From Acidimicrobiaceae bacterium (lineage in GTDB: Bacteria; Actinomycetota; Acidimicrobiia; Acidimicrobiales; MedAcidi-G1): a stretch of DNA of 51,339 bases. The notes under the pieces are model-generated. The model was not told the DNA's origin. It did no database searches and worked only from the letters and a program-made list of their open reading frames with translations. Below are positions 1 to 51,339 of the stretch, piece by piece. Where the stretch lies: contig NZBE01000012.1 of the NCBI GenBank assembly GCA_002687745.1, forward strand, positions 6,389 through 57,727, read 5' to 3'. A program made the position numbers and the translations under genes. The stretch's first letter is position 1. Every line of letters begins with the position of its first letter.

Positions 1-572
1 CCGATGAGCGCCATCTCGCAGCCCTGCAGGCCCAGCACCCGGTAGGTCTCGGGCCAGCGACGGTCATTGCAGATGGCCATGCCGACGATGCCACCGAAGG
101 CGCCGAACACGCTGAACCCGTCACCGGGCTCGAAGTAGTAGCGCTCCAGGTGCTGGAACTCACGCCAGGGCTCGTGCTCGTGGTGGCCCGGCAGGTGGAC
201 CTTGCGGTAGCGCCCGGCCGGAGAACCGTCACGCTCGACCAGGATGGCCGTGTTGTAGTGGTGGCCGTCGGGTGTCAACTCTGCGTAGCCGAGGTGGAAG
301 CCGACACCCAGACGGGCGGCCTCGTCGAAGAGCGGCTTCGTGTCGGGCCCCGGCATCTCCGTCTCGAAGAAGTGGTCGAAATCTGCCCGGTCATCCACCC
401 ACCATCGGGGGAAGAAGGTCGTGAGTGCCAGTTCCGGGAACACGACAAGGTCACAGCCTGCGTCAGCCCCCTGGCGCAGCAGGGCTACCAGCCGCTCAAC
501 CACATCGGCACGGGTGTCGGCCAGTTGGATTGGTCCGGTCTGGGCGGCTCCCACTGTGAGGACTCGGCTCAT
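1..572 (-). CDS. N-carbamoyl-D-amino acid hydrolase-like (nitrilase superfamily), 3' end outside window
   Basis: About 190 residues are visible; the C-terminus lies beyond position 1. The family hydrolyses N-carbamoyl-D-amino acids to the D-amino acid, CO2 and ammonia in the cytoplasm. The Glu-Lys-Cys triad can be placed: E47 in PELALTTFFPRWW, K124 in RKVHLPGHHEHEP and C168 in ICNDRRWPE. These blocks and their spacing match what I recall of Agrobacterium D-carbamoylase, which is more specific than a general nitrilase call. The ATG at 570-572 overlaps the stop of the upstream hydrolase as ATGA, and a GGGAGGGAGAG run precedes it. It is the last visible gene of a five-gene coupled operon. The actual substrate could be another ureido acid such as a beta-ureido acid. 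Confidence 0.88.
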   Translation of the reverse strand, partial: MSRVLTVGAAQTGPIQLADTRADVVERLVALLRQGADAGCDLVVFPELALTTFFPRWWVDDRADFDHFFETEMPGPDTKPLFDEAARLGVGFHLGYAELTPDGHHYNTAILVERDGSPAGRYRKVHLPGHHEHEPWREFQHLERYYFEPGDGFSVFGAFGGIVGMAICNDRRWPETYRVLGLQGCEMALI

Positions 573-1849
573 CTGGTCTCTCCCTCCCCGGCGACGGTGT
601 CTTCCAGTGCATCACCGTCGAGCGCCAGCAGTGTGTGGAGAAGGACATTGACCCCTGCTGCCAGGTCCGCTGGATCGGTGTGCTCGGCGGGGTTGTGGCT
701 GATTCCGTCCCTGCTGGGCACGAACACCATCCCCGTGGGGCAGACGCGGGCCATCATCTGGGCATCGTGACCGGCGCCGGAGGGCATCTCCGACACAGCG
801 TGCCCCAGGGTCTCCGCTGTGCTGACAACCGTTTCGACCACCGATTCGTTGAATGCAACCGGTTCGAACCGGGCGAGGGTCCGGGACTCGATCAGGACGC
901 CCTCGGCCTCGGTGATGCCATCCACGAATGCGGCGAGGTCTGTCTCGGCTGCTGCCAGGAGTGCCTCGTCGGTGTTGCGCAGGTCGACCGTGAGAATGGC
1001 CGAACCGGCAACCACGTTCACGAGGTCCGGTGCAAGGTCCAGCCGTCCGACGGTAGCGACCTGCCGGCCGCCCATTCTGGTGGCCATGTCGCGAACGTGG
1101 ACCGCAACGGCTGCTGCCGCCCAGCCTGCGTCGTGGCGCAGGTCCATGGGCGTGGTCCCGGCGTGGTTGGCCTGGCCCGTGATCGTGAACTCTGTCCACG
1201 AGATGCCCTGGACTCCGGTGACGGCCCCGATCGTGTGGCCTCCGGCCTCGAGCACGGGGCCCTGCTCGATGTGGAGTTCCACGAATGCGTGCGGGGCGGG
1301 GCCCGGGCAGGGGTTGGGTCCCCGGTAGCCGATGCGGTCGAGTTCGTCTCCCACGACGGTGCCGTCGATTCCCTCGATGTCGAGGGCCTCCTCGAGGGCG
1401 AGGCCACCCACATAGACGAGGCTTCCGAGCATGTCCGGCGGGAACCTGGCTCCCTCCTCGTCGGTGAAGAAGGCCACGGCAATCGGACGCTCGGTCTCGA
1501 CACCTGCATCTGTGAGCGTCTCGATCACCTCGAGGCCTGCCAGAACCCCGAGGTTCCCGTCGTAGCGTCCGCCTGAGCGCACGGTGTCGATGTGGCTGCC
1601 CGTCATGACGGCGGGGCCGTCGGTGCGACCCGGCCGGGTGGCAACCACGTTGCCGATTCCGTCGATGCGGACGTCGAGGCCCAGATCGCGCATCCAGGTG
1701 GTGACCAGGTCACGTCCATCCCGGTCCTCATCGGTCAGGGCCAGTCTGCTTGAGCCTCCACCGTCGATGGGGCCGATGGTGGCCAGTTCGCCAAGTCGCC
1801 GCATCAGGCGGTCGCCGTCGATGCGCAGGTGACCGTAGGGAGCGTTCAT
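569..1849 (-). CDS. M20-family Zn-dependent amidohydrolase (N-carbamoyl-L-amino acid hydrolase / allantoate amidohydrolase type)
   Basis: 426 aa, the usual length for HyuC/AmaB/AllC enzymes, which hydrolyse ureido or amidine C-N bonds using a di-metal centre. Visible metal-site blocks are H86 in GSHIDTVRSGG, D97 in RYDGNLG, the E131-E132 pair in FFTDEEGARF, H193 in HIEQGPVLE, and a C-terminal GAGHDAQMMA histidine. Start ATG 1849 overlaps the stop of the molybdopterin subunit (ATGA), and its own stop overlaps the next start. Its place between a molybdenum hydroxylase and a D-carbamoylase-like enzyme points to breakdown of a ring-derived ureido compound. L-carbamoylase and allantoate amidohydrolase cannot be separated by eye, so no symbol is given. 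Confidence 0.9.
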   Translation of the reverse strand: MNAPYGHLRIDGDRLMRRLGELATIGPIDGGGSSRLALTDEDRDGRDLVTTWMRDLGLDVRIDGIGNVVATRPGRTDGPAVMTGSHIDTVRSGGRYDGNLGVLAGLEVIETLTDAGVETERPIAVAFFTDEEGARFPPDMLGSLVYVGGLALEEALDIEGIDGTVVGDELDRIGYRGPNPCPGPAPHAFVELHIEQGPVLEAGGHTIGAVTGVQGISWTEFTITGQANHAGTTPMDLRHDAGWAAAAVAVHVRDMATRMGGRQVATVGRLDLAPDLVNVVAGSAILTVDLRNTDEALLAAAETDLAAFVDGITEAEGVLIESRTLARFEPVAFNESVVETVVSTAETLGHAVSEMPSGAGHDAQMMARVCPTGMVFVPSRDGISHNPAEHTDPADLAAGVNVLLHTLLALDGDALEDTVAGEGETR

Positions 1850-4122
1850 GCTGCACCTTCCGGGAACACGATGTCGGTTGGCCTTACCGGCACCCTCGGC
1901 AGGTCCAGGCCGGTGGCATCGCGGATTGCGGCCGCAACCGCAGCCGTTGACGAGATGGAGGGTGGCTCACCGATGCCCTTGGCACCAAAGGGTGCTCCCG
2001 GCTCAGCCTGTTCGATCAGGGCTGCGATCTCGACGGGTGGCATGTCCAGTGCGGTCGGCACCAGGTAGTCGGTGAACGAGGCGTTGCGGATCCGACCATC
2101 CTGGACCAGGACCTCCTCCATCACCGCCAGGCCGACACCCTGGGCTGCGCCGCCCTCGAGTTGGCCGACGGTCTGGAGGGGGTTGAGCACCCGGCCCACG
2201 TCCTGGGAGGTGGTCAGCTCGACAACCTTGACGAGACCCAACTCGACGTCGACGTCGACGATGGCGCGGTGGGCCGAGAATGCGAACGAGACGTGTGCGT
2301 CCCCCTGGCCGTTCCCATCGAGGGGCAGCGTGGGCGCGTGGCGAAACACCACCGACGCCTCGATGGGCTCGGCAGTGGCCTCGGCCAGATCGACCTCCAG
2401 GCCACCTGCCATGGAAACGACCCTGCCATCGGCAACGACCAGGTCGGCGGCGTCGACACCGTGCTCGAAAGCCAGGCGGTCGAGCAGTTGGACACGTACC
2501 TGCCCGCAGGCCTCCTGGATCGCACCACCCGACATCCAGGTCTGCCGGCTGGCCGATGTGGAACCGGCAGATCCGATGCCGTCAGTGGATGCCGGAAGCA
2601 GCACCACACCATCCACACCCAGCACCTCACGGGTGATCTGCTGGGCAAGCGTCACGAACCCCTGGCCGACCTCGGCACAGGCGCTCGTGATCGTGGCCAC
2701 CCCGTCGGCAAGACGGCAGGAGGCCTCGCTGGAGTCGTCGAATCCCTCTGAGAACAACAGGTTCTTGAAGCCGAGGGCGAAGGCCTCGCCCCGTACCACG
2801 TGTTCCGGGTCGGCCGTTCGGCCGGCACCGCCGGGGAGTTCCATCGGATCGACTGCCATCGAGGCACCCGACGGGTGGTCGGCACAGGTCCTGATGACCT
2901 CGGCTACGGGTGCGGTTCCGGTGATCGTCTGGCCGGTGAGGAGTTCATCACCGGGAGCCAGGGCATTGTGGAGGCGCAACTCCACCGGGTCCATTTCAAG
3001 CGCGTCGGCCAGGCGGTCCATCTGGGCCTCGTGGGCAAAGCAGGTCTGGACGGCCCCGAAGCCGCGCATCGCCCCACACGGTGGGTTGTTGGTCCGTACG
3101 ACAGCACCGTCGATGTGGGCACTGGGAACCCTGTAGGGGCCGACGGCAAAGCAGGTTGCGTTGGCGATTACCGCGCCGCTCGATGAGGCGTAGGCCCCGC
3201 CATCGAGGACCAGGCGGGACTCGACCCGGACAATGGTGCCGTCACGGTCGGCGTGGTGGCGGAACCACATCCGTGCCGGATGCCTGTGCACGTGACCGTG
3301 GAAGGACTCCTCGCGTGAATAGACCATCTTCACGGGCCTGCGTGTGTGGAGCGCCAGCATGCAGAGGTGGACGTGGAGGCTGAGGTCCTCCCGTGCTCCG
3401 AAGGCCCCGCCGACCCCCGAGAGGGTCAGGCGCACCCGGGCGGTGTCCAGGCCCAGACAGTCGGCCACCTGGTCACGGTCGGAGTGGAGCCACTGGGTTG
3501 CCACGTAGAGGTCGATGCCACCGTCCTCTGCCGGTACCGCCATACCGGACTCGGGCCCGAGGAACGCCTGGTCCTGCATACCCACCTCGTAGATGCCCTC
3601 GACCTGGACCTCGCCGCGGACGCCCTGGTCACCGTGGACGAGGTTGATGCGTCGTACCAGGTTTCCGTCGGGGTGGATGGGGTCGGCCCGTTCTGCGAGG
3701 TCTGGGTCCACGAGGGGTTCCAAGGGTTCGTAGTCGACGGCTATCGCATCGATGGCCATGCGCACGGCTTCGGGGTTGTCTGCCGCGACGATCGCGACGG
3801 GTTCGCCCTCGTAGCGGACCACATCGGCCGCCAGCACCGGTTGGTCCCTGTGCTCGAGGCCGTAGTTGGGCGAACCGGGTACATCCTCGTGGGTCAGCAC
3901 GGCGTGCACACCGGTGACGGCCACGGCGGCGGATATGTCCAGCGACCTGATCCTGGCCGACGCGTGCGGGGAGCGGAGCGTTCCACCCCAGAGCATCCGG
4001 TCGTGGTGGAGATCGGATGAGAAGGCGAAGGTTCCCGCCACCTTGGGCACGCCGTCGGGTCGGGGGGCGTCCTCACCGATGCGCGGAGCGGCGGTTCGCC
4101 TCGAGGTGGCCAGGTGGGTCAT
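1846..4122 (-). CDS. Xanthine dehydrogenase-family molybdopterin-binding subunit
   Basis: 758 aa from ATG 4122, chosen because it forms an ATGA overlap with the iron-sulfur subunit, has a GGGAGGG ribosome-binding sequence, and removes a 59-residue non-homologous extension. It is the catalytic subunit of a cytoplasmic molybdenum hydroxylase. Expected elements are present: the N-terminal hammerhead domain starting near RPDGVPKVAGTFAF, the cofactor segment GVGGAFGARED, the loop PPCGAMRGFG and the C-terminal GAKGIGEPPS carrying the catalytic Glu. The AMRGFG loop is xanthine-dehydrogenase-like; the CO-dehydrogenase AYxCSFR loop is absent. The substrate is therefore probably an N-heterocycle or aldehyde, but it cannot be named from sequence. 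Confidence 0.93.
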   Translation of the reverse strand: MTHLATSRRTAAPRIGEDAPRPDGVPKVAGTFAFSSDLHHDRMLWGGTLRSPHASARIRSLDISAAVAVTGVHAVLTHEDVPGSPNYGLEHRDQPVLAADVVRYEGEPVAIVAADNPEAVRMAIDAIAVDYEPLEPLVDPDLAERADPIHPDGNLVRRINLVHGDQGVRGEVQVEGIYEVGMQDQAFLGPESGMAVPAEDGGIDLYVATQWLHSDRDQVADCLGLDTARVRLTLSGVGGAFGAREDLSLHVHLCMLALHTRRPVKMVYSREESFHGHVHRHPARMWFRHHADRDGTIVRVESRLVLDGGAYASSSGAVIANATCFAVGPYRVPSAHIDGAVVRTNNPPCGAMRGFGAVQTCFAHEAQMDRLADALEMDPVELRLHNALAPGDELLTGQTITGTAPVAEVIRTCADHPSGASMAVDPMELPGGAGRTADPEHVVRGEAFALGFKNLLFSEGFDDSSEASCRLADGVATITSACAEVGQGFVTLAQQITREVLGVDGVVLLPASTDGIGSAGSTSASRQTWMSGGAIQEACGQVRVQLLDRLAFEHGVDAADLVVADGRVVSMAGGLEVDLAEATAEPIEASVVFRHAPTLPLDGNGQGDAHVSFAFSAHRAIVDVDVELGLVKVVELTTSQDVGRVLNPLQTVGQLEGGAAQGVGLAVMEEVLVQDGRIRNASFTDYLVPTALDMPPVEIAALIEQAEPGAPFGAKGIGEPPSISSTAAVAAAIRDATGLDLPRVPVRPTDIVFPEGAA

Positions 4123-4601
4123 GTGGACCCTCCCAGCCGGGTAGCGGCCAGGTGGACCGCCTCGAGCACCCGCCCGTAGCCCGTACATCGGCAGAGGTTG
4201 CCGCTGATGGCCTCCCGGACGGCCAGGTCGCTCGGGTCGGGGTCCGACTCCAGCAGAGATCCGGTGGAAACGATCAGGCCCGGCGTGCAAAAGCCGCACT
4301 GCACCGCTCCGGCGTCTACGAACGCCTCCTGGACGTGGCTGAGACCGTCATCTCCGGCGACCCCCTCGATTGTCGTTATCTGCCTGCCCGCCGCAGTGGA
4401 GGCCAGCACCAGGCAGGAACACACGGTCTGTCCGTCGACGAGGACCGTGCAGGATCCACACTCGCCCTCCTCGCAGGCGTTCTTGGACCCCGCCAGGCCG
4501 AGCCGTTCGCGCAGCACACGCAGGAGGCTCTCCCCCGGGTGGGCATCGGTCACCTCGTGGCTCCGGCCGTTCACCTCCAGGACGAACGGGTCCGTGCTCA
4601 T
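4119..4601 (-). CDS. [2Fe-2S] subunit of xanthine dehydrogenase-family hydroxylase
   Basis: 160 aa, the usual size for a separate CoxS/XdhC-type small subunit. It passes electrons from the molybdenum site to the FAD subunit. The N-terminal plant-type ferredoxin cluster motif is CEEGECGSC followed by a downstream Cys in QTVCSC. The C-terminal helical domain has the second cluster motif CGFCTPG and NLCRCTGY. Both clusters look complete. The start at 4601 overlaps the FAD subunit stop as ATGA and its stop overlaps the molybdopterin subunit start in the same way. The order FAD, FeS, Mo is one of the standard orders for three-subunit members. Confidence 0.95.
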   Translation of the reverse strand: MSTDPFVLEVNGRSHEVTDAHPGESLLRVLRERLGLAGSKNACEEGECGSCTVLVDGQTVCSCLVLASTAAGRQITTIEGVAGDDGLSHVQEAFVDAGAVQCGFCTPGLIVSTGSLLESDPDPSDLAVREAISGNLCRCTGYGRVLEAVHLAATRLGGST

Positions 4602-5482
4602 GACGACGACACCCGGTTCAGGACCCTTGTGAGGGATCGTTGCGCTAGGACACGCACGGCGTGGCGGCGGTAGGCGGCTGTGCCACGGTGGTCGTCGATG
4701 GGGCTGGTGGAACCGGCGACCAGATCAGCGAACTCCCTGAGCACCTCCGGTTCGGGCGGTGCACCGTTGTCCCAGTCGATGTGGCCGCTCACATGGTCCT
4801 CGGCCTGCGTGGCCCGAAGTGGCGTCGGAGCGACAGACCCCAGGCCCACCCTGATCCGGCGGGCGCTGCGGTCCACGAGCAGGGCCAGGGATGCGACCGA
4901 GATGACCATGGCGTTCCGCGGCCCGACCTTGCAGAACTCCTGGGGGCCGTCCAGCACCGGAACCCTGACGGCCTCGATCAACTCTCCGGGTGTCAGGCAG
5001 GTCGTCTTGACACCCGTTATGAACTCGACAACGGGCACCTCGCGGGTGGCTTCGGCCGAACGCAGTTCGAGCACGGCGTCGAGGGCGGCGAGCACGGGAA
5101 TGCTGTCACCGGCGGGCGAGGCGGTAGCAATGTTGCCACCGATCGTGGCGGCGTTGCGGATCTGTGGGGAGCCGACGGTGCGGGCGGCCTGGGCCAGTGC
5201 CGGTACCAGCGCTGCAATCCCGGGTTCACAGATCTCGGCGAAGGTGACACCGGCGCCGAGCCTCAGGACGTCACCCGTCAACTGCCAGTCGGCGATTTCG
5301 GGAATCCGGTCGAGGGCGACCACGTTGCCGATACGTCGGCTGCCCCGGTTGACCTCGACCATCAGGTCGGTTCCGCCTGCCAGGACCAGCGAGCCCGGCT
5401 CAGCAGCCAGGGCGGCGCAGGCGTCTTCCAGGGTGGTAGCGATGGTCACCGACACCCCGACATGCTGCCGTCCGTTCAACAT
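4598..5482 (-). CDS. FAD-binding subunit of xanthine dehydrogenase-family hydroxylase
   Basis: About 294 aa, CoxM-like. The VAO-type FAD domain shows LAGGTDLMVEVNRG for FAD contacts and the GSPQIRNAATIGGNIATASPAG block, followed by the C-terminal CO-dehydrogenase flavoprotein domain. It takes electrons from the [2Fe-2S] subunit and hands them to NAD or another acceptor. It is the first gene of the five-gene operon. The start is uncertain: ATG 5482 gives a short extension, while GTG 5455 begins at VSVTIATTLEDA, closer to the family N-terminus. Neither has a convincing ribosome-binding site. A TTG at 5524 would overlap the divergent regulator and was not used. Confidence 0.9.
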   Translation of the reverse strand: MLNGRQHVGVSVTIATTLEDACAALAAEPGSLVLAGGTDLMVEVNRGSRRIGNVVALDRIPEIADWQLTGDVLRLGAGVTFAEICEPGIAALVPALAQAARTVGSPQIRNAATIGGNIATASPAGDSIPVLAALDAVLELRSAEATREVPVVEFITGVKTTCLTPGELIEAVRVPVLDGPQEFCKVGPRNAMVISVASLALLVDRSARRIRVGLGSVAPTPLRATQAEDHVSGHIDWDNGAPPEPEVLREFADLVAGSTSPIDDHRGTAAYRRHAVRVLAQRSLTRVLNRVSSS

Positions 5483-5517
5483 TTTGTCAACGTCATAGGT
5501 CGGACTAACGTGACCGT
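5483..5517. promoter_or_regulatory. Divergent promoter/operator between hydroxylase operon and HTH regulator
   Basis: Only 35 bases separate the two divergent genes. On the plus strand TAACGT at 5506-5511 lies 6 bases before the regulator GTG, the pattern of a leaderless actinobacterial promoter. GTCAACGT (5486-5493) and ACGTGAC (5508-5514) form an imperfect inverted repeat around the centre, a candidate operator for the adjacent regulator. The promoter of the minus-strand operon is not obvious. Confidence 0.4.
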
Positions 5518-5883
5518 GTGTCAAGTCCCGAACACCCTCTCGTTGCGGCCGTGACCCCGGTTGCCGAGGCTCTCGGTGCCCGGCTGCTCGGACCCGACCA
5601 GCTCACCGATGCAGACCTGCCGCTGATCTGGGACGGAGAGGTGGTGGGTGGCCTGCGCCGACCCGACCTGCACAATGCCCTCGACGTCCTGGTCACCGCC
5701 GCCGAGACCGAGTTGGGGGTTGACCGCAGCGCCATGAACCGGACCCAGAAGCAGGCAGCCGTGACCCTGCTCAACGAGTGGGGAGCCTTCACCCTCCGAA
5801 AATCGGTTGAGGACGTCGCCGATGCCCTCGGAGTGAGCAGGTTCACCATCTACAACTACCTCGAGCGCTCCGGATCGGCCTGA
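5518..5883 (+). CDS. Short YheO/DauR-type (HTH_22) transcriptional regulator
   Basis: 121 aa from GTG 5518. The C-terminal half, about residues 74-120, reads MNRTQKQAAVTLLNEWGAFTLRKSVEDVADALGVS followed by RFTIYNYLE, matching the helix-turn-helix of the YheO/DauR family with its typical ALGVSRFTIYNYL recognition helix. DauR-type proteins are usually about 200 residues with an N-terminal PAS-like domain; here only about 70 residues precede the HTH, including WDGEVVGGLRRPDL, so the sensor domain is reduced. DauR regulates D-arginine catabolism, which fits a neighbouring D-carbamoylase. Placed divergent from the hydroxylase operon and 28 bases before the amidase, it probably controls both. The ligand is unknown. 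Confidence 0.75.
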   Translation: MSSPEHPLVAAVTPVAEALGARLLGPDQLTDADLPLIWDGEVVGGLRRPDLHNALDVLVTAAETELGVDRSAMNRTQKQAAVTLLNEWGAFTLRKSVEDVADALGVSRFTIYNYLERSGSA

Positions 5884-5898
5884 CCAGCAGTCGGGGAC

Positions 5899-5904
5899 TA
5901 CCGT
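5899..5904 (+). promoter_or_regulatory. -10 element (TACCGT), leaderless start of amidase
   Basis: TACCGT ends 7 bases before the amidase ATG at 5912, with no Shine-Dalgarno between. This suggests the amidase has its own leaderless transcript in addition to any read-through from the regulator. Confidence 0.4.
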
Positions 5905-5911
5905 CGCCGCC

Positions 5912-7360
5912 ATGGACCACGACAACAGGATCGACGACCTGGCCCAGTTCGACGCGGTCGGCCTGGCCGAACTGATCCGCCAGGGCGACATCTCCCCCGT
6001 CGAGGCCGTGGAAGCCACCATCGGTCGCATCGAACTGCTCGACGGAGAACTGAACGCCGTCATCCACAGGCAGTTCGAGGAGGCCCTCGCCGTGGCCGCC
6101 TCACCCGACCTTCCTGACGGCCCGTTCCGCGGCGTGCCGATGCTCATCAAGGACCTGTGGTCCGAGGAGGCGGGCCAGCCACACCACTGCGGGGTCCAGG
6201 CCCTCAAGGATGCCGACCTCACCTCCACGACCGACTCCAACCTGGTGAGGCGCTATCGGGAGGCCGGCTTCATCAACGTGGGCCGCACCAACACACCTGA
6301 ACTGGGCCTGGTGGCAACCACCGAACCCATGGCGTACGGACCCAGCCGCAACCCCTGGAACACCGACTACGGCACCGGTGGCTCATCTGGAGGGTCGGCC
6401 GCCGCGGTGGCGGCGGGAATGCTCCCCGCTGCGAACGCCAGCGACGGAGGCGGCTCCATTCGCATCCCCGCCGCCATGTGCGGCCTTGTCGGACTCAAGC
6501 CTTCAAGGGGCCGGATCTCCATGGGCCCCGTCAAGGAGGAGTGGGGGGTGTCGGTCCAGCACGTGGTCTGCCACACCATGCGCGACTGCGCCGGGATCCT
6601 GGATGCAACGGCCATCCCTTTCCTGGGCGACGGCGTGGTGGCTCCAGACCACGGACGTCCCTACTCGGACAGGGTCGGTGGGGACGTCGGCAGACTGCGA
6701 GTCGGGCTCCTCACCGAACACACCATGACCGGGGTTCACTCCGACTGCGCCGGCGCCGCCCGGCGAACCGCATCGCTCCTCGAGGATCTCGGCCACGAGG
6801 TGGTCGATGCCCACCCGCAGGTCCTGGACCACCTGGAGGAGCTGAGCTGGGCCTTCAACGTGAACTGGGGTGTGGGAGCGGTCCTCAGCCTCGAACACCT
6901 GGGTGGACAGTTGGGCCGGCCTGTCTGCGAGGACGACGTCGAGCCGGGAACCTGGCTGCTGGCCCAGATGGGCGACGGCCACTCCGCTACCGACTATGCA
7001 AAGGCCCAGAGCCTCATGGCCACCTTCCGGAGGAACATGGCCACATGGTGGGAGGAGGGCTTCGACCTGCTGGTAACACCGACCACAGCCCAACCGCCAC
7101 CCCTGCTCGGGGACCTGACCCCAACCGGGGACGACCCCCTCAGGGCCTCGAAGCGTTCGATGCCCTATGCAGCGTTCACCTCGCCGTTCAACACGACCGG
7201 GCAACCAGCCATCTCCCTGCCCGTGGGGTCGTCGGGAGGGCTGCCGGTGGGAGCCCAGATCGTGGCCGCCTACGGCCGTGAGGATGTCCTCATCGCCGTC
7301 GGATCACAGTTGGAGGCCGAGGTGCGCTGGTCGGAGAGCAGGGCCCCGATTCACGCCTGA
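5912..7360 (+). CDS. Amidase signature family hydrolase
   Basis: 482 aa, full length for the family, which hydrolyses amides to acid plus ammonia with a Ser-cisSer-Lys triad. K80 lies in VPMLIKDL, the Gly/Ser-rich stretch GTGGSSGGSAAAVAAGM contains the cis-Ser (S159), and the nucleophile is S182 in DGGGSIRIPA. GLVGLKPSRGRIS follows, as usual. It is not GatA: there is no gatC or gatB nearby and the context is catabolic. It lies directly after the DauR-like regulator and opposite the hydroxylase/carbamoylase operon, so it may remove an amide nitrogen late in the same pathway. A 16-base near-identical sequence lies on both sides of the gene (5881-5896 and 7358-7373). Confidence 0.93.
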   Translation: MDHDNRIDDLAQFDAVGLAELIRQGDISPVEAVEATIGRIELLDGELNAVIHRQFEEALAVAASPDLPDGPFRGVPMLIKDLWSEEAGQPHHCGVQALKDADLTSTTDSNLVRRYREAGFINVGRTNTPELGLVATTEPMAYGPSRNPWNTDYGTGGSSGGSAAAVAAGMLPAANASDGGGSIRIPAAMCGLVGLKPSRGRISMGPVKEEWGVSVQHVVCHTMRDCAGILDATAIPFLGDGVVAPDHGRPYSDRVGGDVGRLRVGLLTEHTMTGVHSDCAGAARRTASLLEDLGHEVVDAHPQVLDHLEELSWAFNVNWGVGAVLSLEHLGGQLGRPVCEDDVEPGTWLLAQMGDGHSATDYAKAQSLMATFRRNMATWWEEGFDLLVTPTTAQPPPLLGDLTPTGDDPLRASKRSMPYAAFTSPFNTTGQPAISLPVGSSGGLPVGAQIVAAYGREDVLIAVGSQLEAEVRWSESRAPIHA

Positions 7361-7380
7361 CCAGAAGTCGGGGGCAGCCC

Positions 7381-7776
7381 TCAGGATTCATACACGAGCA
7401 CGCCCGGTAGATCCGAGAAGGCGGTCGTATCGGCGCTGAGGATCGTCCTGCCTGAGGCAAGTGCAGTGGCGGCCACTATGAGATCGTGACGACCTCGGGG
7501 TCGACCCGTCCGCCGCGCATGGGCCAGCAGCACTGCGTGCCCATGCGCAGTCTCAACGTCGTATGGCAACACGAGAACGTTGTCTATGACTTCTCTGACG
7601 TACCGACGCCGATCCTCCCGGTGCTCGACAGACGCCAGATCGACCCCAACCTCGAGTTCTGCAACGGTGACGACAGAGACAGCTGCATCGTCCTCATCCA
7701 GCAGAATCGAGTCAAGGTCATGGCCGGTTCGCTCCAAGTCAATCAGGACCGTCGTGTCCAGCAGCAGTCGGCTCAC
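7381..7776 (-). CDS. vapC: PIN-domain toxin, VapC family
   Basis: 131 aa, normal for VapC ribonucleases, which cleave tRNA or rRNA when freed from the antitoxin. The acidic catalytic residues can be placed: D7 in LLLDTTVLI, E40 in TVAELEVG, D98 in RHDLIVAATAL and D116 in LSADTTAF. The GTG start overlaps the antitoxin stop by 4 bases (GTGA), so translation is coupled. It ends 20 bases from the convergent amidase. The four acidic positions are intact, so the toxin is predicted active. Confidence 0.93.
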   Translation of the reverse strand: MSRLLLDTTVLIDLERTGHDLDSILLDEDDAAVSVVTVAELEVGVDLASVEHREDRRRYVREVIDNVLVLPYDVETAHGHAVLLAHARRTGRPRGRHDLIVAATALASGRTILSADTTAFSDLPGVLVYES

Positions 7777-8039
7777 CGACCGTCCTCGTCCCCGGGTCCG
7801 GTGACGTCATCAGGCTCCAGGAGATCCCAGACGGATCTCAGATCATCGATCCACGCTGGATCGGGGCGATGGGCGCGCAGAACCGCCTTCAATGCGGCTC
7901 CGTTCGCACGCGGAGGAGCACCCAGTTGGGCTATGACACGTCCGCGACGGACGATCGTGAAGGTCTCATCGCGGTGCTCCACTGCATCCAGGAGGTCGGC
8001 GAAGTTGCGGGAAGCCTCGGTGGCGGAAACCTCTGACAT
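7773..8039 (-). CDS. Antitoxin, Phd/YefM family, paired with VapC
   Basis: 88 aa. The N-terminal half, SEVSATEASRNFADLLDAVEHRDETFTIVRRGRVIAQL, is the Phd/YefM DNA-binding and dimerisation fold. The C-terminal tail rich in Asp, Trp and Pro is the likely toxin-neutralising part (WIDDLRSVWDLLEPDD). Translation ends within the toxin start (GTGA). Two perfect 8-base direct repeats directly upstream, one overlapping the predicted -10, indicate autorepression. By sequence family the partner is Phd-like, although its toxin is of the VapC class, a common combination. Confidence 0.9.
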   Translation of the reverse strand: MSEVSATEASRNFADLLDAVEHRDETFTIVRRGRVIAQLGAPPRANGAALKAVLRAHRPDPAWIDDLRSVWDLLEPDDVTGPGDEDGR

Positions 8040-8044
8040 GGAAG

Positions 8045-8060
8045 TCAGATTATCAGATTA
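8045..8060 (-). promoter_or_regulatory. Tandem operator repeat overlapping antitoxin promoter
   Basis: On the minus strand TAATCTGATAATCTGA is two perfect tandem copies of TAATCTGA. The copy nearer the gene supplies TAATCT (8047-8052), a TANNNT -10 ending 7 bases before the antitoxin ATG with no ribosome-binding site, so the transcript is probably leaderless. The repeats are a likely binding site for the toxin-antitoxin complex. The stretch is visibly A/T-rich against its surroundings. Confidence 0.5.
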
Positions 8061-8089
8061 CTTGGTATGGCGGGATCAAACCGCCGTCC

Positions 8090-8593
8090 TCAGGCGTCGA
8101 GGACCTGGTGGGCTGCCTCCTCGACCGAGACCACCGGCGGCTCGGTCGACCAGGGGAAGTTGATCCACCGGTCGGTGCGGCACCACACGTACTCGCAGTC
8201 CACGACCGACTGGGGCTTCTGGTAGAGGACCGCTGAGCGCACCTCGCCCACCTTGGCCAGAGCCGTCTCGCGCACCAGGTTCAAGGTGTGGCCCGTGTCG
8301 GCCACGTCGTCGGTGATGAGGATCCTGGCATCGCCCAGGTCCACCCAGTCGACGTACGGGGGCAGCACGACCGGAATGTCGAGCCGCTCATCGACCCCGG
8401 TGTAGTACTCGACGTTCATCACGTAGAGGTTCTTCACCGCCAGGGCGTACCCCAGCGAGCCGGCCACGAACAGGCCGCCCCTTGCTATCGACAGGATCAT
8501 GTCGGGCCGGTAGCCGTCGTCGGCGACCAGGGTCGCCAACTCCCGCACGGCTGTCCCGTAGCGGACCCAGTCCATTTCCTCGCGTTCCGCCAC
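8090..8593 (-). CDS. Purine-type phosphoribosyltransferase (COG2236-like)
   Basis: 167 aa from GTG 8593, chosen because CAGGAGACGAGG sits at proper distance upstream; the ATG at 8575 has its GAGGAA directly abutting and would be too close. The 13-residue PRPP-binding motif ILITDDVADTGHTL is clear, and MILSIARGGLFVAGSL forms the usual N-terminal loop region. The family transfers a phosphoribosyl group onto a purine base such as hypoxanthine or xanthine; which base cannot be read. It lies 61 bases downstream of imuB on the same strand, which may be read-through from the SOS operon or chance. Confidence 0.82.
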   Translation of the reverse strand: MAEREEMDWVRYGTAVRELATLVADDGYRPDMILSIARGGLFVAGSLGYALAVKNLYVMNVEYYTGVDERLDIPVVLPPYVDWVDLGDARILITDDVADTGHTLNLVRETALAKVGEVRSAVLYQKPQSVVDCEYVWCRTDRWINFPWSTEPPVVSVEEAAHQVLDA

Positions 8594-8654
8594 CCTCGTC
8601 TCCTGTCCCGTGCTCGTGGTGCGGGGCACGCTAGCGGGTCCTGGCGACGTGCGA

Positions 8655-10253
8655 TCAGTCGTAGGTGGCCGCCACCCGCCAACATCCCTCCTCGAGCACC
8701 AGGAGGCGTGCCATCCCGTCGTCGGACACCACCTGCATGCATGCCCTGCGACGGTGACGGGAAGGGTCCCACCACCTCTCCTCCACCGGCCACGGGCCGG
8801 CCCACGAGACCACCCCGACCCCTGTTCCACCCCCCTGGCGCAGCCGGACAGGTTCTGCCGACACCACACCGCGACCGTCGACCGTGACCGTCCGGCCGGC
8901 GACATCCAGGACCTCCACTGCTGCCGGTTCGGCGTGCACCGCTGCTGGAGACGGAGCGGGGACAGCCCCGGGCCATGGCGGCCTGTCGGCAGGATGCGGA
9001 ACCACGGGGATGGACCCATCCACTGACCCGGCGACGGGGCCCTCCGGCACGGCAACCAGGGCCATCTGTTCTGCGGGATCCCGTCCACCACGCCACTCGG
9101 AAACCCGTACCGAACCGGGGCCCAGCATGGAGGCCACCCTGTTGAGGGCCCGAAGGGCCCGCTCGTCGGCCGCTGTGGCACCACCCCAGAACCCTGCCTG
9201 ATGGCTCCCGGCATGCACCAGTTCCTCAGGAACCAGATCCAGACGTACCAACCCCGAGGTGGGGCGAACGCCGGGTGGGCCGTTCAGCCATCCCTCCAAC
9301 TGCCAACGGACCCGGTCGGCCAGGGCCACAGCTCCGATAGCCCCCTCATCGCGCCACCTGCGGACCAGCCTCTCACCGTGCCCGGTCTCGGCCGCGACGA
9401 CCACGCGCCTGCACGCCAGCCCCCGACGGGCCAACCCGTCGTGGAGCGACCCGGCCAGGGACCGGGCGGTGAAGGCAACCTGGTCGATCCGCTCCACCGG
9501 TGGATCCATCTCGATGCCGACAGCAAGGTCGGGGGGCTGGCCGCCCACGTGGAGTTGGTGGCCGTCAATGCCGGCGGCCAGGCGCTGGGCGACCAGGCCC
9601 TCAGATCCAAACCTGCCGACCACGTCGGCGACCGGCAGGGCCGCCAGCGCCCCCAGGGTCGTCAGGCCAAGCCGCACCAGCACATCGGCCAGGTCGGGAC
9701 GCTCCAGGACCGATACCGGAAAGGGGGCCAGGAACCCCGGGGTGCCACCGGCCGGCACCAGGACCGCCTTCCCGTCAACAGACCGGGCGGCCAGGCCGGC
9801 GGCAAACGGGCCGTCGGCCACTCCGATGAGACAACCCGGATGGGTGCCCTCCCCCAGCGTTTCGTCCAGGGCCTTCCGCACAACGGCAGCGGTGTTGTCC
9901 ACCAGCGGAACCTCCCCACCGAAGAGTCGGACGGGACCCCTGACGCCGAAGGCACAGGTCCCCGGCCGCTGCACCTCGACCCACGGGGTGATGTCGGACA
10001 GGGCCGCCACCACGGATTCGAACCCACGGGCCTCGACCGCCTCGTCGCGTTCCAGCACGGCGGCCTCGGGACACATGCTCTGGGCCGAACGGCGGCGCTG
10101 CCCCTCGAGCACCCCGACGGAGCGGGCAGCAGTCGACGCCGACACGACCCGTCCAGAGACAAGGACCATCGCAGGATCCGACGGGGCCACCCCCAGGGCG
10201 GTAAGCGGCCAGTCTGGGCAACGGACGACCAGAGTACGGACCGGTTCCGTCAC
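8655..10253 (-). CDS. imuB: ImuB-type Y-family polymerase-like protein
   Basis: 532 aa. In actinobacteria ImuB is the scaffold of the ImuA'-ImuB-DnaE2 damage-tolerance mutasome: it binds the sliding clamp and recruits DnaE2. The N-terminus VVRCPDWPLTAL corresponds to the Y-family first motif, but the DMDAFF acidic set is lost. The SIDE motif is also absent at the equivalent GVRGPVRLFGG. This fits a polymerase fold without catalysis. Later blocks PVERIDQVAF, LNRVASMLGPGSV and WRGGRDPAEQM are typical of the group. The GTG start overlaps the imuA' stop by 4 bases. Control is by the SOS box upstream of imuA'. No dnaE2 is in the window. Confidence 0.87.
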   Translation of the reverse strand: MTEPVRTLVVRCPDWPLTALGVAPSDPAMVLVSGRVVSASTAARSVGVLEGQRRRSAQSMCPEAAVLERDEAVEARGFESVVAALSDITPWVEVQRPGTCAFGVRGPVRLFGGEVPLVDNTAAVVRKALDETLGEGTHPGCLIGVADGPFAAGLAARSVDGKAVLVPAGGTPGFLAPFPVSVLERPDLADVLVRLGLTTLGALAALPVADVVGRFGSEGLVAQRLAAGIDGHQLHVGGQPPDLAVGIEMDPPVERIDQVAFTARSLAGSLHDGLARRGLACRRVVVAAETGHGERLVRRWRDEGAIGAVALADRVRWQLEGWLNGPPGVRPTSGLVRLDLVPEELVHAGSHQAGFWGGATAADERALRALNRVASMLGPGSVRVSEWRGGRDPAEQMALVAVPEGPVAGSVDGSIPVVPHPADRPPWPGAVPAPSPAAVHAEPAAVEVLDVAGRTVTVDGRGVVSAEPVRLRQGGGTGVGVVSWAGPWPVEERWWDPSRHRRRACMQVVSDDGMARLLVLEEGCWRVAATYD

Positions 10254-11005
10254 CCGTCGCCCGTCTGCTCAGGAGATGCCGGGCTTCCATCCGGAGAAGG
10301 CAGAATCATGGCAACACGGCGTTCCCTGGAAGCAGCCCTCCTGCCAGAGGCCAGCACCTCAGCACGCCTCAGGAGTAGGCGCCCATGGCCGCTCCCGTGA
10401 CCCTCCCACGAGATGCCACCAACCGTCAGCGTGAGGTCGAACCGGTCAGGCCAGGGACCGTCACCGACCCGTATCAGTACAGACCCACGTTCACGGACAC
10501 GGGCAGCCAGGCGCCTGACGGTTGCAGCACCTACACGGTGCTGTGGTGCAACCACCACCAGGTCGAGAGAGCCCGCCAGTGCCCCGACCACGTCTCCCCA
10601 TGCGGAGGGTTCAGGCGCTGTCACGATCGCCAGCCGTTCAAGGGCAACCCCGGCCTCGCCGGCCGCCACCAGCCCCATGTCCGGATCCCCCACGACGGCT
10701 GCCCACGAGCCCGCCGACGTCGCCCCGGCCATGAGGGCCATGGCCAGAGAACGCGCCCCGGGACCGGAGACCCCGAGGCTGCTGCCGCGCCTCAGGCCAT
10801 CGGGAACCAGACCGGCCAGGGCAGGAAGGACCGGCAGCACGCGCTCCACCGCCAGGGTGGTGGGACGTACACGCCGGGCAGCCTCAGCCGGCGTTGGAAC
10901 CACACTGACAGGTGAAGGCGCGGCACCTGGAGAAACAGGATGCTCCTCTGGAGGCAGGTCGTCGAACGGCTCGGGTTCGGCCAGGAGGGAGGCGGGCAGG
11001 GCCAT
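10250..11005 (-). CDS. imuA: ImuA'-like RecA-fold mutasome protein
   Basis: 251 aa from ATG 11005. It has a RecA-like core with a degenerate P-loop-like segment (SLGVSGPGARSLAMALMAGATSAG written in two parts: GVSGPGARSL then AMALMAG), a beta-strand WAAVVGDPDMGL and LDLVVVAPQHRVG. It is the partner of ImuB in SOS mutagenesis and is thought to stabilise the complex. The identity rests on its position, its 4-base overlap with imuB, and the perfect SOS box 9 bases upstream of the ATG. There is no Shine-Dalgarno; the -10 lies 5 bases from ATG, so the mRNA is probably leaderless. Upstream in-frame codons to 11152 cross the SOS box and were excluded. Confidence 0.83.
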   Translation of the reverse strand: MALPASLLAEPEPFDDLPPEEHPVSPGAAPSPVSVVPTPAEAARRVRPTTLAVERVLPVLPALAGLVPDGLRRGSSLGVSGPGARSLAMALMAGATSAGSWAAVVGDPDMGLVAAGEAGVALERLAIVTAPEPSAWGDVVGALAGSLDLVVVAPQHRVGAATVRRLAARVRERGSVLIRVGDGPWPDRFDLTLTVGGISWEGHGSGHGRLLLRRAEVLASGRRAASRERRVAMILPSPDGSPASPEQTGDG

Positions 11006-11010
11006 ATCCC

Positions 11011-11039
11011 AGTATCGAACATATGTTCGATCAACGCAA
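11011..11039 (-). promoter_or_regulatory. LexA-controlled promoter with perfect SOS box before imuA'
   Basis: ATCGAACATATGTTCGAT at 11014-11031 is a perfect 18-base palindrome and its 16-base core matches the actinobacterial SOS consensus TCGAACNNNNGTTCGA exactly. On the minus strand a -35-like TTGCGT (11034-11039), a 17-base spacer and a -10-like GATACT (11011-11016) frame it. LexA bound here would cover the spacer and part of the -10. The ATG follows 5 bases after the -10. Confidence 0.92.
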
Positions 11040-11058
11040 GGCGTGTGGTCGTCCTGCC

Positions 11059-12354
11059 TCAGCCAGCTACCAGGACCAGCGCCAGGACCGTGTAGGCGAC
11101 CATCACGGCCAGCATCGGATACTGGCTGCGCAGGGCGACCGACGGGTTCCACCTCTCCACCGCACGATCATGGGCGACCAGGACGGCGGCCAGGTGCCCG
11201 ACGACGATCGACACCAGCTGCACCCAGCCCACTGCCGTAGTCGACACGAGGGTCCAGTTGACGGCGTAGTCCACCGTTCCGAACAGGTTCCAGCCCCTGC
11301 CCAGCGGGTCTGAGATGAGCGCCAGGAAAGCCTGGCCCTCCAGCAGCAGTAGGGAGAAGTAGTGCGCCAGGTCGTAGCCGACCAGGATCGGCACCAGCGA
11401 GGCCCCGAAGATGACGGCGAAGTCCGGGGCCCCCGTGAGACGTCCACCCGACCTGCACGCCAGGTGGTAGGCGATGCCCACCAGCGCAACGACCCACACC
11501 AGGCCCACCGTTCCGACCGAGGTCGCCTCCCAGCCGGCCCGCCCGGCCATGAGCCCATCCCAGAAGTAGGTCCTTGAGAAGCCGTCGAAGGCGGTACCTC
11601 CCAGTGCTGCCAGGACAACCGCCAGCAGTATCGGCGAGGCGGGGGTTTCGGCGACGCCGACCAACGGCAACCTCACGGACAGACGGCCCGACCCGTCCCG
11701 GCGGAAGGGCGACAGGGAGGCGATGGCGTCGAAGAGCACCCCGAAGCCCTCAGCCCTTCGGGCCTCCTCCCAGCCCCACCGGCGGGACATCGCCATCAGG
11801 CCGACGGTGTAGGCCAGCCCCAGCCAACCCAGGACCCGGGGGTTGGCACCGTCGTGGTAGGCCAGTTCCAACCAGTGGAAGATGCTGATCGGCACTAGCG
11901 CTGCCCATCCGGACCTCAGCCAGCGGGGCGCCTCCGCGTCGGAAGGGCGGCTCACGAGGCGGCCCAGCGTCTCCCAGGGGCTGACGGCCCGCCACACCGG
12001 TCCGAACAGGACGGAGGCCACAGGTACCCCGATCCAGAACACCACGTAGACCGACACCGGGGCGATGTTGGAAGCCGCGTCGCCGGCCCCCATGAGGCCC
12101 GCCGCCAGTACCACGAGGAACACGATCAGGACCACTGCCCTCAGAGGGGCTGCCAGGAGGTCGAGGACCCGGTGGACCACGGGCTGCACCGGACGCCCGA
12201 CCGACATCCCCTCCAGTCGGGGGCGGTGCCAGAGCAGGCCCAGGGCTGCGAACGAGAGCACCAGGGCGACGCCCGCCCCCCATGCCGCCTGCCACTCGGG
12301 AATGGGCAGGTCGCTGCGACCCCCCACCCCGTGGCCCAGCACGGCCGGAAGCAT
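11059..12354 (-). CDS. Polytopic membrane protein of unknown function, in cupredoxin-lipoprotein operon
   Basis: 431 aa with roughly ten to eleven hydrophobic segments, starting MLPAVLGHGVGGRSDLP and ending in a hydrophobic helix. A HG(V/I)GGRSDLP motif just after the start is likely periplasmic. VSPWETLGRL and FHWLELAYHDGA are other conspicuous loops. I recognise the general look of an actinobacterial membrane protein sometimes labelled a fenitrothion-hydrolase component, but I cannot verify that and assign no reaction. The start overlaps the lipoprotein stop by one base (TGATG), so the two are made together. Possible roles include a metal or small-molecule transporter working with the lipoprotein. 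Confidence 0.7.
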   Translation of the reverse strand: MLPAVLGHGVGGRSDLPIPEWQAAWGAGVALVLSFAALGLLWHRPRLEGMSVGRPVQPVVHRVLDLLAAPLRAVVLIVFLVVLAAGLMGAGDAASNIAPVSVYVVFWIGVPVASVLFGPVWRAVSPWETLGRLVSRPSDAEAPRWLRSGWAALVPISIFHWLELAYHDGANPRVLGWLGLAYTVGLMAMSRRWGWEEARRAEGFGVLFDAIASLSPFRRDGSGRLSVRLPLVGVAETPASPILLAVVLAALGGTAFDGFSRTYFWDGLMAGRAGWEATSVGTVGLVWVVALVGIAYHLACRSGGRLTGAPDFAVIFGASLVPILVGYDLAHYFSLLLLEGQAFLALISDPLGRGWNLFGTVDYAVNWTLVSTTAVGWVQLVSIVVGHLAAVLVAHDRAVERWNPSVALRSQYPMLAVMVAYTVLALVLVAG

Positions 12355-13220
12355 CAGGAGACCTCCAGATCGAAGAGCTTGAACCCGGCTCCGTGCATCT
12401 CGGCCTCGAAGACCCCGGGTATATCGACCTCCACGAGCAGTACAGCCGGCATCCCGGCACCCACCGGCACCTTCAGGTCGTAGACGTGCAGGTGCACCTC
12501 ATCGGTGACGTCGCTCCTGACGGTCACCTCCACCAGATCGCCGACGGCAGCCTCAAAGCGGTGGATTCCCCCGCTGATCGTGCCGCCCTCCACGACCACC
12601 TCGAACCTGGCGTCGGGCTGTGCCGCCGGGACCCCTCCCGTGACCATCACCACCGCTGTTGCCCCTATGGCCGTCCCGTCAGCGTGGTAGTCCCGGTGGT
12701 CATTCGACGAGAGGGTTGCGGTGACGGTGTGGCTACCGTTCGCCAGATCCGTCAGGTGGTAGGAGGTCTCGGAGGTCATCGCCACGGATCGGCCGTCGAC
12801 AGCCACGTGGACGTGTCCCTGGCCGGCGTGGTGGGTGGTTGGCGGATCCGCCGGAACCAACTCGAGGCCTGTTACATCGATGGCGAGCCGGATCCCCCCC
12901 GACCCGTCGGCTTCTGCTGTCAGCGAGACCCCGGGCCGGGGTGATACGCCGGTCAGGTCTATTGGCCTGCCGTGCTCGTGGTCAGCATGTGCGACCTCGG
13001 AAGACCCGTGGCCGGCATGTTCCCCCTCTTGGGTCTCGTGTTCGGTTGTGTCGTGTTCGGTTGTGTCGTGTTCGGTTGTGTCGTGGGCTGCCACCGCCGG
13101 TTCTGCCGACACCTCGGCCGGCCGGGATGAGTCCCCGTCTGTGCCTGCGGGGTCGGTTCCACAGGCGGTCAGGGCTGTGGCTAGCGTCAGCAGTACGAGC
13201 GCGAAAGCATGCGTCCTCAT
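12354..13220 (-). CDS. His-rich lipoprotein with C-terminal cupredoxin-like domain
   Basis: 288 aa from ATG 13220, which has a strong AAGGAGGACACT ribosome-binding site. The signal peptide MRTHAFALVLLTLATALTAC ends in a lipobox (LTAC), so the mature protein is a lipid-anchored surface protein. A low-complexity region follows with three HDTTE repeats and many His (HETQEGEHAGHG, HADHEHG), a probable metal-binding arm. The middle part resembles an extracellular beta-sandwich with SHTVTATLSSNDH. The last 80 residues, including DLVEVTVRSDVTDEVHLHVYD and a Met/His near EMHGAGFKLFDLEV, look like a cupredoxin fold. A role in copper or other metal handling is inferred. Confidence 0.78.
   Translation of the reverse strand: MRTHAFALVLLTLATALTACGTDPAGTDGDSSRPAEVSAEPAVAAHDTTEHDTTEHDTTEHETQEGEHAGHGSSEVAHADHEHGRPIDLTGVSPRPGVSLTAEADGSGGIRLAIDVTGLELVPADPPTTHHAGQGHVHVAVDGRSVAMTSETSYHLTDLANGSHTVTATLSSNDHRDYHADGTAIGATAVVMVTGGVPAAQPDARFEVVVEGGTISGGIHRFEAAVGDLVEVTVRSDVTDEVHLHVYDLKVPVGAGMPAVLLVEVDIPGVFEAEMHGAGFKLFDLEVS
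13036..13080 (-). repeat. Three perfect 15-base tandem repeats in lipoprotein gene
   Basis: The plus-strand unit TCGTGTTCGGTTGTG occurs three times without mismatch and a partial unit TCGTG follows. Each unit is five codons and adds five residues of the His/Asp/Thr/Glu region, so copy-number change keeps the frame and only alters arm length. Confidence 0.9.
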
Positions 13221-13258
13221 AGTGTCCTCCTTGTTCTGGTTGTCGTCTGGAACGTGCT

Positions 13259-13804
13259 TCAGACGAAAACCGGAGGACCACGGCGGCCGACCGACAGCAT
13301 GACCGGGCGCACCGTGACCGTGGCCTGCGCCGGAAGCTGTGGTACCGGCGACATGGCTACCTGTGGCTGACAGGCGGTGAGGAGAAGCCCCGCAAGGACC
13401 TGACCGGCCCTGACCAGCCCGACCAGCAGGCCTGCAATCGGCAACTGGAGTGCCAGCCCCAGGAGCACAGCCGGCTCTCCCAACAGGTCCGCCGGGCCGG
13501 CGCCGGCGGCCAGCACCTCCAGGCACTCCTGGAGGCAGAACACGGTGACCTGAGCCGCCGCCAGGCCGAGAACGCTGGGCATCGTGTCGGCATCGGCTGC
13601 ACGCACGCCCAGAACTGCAAGCCATGCCAGCACCAGCACTCCTGCAAGACCGACCAGTGGCCCTGCCACGGGGAGGTACCCGTGCGACCGCCCGACAGCC
13701 AGGGTGAATGAAGCCGGGTGTGCCCACAGGTAGGCGAACGAGTGGGCCAGCAGTGCACCCGGCAGCGCAAGAAGGAGCGTCGCCAGACGACGGTGGCTGG
13801 TCAC
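13259..13804 (-). CDS. Small membrane protein, first gene of lipoprotein operon
   Basis: 181 aa from GTG 13804; the longer reading frame upstream runs into the methylase gene and was rejected. About five hydrophobic segments are present, with LAHSFAYLWAHP and HGYLPVAGPL in the N-terminal part and a C-terminal tail ending GRRGPPVFV. I do not recognise a named family. It lies 38 bases upstream of the lipoprotein gene on the same strand, giving a three-gene unit of membrane protein, His-rich lipoprotein and polytopic membrane protein. His residues near the start of two segments could bind a metal, but this is only a suggestion. Confidence 0.65.
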   Translation of the reverse strand: MTSHRRLATLLLALPGALLAHSFAYLWAHPASFTLAVGRSHGYLPVAGPLVGLAGVLVLAWLAVLGVRAADADTMPSVLGLAAAQVTVFCLQECLEVLAAGAGPADLLGEPAVLLGLALQLPIAGLLVGLVRAGQVLAGLLLTACQPQVAMSPVPQLPAQATVTVRPVMLSVGRRGPPVFV

Positions 13805-13850
13805 GGGTTGCAACCTACCGGCGCACAGCGCTGACAGGGATGGACCAAGG

Positions 13851-14450
13851 TCACCTGGCGTGTTGTCGGATCCATGTGTGCATGGCGATCCCCGATGCGA
13901 CCCCGGCGTTGATGGACCTGGTCGATCCGAACTGCGAGATGGAACACACCATCGACGCGGCATCCCTGACCGCACCGGACAGACCCGGCCCCTCCTGGCC
14001 GAAGATCAGCACGCACCTCTCGGGGAGGTCGACCCCCTCGATCGGAACCGAGCCCGGCAGGTTGTCGATGCCTACGAGAGGCAACTCCTCCCCCGCAGCC
14101 CACTCCAGCAGGCCGCCGATCCCGGCGTGGTGGAACACGTGCTGATAACGGTCGGTGACCATCGCCCCGCGCCGGTTCCAGCGGCGCCTGCCGACTATGT
14201 GAACCCCCGAGGCAAGGAAGGCGTTGGCGTTGCGCACGACCGTTCCGATGTTCATGTCGTGTTCCCAGTTCTCGATCGCCACGTGGAACGGATGCCTCCG
14301 ACTGTCCAGGTCGGCCACGATGGCCTCCACAGTCCAGTAGCGGTACCGGTCGGTGACGTTTCTCCGGTCTCCACAGGCCAGGAGTTCCGGATCAAGCCGG
14401 TCGTCCTCTGGCCAGGGTTCGGGATGCGGGCCGGCCCCGACATCGTCCAC
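13851..14450 (-). CDS. TrmH/SpoU-family RNA methyltransferase
   Basis: 199 aa. SPOUT-fold proteins methylate ribose 2'-OH or bases of tRNA/rRNA using S-adenosylmethionine bound in a C-terminal knot. The three SpoU motifs are visible: NIGTVVRNANAF (motif 1), VLIFGQEGPGLS (motif 2) and ISQFGSTRSINAGVASGIAM (motif 3). The start is GTG 14450 with GGAGAGG just upstream. It follows the serine hydrolase stop by 18 bases and is probably co-transcribed. The N-terminal extension with PDPELLACGDRRNVTDRYRYW is typical of a subset of actinobacterial members. Target nucleotide unknown. Confidence 0.9.
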   Translation of the reverse strand: MDDVGAGPHPEPWPEDDRLDPELLACGDRRNVTDRYRYWTVEAIVADLDSRRHPFHVAIENWEHDMNIGTVVRNANAFLASGVHIVGRRRWNRRGAMVTDRYQHVFHHAGIGGLLEWAAGEELPLVGIDNLPGSVPIEGVDLPERCVLIFGQEGPGLSGAVRDAASMVCSISQFGSTRSINAGVASGIAMHTWIRQHAR

Positions 14451-14468
14451 GGGACCTCTCCGGGTTCC

Positions 14469-15701
14469 CTAGTCGACGATCGCCTGGTTCACGAGGGTCC
14501 GCAGGTCCCAGCGCAGGGAGACGTGGGTGCCCGATGGAACCAGCTGCGTGAGGAACACGGCGCTGATCTCCTCGACCGGGTCCACCCAGAAGGCGGTGCT
14601 GGCAAGGCCTCCCCACGAGCACTCGCCCTCGGTGGCGTGGACACGCCCGGCGGCTGCGTCGTCCACCACTGCGAAGCCCAGGCCGAAGCCGACTCCGTCG
14701 AAGAACCCCTCGTGGTAGAGCGGGTCACCGAACGCCGTCAGGTCGACACCCCCGGGAAGGTGGTTCCGCATCATCAGGTCGAGCGTGCGTGGACCGATGA
14801 TGCGGCCACCGTCGGACATACCGCCGGCCAGGAGCATCTGGCAGAACCGGTGGTAGTCGGTCATGGATGAGACGAGGCCGCCGCCTCCGCTGCTCCAACC
14901 GGGCGAGCGGAAGGCACTGGTGGCAGGCGCATCCAGCAGTTCCGGGGAGAGGGTCCCGGGGTCCGGCGTGTAGCAGGCGGCGAACCGGCCGATGTCGTCG
15001 TCAGCCACCCTGAAAGACGTGTCCGGCATGCCGACCGGATCCAGGATGTTGGCCTTCAGGTAGTCGGCGAAGGACATGCCGGAAACCACCTCGACGACCC
15101 TGCCCAGCACATCGGTGGCCATGGAGTACGACCAGCGCGACCCGGGCTGGTGGCGCAGCGGCAGGCCGGCGAGCGATTCGACAACCGTTTCTAGGTCACC
15201 TGAGAAGCTCAGTACGTCGAGACCCGAGTTCCGGTAGATCTCATCGACCGTGTGCTGCTGGAGGAAGGAGTAGGTGAGACCGGCGGTGTGTGTCAGGAGG
15301 TGCGCGATCGTTATGGGCCGTTCAGCCGGCACCGTTTCGGGGCTGTCGGCGGTGCCTCCGACGAATACCTCCATGTCGGCGAACGACGGGAGGAACTCGG
15401 ACAACGGGTCGCGCAGGCGTAACCCACCGGCCTCGGCCAACTGCATGACCGCAACCGAGGTAATCGGCTTGGTCATGGAGTAGAAGCGCCAGAGCGTGTC
15501 CTCGGCCACCGGGGTGCCGGACTCCCGGTCTGCGAAGCCGGCAATGGACCGCAGGGCGACCCTTCCCCGTCGGGCCACCAGCACGTCGGTTCCGACCATG
15601 AGATCGTCGTCGACCATCTGGCGTGCGAACGATGCCACCCTCTCAAGTCGATCCGGATCGAAGCCGACCTCGGCCGGCGGGGTGACGGTGATCTGGGTCA
15701 T
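14469..15701 (-). CDS. Serine hydrolase, beta-lactamase class C / EstB-like family
   Basis: 410 aa without a signal peptide, so probably cytoplasmic. The SxxK nucleophile motif is S75-M-T-K78 in WRFYSMTKPITS, and the second motif tyrosine is Y192 in RWSYSMATDVLG. HLLTHTAGL and the C-terminal GLGFAVV and CSWGGLASTAFWVDP region (the HxG position is here WGG) are characteristic of esterase-type members and not of true beta-lactamases. Likely an esterase or amide hydrolase of unknown substrate. AGAGGGG precedes the ATG. It lies immediately upstream of the SpoU methylase. Confidence 0.88.
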   Translation of the reverse strand: MTQITVTPPAEVGFDPDRLERVASFARQMVDDDLMVGTDVLVARRGRVALRSIAGFADRESGTPVAEDTLWRFYSMTKPITSVAVMQLAEAGGLRLRDPLSEFLPSFADMEVFVGGTADSPETVPAERPITIAHLLTHTAGLTYSFLQQHTVDEIYRNSGLDVLSFSGDLETVVESLAGLPLRHQPGSRWSYSMATDVLGRVVEVVSGMSFADYLKANILDPVGMPDTSFRVADDDIGRFAACYTPDPGTLSPELLDAPATSAFRSPGWSSGGGGLVSSMTDYHRFCQMLLAGGMSDGGRIIGPRTLDLMMRNHLPGGVDLTAFGDPLYHEGFFDGVGFGLGFAVVDDAAAGRVHATEGECSWGGLASTAFWVDPVEEISAVFLTQLVPSGTHVSLRWDLRTLVNQAIVD

Positions 15702-15748
15702 GGGTTGCCCCTCTGGTGGCTTAGCTGTGCCGGCAGCAGTTCGGCGAT

Positions 15749-16090
15749 TCAGCCTGCGTCGCCGGTCAGCTCCTCGTCGCTCGGTACGTCGACACCCTCG
15801 ACGTAGTAGGTGTAGAGGCTGGCGATCACATCGGCTATCCCGTCACCGCCGTGCGTGCCCGAGCTGTCGGCGAGTTCCACGGTCACCACGTTCGAGTTCA
15901 TGTGAATCCGGGTGATGCCACCCCGCTCGAACAGTCGCCGGGCCAGTTCGCGTGCAGGATCACTTCCGGTAATCTCGTCACCCGCAAGGAACCGCTCGTG
16001 ACCCATGCCGGTGAGGCTGCGGTTGATCTCGAACCTCACCACACCGGTCCGGGATGATGGCTTTTCGACGACGGTTATCGGTTGTCCCAT
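15749..16090 (-). CDS. Stand-alone Nfu/NifU N-terminal domain protein
   Basis: 113 aa. VRFEINRSLTGMGHERF, then ITGSDPARELARRLFERGGITRIHMNSNVVTVELA, follow the pattern of the Nfu_N domain (scaffold protein Nfu/NifU N-terminal), found in iron-sulfur cluster carriers. The C-terminal NifU domain with its CXXC cluster site is missing and no cysteine is present in the protein, so it cannot itself carry a cluster. An acidic tail follows (VEGVDVPSDEELTGD). It may act as a binding adaptor. It lies 12 bases after the upstream membrane protein gene. Confidence 0.7.
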   Translation of the reverse strand: MGQPITVVEKPSSRTGVVRFEINRSLTGMGHERFLAGDEITGSDPARELARRLFERGGITRIHMNSNVVTVELADSSGTHGGDGIADVIASLYTYYVEGVDVPSDEELTGDAG

Positions 16091-16102
16091 GGCTGCGACA
16101 GG

Positions 16103-16558
16103 CTAGCGGTCGTCGGCAGGCGGAGCGTGATCGGCAGCAGCTACCCGGCCCAGATCGTGATCAAGCCTGTACAGGGGAACCGCTATGGCTATCGACACCA
16201 GGGCCAGAGCCGAATGAACGGCCTTGAACGCCGCGTCGTGATCGGCGAACAGGATTCCGGTCCCCCGGACCACCCAGAAGGTGACCGTCCAGATGCAGAA
16301 CACCGCAATCAGGCGTGTCGAACCTATTCTGCGCCAGCGGCCACCGAGGGCCGAGACCGAGAGCACTGCAAAGCCCAGGAACACAGCGGTCAACAGGAGC
16401 CGCCAGATCCGGCCAGATGAGGTGAGCTGGTCGTCGCCGATGAGGTTCCGGATCCTGGTGATCCACACCACCCCAGTCCATGCGACGAGAACCCAGAGAA
16501 GACCCCTCACCTTCTTCACGGCAGGAGACGTTAGCCACGCCGCGGCCAGATCAGACAT
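16103..16558 (-). CDS. Four-helix membrane protein, unknown
   Basis: 151 aa with four hydrophobic segments: GLLWVLVAWTGVVWI, LLLTAVFLGFAVLSV, LIAVFCIWTVTFWVV and ALALVSIAIAVPLY. Short polar loops between them include RIRNLIGDD. No family recognised. Codon use is ordinary for the region, and a stop at its end leaves 12 bases to the Nfu_N gene, so these two are likely one transcript. No function is proposed. Confidence 0.6.
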   Translation of the reverse strand: MSDLAAAWLTSPAVKKVRGLLWVLVAWTGVVWITRIRNLIGDDQLTSSGRIWRLLLTAVFLGFAVLSVSALGGRWRRIGSTRLIAVFCIWTVTFWVVRGTGILFADHDAAFKAVHSALALVSIAIAVPLYRLDHDLGRVAAADHAPPADDR

Positions 16559-16578
16559 GGGCGCTGGGCGGGACGGCC

Positions 16579-17277
16579 TCAGTCGAAGAGCTGCGGATGG
16601 GCTCCGGCGGGTCGCCGGCGCGGTACGCCCACCTCAGGGAGGCCGTCCATGAACGACCACGACCGGCGATGGAAGCTCGTGGCACCCCGCTCCATGAGCG
16701 CCGACCGGTGGGCCGGATTCGGGTAGCCCTTCCCCTCGGCGAACCCGTAGCCGGGGAACAGGTCGTCGGCCTCCCGCATGAGCCGGTCCCTCGTCACCTT
16801 TGCGACAACCGAGGCTGCGGCGATGGACAGCGAGGTCGCGTCGCCACCGACAATGGTCTGTGCGATTCCGCCGCCGACGAAGTCCCACCGGCCGTCCAAG
16901 AGCACCGTGTCGGGGACCACTCCGAGGCTGTCAAGGGCCCTGCGTGCGGCCAGACGCTGAGCATCCGACATTCCCAGGTCGTCGCACTCGTCGTTGGAGG
17001 CGTGTCCGACACCCCACGCCTCGGCCCAGGCCGTGACGCGGCCGTAGAGCGCCTCCCTCTCAGCCTCGTTGAGCATCTTGGAGTCGCGAACACCCATGAT
17101 CCGACGGGTCCTGTCGGGTATGACTGCACAGACTGTGAGAGGGCCGGCCCACGCCCCCTTCCCCACCTCGTCCATGCCGACCACCACCCCGTGGCCCTCC
17201 GCCCAGAGGGACCTTTCGACAGACAACCCGGGTGCCCTGCCCCGGAGCGCCGGCCGCATCCGCCTTCGACGGGCCAT
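16579..17277 (-). CDS. rnhB: Ribonuclease HII
   Basis: 232 aa. It removes ribonucleotides from RNA-DNA hybrids and at single misincorporated ribonucleotides. The active-site blocks are D36-E37 in VGMDEVGKGAWAGPL, the D128 in LLDGRWDF, and SIAAASVVAKVTRDRLM. The usual sequence is DEVGRG; here the Arg is Lys, a conservative change. A 30-residue basic N-terminus precedes the domain, so a shorter start is possible. GpsA ends 17 bases upstream on the same strand. Confidence 0.95.
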   Translation of the reverse strand: MARRRRMRPALRGRAPGLSVERSLWAEGHGVVVGMDEVGKGAWAGPLTVCAVIPDRTRRIMGVRDSKMLNEAEREALYGRVTAWAEAWGVGHASNDECDDLGMSDAQRLAARRALDSLGVVPDTVLLDGRWDFVGGGIAQTIVGGDATSLSIAAASVVAKVTRDRLMREADDLFPGYGFAEGKGYPNPAHRSALMERGATSFHRRSWSFMDGLPEVGVPRRRPAGAHPQLFD

Positions 17278-17294
17278 GGATTCCCGCTGGCTCC

Positions 17295-18290
17295 CTAGCC
17301 GACCTCGGGGCGGGCCCGACGGGCCATCAGGTCAGCCCAGACCTCGAGGGGTTCCCTGCCCCGCTCAAAGATCTCGCGGACCCCGGTGGCAATGGGCACC
17401 TCCACACCTGCCGACGCAGCCAACGAGCAGACGGCGCCGGCCGCCGGAACACCCTCGACAACCTGGTTCATTCCGGCAAGGACCTCGAACGGGTCGAGCC
17501 CCCGACCCACCTGCTCCCCGACCCATCGGTTTCGGCTCTGGGGGCTGATACATGTGGCGAGCAGGTCGCCCATGCCGGTAAGGCCCGCGAGCGTGCGCGG
17601 ATCACCGCCGAGCGCCTCACCCAGGCGTGTCATCTCGGCAAGCCCCCTGTTGATGAGCGTTGCCCTGGCGTTGTCTCCCGCATCAAGGCCCTCGGCCATG
17701 CCGGCGGCGAGGGCGATCACGTTCTTGACCGCACCACCGATCTCGCATCCCACCAGGTCGTCGTTGGTGTAGACGCGGAGGCTGTCTGATGCAAGCAGAC
17801 CCTGGAGGCGTTCGGCGGTCGTTGTATCGGTGCTGGCGACGACCATGGCTGCCGACTTTCCGACCAGAATCTCCTTGGCAAGGTTCGGTCCTGTCAGCAC
17901 TCCCACTGGTCGGTCCGGTAGAACCTCGACCGCCACCTGGGTCATCCGCAGCCTGGATTCCTGCTCGAATCCCTTGGCGAGGCTCAGAACCGGCACCCCT
18001 GCTGTCAGGTGTGCACAGGCGTCTGCCAGCACGAGACGAAAGCCGTGAGTTGGTACGGCAACCAGGATCATGTCGGCCCCGGTGACTGCAACGCCAAGGT
18101 CGGCCGTCGCCTCGAGGGAGGAGGCCAGATCAAGGCCGGGCAGGTAGCGGGAGTTGCCCCGGCCAGATGACAGGTCGGCAGCCAGGTCGGGGTCTCGGGC
18201 CCACAACACGGTGGGGACGACCGGAGCGAGCAGAGATGCAACTGTCGTCCCCCACGAACCGGCGCCGAGCACGGCGACCCTCTCTGCCAT
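17295..18290 (-). CDS. gpsA: Glycerol-3-phosphate dehydrogenase [NAD(P)+]
   Basis: 331 aa from ATG 18290; longer readings upstream overlap cofC and are excluded. It reduces dihydroxyacetone phosphate to sn-glycerol-3-phosphate for membrane lipids. The N-terminal nucleotide site is VAVLGAGSWGTTVASLL. The signature TGPNLAKEI, GCEIGGAVKNVIALAAGMAEGL with the catalytic Lys, GDNARATLINRGLAEM and GLTGMGDLLATC are intact. A TAGGGT -10 lies 7 bases before ATG with no ribosome-binding site, so transcription is likely leaderless and divergent from cofC. Confidence 0.96.
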   Translation of the reverse strand: MAERVAVLGAGSWGTTVASLLAPVVPTVLWARDPDLAADLSSGRGNSRYLPGLDLASSLEATADLGVAVTGADMILVAVPTHGFRLVLADACAHLTAGVPVLSLAKGFEQESRLRMTQVAVEVLPDRPVGVLTGPNLAKEILVGKSAAMVVASTDTTTAERLQGLLASDSLRVYTNDDLVGCEIGGAVKNVIALAAGMAEGLDAGDNARATLINRGLAEMTRLGEALGGDPRTLAGLTGMGDLLATCISPQSRNRWVGEQVGRGLDPFEVLAGMNQVVEGVPAAGAVCSLAASAGVEVPIATGVREIFERGREPLEVWADLMARRARPEVG

Positions 18291-18297
18291 GGCGGCC

Positions 18298-18320
18298 ACC
18301 CTACGCGACCGCCCTACAAT
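18298..18320. promoter_or_regulatory. Paired divergent leaderless promoters, gpsA and cofC
   Basis: Minus strand: TAGGGT (18298-18303) ends 7 bases before the gpsA ATG. Plus strand: TACAAT (18315-18320) ends 7 bases before the cofC GTG at 18328. No clear -35 or Shine-Dalgarno accompanies either one. The two elements are 11 bases apart, so RNA polymerase can probably occupy only one promoter at a time. Confidence 0.55.
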
Positions 18321-18327
18321 CCGGCCC

Positions 18328-18921
18328 GTGACCGGATCAGTTGCCGTTCTCATCCCCGTCAAGGCATTCGAGGGTGCCAAGGCGCGCCTTGCACCGGTAC
18401 TTGACCCGACCGGTCGGGCCGATCTGGCGCGCAGGATGGCCGAGACCGTCATAGCCGCCGCCCCGCCGCTGCCCGTGACGGTGGTCTGTGACTGCGACGA
18501 GGTGGACACCTGGGCCCGCTCTATGGGAGCCGACGTGGTGCGGGTGGCCGAACCAGGGCTGACCGCGGCCGTTGAGGCAGGAGTCGACGCACTCGCCAGT
18601 GCTGGCGTTTCGACCGTAGTTGTGGCCCACGGCGACCTGCCCCTGGCTACAGACCTCGGCCACTGCGCCGACTTCGCGGGAGTGACGCTGGTACCGGACC
18701 GCCACCACGACGGCACACCTGTAGCGGTGGTACCGACAGGTGTCGGGTTCAGGTTCGCCTACGGACCAGGTTCCTTCGCCGCCCATGTCGCCGAGGCGGA
18801 GCGGCTCGGCATTGCGTGGCGGAGCCTGCCCGACGAGCGTCTCGGCTGGGACATCGACGAGCCGGCAGACCTCAACCATTCGGCGATTGCCGTCGACCGG
18901 GAGGCGGCCGGCACACCATGA
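18328..18921 (+). CDS. cofC: 2-phospho-L-lactate guanylyltransferase (F420 biosynthesis)
   Basis: 197 aa from GTG 18328, chosen because it sits 7 bases after TACAAT and matches the family N-terminus. CofC (FbiD in mycobacteria) activates phospholactate or phosphoenolpyruvate with GTP for coenzyme F420 side-chain synthesis. The nucleotide-binding motif is IPVKAFEGAKARLAP. VVAHGDLPLAT forms the metal and GTP site, and LGWDIDEPADL is the usual C-terminal block. The presence of this gene implies that the organism makes F420. The 3' end overlaps the PIG-L gene by 4 bases (ATGA). Confidence 0.92.
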   Translation: MTGSVAVLIPVKAFEGAKARLAPVLDPTGRADLARRMAETVIAAAPPLPVTVVCDCDEVDTWARSMGADVVRVAEPGLTAAVEAGVDALASAGVSTVVVAHGDLPLATDLGHCADFAGVTLVPDRHHDGTPVAVVPTGVGFRFAYGPGSFAAHVAEAERLGIAWRSLPDERLGWDIDEPADLNHSAIAVDREAAGTP

Positions 18922-19643
18922 CCCCGGGATCCACCCCTGCCCGGGCACTCGCCGTAGGTGCCCACCCCGACGACATCGAACTGTTCGCCGGGGCGACGCT
19001 GGCCACCTGGGCTGCCGCAGGCTGCGAGGTCCACCACCTGATCTGTACGGACGGCTCCAAGGGCACCTGGGACCCGGCCGTCGACACTGCAGTGCTTGTC
19101 GCCACAAGGCAGGAGGAACAGCGCGAAGCCGCACGGATCCTAGGAGCCACCGGAGAGGTCGTGTTCCTCGACAACGTCGACGGCGAACTGGACGCCAACA
19201 GGGCAAACGCCCACGAGGTGGCAGCCTGGATCCGCAGGATCCGACCTGACGTGGTCCTGGGCCACGATCCGTGGCGGCGCTGGCGCCTGCACCCTGACCA
19301 CAGGGCCGCCGGCTTCCTCGTCACCGATGGCGTGGTGGCTGCCCGAGATCCGCACTTCCTGACGGACCTGGGGGTGGAACACCACAGGCCGGACATGCTG
19401 TTGCTCTTTGACACCGCTGAGCCTGACCACCCGGTGGAGGTCACCGGGGTCGCCGCCGGCATCAAGGTCGAGGCTCTTCTCGCCCACACGAGCCAACTCC
19501 TGTCCACCATGTCGATCCCCGACGATGACGACGGATCAGCCGAGTCTGCCTTCCGGGAGCGGAGCATCGCCGACCTTGTCGAGATGGGTGGCCGCTTCGG
19601 CATGCCGCTGGCCGAGGGCTTCCACAACGTGGGCGGCCTCTAG
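18918..19643 (+). CDS. PIG-L family N-acetylglucosaminyl deacetylase
   Basis: 241 aa from ATG 18918, translationally coupled to cofC. The Zn-binding motif AHPDDIELFAGATLATWA and the downstream histidine in RLHPDHRAAG are intact, as expected for LmbE/PIG-L deacetylases such as MshB and Mca of mycothiol metabolism, which remove an acetyl group or cleave an amide from a GlcNAc derivative. It is shorter than typical MshB (about 300 aa), so the substrate is not settled. Mycothiol-type enzymes elsewhere in the window make a thiol-related role plausible but unproven. Confidence 0.9.
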   Translation: MTPGSTPARALAVGAHPDDIELFAGATLATWAAAGCEVHHLICTDGSKGTWDPAVDTAVLVATRQEEQREAARILGATGEVVFLDNVDGELDANRANAHEVAAWIRRIRPDVVLGHDPWRRWRLHPDHRAAGFLVTDGVVAARDPHFLTDLGVEHHRPDMLLLFDTAEPDHPVEVTGVAAGIKVEALLAHTSQLLSTMSIPDDDDGSAESAFRERSIADLVEMGGRFGMPLAEGFHNVGGL

Positions 19644-19650
19644 CCCCGGG

Positions 19651-20553
19651 TCAGTATCCCGCTGCCAACAGATCGTCGATCAGGGCAGCCAGTTCGACCG
19701 GCCGGCTCCCCTGGATGCTGTGACCGGCACCTTCGACGGCGGTTACCTCCGTCTGAGGGCAGCGGTTGAGGAACTCCCCGGTATCGGCGTCATCAACCAC
19801 GCTCCAGGAGCCCCCCAGCCAGAGGTGTACCGGGCAGGTGACCTGCCCCAACTTGTCCCAGAGACCGTCGAATGCCGAGGAGCCGTCCTCGTCGGTCATC
19901 TTCCAGTCACGCATCGGGTCCCACCTCCATGTCCAGCGCCCATCGGGTAGTTCCCGTGCATTGTGACGAAGGCCCCTGACCAGGGATTCCTCGGTCCGGT
20001 GTGGGTTGTGTCCGACGGTGTAGGCGAGCATCGCCTCGAAGTCGTCGAAGTGGTCGGGCCCGGACATGAAGTCGATGATCGACCCGGACTTGCCGCGGTC
20101 TGTTCCCGGTGTCACGTCCACGATGCCGAGCCTGCGAACCAGGTCGGGTCGGTCGGCCGCCAGGCACAGGGCGGTGAGCCCACCCAGCGACATGCCCACC
20201 ACGGCCTCCGCTGCTGGAGCCCACACCTCTACCGCTGATGCAACGACATCGACCATTGCAGCCGGTCGGTAGTCGTGATCGGGTCTCCAGTCGGAGTGGC
20301 CGTGACCGGGGAGGTCCACCGCCACGAGTGGCCGACCGAGGGCCAGCGCCACGGTGTCCCAGGTGTGGGAGTTCTGGGCGCCACCGTGCAACAGCACCAA
20401 CTCGGGGTCGCCGTCACCCCACAGCAGTCCGCTGATCATCAGCCCGTCGGACGAAGGCATCGAGCACCGTCTGACAACCGGTGGGCCACCCCACTCAAGC
20501 CCCGCTTCGGCCGCATTGTCGACGAGCACCGAAAACTCGTCGAAGTCGGTCAC
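19651..20553 (-). CDS. Alpha/beta hydrolase in ABC transporter operon
   Basis: 300 aa from GTG 20553, selected because it makes a 4-base GTGA overlap with the permease stop. The fold is shown by LVLLHGGAQNSHTWD (oxyanion region), the nucleophile elbow VVGMSLGG, an Asp in the WSVVDDADTGEF stretch and the catalytic His in EGAGHSIQGS. No cap domain is evident. Substrate unknown. Being last in a three-gene coupled operon behind a drug-type ABC-2 exporter suggests inactivation of an exported or toxic compound, but that is inference. It converges with the PIG-L gene, 7 bases apart. Confidence 0.88.
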   Translation of the reverse strand: MTDFDEFSVLVDNAAEAGLEWGGPPVVRRCSMPSSDGLMISGLLWGDGDPELVLLHGGAQNSHTWDTVALALGRPLVAVDLPGHGHSDWRPDHDYRPAAMVDVVASAVEVWAPAAEAVVGMSLGGLTALCLAADRPDLVRRLGIVDVTPGTDRGKSGSIIDFMSGPDHFDDFEAMLAYTVGHNPHRTEESLVRGLRHNARELPDGRWTWRWDPMRDWKMTDEDGSSAFDGLWDKLGQVTCPVHLWLGGSWSVVDDADTGEFLNRCPQTEVTAVEGAGHSIQGSRPVELAALIDDLLAAGY

Positions 20554-21377
20554 CGGCGGGACCGCCGACCACCCTCTCGGCCCGCCCCCGTTGACGGTTC
20601 CCACCGGAACTTCCCTACCGCTACCAGAGCCCCGGCCAGACCCCACACACCGATCCGCAGGAGCAGCCACGGCTTGTAGGCCGATGCCTCCTCGAAGGGA
20701 TCGAAGGCCGAGAAGAAGGCGTCGGCGAAGGCCTTCAGGGGGAAGATGTCACCGACAAGGTCGAGCCATGCAGGTGGGTTGTTGCGGACGCTGATGAACA
20801 CGTTTGAGACGAACGCCACCGGAAGCAGGGTGGCATTGGCCAACGCCGGCGCCGACTGACCTGACGGTGCGACCGCTGCGAGGGCAAGGCCGAGCAGGGA
20901 GAACGACGCAACACCGACCACGAAGGTGACCACGGCCGACAGGGCGTTCCTGACTTCCATTTCAAGGCCATAGAGCAGGAACCCGACGGTCAACATGATC
21001 AGGGCTCCAGCGACTGCTACGACGACGCCCGAGCCGACCACACCGCCCATGTAGACCCACCGGGGCAGCGGCGTCCCCCTGATCCGCTTCAGCACCCCCT
21101 CGTCGCGGTAGATGGTCACGCCGATACCGATGTTGGTGTAGGTGGCGGAAACTGCGGCGAACACCGCCAGACCGGGCGCATAGAACTGTGCCGGGTCCAC
21201 CTCAAGGCCCGGTGCCACGTCGACACCCTCGAACAGGGCACCAAAGAGGACCAGGAAGATGAGCGGAAACACCAGGGTGAAGAAGGCTGCGATGGGCGTA
21301 CGGATGAACAGGCGGTTCTGGTAGTTGATCTGGCGCAACAACAACGCCATCACCGAGGGTGGGGTGCGCTCAGACAT
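20550..21377 (-). CDS. ABC-2 type transporter permease
   Basis: 275 aa from ATG 21377, preceded by an AGGGGGG sequence; the frame is open further up to 21416, but that would add a longer overlap. About six hydrophobic segments are seen, beginning with FFTLVFPLIFLVLFGALFEG, and a cytoplasmic loop with YTNIGIGVTIYRDEGVLKRIRGTPL, the hallmark of the ABC-2 family. Together with the ATPase it should export a drug or lipid-like substrate. The start overlaps the ATPase stop by 8 bases and its stop overlaps the hydrolase start. Confidence 0.93.
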   Translation of the reverse strand: MSERTPPSVMALLLRQINYQNRLFIRTPIAAFFTLVFPLIFLVLFGALFEGVDVAPGLEVDPAQFYAPGLAVFAAVSATYTNIGIGVTIYRDEGVLKRIRGTPLPRWVYMGGVVGSGVVVAVAGALIMLTVGFLLYGLEMEVRNALSAVVTFVVGVASFSLLGLALAAVAPSGQSAPALANATLLPVAFVSNVFISVRNNPPAWLDLVGDIFPLKAFADAFFSAFDPFEEASAYKPWLLLRIGVWGLAGALVAVGKFRWEPSTGAGREGGRRSRR

Positions 21378-22320
21378 CGCCGCCCCCCTGTCCGACGTCT
21401 TCACCATGACCATCACCGATCATCTCCAGATAGACGTCTTCGAGCGTGGGTGTGGTCGCCTCCAGCCCCTCGAGGGCTCCTCCATGTCCGATCGCCCACT
21501 GTGTAAGCAGGTTCAGGTCGGTTGTGGGCTGTTCTGTGCATACCTCGAACACACCGTTCCGGAGCGACGTTCGACCTGCCAGACCTCCGAGCATCTCCAT
21601 TACCGGTCCGGAGTTGGCATCAACCTCGGGGAACCGGAAGCGGATGATGGTCTCGTGGTCGGCACGACCACGCAACTCATCTGGTGTTCCCTCGGCGACG
21701 ATCCGACCGTTGACCACCACCGCAACCCTGTCAGCCAGTACCTGGACCTCGTCCATGTAGTGGCTTGTAAGGAGGATGGTCGTACCGAGGGCCTTGAGAC
21801 CCTCGATCATCTCCCATGACTGGCGCCTGGCCGACGGGTCGAACCCGGTCGTCGGCTCGTCCAGGAACAGGACCTCCGGGTCGCCGATGAGACCCAACGC
21901 CAGATCCACCCTTCGCTTCTGCCCACCTGACAGCTGGTGGGTGCGACGGTCTCCGAGGCCCGTCAGGCCCACCAGGTCAAGTACCTCGTCGACCGGTCGG
22001 CGCCGCGAGTAGCAGGCCCCGTAGTGGACGAGTGCCTCACGAACGGTCAGCTCACGCTCGATTCCGGCCTCCTGGAGGACGATTCCGATGCGGTCCCGGT
22101 ACTCCTGCCCGGCCGATCCGGGATCCCTGCCGAGCACAGCCACCTCGCCGGAATCACGTGACCGGTGGCCCTCGAGGATCTCCACGACAGTCGACTTTCC
22201 GGCACCGTTGGGTCCCAGCAGGGCAAACACCTCTCCGGCCTCAACGGTGAAGGAGAGCCCGTTCACGGCCTTCACGGTCCCGTAGGACTTGGCGAGGTCG
22301 GTGACGGTCACAACTGACAC
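21370..22320 (-). CDS. ABC transporter ATP-binding protein (DrrA/CcmA-like)
   Basis: 316 aa from GTG 22320. Walker A LLGPNGAGKSTVVE, the signature LSGGQKRRVDLALGL, Walker B VLFLDEPTTGFDP and the switch His in TILLTSHYMDE are all intact. The 100-residue C-terminal extension with IIRFRFPEV resembles that of DrrA-like drug exporters. It works with the adjacent ABC-2 permease. A TAGGGT element 6 bases upstream of the start, with no Shine-Dalgarno, suggests a leaderless operon start. Confidence 0.95.
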   Translation of the reverse strand: MSVVTVTDLAKSYGTVKAVNGLSFTVEAGEVFALLGPNGAGKSTVVEILEGHRSRDSGEVAVLGRDPGSAGQEYRDRIGIVLQEAGIERELTVREALVHYGACYSRRRPVDEVLDLVGLTGLGDRRTHQLSGGQKRRVDLALGLIGDPEVLFLDEPTTGFDPSARRQSWEMIEGLKALGTTILLTSHYMDEVQVLADRVAVVVNGRIVAEGTPDELRGRADHETIIRFRFPEVDANSGPVMEMLGGLAGRTSLRNGVFEVCTEQPTTDLNLLTQWAIGHGGALEGLEATTPTLEDVYLEMIGDGHGEDVGQGGGDV

Positions 22321-22326
22321 GGCCGG

Positions 22327-22332
22327 ACCCTA
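22327..22332 (-). promoter_or_regulatory. -10 element (TAGGGT) of ABC exporter operon
   Basis: TAGGGT ends 6 bases before the GTG at 22320 on the minus strand. No -35 is evident. The neighbouring divergent HD gene has TTGACC at 22354-22359 but only a weak -10. Confidence 0.4.
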
Positions 22333-22389
22333 CCGGTCTTCCTGTAGCAGGCCTTGACCGGGTGGGCACACCTGCAAGACTCCACACCC

Positions 22390-22962
22390 ATGAAAACAGT
22401 CAGCTTCGTGGACATGGTCGATGGAACCCGTGAGGACTACGAGTTGATCTTCGCCGAGGTGGCAGCCCACAAGGCCAGACACCTGCCGGACCAGCTGATG
22501 GACACGCTCAGGTCAATGATCGGTCCGACCTTCGGCTACCGGATCGACCGCTACAGGCACTCACTCCAGAGCGCCACGCGGGCCCTCCGAAACGGTGAAC
22601 CAGACGAGATGGTGGTCGCCGCCCTGTTCCACGACATCGCCGATCCGATCGCCCCCGAGAACCACAGCGCTGTGGCAGCTGGGATCCTCAAGCCCTACGT
22701 GGACGAGCGCACCCACTGGATCATCCGGTACCACGGCCTGTTCCAGGGGTACTACTACTTTCACCACCTTGGCGGAGACCGCGATGCCCGTGACCTCGTC
22801 AGGGAACACAGGTGGTTCGACGACTGTGCGGCCTTTTGTGCCGAGTACGACCAGAACTGCTTCGACCCCGACTACGACGACATGGCCCTCGAGGAGTTCG
22901 AACCGCTTGTCAGAGAGGTGTTCGGCCGGGACACCCGCTACCCCATGGTCGACCTTGCCTGA
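22390..22962 (+). CDS. HD-domain protein (PhnZ-like oxygenase or phosphohydrolase)
   Basis: 190 aa from ATG 22390. The HD set is H57 in RYRHSLQSA, H81-D82 in ALFHDIAD, H92 in ENHSAV, H115 in RYHGLFQG and a late Asp near D154. The H57-to-H81 spacing of 24 is the same as in PhnZ as I recall it, and HSLQ plus the LLHD-like core are similar. PhnZ-type members are di-iron oxygenases cleaving C-P bonds; other HD proteins are phosphohydrolases. The Tyr/Glu lid pair of PhnZ is not clearly present. No Shine-Dalgarno is seen. It could be either enzyme type. Confidence 0.75.
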   Translation: MKTVSFVDMVDGTREDYELIFAEVAAHKARHLPDQLMDTLRSMIGPTFGYRIDRYRHSLQSATRALRNGEPDEMVVAALFHDIADPIAPENHSAVAAGILKPYVDERTHWIIRYHGLFQGYYYFHHLGGDRDARDLVREHRWFDDCAAFCAEYDQNCFDPDYDDMALEEFEPLVREVFGRDTRYPMVDLA

Positions 22963-22968
22963 GGTGAC

Positions 22969-23634
22969 CTAGCTCGAACCTTCCTCGTCTGCCAGGTTGG
23001 GATCAAGCAGGACCAGCAGCCCGGGGAATCCCTCGACCGCACGCAGGGCCCTGTCGAAATACCAGAGGCCCAGCAGGCTCACCACCATGCCGACCGGCCA
23101 GCCGACAACGGCGCGGATCACCAGATAGCCATCGACCGACGTCTGGTTGAACAGCCAGATGTCCCACGCCGATGTCAGGAACTGGTAGGCGCCCAGGGCG
23201 ACCGTGAGCCTGCCAACTACACGCTGGTAGACCGGGTCGGCCATGGTCTCCGCATCGAGAGGAATCGCCAGGTGCAGCACCCTTCCGAGGAACGGCCTTC
23301 CGACAGCAACGGTGCCGATCAGGGCCGCTCCGATCAGGGCCTTGGTGCCGATGCCGATCCCGAAGTAGACGGCCTCCGAATCTGTGACGATCCCGATCAC
23401 GCCCCTGGCGATCAGGTAGACGACGAGCGTCGGCAGGTACCAGCCCACGCCCTCGCCGCGGTGGCGGCGGGAGACGGCCGCCTTGACACTCCATGCCGTC
23501 GCACCCAGCACCGCCCATCCCAGGCCGGCAAACCGGTTCAGGATGATGAAGGCCACGATCGGCATGATCGAATCGAGCGTTCGGGCACGCTGGGCGCGTG
23601 GTCCAGACGTGTCTGGTGTTGCCGGTTCCTCCAT
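22969..23634 (-). CDS. DUF3159 / VC0807-like membrane protein
   Basis: 221 aa from ATG 23634. Five or six hydrophobic segments: IMPIVAFIILNRFAGLGWAV, WYLPTLVVYLIARGVIGIV, FGIGIGTKALIGAALIGTVAV, YQFLTSAWDIWLF and VVGWPVGMVVSLLGLWYF. The overall plan matches small actinobacterial DUF3159 proteins; VRGRPFLGR-like GRPFLGRVLHLAIPL in the middle fits. No reaction is known. It lies 41 bases downstream of the Nudix gene on the same strand and ends 6 bases from the convergent HD gene. Confidence 0.65.
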   Translation of the reverse strand: MEEPATPDTSGPRAQRARTLDSIMPIVAFIILNRFAGLGWAVLGATAWSVKAAVSRRHRGEGVGWYLPTLVVYLIARGVIGIVTDSEAVYFGIGIGTKALIGAALIGTVAVGRPFLGRVLHLAIPLDAETMADPVYQRVVGRLTVALGAYQFLTSAWDIWLFNQTSVDGYLVIRAVVGWPVGMVVSLLGLWYFDRALRAVEGFPGLLVLLDPNLADEEGSS

Positions 23635-23675
23635 CACCCCATCATGGCAGCAGGTCCGCACCGGGAGGTATGCAC

Positions 23676-24539
23676 TCAGGTGGCGCTTTCGACCCCCGGC
23701 GGCCGGGAGATCCACATCCAGCCCATTGCCGAAACCGTTGCAGCGGCGTCGTAGCCCGCATCGCCCGGCCACCAGACCCACGATGCTCCGGGACCATGCG
23801 GCGGGTCCGCCAGAACCCGTGCCTGAACAGGCTCGGCACCCCGACGGGCTGCCTCCAGAACTTCATCTGCCGAGGCGAATCCTGAGAGGAGTTGAAGCAT
23901 CGAGATCGTCGGGCTGATCATCGTCAACTCGCCGGAATCCCAACGGTCCAGTGCTTCGGCCGGACGCACCCAGCCGACCTCGACCGCCTCACGGCCATCA
24001 GCGACAGGATCACGGTCTGTGCCCGGTCGGGCCACGAAGAAGTAGGTGTCGTAGCGCCTGTCTGAACCCGGTGGTGTCACCCAGCGGGCAACGGGAACAA
24101 CCCCGGAGGTATCCAACCCGCCTCCGGCTTCGGTGACAGCGTCAACAAAGCTGACCTCCCCCCGCTCGACCCCGGCACGATGCTCCAGCAACTGGTCGGC
24201 ACCGGTTCCGACAAGCAGGCCAACCTCCTCGAGGGTCTCGCGTGCAGCCGCCACCCGGTGGCCATGACCATCACCGTCGGTCCCGGGAATCAACCCCGTG
24301 CCACCGTCGCCGTGACCGCACAGGACGGGACCCCACGCTGGGTCAAGGTCCGAGTCCTCCACCCGTCCGCCGGGGAACACTGTGTGGTCGGCAACGAACG
24401 ACGACGTTGCACTGCGACGCATCATCACAACCTGGAGGTCAGGACGGTTATCAACTATCAGGACGGTCGCTGCAGGCCTGATGGGTGTGCCGTCGCCGGG
24501 CAGGTCAGATGCTGGAACTGTGGCTGGCAGGCGGGTCAT
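23676..24539 (-). CDS. Nudix hydrolase, NUDT19-like with split Nudix box
   Basis: 287 aa from ATG 24539. The first part of the Nudix box is FPGGRVEDSD and the REXXEEXG part is AAARETLEEVGLLVG, but about 40 residues separate them, whereas normally they are contiguous. A comparable insertion exists in eukaryotic NUDT19-type CoA diphosphatases. The remainder, SGVVPVARWVTPPGSDRRYDTYFFVA, is typical of this branch. It may cleave CoA or acyl-CoA or another X-linked nucleoside diphosphate. The start has TACGGT nine bases upstream. The divergent neighbour is the SulP permease. Confidence 0.85.
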   Translation of the reverse strand: MTRLPATVPASDLPGDGTPIRPAATVLIVDNRPDLQVVMMRRSATSSFVADHTVFPGGRVEDSDLDPAWGPVLCGHGDGGTGLIPGTDGDGHGHRVAAARETLEEVGLLVGTGADQLLEHRAGVERGEVSFVDAVTEAGGGLDTSGVVPVARWVTPPGSDRRYDTYFFVARPGTDRDPVADGREAVEVGWVRPAEALDRWDSGELTMISPTISMLQLLSGFASADEVLEAARRGAEPVQARVLADPPHGPGASWVWWPGDAGYDAAATVSAMGWMWISRPPGVESAT

Positions 24540-24599
24540 GACACGGCGACCGTACCCGCCAGACCCGAGCTTCCCGTTTCCGCACGATCCCGTGCCCCA

Positions 24600-24605
24600 T
24601 AGGGT
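24600..24605 (+). promoter_or_regulatory. -10 element (TAGGGT) of SulP gene
   Basis: TAGGGT ends 6 bases before the ATG at 24612, with no Shine-Dalgarno; a leaderless transcript is predicted. Confidence 0.45.
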
Positions 24606-24611
24606 GCCCTG

Positions 24612-26126
24612 ATGGCAGGAAACACCTGGAAGCCGAAGCCGCCGCCGACGCGGCCCGGTGGTGCCGACGTGCTGGCCGGCCTCAGCGTCGCCCTTGTCCT
24701 CATTCCCCAGTCGATGGCCTATGCAGAACTGGCTGGCCTGCCACCGCACATCGGTCTGTTCGCAGCTGCACTCCCGCCGATTCTGGCATCCGTGGCAGCG
24801 TCGTCTCCCTACCTCCAGACCGGACCGGTGGCGCTCACGAGCCTCCTGACTCTCGGCGGGTTGGCCGAACTGGCCGAGCCGGGGTCTGTCGAGTACGTGG
24901 AGCTGGCTGCCCTGCTGGCGCTGGTCGTGGGCGTTACCCGCCTGGCCCTCGGCCTCTTCCACCTTGGCGTGGTCGCCTACCTGATGAGCGAACCCGTGCT
25001 CTCCGGCTTCACGTCGGGCGCAGCGATCCTCATCCTGTCCTCACAGCTCCCGAAGGCACTGGGAGTTGACGCCCCCGATGGCGGCGTCCTTGAACGTGCC
25101 TGGTGGTCGCTGACGAACCCCGGCGACTGGGAGATCGGAGCCGTGGTTATAGCGGCGGTCACGGTCCTGTTGGTACTAGGTGGTCGGCGACTCCACCGCC
25201 TGTTCCCCGGTGCTCTCGTGGCGGTCGTGGGCGGGGTCACCTTCGCCAGGGTTGCCGGATACGAGGGACCGGTCGTGGGGTCGGTGCCCACCGGCTTCCC
25301 CGACATTGGCCTGGACCTGCCGTGGAGTTCGACCGGATCACTGGTTGTCGCCGGGGTGGTCATCGCCCTGGTGGGCTTCGCCGAACCCACTTCGATCTCG
25401 CGGATGTTCGCGACAGCTGATCGACAGCCATGGAGCGCCGACCGTGAGTTCATCAGCCAGGGTCTGGCAAACGTTGCTGCCGGCCTTTCGGGGGCATTCC
25501 CCGTCGGAGGCTCCTTTGCCAGGTCATCTCTGAACCGCCTGGCAGGTGCCAGGAGTCGCTGGTCCGGCCTCGTCACCGGGATGGCTGTGCTGGCGTTCCT
25601 ACCGTTCGCCGATGTCCTCGAGCAGTTGCCGAGGGCCACCCTCGGAGGGGTTGTGATGGCCGCCGTCGTCGGCCTGGTCCAGCCCGTGCGGCTGGTCGAC
25701 ACGATCCGCCGGTCGACACCTCAGGGCCTGGTGGCGTGGGGAACCTTCGCCACCACCCTCGCACTGGCACCGCGGATCGAACGGGGGGTGATCGTCGGCA
25801 TCGGGCTGTCGCTGGCCCTGCACCTGTGGAGGGAACTCCACGTGGACGTTCCAAGGCGCCGCGAGGGGAACACGCTCTGCCTCGACACCCGAGGGGTCCT
25901 CTGGTTCGCAACTGCTTCCCGCCTGGAGCAGCTTGTGCTTGACGCCCTTGCGGAGGAACCGGACATCGACGGCCTGCGTATCGATCTCGGAGGCTGTGGT
26001 CGGGTCGACTACACGGCAGCCACGACGATCCGCAGGCTGGCCGAAGATGTCCGGGCTGGCGGGTTGACGGTCAGCGTTACAAGTGTGCCCGCAAACGTGG
26101 CCTGCTATCTGAGCGAGTTCTCGTAG
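24612..26126 (+). CDS. SulP-family anion (sulfate) permease with STAS domain
   Basis: 504 aa. The N-terminal 400 residues hold 10 to 12 hydrophobic segments with the conserved LVLIPQSMAYAELAGLPPHIGLFAA and TGPVALTSLL motifs of the SulP core. GLSGAFPVGGSFARSSLN is another family block. The C-terminal STAS domain, from about residue 415 (GNTLCLDTRGVLWFA to GCGRVDYTAATTIRRL), is complete although short. SulP members carry sulfate, bicarbonate or other anions. The convergent arylsulfatase 22 bases away makes sulfate the reasonable choice. Confidence 0.92.
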   Translation: MAGNTWKPKPPPTRPGGADVLAGLSVALVLIPQSMAYAELAGLPPHIGLFAAALPPILASVAASSPYLQTGPVALTSLLTLGGLAELAEPGSVEYVELAALLALVVGVTRLALGLFHLGVVAYLMSEPVLSGFTSGAAILILSSQLPKALGVDAPDGGVLERAWWSLTNPGDWEIGAVVIAAVTVLLVLGGRRLHRLFPGALVAVVGGVTFARVAGYEGPVVGSVPTGFPDIGLDLPWSSTGSLVVAGVVIALVGFAEPTSISRMFATADRQPWSADREFISQGLANVAAGLSGAFPVGGSFARSSLNRLAGARSRWSGLVTGMAVLAFLPFADVLEQLPRATLGGVVMAAVVGLVQPVRLVDTIRRSTPQGLVAWGTFATTLALAPRIERGVIVGIGLSLALHLWRELHVDVPRRREGNTLCLDTRGVLWFATASRLEQLVLDALAEEPDIDGLRIDLGGCGRVDYTAATTIRRLAEDVRAGGLTVSVTSVPANVACYLSEFS

Positions 26127-26147
26127 ACGGTCAGGGTGAAGGACGCA

Positions 26148-28463
26148 CTATTCGTATCTGGTCCCGGATTCGCGCATCACGTCGACCCAGCGGGCACCCG
26201 CATCGGGGGACAGTTCGCCCGGCACGTAGGTGACCTCGTGCAAGGTTCCCGTGTAGGGAAAGGGACCGTGGCGCTCGAAGACCTCCCATGAGACCGGTGA
26301 CCGTCGGTCGATACCGACATCGATTCCCTCGAACGGTGCCATCGACGTGAGCTGTGCCAACCCCGGTGATTCGGCGACCACCCCACCGTCTACCAGGAGG
26401 GTTGCGTTCCAGACAAGCGAACCGGGGGCATCCACCGTGAGCGTGACGGTGGAGGGTCCTACGGGCATCGACCCTCCGTCTGTCACGGTCATCACCCCGT
26501 AGCCGTTGTGGGCGTGGAAGAGCCTGCCGTCCTCCACGTAGACCGAGTAGCCCCCGCCCTGCCCACCGTGCGCAACGAGCACCCCTTCGTCGCCCGAACC
26601 GTGTTCGACAAACACCTCTACGGTGAACGACCTGAGGTTGACCAGCTGTTGTGACCGGAAACGCTCAATCGTCGGCTGGCCCGATCGCAGCGTCACGGGT
26701 TCGGCCAACACGGCCTCCCATGGCGGGCGCACGGTGTAGGCAAGCCCGGTGCCCTCGTCGAGCGGAAACACCTGGTTGGCCCAGGCGGCCGCCTCCCAGG
26801 CCTCCTTCAGCTCACCGAGGACGTCGGGATGCTCCTCGGCGAGGTTCCGGGACTCGGTCGGATCGTCGGTGAGCCTGTGGAGTTCCCAGTCGTCGTCGAC
26901 GAACGGGGTGCGGGGCTGGTGGCAGGTGACGGCCGACCATCCTTCCCTGTAGTAGCCGCGGTGGCCCACCTGCTCGTAGTACTGCTCCGGATGGGTGGAC
27001 GGTGCCGCATCGTCGTCAATCGTCGACACGAAGCTGGCACCAGCCGGCTCAGGCCCGTCAACGGTGGTTGCAGGCATCTCCACTCCGGCCATCTCGAGAA
27101 CGGTCGGCATCAGATCGGTCACGTGCTGGTACTGGGTGCGCAGCCCACCTCCGTCCGGTAGGCCACTCCCCCTGGAGATGATGAACGGCACCTGATGGCC
27201 TCCCTGGTGGGTGTTGACCTTGTAGAGCCGGAACGGTGTCCCGGATGCCATACCCCACCCCATCGGATAGTGGGGCAGGGTCTGGGGCCCACCCATCAGG
27301 TCCATTCGTGAATGGTCGACCTGGATGTCGTCAAGCGGTGAATCGCCGCGGGTGTGTGCCATCAGCGTCCTGAAGTACGAGGAGGTTCCGTTCTGTTGAC
27401 CCTCACGCGAACCACCGTTGTCGGAGGTGAACACCACGATCGTGTTGTCCCATTCACCCATTGCCTGCAGTTCGGTCCTGAGGCGTCCGAAGTTCTGGTC
27501 GACGTTGTCGACCATCGCTGCGTACAGCTCCTGATAGCGGGCAAACAGCTCACGTTGCATGTCGCTGAGGTCGTCCCACGCCTCGACACCGTGGCCCTCC
27601 TCGCTGTTTCGGGGCGGCAGGACCGCACCTCCGGGGACAACACCCAGGGCGACCTGGCGCTCGAAGCGGGCCCGGCGGACCTCATCCCAGCCCTGCCCGT
27701 AGAGGCCCCTGTACTTCTCGGCATCGACCGCCTTCACCTGCAGTGGCGCATGCACCGCCACATGGGAGTAGTAGAGGAACCACGGCTTGGTCGGATGACC
27801 TGAACGGACGCCACGAACCATGTCGAGGGCCCGGTCGGTGAGATCGTCGGTGAGGTAGTAGCCCTCGGGGTACCCGTCGACCTCGACCACGTGGTTGTCC
27901 TCGTAGAGGCGGTGTGGCTGGTGGAAGTTGGTGAAGCCGTCCAGGATCCCGTAGAAGCGGTCGAATCCCTGCTGGCAGGGCCATGAGCGCCGCGGGCCGG
28001 CCTCGGTGAGGCTGGAGTCCTTGCAGAGATGCCACTTACCGACCATGAGCGTGGACCAGCCGGCATCACGGAGCACACCTGCCATGGTCACGGCATTGGA
28101 ATGCAACTCCATGGCGAAGCCCGGAAAACCCGGATCACGGTGGCAGACGGTCGCAACGCCGGCCATGTGGTGGTTCAGTCCGGTGAGCAGGGACGCCCGG
28201 GTCGGGGAACACATCGGGTTGACGTGGAAGTTGGTGTATCGGAGACCCTCTGCGGCCAGCTGGTCGAGGCTGGGGGTGTCGATCTCGGATCCGTAGCTGC
28301 CGAGGTCGGCAAACCCCAGGTCATCACACAACACCACGATTACGTTCGGCGAGCCGGCGGGTGGAACGGGCTGGTCGGGCCACCATGGCGTCGAGGTGGC
28401 GTGGGTCCGACCCACCTCGCCCTCAAAGCCAGCGTATGCGCCGACCTGTTCCGCGTCGTTCAT
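26148..28463 (-). CDS. Arylsulfatase-type sulfatase
   Basis: 771 aa. It hydrolyses sulfate esters with a formylglycine made from Cys85 in the motif C85-S-P-T-R (PMCSPTRASLLTG). Metal residues D47-D48 are in VVLCDDLG and the second set in VVFTSDNGG. The K in LMVGKWHL and the H in HVAVHAPLQV are also expected. Such long members have a C-terminal beta-sandwich of about 170 residues after PWEAVLAEPVTL. No signal peptide is visible, so a cytoplasmic location is likely and the MFS carrier would have to import the ester. GAGGA precedes the ATG. The MFS gene is 24 bases upstream on the same strand. Confidence 0.95.
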   Translation of the reverse strand: MNDAEQVGAYAGFEGEVGRTHATSTPWWPDQPVPPAGSPNVIVVLCDDLGFADLGSYGSEIDTPSLDQLAAEGLRYTNFHVNPMCSPTRASLLTGLNHHMAGVATVCHRDPGFPGFAMELHSNAVTMAGVLRDAGWSTLMVGKWHLCKDSSLTEAGPRRSWPCQQGFDRFYGILDGFTNFHQPHRLYEDNHVVEVDGYPEGYYLTDDLTDRALDMVRGVRSGHPTKPWFLYYSHVAVHAPLQVKAVDAEKYRGLYGQGWDEVRRARFERQVALGVVPGGAVLPPRNSEEGHGVEAWDDLSDMQRELFARYQELYAAMVDNVDQNFGRLRTELQAMGEWDNTIVVFTSDNGGSREGQQNGTSSYFRTLMAHTRGDSPLDDIQVDHSRMDLMGGPQTLPHYPMGWGMASGTPFRLYKVNTHQGGHQVPFIISRGSGLPDGGGLRTQYQHVTDLMPTVLEMAGVEMPATTVDGPEPAGASFVSTIDDDAAPSTHPEQYYEQVGHRGYYREGWSAVTCHQPRTPFVDDDWELHRLTDDPTESRNLAEEHPDVLGELKEAWEAAAWANQVFPLDEGTGLAYTVRPPWEAVLAEPVTLRSGQPTIERFRSQQLVNLRSFTVEVFVEHGSGDEGVLVAHGGQGGGYSVYVEDGRLFHAHNGYGVMTVTDGGSMPVGPSTVTLTVDAPGSLVWNATLLVDGGVVAESPGLAQLTSMAPFEGIDVGIDRRSPVSWEVFERHGPFPYTGTLHEVTYVPGELSPDAGARWVDVMRESGTRYE

Positions 28464-28487
28464 CTGGTGATCCTCGTCGGGTGACGG

Positions 28488-29723
28488 TCAGTTCCCGGTT
28501 CCAGCTCCGGGCGAACCTACCTCACGGCTGTGGAGTCGTGACAGGTGTGCCACAACGGCAAGCAGCAGCCCGCAGACCCCGGCAACCACGACAAGCGCTC
28601 CCCCGAAACCTGCCGTGGTGCCACCAACCCATCCGACCACCAGTGGCCCTGTGACCCCGCCGATCTCGGACACGGCGAACCACATACCGAATGCGAGACC
28701 CATGTTTGCCGGACCTACGGCCCGACAGTCCATGAGCATGACGATCGTCAGGGGAATGAGCGCCGACCTGACCCCCATCGCCGCCACCGGCAGTGGATCC
28801 AACGAGGTGGGGAACACGATCAACGCAACCAGACCGGTGGCGATGACGGTCAGGATGCTGGCCAGGAACCGCGGAAGGCGGTCGCGGCTGGCCCGCCGTG
28901 GCAGGAGCAACGAGGCGCCGATGCCGACCACTCCCCCGAACGCAGTCCAGTTGGCAGCTGCCATCGCCGAGAATCCACTGTGGCTGCGCAGGATGCTCGG
29001 CAACCAGCCTCCCAACCCGTGGACGATGAAGAACACACCCACCCCGAACACCAGGATCGCCCGAACCTCGGGCTCAGCCAGCAACGAGCGGGCTCCACCT
29101 TCGGCCACGGCGTGTTCCGGAGGGTCCACCGGCGGTTGGCTGTGTCGTGAGACGACCAGCCAGCAGGCTGCGGCCACCACCATCAGACCTGTCTCAATGG
29201 CGACGGTTGTGCGCCATGACCCTGTCAGGGGCATCAGCACGGAGTTGGAGAGCACAAGGGTCGCCAGGCCTCCGAGGGCGGGAGCCGTGTTGTAGGCGCC
29301 AACGGCAAACCGGCGTTCACGCACATCGCTGAACCAGGTTCCAACCACCTTCGGCGCACCGGCAGACACCAGCGGTCCGCCAACTCCGAACAGTGCAATC
29401 GCCAACCAGAAGCCGGCGAGGCCCGTGGCTGCAACGCGGGCGAGGCCACTGGCGACAATCACGAGGGCTCCGAGGGTGAGCGACCGGCGCAGGCCGAGGC
29501 GATCCACCAGACGGCCGGCCGGTGGTGCCGTGATGATGTAGACGAGTTGCCACGCACCCAGCGCAAGGCCCATGGACCCGCGGCTGAGGCCCAGGTCGGC
29601 CCTCACCTCATCCACGATCGGGGCGATCGACATGGCAACCACTCCAAAGGAGAAATAGATGCCGAACAGGCCCCCGAAGACACTCCAGCGTCTCGGGTCC
29701 CTCCGCTCAGTCGGTCCTGCCAT
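28488..29723 (-). CDS. Major facilitator superfamily transporter
   Basis: 411 aa from ATG 29723; longer frames cross the neighbour. Twelve hydrophobic segments are likely. The MFS loop-2 signature appears as [15 protein letters not shown], and [14 protein letters not shown] and [19 protein letters not shown] resemble oxalate/formate-type and anion:cation members. It directly precedes the arylsulfatase, so import of a sulfate ester or export of the product are the likely roles. Substrate unknown. Confidence 0.9.
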
Positions 29724-29802
29724 CGGGTGATGCTCCCATGCCGTGACACCATCAGAGGCGTTGAGCACCCCGTTGTGGCCAGATCTGCGCGATCCTGTCG
29801 CC

Positions 29803-30687
29803 ATGGAGGAACTTAGATGGATCGCCAGAGACAACCTGGCCGATGACCTGGAGCGTCCACTGCTGGTTGTGGCATTCAGGGGACTGTTCGACGCCTCAGG
29901 CTCGGCTACGGCCGCCGTGGAGTGGCTTGCCGGGAGGATCGACCACACCGCAATCGGCGACGTGGACCCTGAGACCTTCTTCGATTTCACCCAGGAACGA
30001 CCTGAAGTCAACTTCGACGAGCGGGGCACCAGGGTGCTGGCCTGGCCACGCAACGAGGTGCTTGTGGCCCGGACACCTGAGGGACAGCGCGACCTGCTGA
30101 TGGTGAGCGGGGTCGAACCCCACCTCAGGTGGCGGACCTTCGCCAACGCCCTGTCTGAGGTGGCGGCCATCACCGGGATCGCAACTGTCGTGACCCTGGG
30201 TGCGATGGTTGGCATGACGCCACACACACGCCCTTTCTCCGTTACCAGTAGTTCCACAAATGCCCGGTTGGCCGACCGGCTCGGGCTGGGCCGGCCCTCG
30301 TACCAGGGGCCCACAGGTCTGGTCGGCGTACTACACGACACGCTCGACCGGGCGGGCACGCCGGTCATCTCGCTGCGGGTATCGGTTCCCCACTACGTTC
30401 CCGACACCCCCAACCCGAAGGCAACGCGGGCACTGTTGCGCTGGTTCGAACGGGTCAGCGGTGTCAGCACCTCCTATGCCGAACTGGACGGCCCTGCAGC
30501 CGACTGGCAGCGCCAGGTTGATGCCGCTGTCGCAGGCGACGCGGACCTCCTGCATTACGTGAAGCGTCTCGAGGCCCAGACGGACCAGACCGAGGAACTG
30601 ATCCCCAGCGGCGACGACCTCGCAGCCGAGCTGGAGGCATTCCTGAGGGAACAGGAGGACGGCCCCGGCAACGACCCTCCTGGTTGA
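29803..30687 (+). CDS. PAC2 family protein
   Basis: 294 aa from ATG 29803, where GATCCT lies 6 bases before; an alternative GTG at 29743 adds 20 residues. The PAC2 fold (proteasome assembly chaperone 2-like) is shown by LLVVAFRGLFDASGSATAAVEWL, VLVARTPEGQRDLLMVSGVEP, TLGAMVGMTPHTRP and the C-terminal ALLRWFERVSGV. Acidic C-terminus. In actinobacteria PAC2 genes are widespread and their exact role is unsettled. Divergent from the MFS gene by 79 bases. No proteasome gene is nearby. Confidence 0.85.
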   Translation: MEELRWIARDNLADDLERPLLVVAFRGLFDASGSATAAVEWLAGRIDHTAIGDVDPETFFDFTQERPEVNFDERGTRVLAWPRNEVLVARTPEGQRDLLMVSGVEPHLRWRTFANALSEVAAITGIATVVTLGAMVGMTPHTRPFSVTSSSTNARLADRLGLGRPSYQGPTGLVGVLHDTLDRAGTPVISLRVSVPHYVPDTPNPKATRALLRWFERVSGVSTSYAELDGPAADWQRQVDAAVAGDADLLHYVKRLEAQTDQTEELIPSGDDLAAELEAFLREQEDGPGNDPPG

Positions 30688-30721
30688 GCACAGGTATGCC
30701 GGATCGGCGAGACTCCTCTCC

Positions 30722-31423
30722 ATGAACCGCAACGAGCACCTCTCAGCGATCCTCTCAGAGGGTCGCACCCTGATATCTGCCTGCGACACCGCACCCGACG
30801 GCGGGGTTGCAGCCTGTCCGGGCTGGACCAACACCGAACTTCTGGGCCACATCAGCAATGTCTGGGGGTTCGTGGCCGCCCAGGTGAGGGCCGCTGACAC
30901 GTCCGGCCCGAGCCGCCCTGATCCGGTCGACGCAGACGAATCGTCTGACCTGTTGAACGACCTGATCTCGGTCCTGGAGTCGACCGACGCCAGCCAGCCG
31001 GCCTGGAACTGGTCATCCGACACGACTGTCGGATTCTGGGTTCGCCGGATGGCCTGTGAGACCGCCATCCACCGTTGGGATGCCGAGGACGCTGCCGGTG
31101 CTACCTCCCCAATCGAGAGCGGCCTGGCTGTCGAGGTGGTCGACGAGGCCGTCAACGTGGTCTTCAGGTTTCAGCGAGGTGGTCCGGTTGTCGACCATCC
31201 ATCAGGCTCCCTGCACCTCCACGCCACCGACTGCGACGGTGAGTGGCTGGTGGTACCTGGTGATGCGGGCCTGGTGGTTACGAGGGAGCACGCCAAGGCC
31301 GATACAGCCGCAGCGGGCACCGCATCGGACCTGGCGCTCTTCGTGTGGGGCCGCGGTGGCAACGACCTGCAGTTCTGGGGGGATGAGGCCGAGCTGGAGG
31401 CATGGGCCTCGGTAGCCCCGTAG
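30722..31423 (+). CDS. Mycothiol-dependent maleylpyruvate isomerase-type DinB-like protein
   Basis: 233 aa. The N-terminal DinB-like four-helix bundle contains the ACPGWTNTELLGHI segment with the first metal His, and the third His is in ETAIHRWDAEDA. The C-terminal half matches the MDMPI C-terminal domain (VDEAVNVVF, LALFVWGRGG). Members are metal-dependent enzymes that use mycothiol as cofactor or of unknown function. Actual maleylpyruvate isomerase activity is unlikely because no gentisate pathway genes are present. The gene follows PAC2 by 34 bases. Confidence 0.85.
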   Translation: MNRNEHLSAILSEGRTLISACDTAPDGGVAACPGWTNTELLGHISNVWGFVAAQVRAADTSGPSRPDPVDADESSDLLNDLISVLESTDASQPAWNWSSDTTVGFWVRRMACETAIHRWDAEDAAGATSPIESGLAVEVVDEAVNVVFRFQRGGPVVDHPSGSLHLHATDCDGEWLVVPGDAGLVVTREHAKADTAAAGTASDLALFVWGRGGNDLQFWGDEAELEAWASVAP

Positions 31424-31449
31424 GGGCCGGTTCCGGTTAACTCCGGTCC

Positions 31450-32016
31450 TCAGCCAACAACACCTGTAGGACAGGTGATGCCTGTGTCACCGAGGCCGCA
31501 GTAACCGGTGGGGTTTCTGGCGAGGTACTGCTGGTGATAGTCCTCGGCGTAGTGGAACGTTCCAAGTTCTGAGATCTGGGTGGTGATCGGACCAAACCCC
31601 GCATCTGCCAGCAGCGGCTCCATGGCATCTCGGGTGGCTTCCGCCGCCGCCCTCTGTTCCGCGTCGGCCACGAAGATGCACGACCGGTACTGGGTCCCGA
31701 TGTCGTTGCCCTGCCTCATGCCCTGGGTCGGATCGTGGTTGTTCCAGAACACCGCAAGGGCACCCTCCAACGTGAGCTCAAGGGGATCAAACACGACTAG
31801 CACCACCTCGGCGTGGCCCGTGGCTCCGGTGCAGACATCGCGGTATCCCGGCTCCGGGCTGGTGCCACCCGTGAACCCCACTGCCGTTGTCCAGACCCCG
31901 GGGGTCTCCCAGAACCGCTGCTCGGCCCCCCAGAAACAGCCCATGCCGACCACCAGCGTCTCCATCCCCTCCGGGAACGGCGGCACGATCATGCGGCCGT
32001 TCACGAGATGTGTCAT
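31450..32016 (-). CDS. msrA: Peptide-methionine (S)-S-oxide reductase
   Basis: 188 aa from ATG 32016. It repairs methionine sulfoxide in proteins. The catalytic motif is GMGCFWGAE with C27, and the GTGFTGG-type strand is VGFTGGTSPEP. C-terminal cysteines in GYCGLGDTGITCP are placed as resolving or recycling residues. SELGTFHYAEDYHQQYL is the standard substrate-binding block. The longer upstream reading frame is the antisense of the neighbour region and is not part of the protein. Confidence 0.96.
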   Translation of the reverse strand: MTHLVNGRMIVPPFPEGMETLVVGMGCFWGAEQRFWETPGVWTTAVGFTGGTSPEPGYRDVCTGATGHAEVVLVVFDPLELTLEGALAVFWNNHDPTQGMRQGNDIGTQYRSCIFVADAEQRAAAEATRDAMEPLLADAGFGPITTQISELGTFHYAEDYHQQYLARNPTGYCGLGDTGITCPTGVVG

Positions 32017-32051
32017 CGGGGTTCCCACAGTGCCACTCACTGATGCCGATG

Positions 32052-32870
32052 TCAGATCGTGAAGGCCAGGTGCTCTGCCAACTGCCGGGCCAGTTCCCTG
32101 TCGCCACCCAGGGCGACGCTGCCGTCCTCGATCAGCGGAACCGGGTCCTTGCGACCCCCGGTCAGGGCCAACCAGTCGTGCGACGACATGGAGAGCGTGC
32201 ATGTGGGTCCGTTGTCGAACGCCTCCACCACCGAGGCCCGACCATCGACGGCCACCCGGATGGTGGCCTCCACGGGGCCGGTCAGGTTCACCTCGACCCT
32301 GCTCCCGTCGGGTGCCCCTCCCAACTTTCCGATGATGTAGCCGGCAGCGGTCGCCACCTCGTCCACCGATATCTGGGCTGGCAGGCCGCCGGCGGATGGT
32401 TCGTGGCCGAGTGGCTCCCGGCAATCCTCCAGATGAAGCCACGAGTCGTAGACCCGCACGTGCATGAACCGCAGGTAGGGCACCTCGCCTATCGGCGACC
32501 ACCCCACCTTGTGGATCTCCTCGTCAGACATCACAGACAACTGGCCCAGCCGTTCCGCCGAGACCTCCCTGAACAGTTCCAGCACCTCGGGTCCCGACAG
32601 CGACCGCATCGACTCGACCCAGCGTTCGTTGCCTTCGGCAATCGGATTCCTCAGGTGCGCAGTCGGGAACTCCACCTCGGGGGCATCGTGGCCCTGGAGC
32701 ATCCGCTCGGTACCGATGATGTGGGCCAGGTTGTCCTGCACTGTCCATCCGGGGCACCTGCTGGGCGTCTCCCACCCGCCTTCGGACAACCCGTCACCCC
32801 AGTCGGCCCATTCGGCCCAGATCTGCTCCAGCCCGCCGACTATCCGCTCCCTGTCGAGTTCAATGCTCAT
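32052..32870 (-). CDS. Second mycothiol/DinB-like maleylpyruvate isomerase-family protein
   Basis: 272 aa. RCPGWTVQDNLAHIIGTERML carries the first metal His and is the family signature; the later His is in FMHVRVYDSWLHLEDCREPLG. The C-terminal domain ends with sterol-carrier-like strands (ASVVEAFDNGPTCTLSMSSHDWLALTGGR), typical of the TIGR03083-type group. Metal- and thiol-dependent chemistry is expected but substrate unknown. It lies 21 bases downstream of the DsbA-fold gene in the same direction. Confidence 0.88.
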   Translation of the reverse strand: MSIELDRERIVGGLEQIWAEWADWGDGLSEGGWETPSRCPGWTVQDNLAHIIGTERMLQGHDAPEVEFPTAHLRNPIAEGNERWVESMRSLSGPEVLELFREVSAERLGQLSVMSDEEIHKVGWSPIGEVPYLRFMHVRVYDSWLHLEDCREPLGHEPSAGGLPAQISVDEVATAAGYIIGKLGGAPDGSRVEVNLTGPVEATIRVAVDGRASVVEAFDNGPTCTLSMSSHDWLALTGGRKDPVPLIEDGSVALGGDRELARQLAEHLAFTI

Positions 32871-32891
32871 TGTTTTCCTCCGTCATGGTGG

Positions 32892-33593
32892 TCAGGGGGT
32901 TGGGTTGGCCACGGTGTTCCACTCGCGTGCCTCGATGTACGGCCGGAAGACATCGCCGATCCGGGCCAGGTCCGAAGGGGTCTTGGGACGCTGCAACTCG
33001 AACAGGTCGGGGTATTCGAGCCACCCGGTCACGAGGTTCCAGAGCCGCTCGGCAGCGGCACCCGTAGGTGGGTCGATCAGGACCGGGCCGAAGAGCTTGC
33101 GGGACGGGTCATCGCCCACCCCCGGGAACACGAGGGTTGGGACTCCCCAGCCTCCGAGAGCAAGCACGTCCTCGTGGTCGTTGCGGACGTCGTCGTGGGT
33201 CGTCTCGTCGGCAAGGGCCTCATCGACGATGCCCGGATCCATGCCCATTTCCTCAAGCAGTTCCCGGGCAACCTCGGGCCTGTGCGGCTGGCGGCCCTCA
33301 ACGTGGAGGGCGGTTCCGGACCGTAGGTACCAGGCGTCGTTCAGGTCCGGGTCTCGCCGCCTGAGGAATGCGCCTATGCGCATCATCGACCAGCCATAGG
33401 ACCATTCCCTCTCCCACGGGTGCTTCTTACCCTCGGCCCTGTTGACCTCCTCAAGGCTGAAGAACCGCCAGTCCACGTCGAGGCCCAGCCTGTCGCGTAC
33501 CTCACGCATCCAGAGTGAGGTCTGGTAGGCCCATGGGCAGATCACATCGAAGTGGAAGGCAACGCCTGTCGGTTCGTCCGTCGTGTCATTCAT
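32892..33593 (-). CDS. DsbA-fold oxidoreductase with CPWA active site
   Basis: 233 aa from ATG 33593. Thioredoxin fold with an inserted helical domain: FHFDVICPWAYQTSLWM starts the active-site helix, and GVPTLVFPG has the cis-Pro. The second position Cys of CxxC is Ala (C-P-W-A), so only one cysteine is available, as in monothiol or nitroreductase-like members related to mycothiol-dependent Rv2466c, where CPWC is expected. It probably uses a low-molecular-weight thiol partner. The start overlaps the ligase stop by 8 bases. Function tentative. Confidence 0.78.
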   Translation of the reverse strand: MNDTTDEPTGVAFHFDVICPWAYQTSLWMREVRDRLGLDVDWRFFSLEEVNRAEGKKHPWEREWSYGWSMMRIGAFLRRRDPDLNDAWYLRSGTALHVEGRQPHRPEVARELLEEMGMDPGIVDEALADETTHDDVRNDHEDVLALGGWGVPTLVFPGVGDDPSRKLFGPVLIDPPTGAAAERLWNLVTGWLEYPDLFELQRPKTPSDLARIGDVFRPYIEAREWNTVANPTP

Positions 33594-35073
33594 CAGATGC
33601 AGCCTCGCGCAACTCGTGGCGCAACACCTTGCCGAGGGCATTTCGTGGCAGGGACCCGGTCACGACAACCCGCCGCGGCAACTTGTGGACCGCCAGGCGG
33701 TTTCGACAGAAGTCCCGAAGTTCTTCCGCTGTCGGCGGCGGCGCTCCCGGGGTTGGCACGATCCAGGCGACGACGTCCTCACCCCATTCCTCTGACGGCA
33801 CACCGGCGACCGCCACCTCTGACACGTCGGGGTGGCCGGCGATGGCGTCGTCGACCTCTCGCGGGTGGACATTGAGCCCGCCGGTGATTATCAGCTCCTT
33901 GGACCGTCCGACGATTGACAGGTACCCGTCGTCATCGATGAAGCCCAGGTCGCCGGTCCTGAACCAGCGTCCGCCGGGATCGTCGACGAATGCATCGAGA
34001 TCGGCATCAGGCCGTTCCCAGTAGCCGTCGAACACGTTCGGACCCCGGACCTGGATCTCACCGGTGCCTTCGGCCAGGCGCAACTCGACCCCGGGAAGCG
34101 GGAAGCCGACGGAGCCCGCCCGACGCTCGCCCTCGTACGGGTTCGAAACCAGCATCACCGTCTCTGTCATTCCGTAGCGCTCCAGCACCGAGATTCCCGC
34201 CCGGTCACGGAGGCGACCGTGGAGAAGCGGAGAAAGTGGAGCCGACCCGGACACACAGAGCCGCAGGCTGCTCAGGGTGCCAGCCTCAGAGTCGTCTACG
34301 AGACGGCGGTACATGGTGGGCACGCCGAAGAACATGGTGCAGCCATGGCTCCCGATGTCGCCGAGGACCCTGTGCTGATCGAACCCCTGGTGCAGTACCG
34401 CTGAGCCACCGGTGAGGAGGGTGCCGTGCAGGCCGACACCAAGGCCATGCATGTGGAACAGGGGGAGGCACAGGAGCAGCCGGTCCTCGGCGGTCCAGTG
34501 CCACGCCTGTCGGACCGACTCGGCACCGGCCAGCAGGTTCGCCTGGGTGAGCACCGCCCCCTTTGGCGCTCCGGTCGTTCCCGATGTGTAGCCGATGAGA
34601 GCGGGGTCGGCCGGGGCCGCCGAGTCAAGGTTCGGTACCGGAGCGTCGTCCCACCAGACGTCTGTGCCCGCTGCTCGAAGTTCTGGTGCCAGCCCAACGA
34701 GGATCTCCTTCCAGCCCTCGTGGTCAACCAGCGCAGCGCTGGGCCTGGAATCGGCCACGATGTGGGCAAGTTCATTTCGCGTGTAACCGCCGTTTACGGG
34801 CACCACGACCAGACCCGATCGCAGGCACGCCACATGGGCTACCGCCAGGTCAACCGAGGACGGCCCCGAGAGCAGCACCCGGTCGCCCGCCACGAGGCCA
34901 GCTCCGGCCAGACGCCCGGCCACCACCGCGGTCCGGTCGAGAAAGTCGCCACGGGTGGTCCAGGCCCCGTCCGCATGGAGGAGGAGGCGGTCAGGATCAT
35001 CGGACAGCCGCGCCGACCACACACCCGAGATCGTTCCGGGATCGGGAAGCCTGAATGCGGGTGGGGCAACCAT
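33586..35073 (-). CDS. Malonyl-CoA synthetase-like AMP-dependent ligase
   Basis: 495 aa. The acyl-CoA synthetase motifs are YTSGTTGAPKGAVLTQ (P-loop), ERYGMTETVML (adenine site), GRWFRTGDLGFIDDDGYLSIVGR, and the C-terminal lysine in LPRNALGKVLR. The stretch MTETVMLVSNPYEGERRAGSVGFPLPG closely follows MatB enzymes as I recall them. It would convert a dicarboxylate such as malonate plus CoA and ATP to the thioester. TACGTT, 8 bases before ATG, is a possible leaderless -10. The lactate dehydrogenase-type gene lies 32 bases upstream. A methylmalonate specificity cannot be excluded. Confidence 0.85.
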   Translation of the reverse strand: MVAPPAFRLPDPGTISGVWSARLSDDPDRLLLHADGAWTTRGDFLDRTAVVAGRLAGAGLVAGDRVLLSGPSSVDLAVAHVACLRSGLVVVPVNGGYTRNELAHIVADSRPSAALVDHEGWKEILVGLAPELRAAGTDVWWDDAPVPNLDSAAPADPALIGYTSGTTGAPKGAVLTQANLLAGAESVRQAWHWTAEDRLLLCLPLFHMHGLGVGLHGTLLTGGSAVLHQGFDQHRVLGDIGSHGCTMFFGVPTMYRRLVDDSEAGTLSSLRLCVSGSAPLSPLLHGRLRDRAGISVLERYGMTETVMLVSNPYEGERRAGSVGFPLPGVELRLAEGTGEIQVRGPNVFDGYWERPDADLDAFVDDPGGRWFRTGDLGFIDDDGYLSIVGRSKELIITGGLNVHPREVDDAIAGHPDVSEVAVAGVPSEEWGEDVVAWIVPTPGAPPPTAEELRDFCRNRLAVHKLPRRVVVTGSLPRNALGKVLRHELREAASDE

Positions 35074-35105
35074 GGCCGGCGAACGTAGCCGAGACGAGGT
35101 GCCCG

Positions 35106-36302
35106 TCAGCCCCCGAGCCTCACCAGCTCCGGGTCCAGGTCGTCAACTGTGGCTGAGCCGACAAGGGCCATTGTGCGTTCCATCCCCGACCTCATCAGGT
35201 CGAGCATGTGGTCGACCCCCCGCTCGCCGGCGGCACCGAGGGCATAGAGATGCGGTCGACCGGTCATCACCGCAGCGGCACCCAGGGAACAGGCCTTGAC
35301 AATGTCTCCGCCACGACGGATACCGCCGTCGCAGATGACCTCGATCCGGTGTCCCACGACCTCGACGACGTCGGGTACCAGCTCGAACGGGGTGGGCGCT
35401 CCGTCGAGTTGCCTTCCACCGTGGTTGGAGAGTGCGATCGCTGCGACACCGGAATCTGCCGCAAGCCTGACATCGGCGACGGTCTGGATCCCCTTGAGGA
35501 TGATGGGGCCGTCCCAGATGGACTGAAGCCATTCGACGTCACGCCACGACAGCCCCGGATCGAACTGTCTGACCATGTACTCGGCCAACGACACGGCATC
35601 GGAGCCGTCGCCGGCACCCGTTCCCTCAGCGCTCGAGAAGCGGATGGGTTCGGACCGGAGAAACCGCCAGGTCCAGCCCGGGTGGCGTATTCCGTCGATG
35701 AAGGTGTCGGGACCGATCGCGGGTGGAAGGGTGAAGCCGCGTCGGACGTCCCTCTCGCGCCGTCCGAGTACCGCTGTGTCGACCGTGAGTACCAGCGCCT
35801 CGAAACCGGCTGTGGCCGCACGCTCGACGAAACCCTTCACACGGTCTCGGTCGCGCCATGTGTACACCTGGAACCAGAGCCGGGCATCGTCAACGGCTAC
35901 CGCGGCGCACTCCTCGATTGACCGGGTACCCATCGTGGAGAGCGTGAACGGGACACCGGCCCGGCCGGCCGCCCGCACCACTGCCAACTCGCCCGCCGGG
36001 TCTGCGATCCGTGTGAACCCGGTGGGTGCGATCACGAACGGAAAGTCCAGCGACCTTCCCAGGAGGGTTGACGAGGTCTGGATCGTTCCCATGTCGCGTA
36101 GGACCCGCGGCCTGAACTCGGCCCGGCGGAACACCTCGACATTGCGTGACAGGGTCACCTCGTCCTCGGCCCCACCGTCGATGTAGTCGAACACCCCGCC
36201 CGGCAACCGCTTCTTCGCCATTGCCCTGAGATCGTCGACGTTGGCGGCGACAGCGAGGCGCCTCGTTGTCCTGTTGAACGCAGGGCGCCTCAGCCGCACC
36301 AC
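35106..36302 (-). CDS. lldD: FMN-dependent alpha-hydroxy acid dehydrogenase (LldD2-like)
   Basis: 398 aa. The FMN-binding TIM barrel is shown by VIAPTGFTRI, LTVDTAVLGRRERD, the active-site His in ALSNHGGRQLDG and GGIRRGGDIVKA. The N-terminus, RRPAFNRTTRRLAVAANVDD, is very like mycobacterial LldD2, which oxidises L-lactate with quinone as acceptor; other members act on mandelate or glycolate. It is not MftD: the mycofactocin context is missing and the sequence is closer to LldD2. The start is one of two adjacent GTG codons (36302 or 36299). It lies 47 bases downstream of DUF3039. Confidence 0.87.
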   Translation of the reverse strand: MVRLRRPAFNRTTRRLAVAANVDDLRAMAKKRLPGGVFDYIDGGAEDEVTLSRNVEVFRRAEFRPRVLRDMGTIQTSSTLLGRSLDFPFVIAPTGFTRIADPAGELAVVRAAGRAGVPFTLSTMGTRSIEECAAVAVDDARLWFQVYTWRDRDRVKGFVERAATAGFEALVLTVDTAVLGRRERDVRRGFTLPPAIGPDTFIDGIRHPGWTWRFLRSEPIRFSSAEGTGAGDGSDAVSLAEYMVRQFDPGLSWRDVEWLQSIWDGPIILKGIQTVADVRLAADSGVAAIALSNHGGRQLDGAPTPFELVPDVVEVVGHRIEVICDGGIRRGGDIVKACSLGAAAVMTGRPHLYALGAAGERGVDHMLDLMRSGMERTMALVGSATVDDLDPELVRLGG

Positions 36303-36349
36303 CGACCTGAGGGTTCACAGCATTCCCGTGGTTCCTCCTCGACCCGCCC

Positions 36350-36607
36350 TCAGGTGCCTCTCTCGGCCTTCTTCTTCTGCTCGAAGATGTCCCGGCAGGC
36401 CGGGCACATCGGGTAGCGGTCGGGGTTACGGTTCGGTACCCAGACCTTTCCACAGAGTGCCACCACCGGCCTGCCGGTGACTGCGGACTCGACGATATCG
36501 GCCTTTCGGGCGTAGTGGGAGAACCTGTCGTGGTCGCCCTCGTCCAGCGTGGGTTCGACAACCGTCTGGGTGGGCGTGACCGTCTCAAGGTCAGGGATGC
36601 CGGCCAC
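36350..36607 (-). CDS. DUF3039 family small zinc-binding-like protein
   Basis: 85 aa. The sequence EPTLDEGDHDRFSHYARKADI then ALCGKVWVPNRNPDRYPMCPACRDIFEQ matches the DUF3039 pattern: a Cys in LCGK and a CPxC at MCPAC that could bind zinc. The family is short and largely confined to actinobacteria, and no function is known to me. The GTG start follows the rpiB TGA by one base (TGAGGTG), so it is translationally coupled to rpiB. Confidence 0.9.
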   Translation of the reverse strand: MAGIPDLETVTPTQTVVEPTLDEGDHDRFSHYARKADIVESAVTGRPVVALCGKVWVPNRNPDRYPMCPACRDIFEQKKKAERGT

Positions 36608-36608
36608 C

Positions 36609-37049
36609 TCAGGGACCTATCGCGTCAAGCTTGGCAACCCTGTCGGCATGGCGCCCGCCCTCGAAATCTGCATCAAGCCATGCCCGAAGTGCCTCGGAAG
36701 CGAGATCTTCGTCGATCAACCGCTCACCGAAGCAGACCACGTTGGCATCGTTGTGCTCTCTGGCCAGGCGGGCAGAGGTGGCGTCGTGCACGGTCGCGGC
36801 CCTGACTCCGGCCACCTTGTTGGCAGCCATCGCTATTCCAATTCCTGAGCCACACACACAGACCCCGGCATCGGCGTCGCCAGCGGCGACAGCCCTACCG
36901 ACCGCCTCGCCGTAGTCGGGGTAGTCGACCCGGTCGGTCGAATGTGCGCCGAGGTCCAGTACCTCGTGGCCGAGGTCGGCCAGGTCGGAGGCCAGGCGCA
37001 TCTTCAGGTTGAACCCTGCATGGTCGGAGCCGATGGCGATTCTGGTCAC
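36609..37049 (-). CDS. rpiB: Ribose-5-phosphate isomerase B
   Basis: 146 aa from GTG 37049. It interconverts ribose 5-phosphate and ribulose 5-phosphate. The conserved blocks are IAIGSDHAGFNLK, HSTDRVDYPDYG, VCVCGSGIGIAMAANKV with the catalytic Cys, AREHNDANVVCFGERL and a C-terminal EGGRHADRVAKLD. All are intact. The upstream tsaC stop is 10 bases before the GTG. It belongs to the tail of the prfA-prmC-tsaC operon. Confidence 0.96.
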   Translation of the reverse strand: MTRIAIGSDHAGFNLKMRLASDLADLGHEVLDLGAHSTDRVDYPDYGEAVGRAVAAGDADAGVCVCGSGIGIAMAANKVAGVRAATVHDATSARLAREHNDANVVCFGERLIDEDLASEALRAWLDADFEGGRHADRVAKLDAIGP

Positions 37050-37059
37050 GGTGCCGATG

Positions 37060-37710
37060 CTACCGGTCGCCTGATCCCTGCTCGACATCAACCACGATGC
37101 CCGCGGCTGCCATCGAAGCTGCTGTGACCGCACCCTGTCGCAGCACCCTGGCCGGGTCCGACACGAGGTCCAGGACAGTCGAGGCGTCAGTGCCACATTC
37201 GCCGCCGTCAAGTACCAGCAGCCCACCTCCGACCGCCTCGCCAGCCGCCTCTGCGCTGACGGGGTTGTCGTCTCCTGAGCGGTTCGCCGATGTCGCAGCG
37301 AGCGGTCCGACCTCGCGGGCGAGGGACCGGGTCAGTTCATGCCCGGGGCAGCGCACAGCGACCGTGTCCAGGTCGTCACCCAGCCAGGCTCCAAATCCCG
37401 ACGCCCTCCGACAGACAAGGGTCAGGGGCCCCGGCCAGAACCGCTCCACCAGCCGGTCAAAGCCCGGACCCGGATCAACAACCTGTAGCGCCTGTTCGAC
37501 ATCGGTGACCAGCACCGCCACCCGCTTGTGTGCCGGCCGCCCCTTCCGCTCGAACAGGGCCGCGACCGCATCGGCGTTGTTGACAAGCGCTGCCAGGCCG
37601 TAGACGGTGTCGGTTGGCACGACGACGACGGCTCCGGCTCTCAGTTCGGCCACTGCCGCCGACAGGGCTGCTCCGGGGTTCTCGCCTATCCGGATCAGGT
37701 CGGATGTCAT
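37060..37710 (-). CDS. tsaC: L-threonylcarbamoyladenylate synthase (Sua5/YrdC)
   Basis: 216 aa, close to the short YrdC/TsaC form and lacking the Sua5 C-terminal domain. It makes threonylcarbamoyl-AMP for the t6A modification of tRNA. GAVVVVPTDTVYGLAALVNN, ERKGRPAHKRVAVLV with substrate-contacting Lys/Arg, ERFWPGPLTLV, RCPGHE and PLAATSANRSG are the family blocks. The ATG overlaps the prmC stop as ATGA. Confidence 0.95.
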   Translation of the reverse strand: MTSDLIRIGENPGAALSAAVAELRAGAVVVVPTDTVYGLAALVNNADAVAALFERKGRPAHKRVAVLVTDVEQALQVVDPGPGFDRLVERFWPGPLTLVCRRASGFGAWLGDDLDTVAVRCPGHELTRSLAREVGPLAATSANRSGDDNPVSAEAAGEAVGGGLLVLDGGECGTDASTVLDLVSDPARVLRQGAVTAASMAAAGIVVDVEQGSGDR

Positions 37711-38615
37711 GGCCGACGTGCCACCAGCGCACGTGGGCGTCCGGTCAGGTCAGGTCGCACCTCGGCGTCGGCAAACCCGGCCGCGTAGGCGTGGTCGGCC
37801 ATTGGCACAGCCTGCTCGGGCGAGAGTTCGAGGATCAGCGCCCCACCACCCCTCAGCCAGGCAGGTGCCTCGGAGATGATCAGCTCCAGGTGTTCGGTGC
37901 CGAGTGGTCCGGCTGTCAGCGCCGATCCGGGTTCCCAGTCGGCCACCTCGGCCGGAAGGGCCTCTCCGGTCGCAACGTACGGGGGGTTGGACACAACCAT
38001 GTCCAGGCCGCCCACCAGTTCGGGCGGCAGAGCCTCGAACCATGATCCCTCAACAACCGTGACCCGCATTGCGGGCCTACCGAGACCTGCAAGGTTGGCC
38101 CGGGCGACAGCCAGGGCATCGGTCGAGACGTCAGAGCACCAGACCCTGGCCGACACACGCTCAGCGGCGATTGAGAGCCCAATGGCGCCGGATCCGGTGC
38201 CCAGGTCGACGACACGAACCTCGGATGACCGGTCGGCGAGGCGGTCGAACTCATCGAGGGCATGCCCCACGACTGCCTCGGTCTCGGGCCTCGGAATCAG
38301 GACCCGCCTGTTGACCATCAGGTCGAGGGTCCGGAAGGACCACGAGCCGAGCACGTACTGGAGGGGTTCGCCGGCGAGGCGACGTTCGACCATGGCGTCA
38401 ACCCTCGACATTCCACCCACGGTTACGAGTTCCCCGGAATCACCCAGATGGTCGCATCCGGCCCCGAGTCCGGATGCCTCCGCAACGATCCAACGGGCCT
38501 CCTGGGCGGCCAGGCCAGCGCCAGCCAGCCTGCGGGTCGTCGCTTCCAGCACCTCACCCCAGGTGACGGTTCCGTCGCCGGGTCGGGCCGAGCTCTCCCC
38601 GGTACCCACGCTCAA
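37707..38615 (-). CDS. prmC: Peptide chain release factor N5-glutamine methyltransferase
   Basis: 302 aa. It methylates the GGQ glutamine of RF1 and RF2. The helical N-terminal substrate domain is followed by VLIPRPETEAVV, VVDLGTGSGAIGLSIA (SAM site) and VVSNPPYVATGE (NPPY catalytic motif). Two starts are possible: TTG 38615, which gives a 4-base overlap with the prfA stop (TTGA), or GTG 38609. The family's usual neighbour prfA is directly upstream. Confidence 0.95.
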   Translation of the reverse strand: MSVGTGESSARPGDGTVTWGEVLEATTRRLAGAGLAAQEARWIVAEASGLGAGCDHLGDSGELVTVGGMSRVDAMVERRLAGEPLQYVLGSWSFRTLDLMVNRRVLIPRPETEAVVGHALDEFDRLADRSSEVRVVDLGTGSGAIGLSIAAERVSARVWCSDVSTDALAVARANLAGLGRPAMRVTVVEGSWFEALPPELVGGLDMVVSNPPYVATGEALPAEVADWEPGSALTAGPLGTEHLELIISEAPAWLRGGGALILELSPEQAVPMADHAYAAGFADAEVRPDLTGRPRALVARRP

Positions 38616-39688
38616 CTACCGCCGTCGAGGCCCTCGGCCAGCTGCCGGGTCCGCTCGTCGGCGAGAAGGCTGTCTGTGACCTCTTCGAGGTCCCCTGCCA
38701 GGATCCGGTCCAGCTTGTGGAGGGTGAGGCTGATGCGGTGGTCGGTGAGGCGGTTCTCCTTGAAGTTGTAGGTGCGGATCTTCTCGGAGCGACCACCACC
38801 ACCGATCTGCCCGCGGCGCGCCTCGGACACCTCTGCCTGCTGGCGTTCCTGTTCAACCTGCAGGAGCCGCGAACGCAACACGCGCAACGCCTTCGTCTTG
38901 TTCTGGAGTTGGCTCTTTTCGTCCTGCATGGAGACCACCAGGCCTGTCGGCCTGTGCGTTATGCGAACGGCCGAGTCAGTGGTGTTGACCGACTGGCCTC
39001 CGGGGCCGGATGCACGGTAGACGTCAACCTGGAGGTCGTTGTCATCGATCTGGACGTCGATCTCATCGGCTTCGGGAAGCACGCTCACCGTTGCCGATGA
39101 CGTGTGAACCCGGCCCTGGGATTCGGTCGCCGGAACCCGCTGAACCCGGTGCACCCCGCCCTCGTACTTGAGGCGGGTCCATGCATCTTCGCCCTTTGCC
39201 ATGAACATGACATAGCTGAATCCACCCATGTCGGAATCGTTGGACTCGAGCAACTCGGTCGACCATCCGTGGATGGTGGCGAACGCCTGATACATGTTGA
39301 AGAGGTCGCGGGCGAACAGGTTCGCCTCTTCTCCACCCTCGGCACCACGGATCTCGACGATCACGTTGCGACCGTCGTTCGGGTCTGTCGGCAGCAACAG
39401 CGCCCGGAACTCCTCCTCGAGGCGTGCAATCTCGGCTTCAAGGGAGACCACCTCGGCCCGGAACATCTCCCGGTCGTCACCCTCTGAGAGGTCCAACAGT
39501 TCCCTGGCGGCGAGCAGGTCGTCGCTTGCCTGCTGGAGGGGACGTCCGACTGCGAGTACAGCCTCGAGTTCCTTGTAGCGCCTTCCAGCTGCCTGAAGGC
39601 GGTCGGTGTCGGAGATGACGTCCGGATCGGCGAGGTGGGCCTCGGTCTCGGCCAATTCGACCAGCAGCGCAGCGATCTGTTCCAGCAT
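38612..39688 (-). CDS. prfA: Peptide chain release factor 1
   Basis: 358 aa. RF1 reads UAA and UAG. The codon-reading P-A-T tripeptide is in RVPATESQGRVH and the catalytic GGQ in SGPGGQSVNTTDSAVR. The N-terminal coiled-coil region and the C-terminal YNFKENRLTDHRISL are normal. TACCCT ends 7 bases before the ATG with no ribosome-binding sequence, so a leaderless promoter is predicted. RF1 does not terminate at UGA, which matters for the UGA recoding proposed at the right edge; that codon would be contested by RF2. Confidence 0.98.
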   Translation of the reverse strand: MLEQIAALLVELAETEAHLADPDVISDTDRLQAAGRRYKELEAVLAVGRPLQQASDDLLAARELLDLSEGDDREMFRAEVVSLEAEIARLEEEFRALLLPTDPNDGRNVIVEIRGAEGGEEANLFARDLFNMYQAFATIHGWSTELLESNDSDMGGFSYVMFMAKGEDAWTRLKYEGGVHRVQRVPATESQGRVHTSSATVSVLPEADEIDVQIDDNDLQVDVYRASGPGGQSVNTTDSAVRITHRPTGLVVSMQDEKSQLQNKTKALRVLRSRLLQVEQERQQAEVSEARRGQIGGGGRSEKIRTYNFKENRLTDHRISLTLHKLDRILAGDLEEVTDSLLADERTRQLAEGLDGGS

Positions 39689-39695
39689 CGGGTTC

Positions 39696-39701
39696 AGGGT
39701 A
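39696..39701 (-). promoter_or_regulatory. -10 element (TACCCT) of prfA operon
   Basis: TACCCT ends 7 bases before the prfA ATG at 39688 on the minus strand, and no Shine-Dalgarno is visible; leaderless start predicted. Confidence 0.45.
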
Positions 39702-39739
39702 CCGGTGGGGCGCAGGTCGGCAGGAACGCCCCCCTGAGA

Positions 39740-40729
39740 TCAGCTCCAGCCGCCCCTGAGCCCGACTACCTCTGAACGCACAGCGAGCCGCCCAACGGCG
39801 CAGACCACTGTGGGTAGGACATCCCTGACCGGCAGGACAACAAGCAGGCGGTCGGGATCTTCGCGCAGTACGAGGTCGGCGACGACGGGAACCAGGTCGG
39901 GGTCGGCTCCCACAGAGCAGACAACAAGGACCCGCTCTCCGGAGGCGTCGATACCGATTGCTGCGGCCGGAACACTGTCGCGGAGGCCGGCAGGTGTCTC
40001 GGCCGGGTCCACGGCGGTCAGGCTGACGAGGCCGAGGGGCGAGGGGTCTGTGATCAGGTCGCTCCTCAACCACCGTTCACGTACGAGGGTGGCAAGCGGA
40101 TGCGCACCGGCTCCGGACCTACGTTGGGCCTGTACGGTCGCTACCACCGACATGAGGCTCTCGGCCGGTGGCCGGTGGCCGTGAAGGACAACGCCTGCCT
40201 CGCGGTCAATTCGACCTACCCCGATCTCAATACCGGACGGCGTTGCGCGGGCCACCTCGAGGCCGAGGAGTTCGCCCCTCCAGATGCCACCCTCCTGAAT
40301 CGGGTTCACACCGGCCTGCCGGCAGAGGTCGACAAAGCCGGGAGGTGGCGCAGTCGTCGGTGGTGGTTCAGGCAGCGGAGCGAGATCAACCTGATGCAGG
40401 ACCGTGCCTTCTGCGAGTTGGATCGTCGGAACCGGGTCGAACGCAGCTGAACGCCTGGTCGCCACGGCAGCGGCTGAAGGGTCGTCGTAGATGACGACCG
40501 CCTCGTTGAGCCGATGGCGGGCGGCGAGTAGAACGAGGTGTCCGAAAGCCGCGGCGGGGTTGTCAGGGGAGGCGAGGAACACGATCCTGCCGGCATCCTC
40601 GTCGATCAGGGCTGCCCCGTCTCCAACCAGGATCGGGCCAACGGCCGGCTCCGAGCCGGTCAGCTGCCGGGCGTGTGACGCCAGCCTGGCTGACAGGAGA
40701 GCAGATCCGCGCTCGGAGGCCGCTGTCAC
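39740..40729 (-). CDS. Hypothetical protein between rpmE and prfA
   Basis: 329 aa from GTG 40729; no ribosome-binding site or clear TANNNT is seen. I do not recognise the family. Features: an N-terminal alternating alpha/beta region (IVFLASPDNPAAAFGHLVLLAA, EAVVIYDDPSAAAVATRR), a Pro-rich linker LPEPPPTTAPPPGF, and a C-terminal half with ERVLVVCSVGADPDLVPVVADLVL and DRLLVVLPVRDVLP. No signal peptide or membrane segment. The full-length open frame, its strand and its position within the conserved rho-prfA block argue that it is a real gene. Confidence 0.6.
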   Translation of the reverse strand: MTAASERGSALLSARLASHARQLTGSEPAVGPILVGDGAALIDEDAGRIVFLASPDNPAAAFGHLVLLAARHRLNEAVVIYDDPSAAAVATRRSAAFDPVPTIQLAEGTVLHQVDLAPLPEPPPTTAPPPGFVDLCRQAGVNPIQEGGIWRGELLGLEVARATPSGIEIGVGRIDREAGVVLHGHRPPAESLMSVVATVQAQRRSGAGAHPLATLVRERWLRSDLITDPSPLGLVSLTAVDPAETPAGLRDSVPAAAIGIDASGERVLVVCSVGADPDLVPVVADLVLREDPDRLLVVLPVRDVLPTVVCAVGRLAVRSEVVGLRGGWS

Positions 40730-40784
40730 TGTGTTCGTTCGACGGCAGGAGGCTGAGATGCCCGCCTACATACGTTGAACAGGC

Positions 40785-41039
40785 TCAGGCCTTGCGGCGC
40801 GAGCCGTACCTGCGCTCAAAGCGCTCGACACGACCGGCGGTGTCGACGATCTTCATCTGACCGGTGAAGAACGGGTGGCTGGCCGAGGAGATCTCGACCT
40901 TGACGAGTGGATACTCGACGCCGTCTTCAAGGGTGATTGTCTCGCTGGTCCTGACCGTGGAGCGGATCACGAAGGTGGCACCCTCGGAGAGGTCCTGAAA
41001 GACCACGGGACGGTAGTCGGGGTGGATGTCTGTCTTCAT
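40785..41039 (-). CDS. rpmE: 50S ribosomal protein L31, type B
   Basis: 84 aa. [16 protein letters not shown] and [29 protein letters not shown] are characteristic. The CxxC zinc pair of type A L31 is absent, so it is the zinc-independent type B. GGAG sits 6 bases before ATG. In many bacteria such paralogues are Zur-regulated; no Zur box is visible, so it is probably the constitutive copy. It lies 73 bases downstream of rho. Confidence 0.97.
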
Positions 41040-41076
41040 AGCGGCTCCAGTCTGCGGCGTGCCGGGTGCGGCTGCA

Positions 41077-41092
41077 ACCTGCGATCGCAGGT
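41077..41092. repeat. Perfect 16-base palindrome in the rho-rpmE spacer
   Basis: ACCTGCGATCGCAGGT is fully self-complementary (possible stem ACCTGC/GCAGGT with GATC loop). On the minus strand no U-run follows, so it is not a standard Rho-independent terminator. It could be a protein-binding site or a processing hairpin between rho and rpmE. Confidence 0.5.
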
Positions 41093-41112
41093 AGCGGTGC
41101 TCGTGTGGTCGG

Positions 41113-42747
41113 TCAGCTTCCCATCGAGGGCCCCTTGGCTACTTCGGCCAGGAACTCATCGTTGTTGTTGAAGGTCTTGAGGCGGTCGATCAGCAGCTCC
41201 AGGCCGGCAGCGGCCCCGGACTCGCCGTCGTTGGCAAGCCCGTTCAGGACCCTGCGCAACTTCCAGACCTGGTTCAGCTGCTTGCGCTCGAACAGCAGTT
41301 CCTCGTGGCGTGTGGATGAGGCGTTGACGTCGATTGCCGGGTACACACGCCTCTCGGCGATGCGCCGGTCGAGGCGCAGCTCCATGTTGCCCGTGCCCTT
41401 GAACTCCTCGAAGATGACCTCGTCCATCTTGGATCCGGTCTCCACGAGGGCTGTTGCGAGAATGGTGAGCGATCCACCCTCCTCGACGTTCCGGGCGGCA
41501 CCGAAGAACTTCTTCGGTGGGTAGAGGGCCCCGGTGTCGATACCGCCGGACATGATGCGACCGGTTGCCGGCGCAGCCAGGTTGTACGCCCGTGAGAGGC
41601 GGGTGATGCCGTCCAGCATGATCACGACGTCCTCACCGCGCTCGACCATGCGCTTGGCACGCTCGATGGCTATCTCGGCCAGATGGGTGTGTTCATCGCT
41701 TGGCCGGTCAAAGGTGGAGCCCATGACCTCACCGTTCTTCAGCCAGCGGCGCATGTCGGTCACCTCTTCGGGGCGCTCGTCGACGAGGAGGACGAGGAGC
41801 TTCACCTCGGGGTGGTTGGTCTCGATGGACCTTGCGATGGTCTTCATGATCGTGGTCTTGCCGGCCTTTGGCGGCGAAACGATGAGGCCCCGCTGGCCCT
41901 TGCCGATCGGGGAGATCAGGTCGACGATCCGGGCGGTCATGTTGTCGGAGTCGCCCTCGACCTCGAGTCGCAGCCGTTCGTCGGGAAAGAGCGGGGTGAG
42001 GTCCTCGAAGCGGGGGCGGCCCTTTGCCTCTTCAGGCGGCCTTCCGTTGACCGACTCGATGCTGAGGAGCGCCGGGTTCTTCTCGCTCCGGTTGGCCGGG
42101 CGGGAGGCACCGGCCAGGTGGTCACCCTTTCGAAGGTCGAACTGTCGGACCTGTTTTACCGAGATATATGCATCCTCTTTGGAGGGCTTGAATCCGTTGG
42201 CACGAAGGAACCCGTAGCCCTCATCGCGAAGGTCGATGTAGCCCTCGATGGCTACCGGTTCACCGTCCCACGGCTCTTCCGGGGTGTTGTCCCGGTCGCG
42301 TCCGCGGCCTCCACCTCGGCGACGTCGACGGTTGCCGGGACCGGCCTGGTCCTGTTGGCGGTTCCGGTTCTGGTTGCCGCCCTTTCGGTCGCCATCCCTG
42401 TTCTGAGACTCCTGCTTCGGCTGGTTCCGGCCGTCTCGGGCGCTGTCGTCGCCAGCACCTTCCCTTGATCCGGCCTTGTCGGCCCTGTCGGCCTTCTCTG
42501 CGGCTTCTGCCTCGGCCTCCCATGCTGCGGGAGGCTCCTCGGTGAGGGCCTCGGCAACCGGGGCGGCCCCGTTGGTCGATCTGGCGCTGGGAGCACCTTC
42601 GCTGCCGGTCAGGTCCAGTATCAGGTCGACGATCTCGGCCTTGCGTGAACGCGATCCGGGCTTGCCGCCCAGAGCGGTTGCAATGGTTGTCAGCTCGTCG
42701 CGGTCCTTGGTCTCAAGGGCTGTTCGCTCGAGTTGGGTCGAGTCCAT
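41113..42747 (-). CDS. rho: Transcription termination factor Rho
   Basis: 544 aa from ATG 42747, preceded by an AAGAAGAAGAAGG purine run. The frame is open upstream to 42921, but that part has no Rho similarity. Domains: a SAP-like Rho N-terminal helix region near residues 15-45 ([16 protein letters not shown]), then a hydrophilic Arg/Asn/Gln/Gly-rich insert to about residue 170 as in other actinobacterial Rho proteins. The RNA-binding cold-shock domain ([14 protein letters not shown]) and the ATPase core with [16 protein letters not shown] and [21 protein letters not shown] follow. The hexameric helicase stops transcription at C-rich RNA. A long 5' leader precedes it. Confidence 0.97.
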
Positions 42748-43030
42748 GCTCAGACACCTTCTTCTTCTTGTTGTGTTCGACTTGGGGTTTTTGCGGAATG
42801 GTCCACAGACCGAACCGGCAACTGCCTCGTGGTGGGGAGTCTCCGGTGAGGCTTGCCGGTGGAGCTTGTCCGGTCGGGTGACCGGGTCGATGCCGGATCC
42901 ACCAGGGGATGGAGGAGGCACCGACGCACCACCGACGGTGAAAGTCAGCGGGGAGGAGGGGGAAACGAGTTCTCGTCAGCCCCAACCCGACGACACGGAC
43001 ATTGTAGTGAATCCCTGGAAGCCACGACAA
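42748..43030 (-). promoter_or_regulatory. Predicted rho promoter and roughly 250-base C-rich leader
   Basis: This is the only gene-free stretch above 300 bases (42748-43061). On the minus strand TTGTCG (43025-43030), an 18-base spacer and TACAAT (43001-43006) form a good promoter, placing the start near 42994 and giving a leader of about 247 bases. The leader has a C/U-rich, G-poor run at about 42935-42970, then C-rich sequence up to the rho start, which looks like a rut-type Rho loading region, so autoregulation is plausible. A small ACGAG-AA-CTCGT repeat lies at its beginning. No good small ORF was seen. Confidence 0.5.
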
Positions 43031-43061
43031 CCACCCTCTCGTAGCCGTGGAGTGGGGACGC

Positions 43062-43388
43062 TCAGCAGTTGATGAGGGTTGCCGCCTCCAGGAGTGCCTC
43101 GGGGTGCACCGAATACCAGATCCAGCGACCCTGCCGTTCCCGGTCCACGAGGCCGGCCTCGTGGAGTGCCCTCAGGTGGTGGCTGACGGTGGGTTGTGAG
43201 CGGCCGAGAGGCCCAACCAGGTCGCAGGCGCAGGATCCGTCCGGGCGGGAGGCGATGAGGCTGAAGAGCCTGAGGCGGACCGGGTCTCCGAGAGCGGCGA
43301 ACACGCCTGCCAGGCGCTGGGCGGCCTCTTCGTCGAGGGCAGCCTCTGTGACCGGCGGGCAGCACCTGGTGTCGGTTGGTGTTGTCAT
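43062..43388 (-). CDS. arsR: ArsR-family metalloregulator
   Basis: 108 aa from ATG 43388. A TATAAT 7 bases upstream overlaps the alternative ATG at 43397, so the shorter start as a leaderless mRNA is preferred. The winged HTH region SQPTVSHHLRALHEAGLVDRERQG is clear. Metal-binding cysteines are in SCACDL at the alpha-3 position, typical of As(III)/Cd sensors, plus an N-terminal CCPP and a C-terminal Cys. It represses itself and divergent cadI until metal binds. The pair splits the otherwise conserved thr-rho gene order. Confidence 0.94.
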   Translation of the reverse strand: MTTPTDTRCCPPVTEAALDEEAAQRLAGVFAALGDPVRLRLFSLIASRPDGSCACDLVGPLGRSQPTVSHHLRALHEAGLVDRERQGRWIWYSVHPEALLEAATLINC

Positions 43389-43395
43389 GGTTGAC

Positions 43396-43434
43396 ATTAT
43401 ATTGATTACTGTCTATATTGACAAGCATCAATAT
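43396..43434. promoter_or_regulatory. ArsR/CadI divergent promoter and operator
   Basis: Minus strand: TTGTCA (43419-43424), 17-base spacer, TATAAT (43396-43401), a near-consensus arsR promoter. Plus strand: TTGACA (43418-43423) is the -35 of cadI with only a weak -10 near 43443-43448. The half-sites ATATTGAT (43399-43406) and ATCAATAT (43427-43434) are an inverted repeat and TATATTGAC (43414-43422) lies between them: likely ArsR binding sites covering both promoters. Confidence 0.75.
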
Positions 43435-43467
43435 ATAACCCTGCTACTCCCTGGAGGGAACCGCACC

Positions 43468-43887
43468 ATGAGCAGACTGCAACTCGCCATCGACGTCAGC
43501 AATCTGGAGGAGTCGGTCGACTTCTACACGAGGATGTTCGACACCCCACCGGCCAAGGTCCGTCCGGGGTATGCCAATTTCGCCATTGCCGACCCGCCTC
43601 TCAAGCTCGTTCTCTTCGAGGACACCTCGGGCGGCGGAACGCTCAACCACCTCGGGGTCGAGACCGAGACCGGCGCCGAGGTGGTCGCCGCCGAGGCCCG
43701 CCTCTCAGCCGCCGGCCTCGAGACCACCGGCGTCGGCGACGCCATGTGCTGCTACGCCGACAAGACAGAGACCTGGCTGTCAGGCCCCGACGACACCCGG
43801 TGGGAGTGGTACGTCAAGACCGGTGACAACGAGCAGTTCGAGAACATCGACGTCGACATGGACGCCTCCACGAGCTGCTGCTCCTGA
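43468..43887 (+). CDS. cadI: CadI/ArsI-type vicinal-oxygen-chelate protein
   Basis: 139 aa from ATG 43468 with GGAGG 10 bases upstream. The sequence SRLQLAIDVSNLEESVDFYTRMF, PGYANFAIADPPLKLVLFE and TLNHLGVE is very close to what I recall of mycobacterial CadI (Rv2641). H61, the C94-C95 pair in AMCCYAD and E113 correspond to the ArsI C-As lyase metal and substrate site, but the first ArsI ligand (His5) is Gln here as in CadI. The C-terminal SCCS adds thiols. It is a metal-stress protein, with cadmium or organoarsenical as candidates. Divergent arsR controls it. Confidence 0.9.
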   Translation: MSRLQLAIDVSNLEESVDFYTRMFDTPPAKVRPGYANFAIADPPLKLVLFEDTSGGGTLNHLGVETETGAEVVAAEARLSAAGLETTGVGDAMCCYADKTETWLSGPDDTRWEWYVKTGDNEQFENIDVDMDASTSCCS

Positions 43888-43901
43888 GCCGACAGGGAAC
43901 C

Positions 43902-45050
43902 TCAGCCGGCCAGCAGGGTCGGCAGCAGCCCGTGGCCGGCCACCGGAGCGTCGCCAGCCACACCAGCCTCTGTGAACACCCCACCCGGACCATCGGCACG
44001 GGAGTCGACCAGCATGTACGGAACCGGGTCAGGCATATGGGTCATGGTCGTCAGCGGGGTTCCGTGGTCGGGCAGCATCAGCAGGCGCCATGGACCCATG
44101 GCGTCGAGGCCCTGAACCAGACCGGCAATGATGCGGCTGTCCCAGTTCTCCAGTGCCCTTACCTTCTCGACAACGTCGCCGGCATGGCCCGCCTCGTCGG
44201 TCGCCTCGACATGGATCACGAAGAGATCCAGGCCGCCGGCCAGCTCCGTCAGCGCCACATCACGCTTGCCCTCGTAGTCGGTGTCATAGCGACCCGTGGC
44301 GCCGGGTATATCGCAGACCTTCATTCCGCTCAGCATGCCGATTCCCCGCACCAGGTCGACCGCTGTGACCAGGCCGGCCCTGACACCATGGGTCTCCGCG
44401 AACGACGGGACCCGGGGCTGGAAACCCTGACCCCACAGCCAGACCTGCGTGGCCTCAAGGTCCGATGCGGCGATGATCTCCTTCGTGGCCTCCATCAGGC
44501 CCCTCAACCGGGGACCCGCCGGCCCGTCCGGAAGCACAACTGGATCGCCGGTCAGGTCGTGTGGCGGGATGCACTCGGCATCGACCCAGTCGGCCGGCGC
44601 GATCATCGAGTGCCTGAAGCTGATTCCCGGGTGGAAGGACACCCCATCGCGCCCCCCACCCAGTTCGGCGTCGATCCGGTTGATCACCTCGGCTGCGGCC
44701 TCGTCTGACGGGCTACCGCCCGCGTAGTCGACCATTTCGCCGTCGACCACGGTTACCAGGTTGCAGCGAAAGGCCACCTGGTCGGGCACCAGGGTCAAGC
44801 CCATTGCCGCAGCCTCGATCGGGGCACGACCCGTGTGGAACGTTGTGGGGTCAAAGCCCAGGATCGACATGTTGCCCACGTCGCTGCTGGGTGCCATCCC
44901 CGTGGGAATGACCGCCGCACGCCCCACCACGGCCCGTGCCGCCAACGCATCCATGTGAGGCGTGTAGGCGGCCTCAAGCGGGGTCAGGCCGTCCAGTTCA
45001 GGAACCGGCAGGTCCGCACAGCCGTCGGGAACACAGATGACGTACTTCAT
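43902..45050 (-). CDS. ApgM-like phosphoglycerate mutase-fold protein, probable homoserine kinase
   Basis: 382 aa from ATG 45050. It has the alkaline-phosphatase/iPGM metal site: D9 in VCVPDGCADLP-like VPDGCAD, S55-S56 in MAPSSDVGN, D285 and H289 in HVEATDEAGHAGD, and D328-H329 plus H338 in PDHGTPLTTMTHMPDPVPYM. Such ApgM-type proteins include a group annotated as proposed homoserine kinase in genomes lacking GHMP-type ThrB. It follows thrC directly, exactly where thrB lies in other actinobacteria, and no ThrB is present. It probably makes O-phosphohomoserine for ThrC. A 2,3-bisphosphoglycerate-independent phosphoglycerate mutase role is the alternative. Confidence 0.8.
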   Translation of the reverse strand: MKYVICVPDGCADLPVPELDGLTPLEAAYTPHMDALAARAVVGRAAVIPTGMAPSSDVGNMSILGFDPTTFHTGRAPIEAAAMGLTLVPDQVAFRCNLVTVVDGEMVDYAGGSPSDEAAAEVINRIDAELGGGRDGVSFHPGISFRHSMIAPADWVDAECIPPHDLTGDPVVLPDGPAGPRLRGLMEATKEIIAASDLEATQVWLWGQGFQPRVPSFAETHGVRAGLVTAVDLVRGIGMLSGMKVCDIPGATGRYDTDYEGKRDVALTELAGGLDLFVIHVEATDEAGHAGDVVEKVRALENWDSRIIAGLVQGLDAMGPWRLLMLPDHGTPLTTMTHMPDPVPYMLVDSRADGPGGVFTEAGVAGDAPVAGHGLLPTLLAG

Positions 45051-45107
45051 CAGACGGCCATCCTGCCGGCGCCACCCCGGTTGTCGTCGCTCCTCCACAT
45101 CCGACCC

Positions 45108-46490
45108 TCAGACCGCATGTGCATGCTCCTCGACGAACGCCTCGACACCTGCAAGGTCGTTGGGAAGGTGGGTCATGCGCTCAGGCCGCGTCAGGAGGTC
45201 GCCGAGACGCTCCGGGAGAGCTGGCCTCACACCGGTTGCCTTCTCGACCGCGTCGGGGAACTTGGCCGGATGGGCGGTTGCCAGAGCGACCATGGGAACC
45301 GCTGGATCGCGCCGGCACTCCCGTGCCGCCAGAACCCCCACGGCACTGTGGGGGTCCAGCACCACACCGGACCGATCGGCCTCGGCAGCGATGCATGCAA
45401 GCACCTGGTCATCGTCGAAGCGCGCTCCCGACCAACCGCTGGCCAGCGAGGCGTGCAGCGCCCCGTCGATCGCCACCGACCCGTTCTCCCTGAACGCCTC
45501 GAGAAGTCGGGCGACCGCAGCCCCGTCTCGACCCTCCAGTTCGAACAGCAGGCGCTCCAAATTGGACGAGACCTGGATGTCCATGCTGGGTGAGAGGGTC
45601 GGCATGACCGGGCGTGCCTCCAGATTCCCGTCGTTCAAGAACCTGGTCAGGATGTCGTTGCTGTTGCTGCCGACGACGAGCCTCGGCACATTGAGCCCTC
45701 CGAGTCGGGCTACGTGACCAGCGAACACGTTGCCGAAGTTGCCCGTCGGTACGGCGAAGTCCACTGGCTGACGCCGGCCTCCGAGCCGCTCGGCCGCCAC
45801 CACGTAGTAGACGACCTGGGCCATGACCCTCGCCCAGTTGATGGAATTGACCGCAGAGAGGTTCATCCTGGCCCTGAAGGGCTCGTCTGCGAACATGGCC
45901 TTGACCATGTCCTGACAGTCGTCGAATGTGCCGTCGAGGGCGACGTTGTGGACGTTTGCCGACTGCACGGTTGTCATCTGTCGACGCTGAACCTCGGTGA
46001 CCCGGCCCGCGGGGTGGAGAATCACTACGTCGACGTTCTGGCGGTCGCGGCACGCCTCGATCGCCGCTGAACCGGTATCTCCAGAGGTGGCACCCACGAT
46101 CGTCACCCGTTCACCACGGCGGGTCAACTCGTAGTCGAAGAGTCGCCCGACCAACTGCAGGGCAATGTCTTTGAAGGCAAGGGTGGGGCCATGGAACAAC
46201 TCCATCAGGTGAAGCCCGCCACCCAGGTCCACGAGGGGTGCCACATCGTCGGCGTGAAACACCGAGTAGGTGTCTGACACCATCTGGGCGAACGCATCCC
46301 GGTCGATGCTCCCTGCCACGAACGGCCACATGACCTCGACCGCTGTCTCGACGTAGTCGCCACGGCCCCCGTCGGGGATCTGTGGCCAGGACCCGGGAAC
46401 GTAGAGACCCCCGTCGGACGCCAGGCCGACAAGCAGGGCATCGGCAAAGTCAAGGGCCGGGGCCGCACCCCGGGTGCTCACATACCGCAC
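45108..46490 (-). CDS. thrC: Threonine synthase
   Basis: 460 aa, GTG start 46490 (reads MRYVSTRG, the family N-terminus). It turns O-phosphohomoserine into threonine using PLP. The PLP lysine is K107 in TLAFKDIALQ, with GATSGDTGSAAIEA and DFAVPTGNFGNVFAGH binding the phosphate. The long form with an N-terminal extension resembles the E. coli-type enzyme and not the shorter Mycobacterium type. Hom is 15 bases upstream. The Shine-Dalgarno is weak. Confidence 0.96.
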   Translation of the reverse strand: MRYVSTRGAAPALDFADALLVGLASDGGLYVPGSWPQIPDGGRGDYVETAVEVMWPFVAGSIDRDAFAQMVSDTYSVFHADDVAPLVDLGGGLHLMELFHGPTLAFKDIALQLVGRLFDYELTRRGERVTIVGATSGDTGSAAIEACRDRQNVDVVILHPAGRVTEVQRRQMTTVQSANVHNVALDGTFDDCQDMVKAMFADEPFRARMNLSAVNSINWARVMAQVVYYVVAAERLGGRRQPVDFAVPTGNFGNVFAGHVARLGGLNVPRLVVGSNSNDILTRFLNDGNLEARPVMPTLSPSMDIQVSSNLERLLFELEGRDGAAVARLLEAFRENGSVAIDGALHASLASGWSGARFDDDQVLACIAAEADRSGVVLDPHSAVGVLAARECRRDPAVPMVALATAHPAKFPDAVEKATGVRPALPERLGDLLTRPERMTHLPNDLAGVEAFVEEHAHAV

Positions 46491-46505
46491 AGGAATCCAG
46501 ATCGG

Positions 46506-47813
46506 TCAGTCGCCGATGACACGCAGCACGCTGCCGGTGCTGCGCACAGCGTCGAGTTCCCGGAGACCTCTCAGGGTCTCCTGGAGGTCGCTCTCACGGG
46601 CCAGGTGGGTAATGAACCGGAGCTGGGCCTCCGCACCCAGTCCTATCTGTTCCATCGACCTGATCGAGACATCGTGCCCGCCGAAGACGGCTGCCACGTC
46701 GGAGAGAACACCGGGTCGGTCATCGACCTCGATGCTCAGGTAGTAGGCGGACTCGATGTCGCCGATCGGAGAAACCCGGACGTCGCTGAGCGCTCCGATC
46801 GGGGCGCCGTGGCCCCTTCGGAGGTTTCCTGCCGCATCTATCAGGTCTCCGAAAACCGCCGAGGCTGTCGGACGGCCTCCGGCACCGCGGCCGTAGAACA
46901 TGAGCTCGCCGACCGCTTCACCCTCGACGAACACGGCGTTGAAGTTGTCGTTCACAGCCGCAAGTGGATGATTGAAGGGCACGAGTGTCGGATGTACCCG
47001 TACTCCGATCTCGACCGCGCCGTCCACAGAGGTTCCGCGCTCGGCAACCGCAAGCAACTTGATGCAGTGTCCCATGGCTCGGGCAGCTTCGATGTCGTCG
47101 ACGGTCACACCTGAGATTCCCTCGTGGTAGACGTCGGCTGGAACCACCCGCGCCCCAAAGGCCAGGCTGGCTATAACCGCCGCCTTGGCCCCGGCGTCGA
47201 ATCCCTCCACGTCGGCGGTGGGGTCGCTCTCGGCGTAGCCCAGTTCCTGGGCCTTGGAAAGGGCGTCTGCGTAGGTGGCCCCGTGGTCGGACATCCTCGA
47301 GAGGATGAAGTTGGTCGTGCCGTTGACGATCCCCATGACGCGGGTGAGCGGCTCGCCTGCCAACGATTCACGCAGGGGCCTCATGATCGGGATTGCGCCA
47401 GCAACCGCAGCTTCGAACAGCAGGTCGACACCCGCCGCGGCGGCCGCCAGGTAGAGCTCCTCGCCGTGGGCGGCAAGCAGTTCCTTGTTGGCCGTGACAA
47501 CGGGCTTTCCAGAGGCGAGTGCCTCCAGAATCAGTTGGCGTGCCGGTTCGAGTCCTCCCATGGCCTCGACGACCACGTCGATGCCGGGATCGTTCACGAC
47601 TGCCGCGGCATCTGCCGTGAAGGTGTCTGGCGGACACGGGACGTCGCGGTGAACGGAGGTGTCTCGCACCGCTACCGCTGCCACCTCGAGGACCATCCCG
47701 GTGCGGTCAGCCACAGTCTGTCTCTGTTCGTGCACAAGGGCGACAAGGGCTGCTCCCACGTTTCCGCAGCCGAGCACGCCGACCCTGACGGTTGTGGCTT
47801 CCATCCGCTCCAC
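46506..47813 (-). CDS. hom: Homoserine dehydrogenase
   Basis: 435 aa, GTG 47813 preferred because AAAGGA lies 8 bases upstream; an internal ATG 47804 has its GGAG too close. The NAD(P) site is VRVGVLGCGNVGAALVAL, the catalytic block includes GIVNGTTNFILSRM and GYAESDPTADVEGFDAGAKAAVIA, and a C-terminal ACT domain (YYLSIEVDDRPGVLSDVAAVF) allows threonine feedback. It produces homoserine for threonine and methionine. Located between lysA and thrC, 34 bases from lysA. Confidence 0.97.
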   Translation of the reverse strand: MERMEATTVRVGVLGCGNVGAALVALVHEQRQTVADRTGMVLEVAAVAVRDTSVHRDVPCPPDTFTADAAAVVNDPGIDVVVEAMGGLEPARQLILEALASGKPVVTANKELLAAHGEELYLAAAAAGVDLLFEAAVAGAIPIMRPLRESLAGEPLTRVMGIVNGTTNFILSRMSDHGATYADALSKAQELGYAESDPTADVEGFDAGAKAAVIASLAFGARVVPADVYHEGISGVTVDDIEAARAMGHCIKLLAVAERGTSVDGAVEIGVRVHPTLVPFNHPLAAVNDNFNAVFVEGEAVGELMFYGRGAGGRPTASAVFGDLIDAAGNLRRGHGAPIGALSDVRVSPIGDIESAYYLSIEVDDRPGVLSDVAAVFGGHDVSIRSMEQIGLGAEAQLRFITHLARESDLQETLRGLRELDAVRSTGSVLRVIGD

Positions 47814-47847
47814 GGTACCGGTCCTTTGCCTGGGTGTCGGTGTGGTT

Positions 47848-49116
47848 TCAGCGCTCGCGGCGCACCAGGTCCTCGAAGGTCTCGCGGGCCACGACGAGAC
47901 GGGCCTCCCCTTCCGAGACGAAGACCACGGCGGGACGCAGCACCTGGTTGTAGTTGGAGCCCATCGAGTGCCCGTAGGCGCCGGTTACAGGGGTGGCGAT
48001 CACATCGCCGACGACCAGGTCGTCGGGTACGAAGCCCTCGCGTACAAGCAGGTCACCGGATTCGCAGTGCTTTCCTACGAGGCGTACCGCCCGAGGCCTT
48101 GCAGCGGTTACCGCTCGTGGAAGGAACGTCTCGTACCCCGAGCCGTAGAGGACGGGGCGGGGGTTGTCGCTCATGCCGCCATCCACGGCCACATAGGTGC
48201 GTAGGCCGGGAAGGTCCTTGACGGTTCCGACCGTGTAGAGCGTCACCGCTGCAGAAGCGGCGATCGCCCGGCCCGGCTCTGCAGAAACCCTGGCGGTCAC
48301 CCCGGCGGCGTCACAGACCGCCATGATTCCCTCGGCCCATTCGGTAATCGTCGGTGCACTCTCACCCTCAACGTACGCGACGCCCAGGCCACCCCCTACC
48401 GAGAGCTCGGGCAGGCCGAACGGACCGGCAAACCTGGTCATGACCTCAACCGCACGCGAGAACGCACCCACCTCGAACACCTGGCTTCCGATGTGGAAGT
48501 GCAGGCCGACCAGGTCTACCGAGTCGGCAACAGCGGCACGTTCGACCGCGACGGCTGCCAGACCGGTCGAGACCGTGAATCCGAACTTTGAGTCGTCCTG
48601 TCCTGTCGAGACGAACTCGTGTGTGTGGGCCTCGACCCCCGGGGTGATACGCAGCATCACCCTCGGAACCGCGCCCGTTTCGGCGTGGATGGCGTCCAAC
48701 CGGTCCATCTCGTCGAACGAGTCGACGACGATCGTCTCCACGCCTGCCTCCACTGCCATCGCCAACTCGAGGTCGCTCTTGTTGTTTCCGTGCATTACCA
48801 GCCGGTCGGCGGGAACCCCCGCATGCAGCGCCATGAAGAGCTCTCCGCCGGTGGATACATCAATGTGCATGCCCTCCTCATGGGCAAGCTTCGCCATGGC
48901 AGAACAGAGGAAGGCCTTGCCCGCGTAGGCGACCCCGTCACCGAATGCCGCCACCGCCTCCCGGCACCTGGAGCGCAGATGATCCTCGTCGTAGACGAAC
49001 AGGGGTGTCCCGAACCGGTCAGCCAGGTCGGCGAGGTCGCAGCCGCCGACGGACGCCCTGCCGCCGTCGACGGTCGTCGTGTCGGGGAGCAGGCCCAGTG
49101 GAATTGGCCCGGCCAT
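47848..49116 (-). CDS. lysA: Diaminopimelate decarboxylase
   Basis: 422 aa from ATG 49116, whose first base shares the stop of argS (TGATG, 1-base overlap). It makes lysine from meso-diaminopimelate. The PLP lysine is K67 in VAYAGKAFLC, GLHFHIGSQV and VSAEPGRAI bind phosphate, and the second subunit's Cys is in KHCESGD. YGHSMGSNYNQVLRP is the usual C-terminus. The longer frame upstream lies within argS and is not used. Confidence 0.97.
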   Translation of the reverse strand: MAGPIPLGLLPDTTTVDGGRASVGGCDLADLADRFGTPLFVYDEDHLRSRCREAVAAFGDGVAYAGKAFLCSAMAKLAHEEGMHIDVSTGGELFMALHAGVPADRLVMHGNNKSDLELAMAVEAGVETIVVDSFDEMDRLDAIHAETGAVPRVMLRITPGVEAHTHEFVSTGQDDSKFGFTVSTGLAAVAVERAAVADSVDLVGLHFHIGSQVFEVGAFSRAVEVMTRFAGPFGLPELSVGGGLGVAYVEGESAPTITEWAEGIMAVCDAAGVTARVSAEPGRAIAASAAVTLYTVGTVKDLPGLRTYVAVDGGMSDNPRPVLYGSGYETFLPRAVTAARPRAVRLVGKHCESGDLLVREGFVPDDLVVGDVIATPVTGAYGHSMGSNYNQVLRPAVVFVSEGEARLVVARETFEDLVRRER

Positions 49117-50747
49117 CAGGCCTCCCCGCCTTCTTCTCGCCACATCTCCTCGGGTGCTCCGACACCAAGCAGGTCCAGGGCGACAACGAAGCCGATGCGG
49201 ACTCCCTCGACCAGCCACAGCCGAGCATGGGAGAGGCCCTCGTCGATGCCGTCGCCAATGACTCGGCAGTCATGGTAGAAGCCGTGGAAGGCAGAGGCCA
49301 TGTCCCGCACCCACGTGGTCACCTGATGTGGTGCCTGCTCGCGACAGGCGCGCAGAACCGTGTCTGGCAACTCGTGTAGCGCACGCAACAGGGCCAGTTC
49401 CCGCTGATGCCCGAGCAGGGACAGGTCGACCCCGTCGATCGGAGGCCGCTCGATGCCGGCCTGCACAGCCCGGGCCACGACGGAGTGGATCCGTGCGTGC
49501 GCGTACTGCACGTAGAACACGGGGTTCTCGTTGACCCGGCTGGCAACCAGGTCCAGATCGAAGGTCTGCTGCGAGTCGACCGAGAACAGCAGGTAGGTGA
49601 AGCGGGCAGCGTCGGCACCGACCTCGTCAACCACCTCGGCCAACTCGACAATTTCGCCTGTGCGCTTGGACAGCCGCACCTCTTCGCCCCCGCGCCGAAG
49701 GCTGACCATCTGGGTAATGGCGACCCGCAACTCGGAGGGGTCATGCCCCAGCGCGTGCATGGCGGACTGCATGCGGGCCACGTAGCCGTGGTGGTCAGCC
49801 CCCCAGACGTTCACGAGCCGATCGGCACGTTGGAACTTGTCGCGGTGGTAGGCCACGTCGGGCAACAGGTACGTGAACTGGCCATCGGACTTGACGAGCA
49901 CCCGGTCCTTGTCGTCTCCGTGGTCGCTGCTCCTCAGCCACGTGGCACCGTCGTCTACATACACGGCCTCTTGTGCCCGAAGGTCGGACATGACCTCGTC
50001 GATGGCGCCGGACTCGATCATCGACCGCTCGCTGAACCAGGAGTCAAAGCGGATGTCGAGGCTCTCGAGAACGCTGCGCTGGTCTGCCAGCGCCCGCTCG
50101 TACCCCCATTCCAGCGGGTCGACCCCCTCGGGCATCTCACCTGCCCACTCACGGATGTAGTGGCCGTGGTAGCCACCCTCGGGAACATCGTCACCGGCGG
50201 CAGCGGCTGCCAGGGAGTCGCCGAACAACTGCATCTGGGTGCCACGGTCGTTGATGTAGAACTCGCGGGTCACCTCGTGGCCACAGCGCTGGTAGAGCCT
50301 GGCCAGGGAGTCCCCGTAGCAGGCGCCCCTGCCGTGGCCCGCGTGCAGCGGCCCGGTCGGGTTCGCACTGACGAACTCGACCATGACCGACTGCCCTCTA
50401 CCGACGTCATGGGACGCCCATGCGTCAGACCCGGCAGAGACCACGTCGACCAGTACCTCGTGGAGCCACGAGTCAGCAAGTCTGAAGTTGACGAACCCGG
50501 GACCGGCAACCTCCACTCCCGTCACGTGCGGCGGTGGAGAGTCCTCCAGGGCCTCGGCGAGCGCAGTACCCAATTCCCGGGGATTGCGACCCGCCGCCTT
50601 TGCCGAGGCAAGGGCGGCGTTCGTGGACCAGTCACCGTGTTCGGGGTTCGCCGGCCGCTCAAGGCTGATCCCGGTCGGCAGAGGGTCGACGCCCAGTTCG
50701 ATGAGCGCAGACCGAACCGATTCGATGAGGATGTCGCGAACGTCCAT
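49116..50747 (-). CDS. argS: Arginine-tRNA ligase
   Basis: 543 aa from ATG 50747. Class I synthetase with SANPTGPLHAGHGRGA (HIGH-like motif HAGH) and RLSKRTGEIVEL at the KMSKS-like position, normal for ArgRS. The N-terminal Add-1 domain (GDWSTNAALASAKAAGRNPR) and the C-terminal helical anticodon domain ending VALDLLGV are complete. It charges tRNA-Arg. It starts the argS-lysA-hom-thrC operon. Confidence 0.97.
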   Translation of the reverse strand: MDVRDILIESVRSALIELGVDPLPTGISLERPANPEHGDWSTNAALASAKAAGRNPRELGTALAEALEDSPPPHVTGVEVAGPGFVNFRLADSWLHEVLVDVVSAGSDAWASHDVGRGQSVMVEFVSANPTGPLHAGHGRGACYGDSLARLYQRCGHEVTREFYINDRGTQMQLFGDSLAAAAAGDDVPEGGYHGHYIREWAGEMPEGVDPLEWGYERALADQRSVLESLDIRFDSWFSERSMIESGAIDEVMSDLRAQEAVYVDDGATWLRSSDHGDDKDRVLVKSDGQFTYLLPDVAYHRDKFQRADRLVNVWGADHHGYVARMQSAMHALGHDPSELRVAITQMVSLRRGGEEVRLSKRTGEIVELAEVVDEVGADAARFTYLLFSVDSQQTFDLDLVASRVNENPVFYVQYAHARIHSVVARAVQAGIERPPIDGVDLSLLGHQRELALLRALHELPDTVLRACREQAPHQVTTWVRDMASAFHGFYHDCRVIGDGIDEGLSHARLWLVEGVRIGFVVALDLLGVGAPEEMWREEGGEA

Positions 50748-50776
50748 TGGGCTTGTCCAGCGGGCAGGTGGCGGCA

Positions 50777-50791
50777 CCGGTGGATCACCGG
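50777..50791. other. Six-pair hairpin upstream of argS
   Basis: CCGGTG-GAT-CACCGG forms a perfect short hairpin in the 89-base space between argS and the selenoprotein candidate. There is no U-run after it on either strand, so it is at most an attenuator or weak terminator. Confidence 0.3.
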
Positions 50792-50836
50792 CAGGATCGC
50801 CCCGATGCTACCGGGTGTTCCCCGTGGGCCTGAGCC

Positions 50837-51337
50837 CTATTCGACGCCCGCTGCGGGTATGGCCGCCAGGATCTCGGCAACCGGCGGGTAGTCGCCTACC
50901 GCCCTGCCAACGTGCGACCACACGACACGGCGTTCTCGGTCCAGGATCACCACAGCTGGTCGGTCCCCGGTGTGGGGTCGACTGACCTTCCCCTGCTTCT
51001 GCCTGAACATCCCGACAAACAGGTTCCTGATCGAACGCCACCCCATCAGCTCACCCTTGGAGAGCTTCTGGTCGAGTCCCAGCGCGCTTCGCAACGTGCC
51101 GCCCGGGTCCAGAAGCAGGGGGAACGGCACACCGCCGTCCATTAACCGCTGTGCCTGGAAATCGGCTGCGCCGCCGACCGCCATCACGGCCACATCCCTT
51201 TCAGCGAACTCTCCGTGGTGTTTGCGCAACTGCGCGAGTAGCTCGAGGCAGGGGGCTCAACCGTAGTAACGGAGCACCTGGAGGACCAGGTAGGTCCGCT
51301 GCCCTGGGTCGACGGCAACGGGGGACCCGTCGGGTGC
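50837..51337 (-). CDS. Peroxiredoxin-like (AhpC-TSA_2) protein with in-frame UGA, candidate selenoprotein; 5' end outside window
   Basis: Reading from 51337, the frame gives APDGSPVAVDPGQRTYLVL, then QVLRYYG, a TGA at 51257-51259, then APCLELLAQLRKHHGEF and on to a TAG at 50837-50839. Both sides of the TGA belong to one redoxin domain: the strand before it ends in RYYG and the helix after it is LELLAQLRK, and PFPLLLDPGGTLRSALGL and RPAVVILDRERRVVWSH complete the fold. In AhpC-TSA_2 members the equivalent site is CxxC, so the UGA sits at the first Cys and C follows three residues later (U-A-P-C). It would reduce peroxides. A TTG start at 51229 would delete the active site. Confidence 0.7.
51224..51235 (-). 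promoter_or_regulatory. Candidate bacterial SECIS hairpin
   Basis: The minus-strand sequence GCGCAGTTGCGC pairs GCGC with GCGC around an AGUU loop. The loop begins about 25 bases after the UGA and has G at its second position, which fits the general bacterial SECIS description (stem-loop just downstream of UGA with an early loop G). The stem is short (4 G-C pairs). A competing fold (CGAG-CUA-CUCG) lies just before it. Confidence 0.45.
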
Positions 51338-51339
51338 CG

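Follow-up and report, generated by a model that had tools for sequence, protein, structure and literature searches.

Known selenium-dependent redoxins and their relatives

Animal SelL, which comes from aquatic eukaryotes, carries a UxxU motif. The prostamide/prostaglandin F (PGF) synthases of the PRXL2 group (9us9, 9usa) have the same fold as the protein described here, and the human RxFGCxxCR motif aligns with its R-Y-Y-G-U-x-P-C. The human enzyme is a CxxC protein, whereas the present one is a bacterial UxxC protein with a predicted SECIS in its coding region. Classical selenocysteine (Sec, U) peroxiredoxins (PxxxTxxU) share the AhpC/TSA domain, but the present gene lacks PxxxT and its Sec begins a UxxC motif.

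A 2026 list of prokaryotic selenoproteins includes a Prx-like thiol:disulfide oxidoreductase (PF00578, UxxC or UxxU) and a "Redoxin family protein" (PF08534, UxxC) (PMC13188914, Table 1). The protein studied here has the same Pfam domains and the UxxC motif, a comparison made by domain and motif only. The cd02970 peroxiredoxin-like (AhpC/TSA) selenoprotein likewise has Sec at the first motif position, although its motif is UxxS rather than UxxC (PMC13188914). The NCBIfam model NF040769 (SelL_rel_redox, "SelL-related redox protein") covers the core of the family; it is not named in PMC13188914. The present protein and its same-genus relative score 77–80 bits against it, below its cut-off of 120, and their YYGUxPC motif sets them apart as a divergent subgroup from the RHFGUxxC type of NF040769. 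Literature searches on NF040769, on SelL-related proteins and on Acidimicrobiia selenoproteins gave nothing specific, and no dedicated selenoproteome paper was found for the lineage in the literature searched. Because UxxC redoxins are listed in PMC13188914 and NF040769 covers the family core, the protein is a divergent member of a recognised and widespread kind of bacterial selenium redox protein, and it is no surprise in principle.

Gene structure and position

The window, which is the whole stretch of DNA analysed, comprises 51,339 nucleotides from an Acidimicrobiaceae bacterium (contig NZBE01000012.1). The host is a metagenome-assembled genome (MAG) of 1.85 Mb in 38 contigs that is 89% complete. 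The features discussed below are as follows.

50837..51339, minus strand: coding region of the predicted UxxC redoxin selenoprotein, open with TGA read as U, with AhpC-TSA, Redoxin and SelL_rel_redox matches and full-length homologues
51257..51259, minus strand: in-frame UGA, predicted Sec, first position of U-A-P-C; TGA in 52 sequences (the window's included) and TGC/TGT in Cys homologues
51248..51250, minus strand: TGC codon for the resolving-type Cys of UxxC, read from the sequence and invariant as Cys in the family alignment
51221..51238, minus strand: predicted bacterial SECIS hairpin CUCGCGC-AGUU-GCGCAAA, based on covariation, consensus fold, TTG bias and a synonymous null
50839-50837, minus strand: TAG that terminates the UxxC redoxin frame
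50837..51229, minus strand: 130-amino-acid fragment started at TTG, without the active site, from the table-11 gene call
49116..50777, minus strand: argS, downstream neighbour on the same strand with an ordinary TGA stop, identified from sequence; same order in the relative L034

The preliminary description of this locus had proposed one continuous redoxin frame across a TGA, with the motif G-U-A-P-C and a true TAG stop, and this frame is present on the minus strand from 51337 to 50837. The TGA at 51259-51257 is its sole interruption, and the surrounding motif reads R-Y-Y-G-U-A-P-C. The same description had foreseen that automatic calling would begin at TTG 51229 and lose the active site; the table-11 call indeed gives the 130-amino-acid fragment from 51229 to 50837. 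Its hairpin, GCGC-AGUU-GCGC at about 22 bases after the UGA, also exists and begins 21 nt after it.

The window ends at the end of the contig (C11, 57727 of 57727), and the start codon is absent from the assembly. About 14 codons including the ATG are missing from the 5' part, where the closest relatives begin ATG ATG GTT CCC. The gene is preceded in close relatives by an EamA-like transporter and a YbjQ-like open reading frame (both named from sequence), and it is followed by argS (1269-2930 in L034). The gene occurs in four of seven same-genus genomes, the window's included. No copy was found in the other same-family genomes searched, and no relative was found in plasmid and viral-contig searches.

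Conservation of the in-frame UGA

A class-level search of 395 genomes gave 92 strong matches, down to an E-value of about 4e-32. Exactly one in-frame TGA is found in 82 of them and no stop in the remaining ten, all of which carry TGC or TGT at the UGA site. Cys is the only residue seen to alternate with Sec at this position. Among the sequences whose site is unambiguous, 52, the window's being one of them, have TGA at the identical codon, and order-level homologues of only 22–32% identity keep it at exactly the same codon. The recurrence of TGA at one codon in dozens of homologues is far beyond chance.

The preliminary description had treated a real Cys codon in close relatives as evidence against its proposal. 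At this position the same-genus relatives (95, 83 and 80% identity) also have TGA, not a Cys codon. This result bears on the possibility that faulty sequencing or assembly turned a TGC or TGT into the UGA. The window is a MAG contig with the gene at the contig end, and Cys homologues do exist, both of which would fit an error; against it, not only the same-genus genomes but also homologues in many families carry TGA there. Since independent genomes have TGA at the same codon, sequencing error is untenable and was ruled out, leaving it a vanishingly small probability.

A true stop, leaving either a decayed pseudogene or a protein restarted at TTG 51229, would be compatible with the table-11 frame of 130 amino acids and with a window hairpin that is not exceptional when taken alone. 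However, the protein upstream of the UGA is conserved together with the rest, and homologues down to 25–30% identity keep residues on both sides of the codon, as the preliminary description required. G19, R38, Cys/Sec42 and Cys45 are invariant or nearly so in the family alignment, and the strong homologues have no other stop within the domain. A pseudogene was rejected because 82 of the 92 homologues have one TGA and the other ten have Cys codons at the same place; termination at this codon is thus very improbable.

The family tree contains about seven changes between Sec and Cys, at least four of which are forced by well-supported branches, and the Cys members are nested inside Sec clades.

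Selenocysteine machinery of the host

The genes for Sec insertion named in the preliminary description, selA, selB, selD and the tRNA-Sec gene, are all present in the host genome. On contig C20, selA (397 bits) lies next to selB (272 bits), and the same contig carries tRNA-Sec (67.5 bits), called by ARAGORN as SeC with anticodon tca. selD (361 bits) lies on contig C5 (L021, 1501-2421, plus strand) and has an in-frame TGA in SHGAGUGCK; judged from this motif, the host SelD is very probably a selenoprotein itself. selA is present in all 11 genomes of the relatives set that have a TGA homologue (window's included), but it is also found in 77 of 100 relatives, and its presence alone is weakly discriminating.

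A second peroxiredoxin gene of the host (L107, C2:56670-57050, minus strand) matches PF00578 at 99.6 bits and has an in-frame TGA at PKASTPGU. By this motif, it is classed as a classical PxxxTxxU Sec-peroxiredoxin.

The presence of a UGA-decoding tRNA might also reflect a genome-wide reassignment of UGA to an ordinary amino acid such as Trp or Gly. That tRNA, however, is tRNA-Sec, accompanied by selA, selB and selD, and it is Cys that takes the place of the TGA in other homologues. In addition, argS, lysA, hom and the following open reading frame of the window (named from sequence) all end normally in TGA. Genome-wide reassignment was ruled out by these ordinary genes ending in TGA (four window frames checked), and its probability is as negligible as that of a sequencing error. 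The sequence evidence indicates that the gene very probably encodes a selenoprotein, in which UGA 51259-51257 would be decoded as Sec. The host SelA/SelB/tRNA-Sec/SelD system would carry out this decoding, and the hairpin just downstream of the UGA would act as a bacterial SECIS that recruits SelB.

The predicted SECIS hairpin

According to the published bacterial SECIS model, the loop has 3–9 nt with a G in its first two positions, the stem has 4–16 bp, and the element lies 16–37 nt from the UGA (PMC13188914). The window hairpin fits this geometry with its AGUU loop, 4-bp stem and 25-nt spacing from the UGA to the loop. It has a frame of seven pairs with a 4-bp GCGC/GCGC core and a C-A mismatch. 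The hairpin alone folds at -6.6 kcal/mol and the 61-nt region at -13.8 kcal/mol with an extended lower stem, while the published model asks for -7.5 kcal/mol or lower, a value that the window sequence attains only when flanking pairs are included. Single-sequence folding was no better than shuffles (z = +0.35 for 61 nt; z = -1.4 for the isolated hairpin), and Rfam gave no SECIS match at the hairpin region. The hairpin is unremarkable in its own sequence, and therefore the support for it is comparative.

The window hairpin is weaker than those of its relatives, and the Sec relatives tested gave -9 to -15 kcal/mol. At the same offset, the relatives have 7-bp stems of differing sequence around the same AGUU loop, for example CUCACGC-AGUU-GCGUGAG, CUUCUGC-AGUU-GCAGGAG and GCGGCGC-AGUU-GCGCCGC. 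Among 25 distinct homologues, 87.4% of cells were paired against 78.9% in shuffles (0 of 500 shuffles reached this value), and five of the seven hairpin pairs showed double-sided changes. The covariation score was 0.291 against 0.147 in shuffles and was not reached by any of them. The sequences are related, so these shuffle values and the Fisher value given below are not strict probabilities.

The hairpin columns also encode the conserved residues A-Q-L-R, and synonymous codons were therefore resampled as a null. In 52 Sec sequences, pairing was 4.63 against 3.32 (sd 0.14), above all 2000 synonymous-codon resamplings, whereas the ten Cys sequences remained within the range of their own synonymous null. 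Of 24 non-redundant Sec genes, 22 use TTG for the Leu in the loop, whereas in the remainder of these genes TTG accounts for 95 of 922 Leu codons (Fisher p 4e-19). None of the seven Leu-bearing Cys homologues has TTG in the loop, and in the nested Cys pair L048/L051, which has an otherwise similar loop, the codon is CTG. Protein constraint accounts for part of the hairpin conservation, but the resampling result and the preference for TTG point to a constraint beyond coding.

The HFGULTC and HLAULPC subfamilies do not fit the AGUU stem register. Since these members fall outside it, one register averaged over all subfamilies outperformed slid registers only moderately. In HFGULTC and HLAULPC proteins, the SECIS may use another register, with a stem and loop of its own. 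The weak stem in the window genome and the misfit of other subfamilies could also mean that the gene encodes a selenoprotein whose AGUU hairpin is kept for coding only, with the functional SECIS elsewhere or more extended. The covariation and synonymous-codon tests across the family speak against this, as does the change of the loop codon from TTG to CTG in the nested L048/L051 pair. A SECIS elsewhere is therefore unlikely, although it is the most plausible of the alternatives considered, and the AGUU hairpin is the preferred candidate.

Domains, fold and proposed function

With TGA read as Cys, the protein matches AhpC-TSA (PF00578) at 35.9 bits (8e-9), over the gathering score of 26 bits, and Redoxin at 31.7 bits (1.5e-7), also over the cut-off. 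AhpC-TSA_2 (PF13911) matches at 24.6 bits (3.5e-5), under its gathering score of 27 bits, and is matched at 1e-5 or better by 42 of 51 family members. The 130-amino-acid fragment alone falls under the cut-offs of all three models. NF040769 is the only close NCBIfam model and matches the window protein nearly full length at 77.2 bits, below its curated cut-off of 120. All 51 aligned family members match NF040769, nearly full length where shown, and some Sec members pass the cut-off (121.1 bits for L053 and 127.2 bits for L031).

An AlphaFold2 model of the full-length same-genus protein has a pLDDT of 91.3 and a pTM of 0.88, with the Sec position (residue 42) at the N terminus of the first long helix (residues 43-54). 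The best PDB sequence match is human prostamide/PGF synthase 9us9 (1.8e-16), in which CxxC aligns with UxxC, and 9usa is among the best structural matches (TM 0.72–0.80). The modelled fold suggests that the product is an AhpC/TSA-fold redoxin of about 180 residues that resembles prostamide/PGF synthase (PRXL2-like). The label "peroxiredoxin-like" in the preliminary description holds for the fold. UxxC matches the CxxC of PRXL2/prostamide-F-synthase, not the classical peroxidatic TxxC/TxxU, and the classical Sec-peroxiredoxin motif PxxxTxxU is absent from the window protein, which has R-Y-Y-G-U-A-P-C instead.

The fold and the UxxC motif point to a thiol-disulfide or peroxide reductase activity. 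The protein is proposed, at somewhat better than even odds, to reduce peroxides or disulfides in a thiol/selenol-dependent way through its U-x-x-C active site. Sec would attack the substrate first, the Cys three positions further along (Cys45) would resolve the selenenic or mixed selenosulfide intermediate, and a thioredoxin-type donor would re-reduce the Se–S bond. Sec insertion, SelB binding, the catalytic cycle, the substrate and the electron donor are all inferred. The substrate reduced by prostamide/PGF synthase, the closest solved relative, is an endoperoxide. By analogy, the present protein might plausibly act on an organic peroxide or an endoperoxide; it might equally well be a general reductase of disulfides.

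The YYGUxPC clade could form a distinct and unnamed subfamily of selenoproteins within this actinobacterial class, lying below the NCBI cut-off, systematically truncated in annotation and acting on a substrate of its own; the analogy with prostamide/PGF synthase would suggest, for example, endoperoxides of lipids or other organic endoperoxides. This proposal is tentative and is held at slightly less than even probability. As a case from comparative genomics, the locus shows cleanly how gene callers truncate a selenoprotein, which is useful for annotation. The switching between Sec and Cys, accompanied by loss of the loop codon of the predicted SECIS, offers natural pairs for testing the benefit of selenium to a PRXL2-type redoxin.

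Related redoxin groups

Several related groups have an in-frame TGA of their own. The HFGULTC and HLAULPC members (L065, L067, L069-L075 and L087; L031, L033, L078, L079 and L090) keep the Sec UGA. Another group of related redoxins from genomes of the class (L099 and L101-L105) has an in-frame TGA in LRH(F/H)GULF(P/R/Y), without a Cys three residues on; its motif suggests a separate Sec subfamily that lacks the resolving Cys. A further related group (L097, L098 and L100) has an in-frame TGA in RG(Y/F)(A/L)UPFCR.
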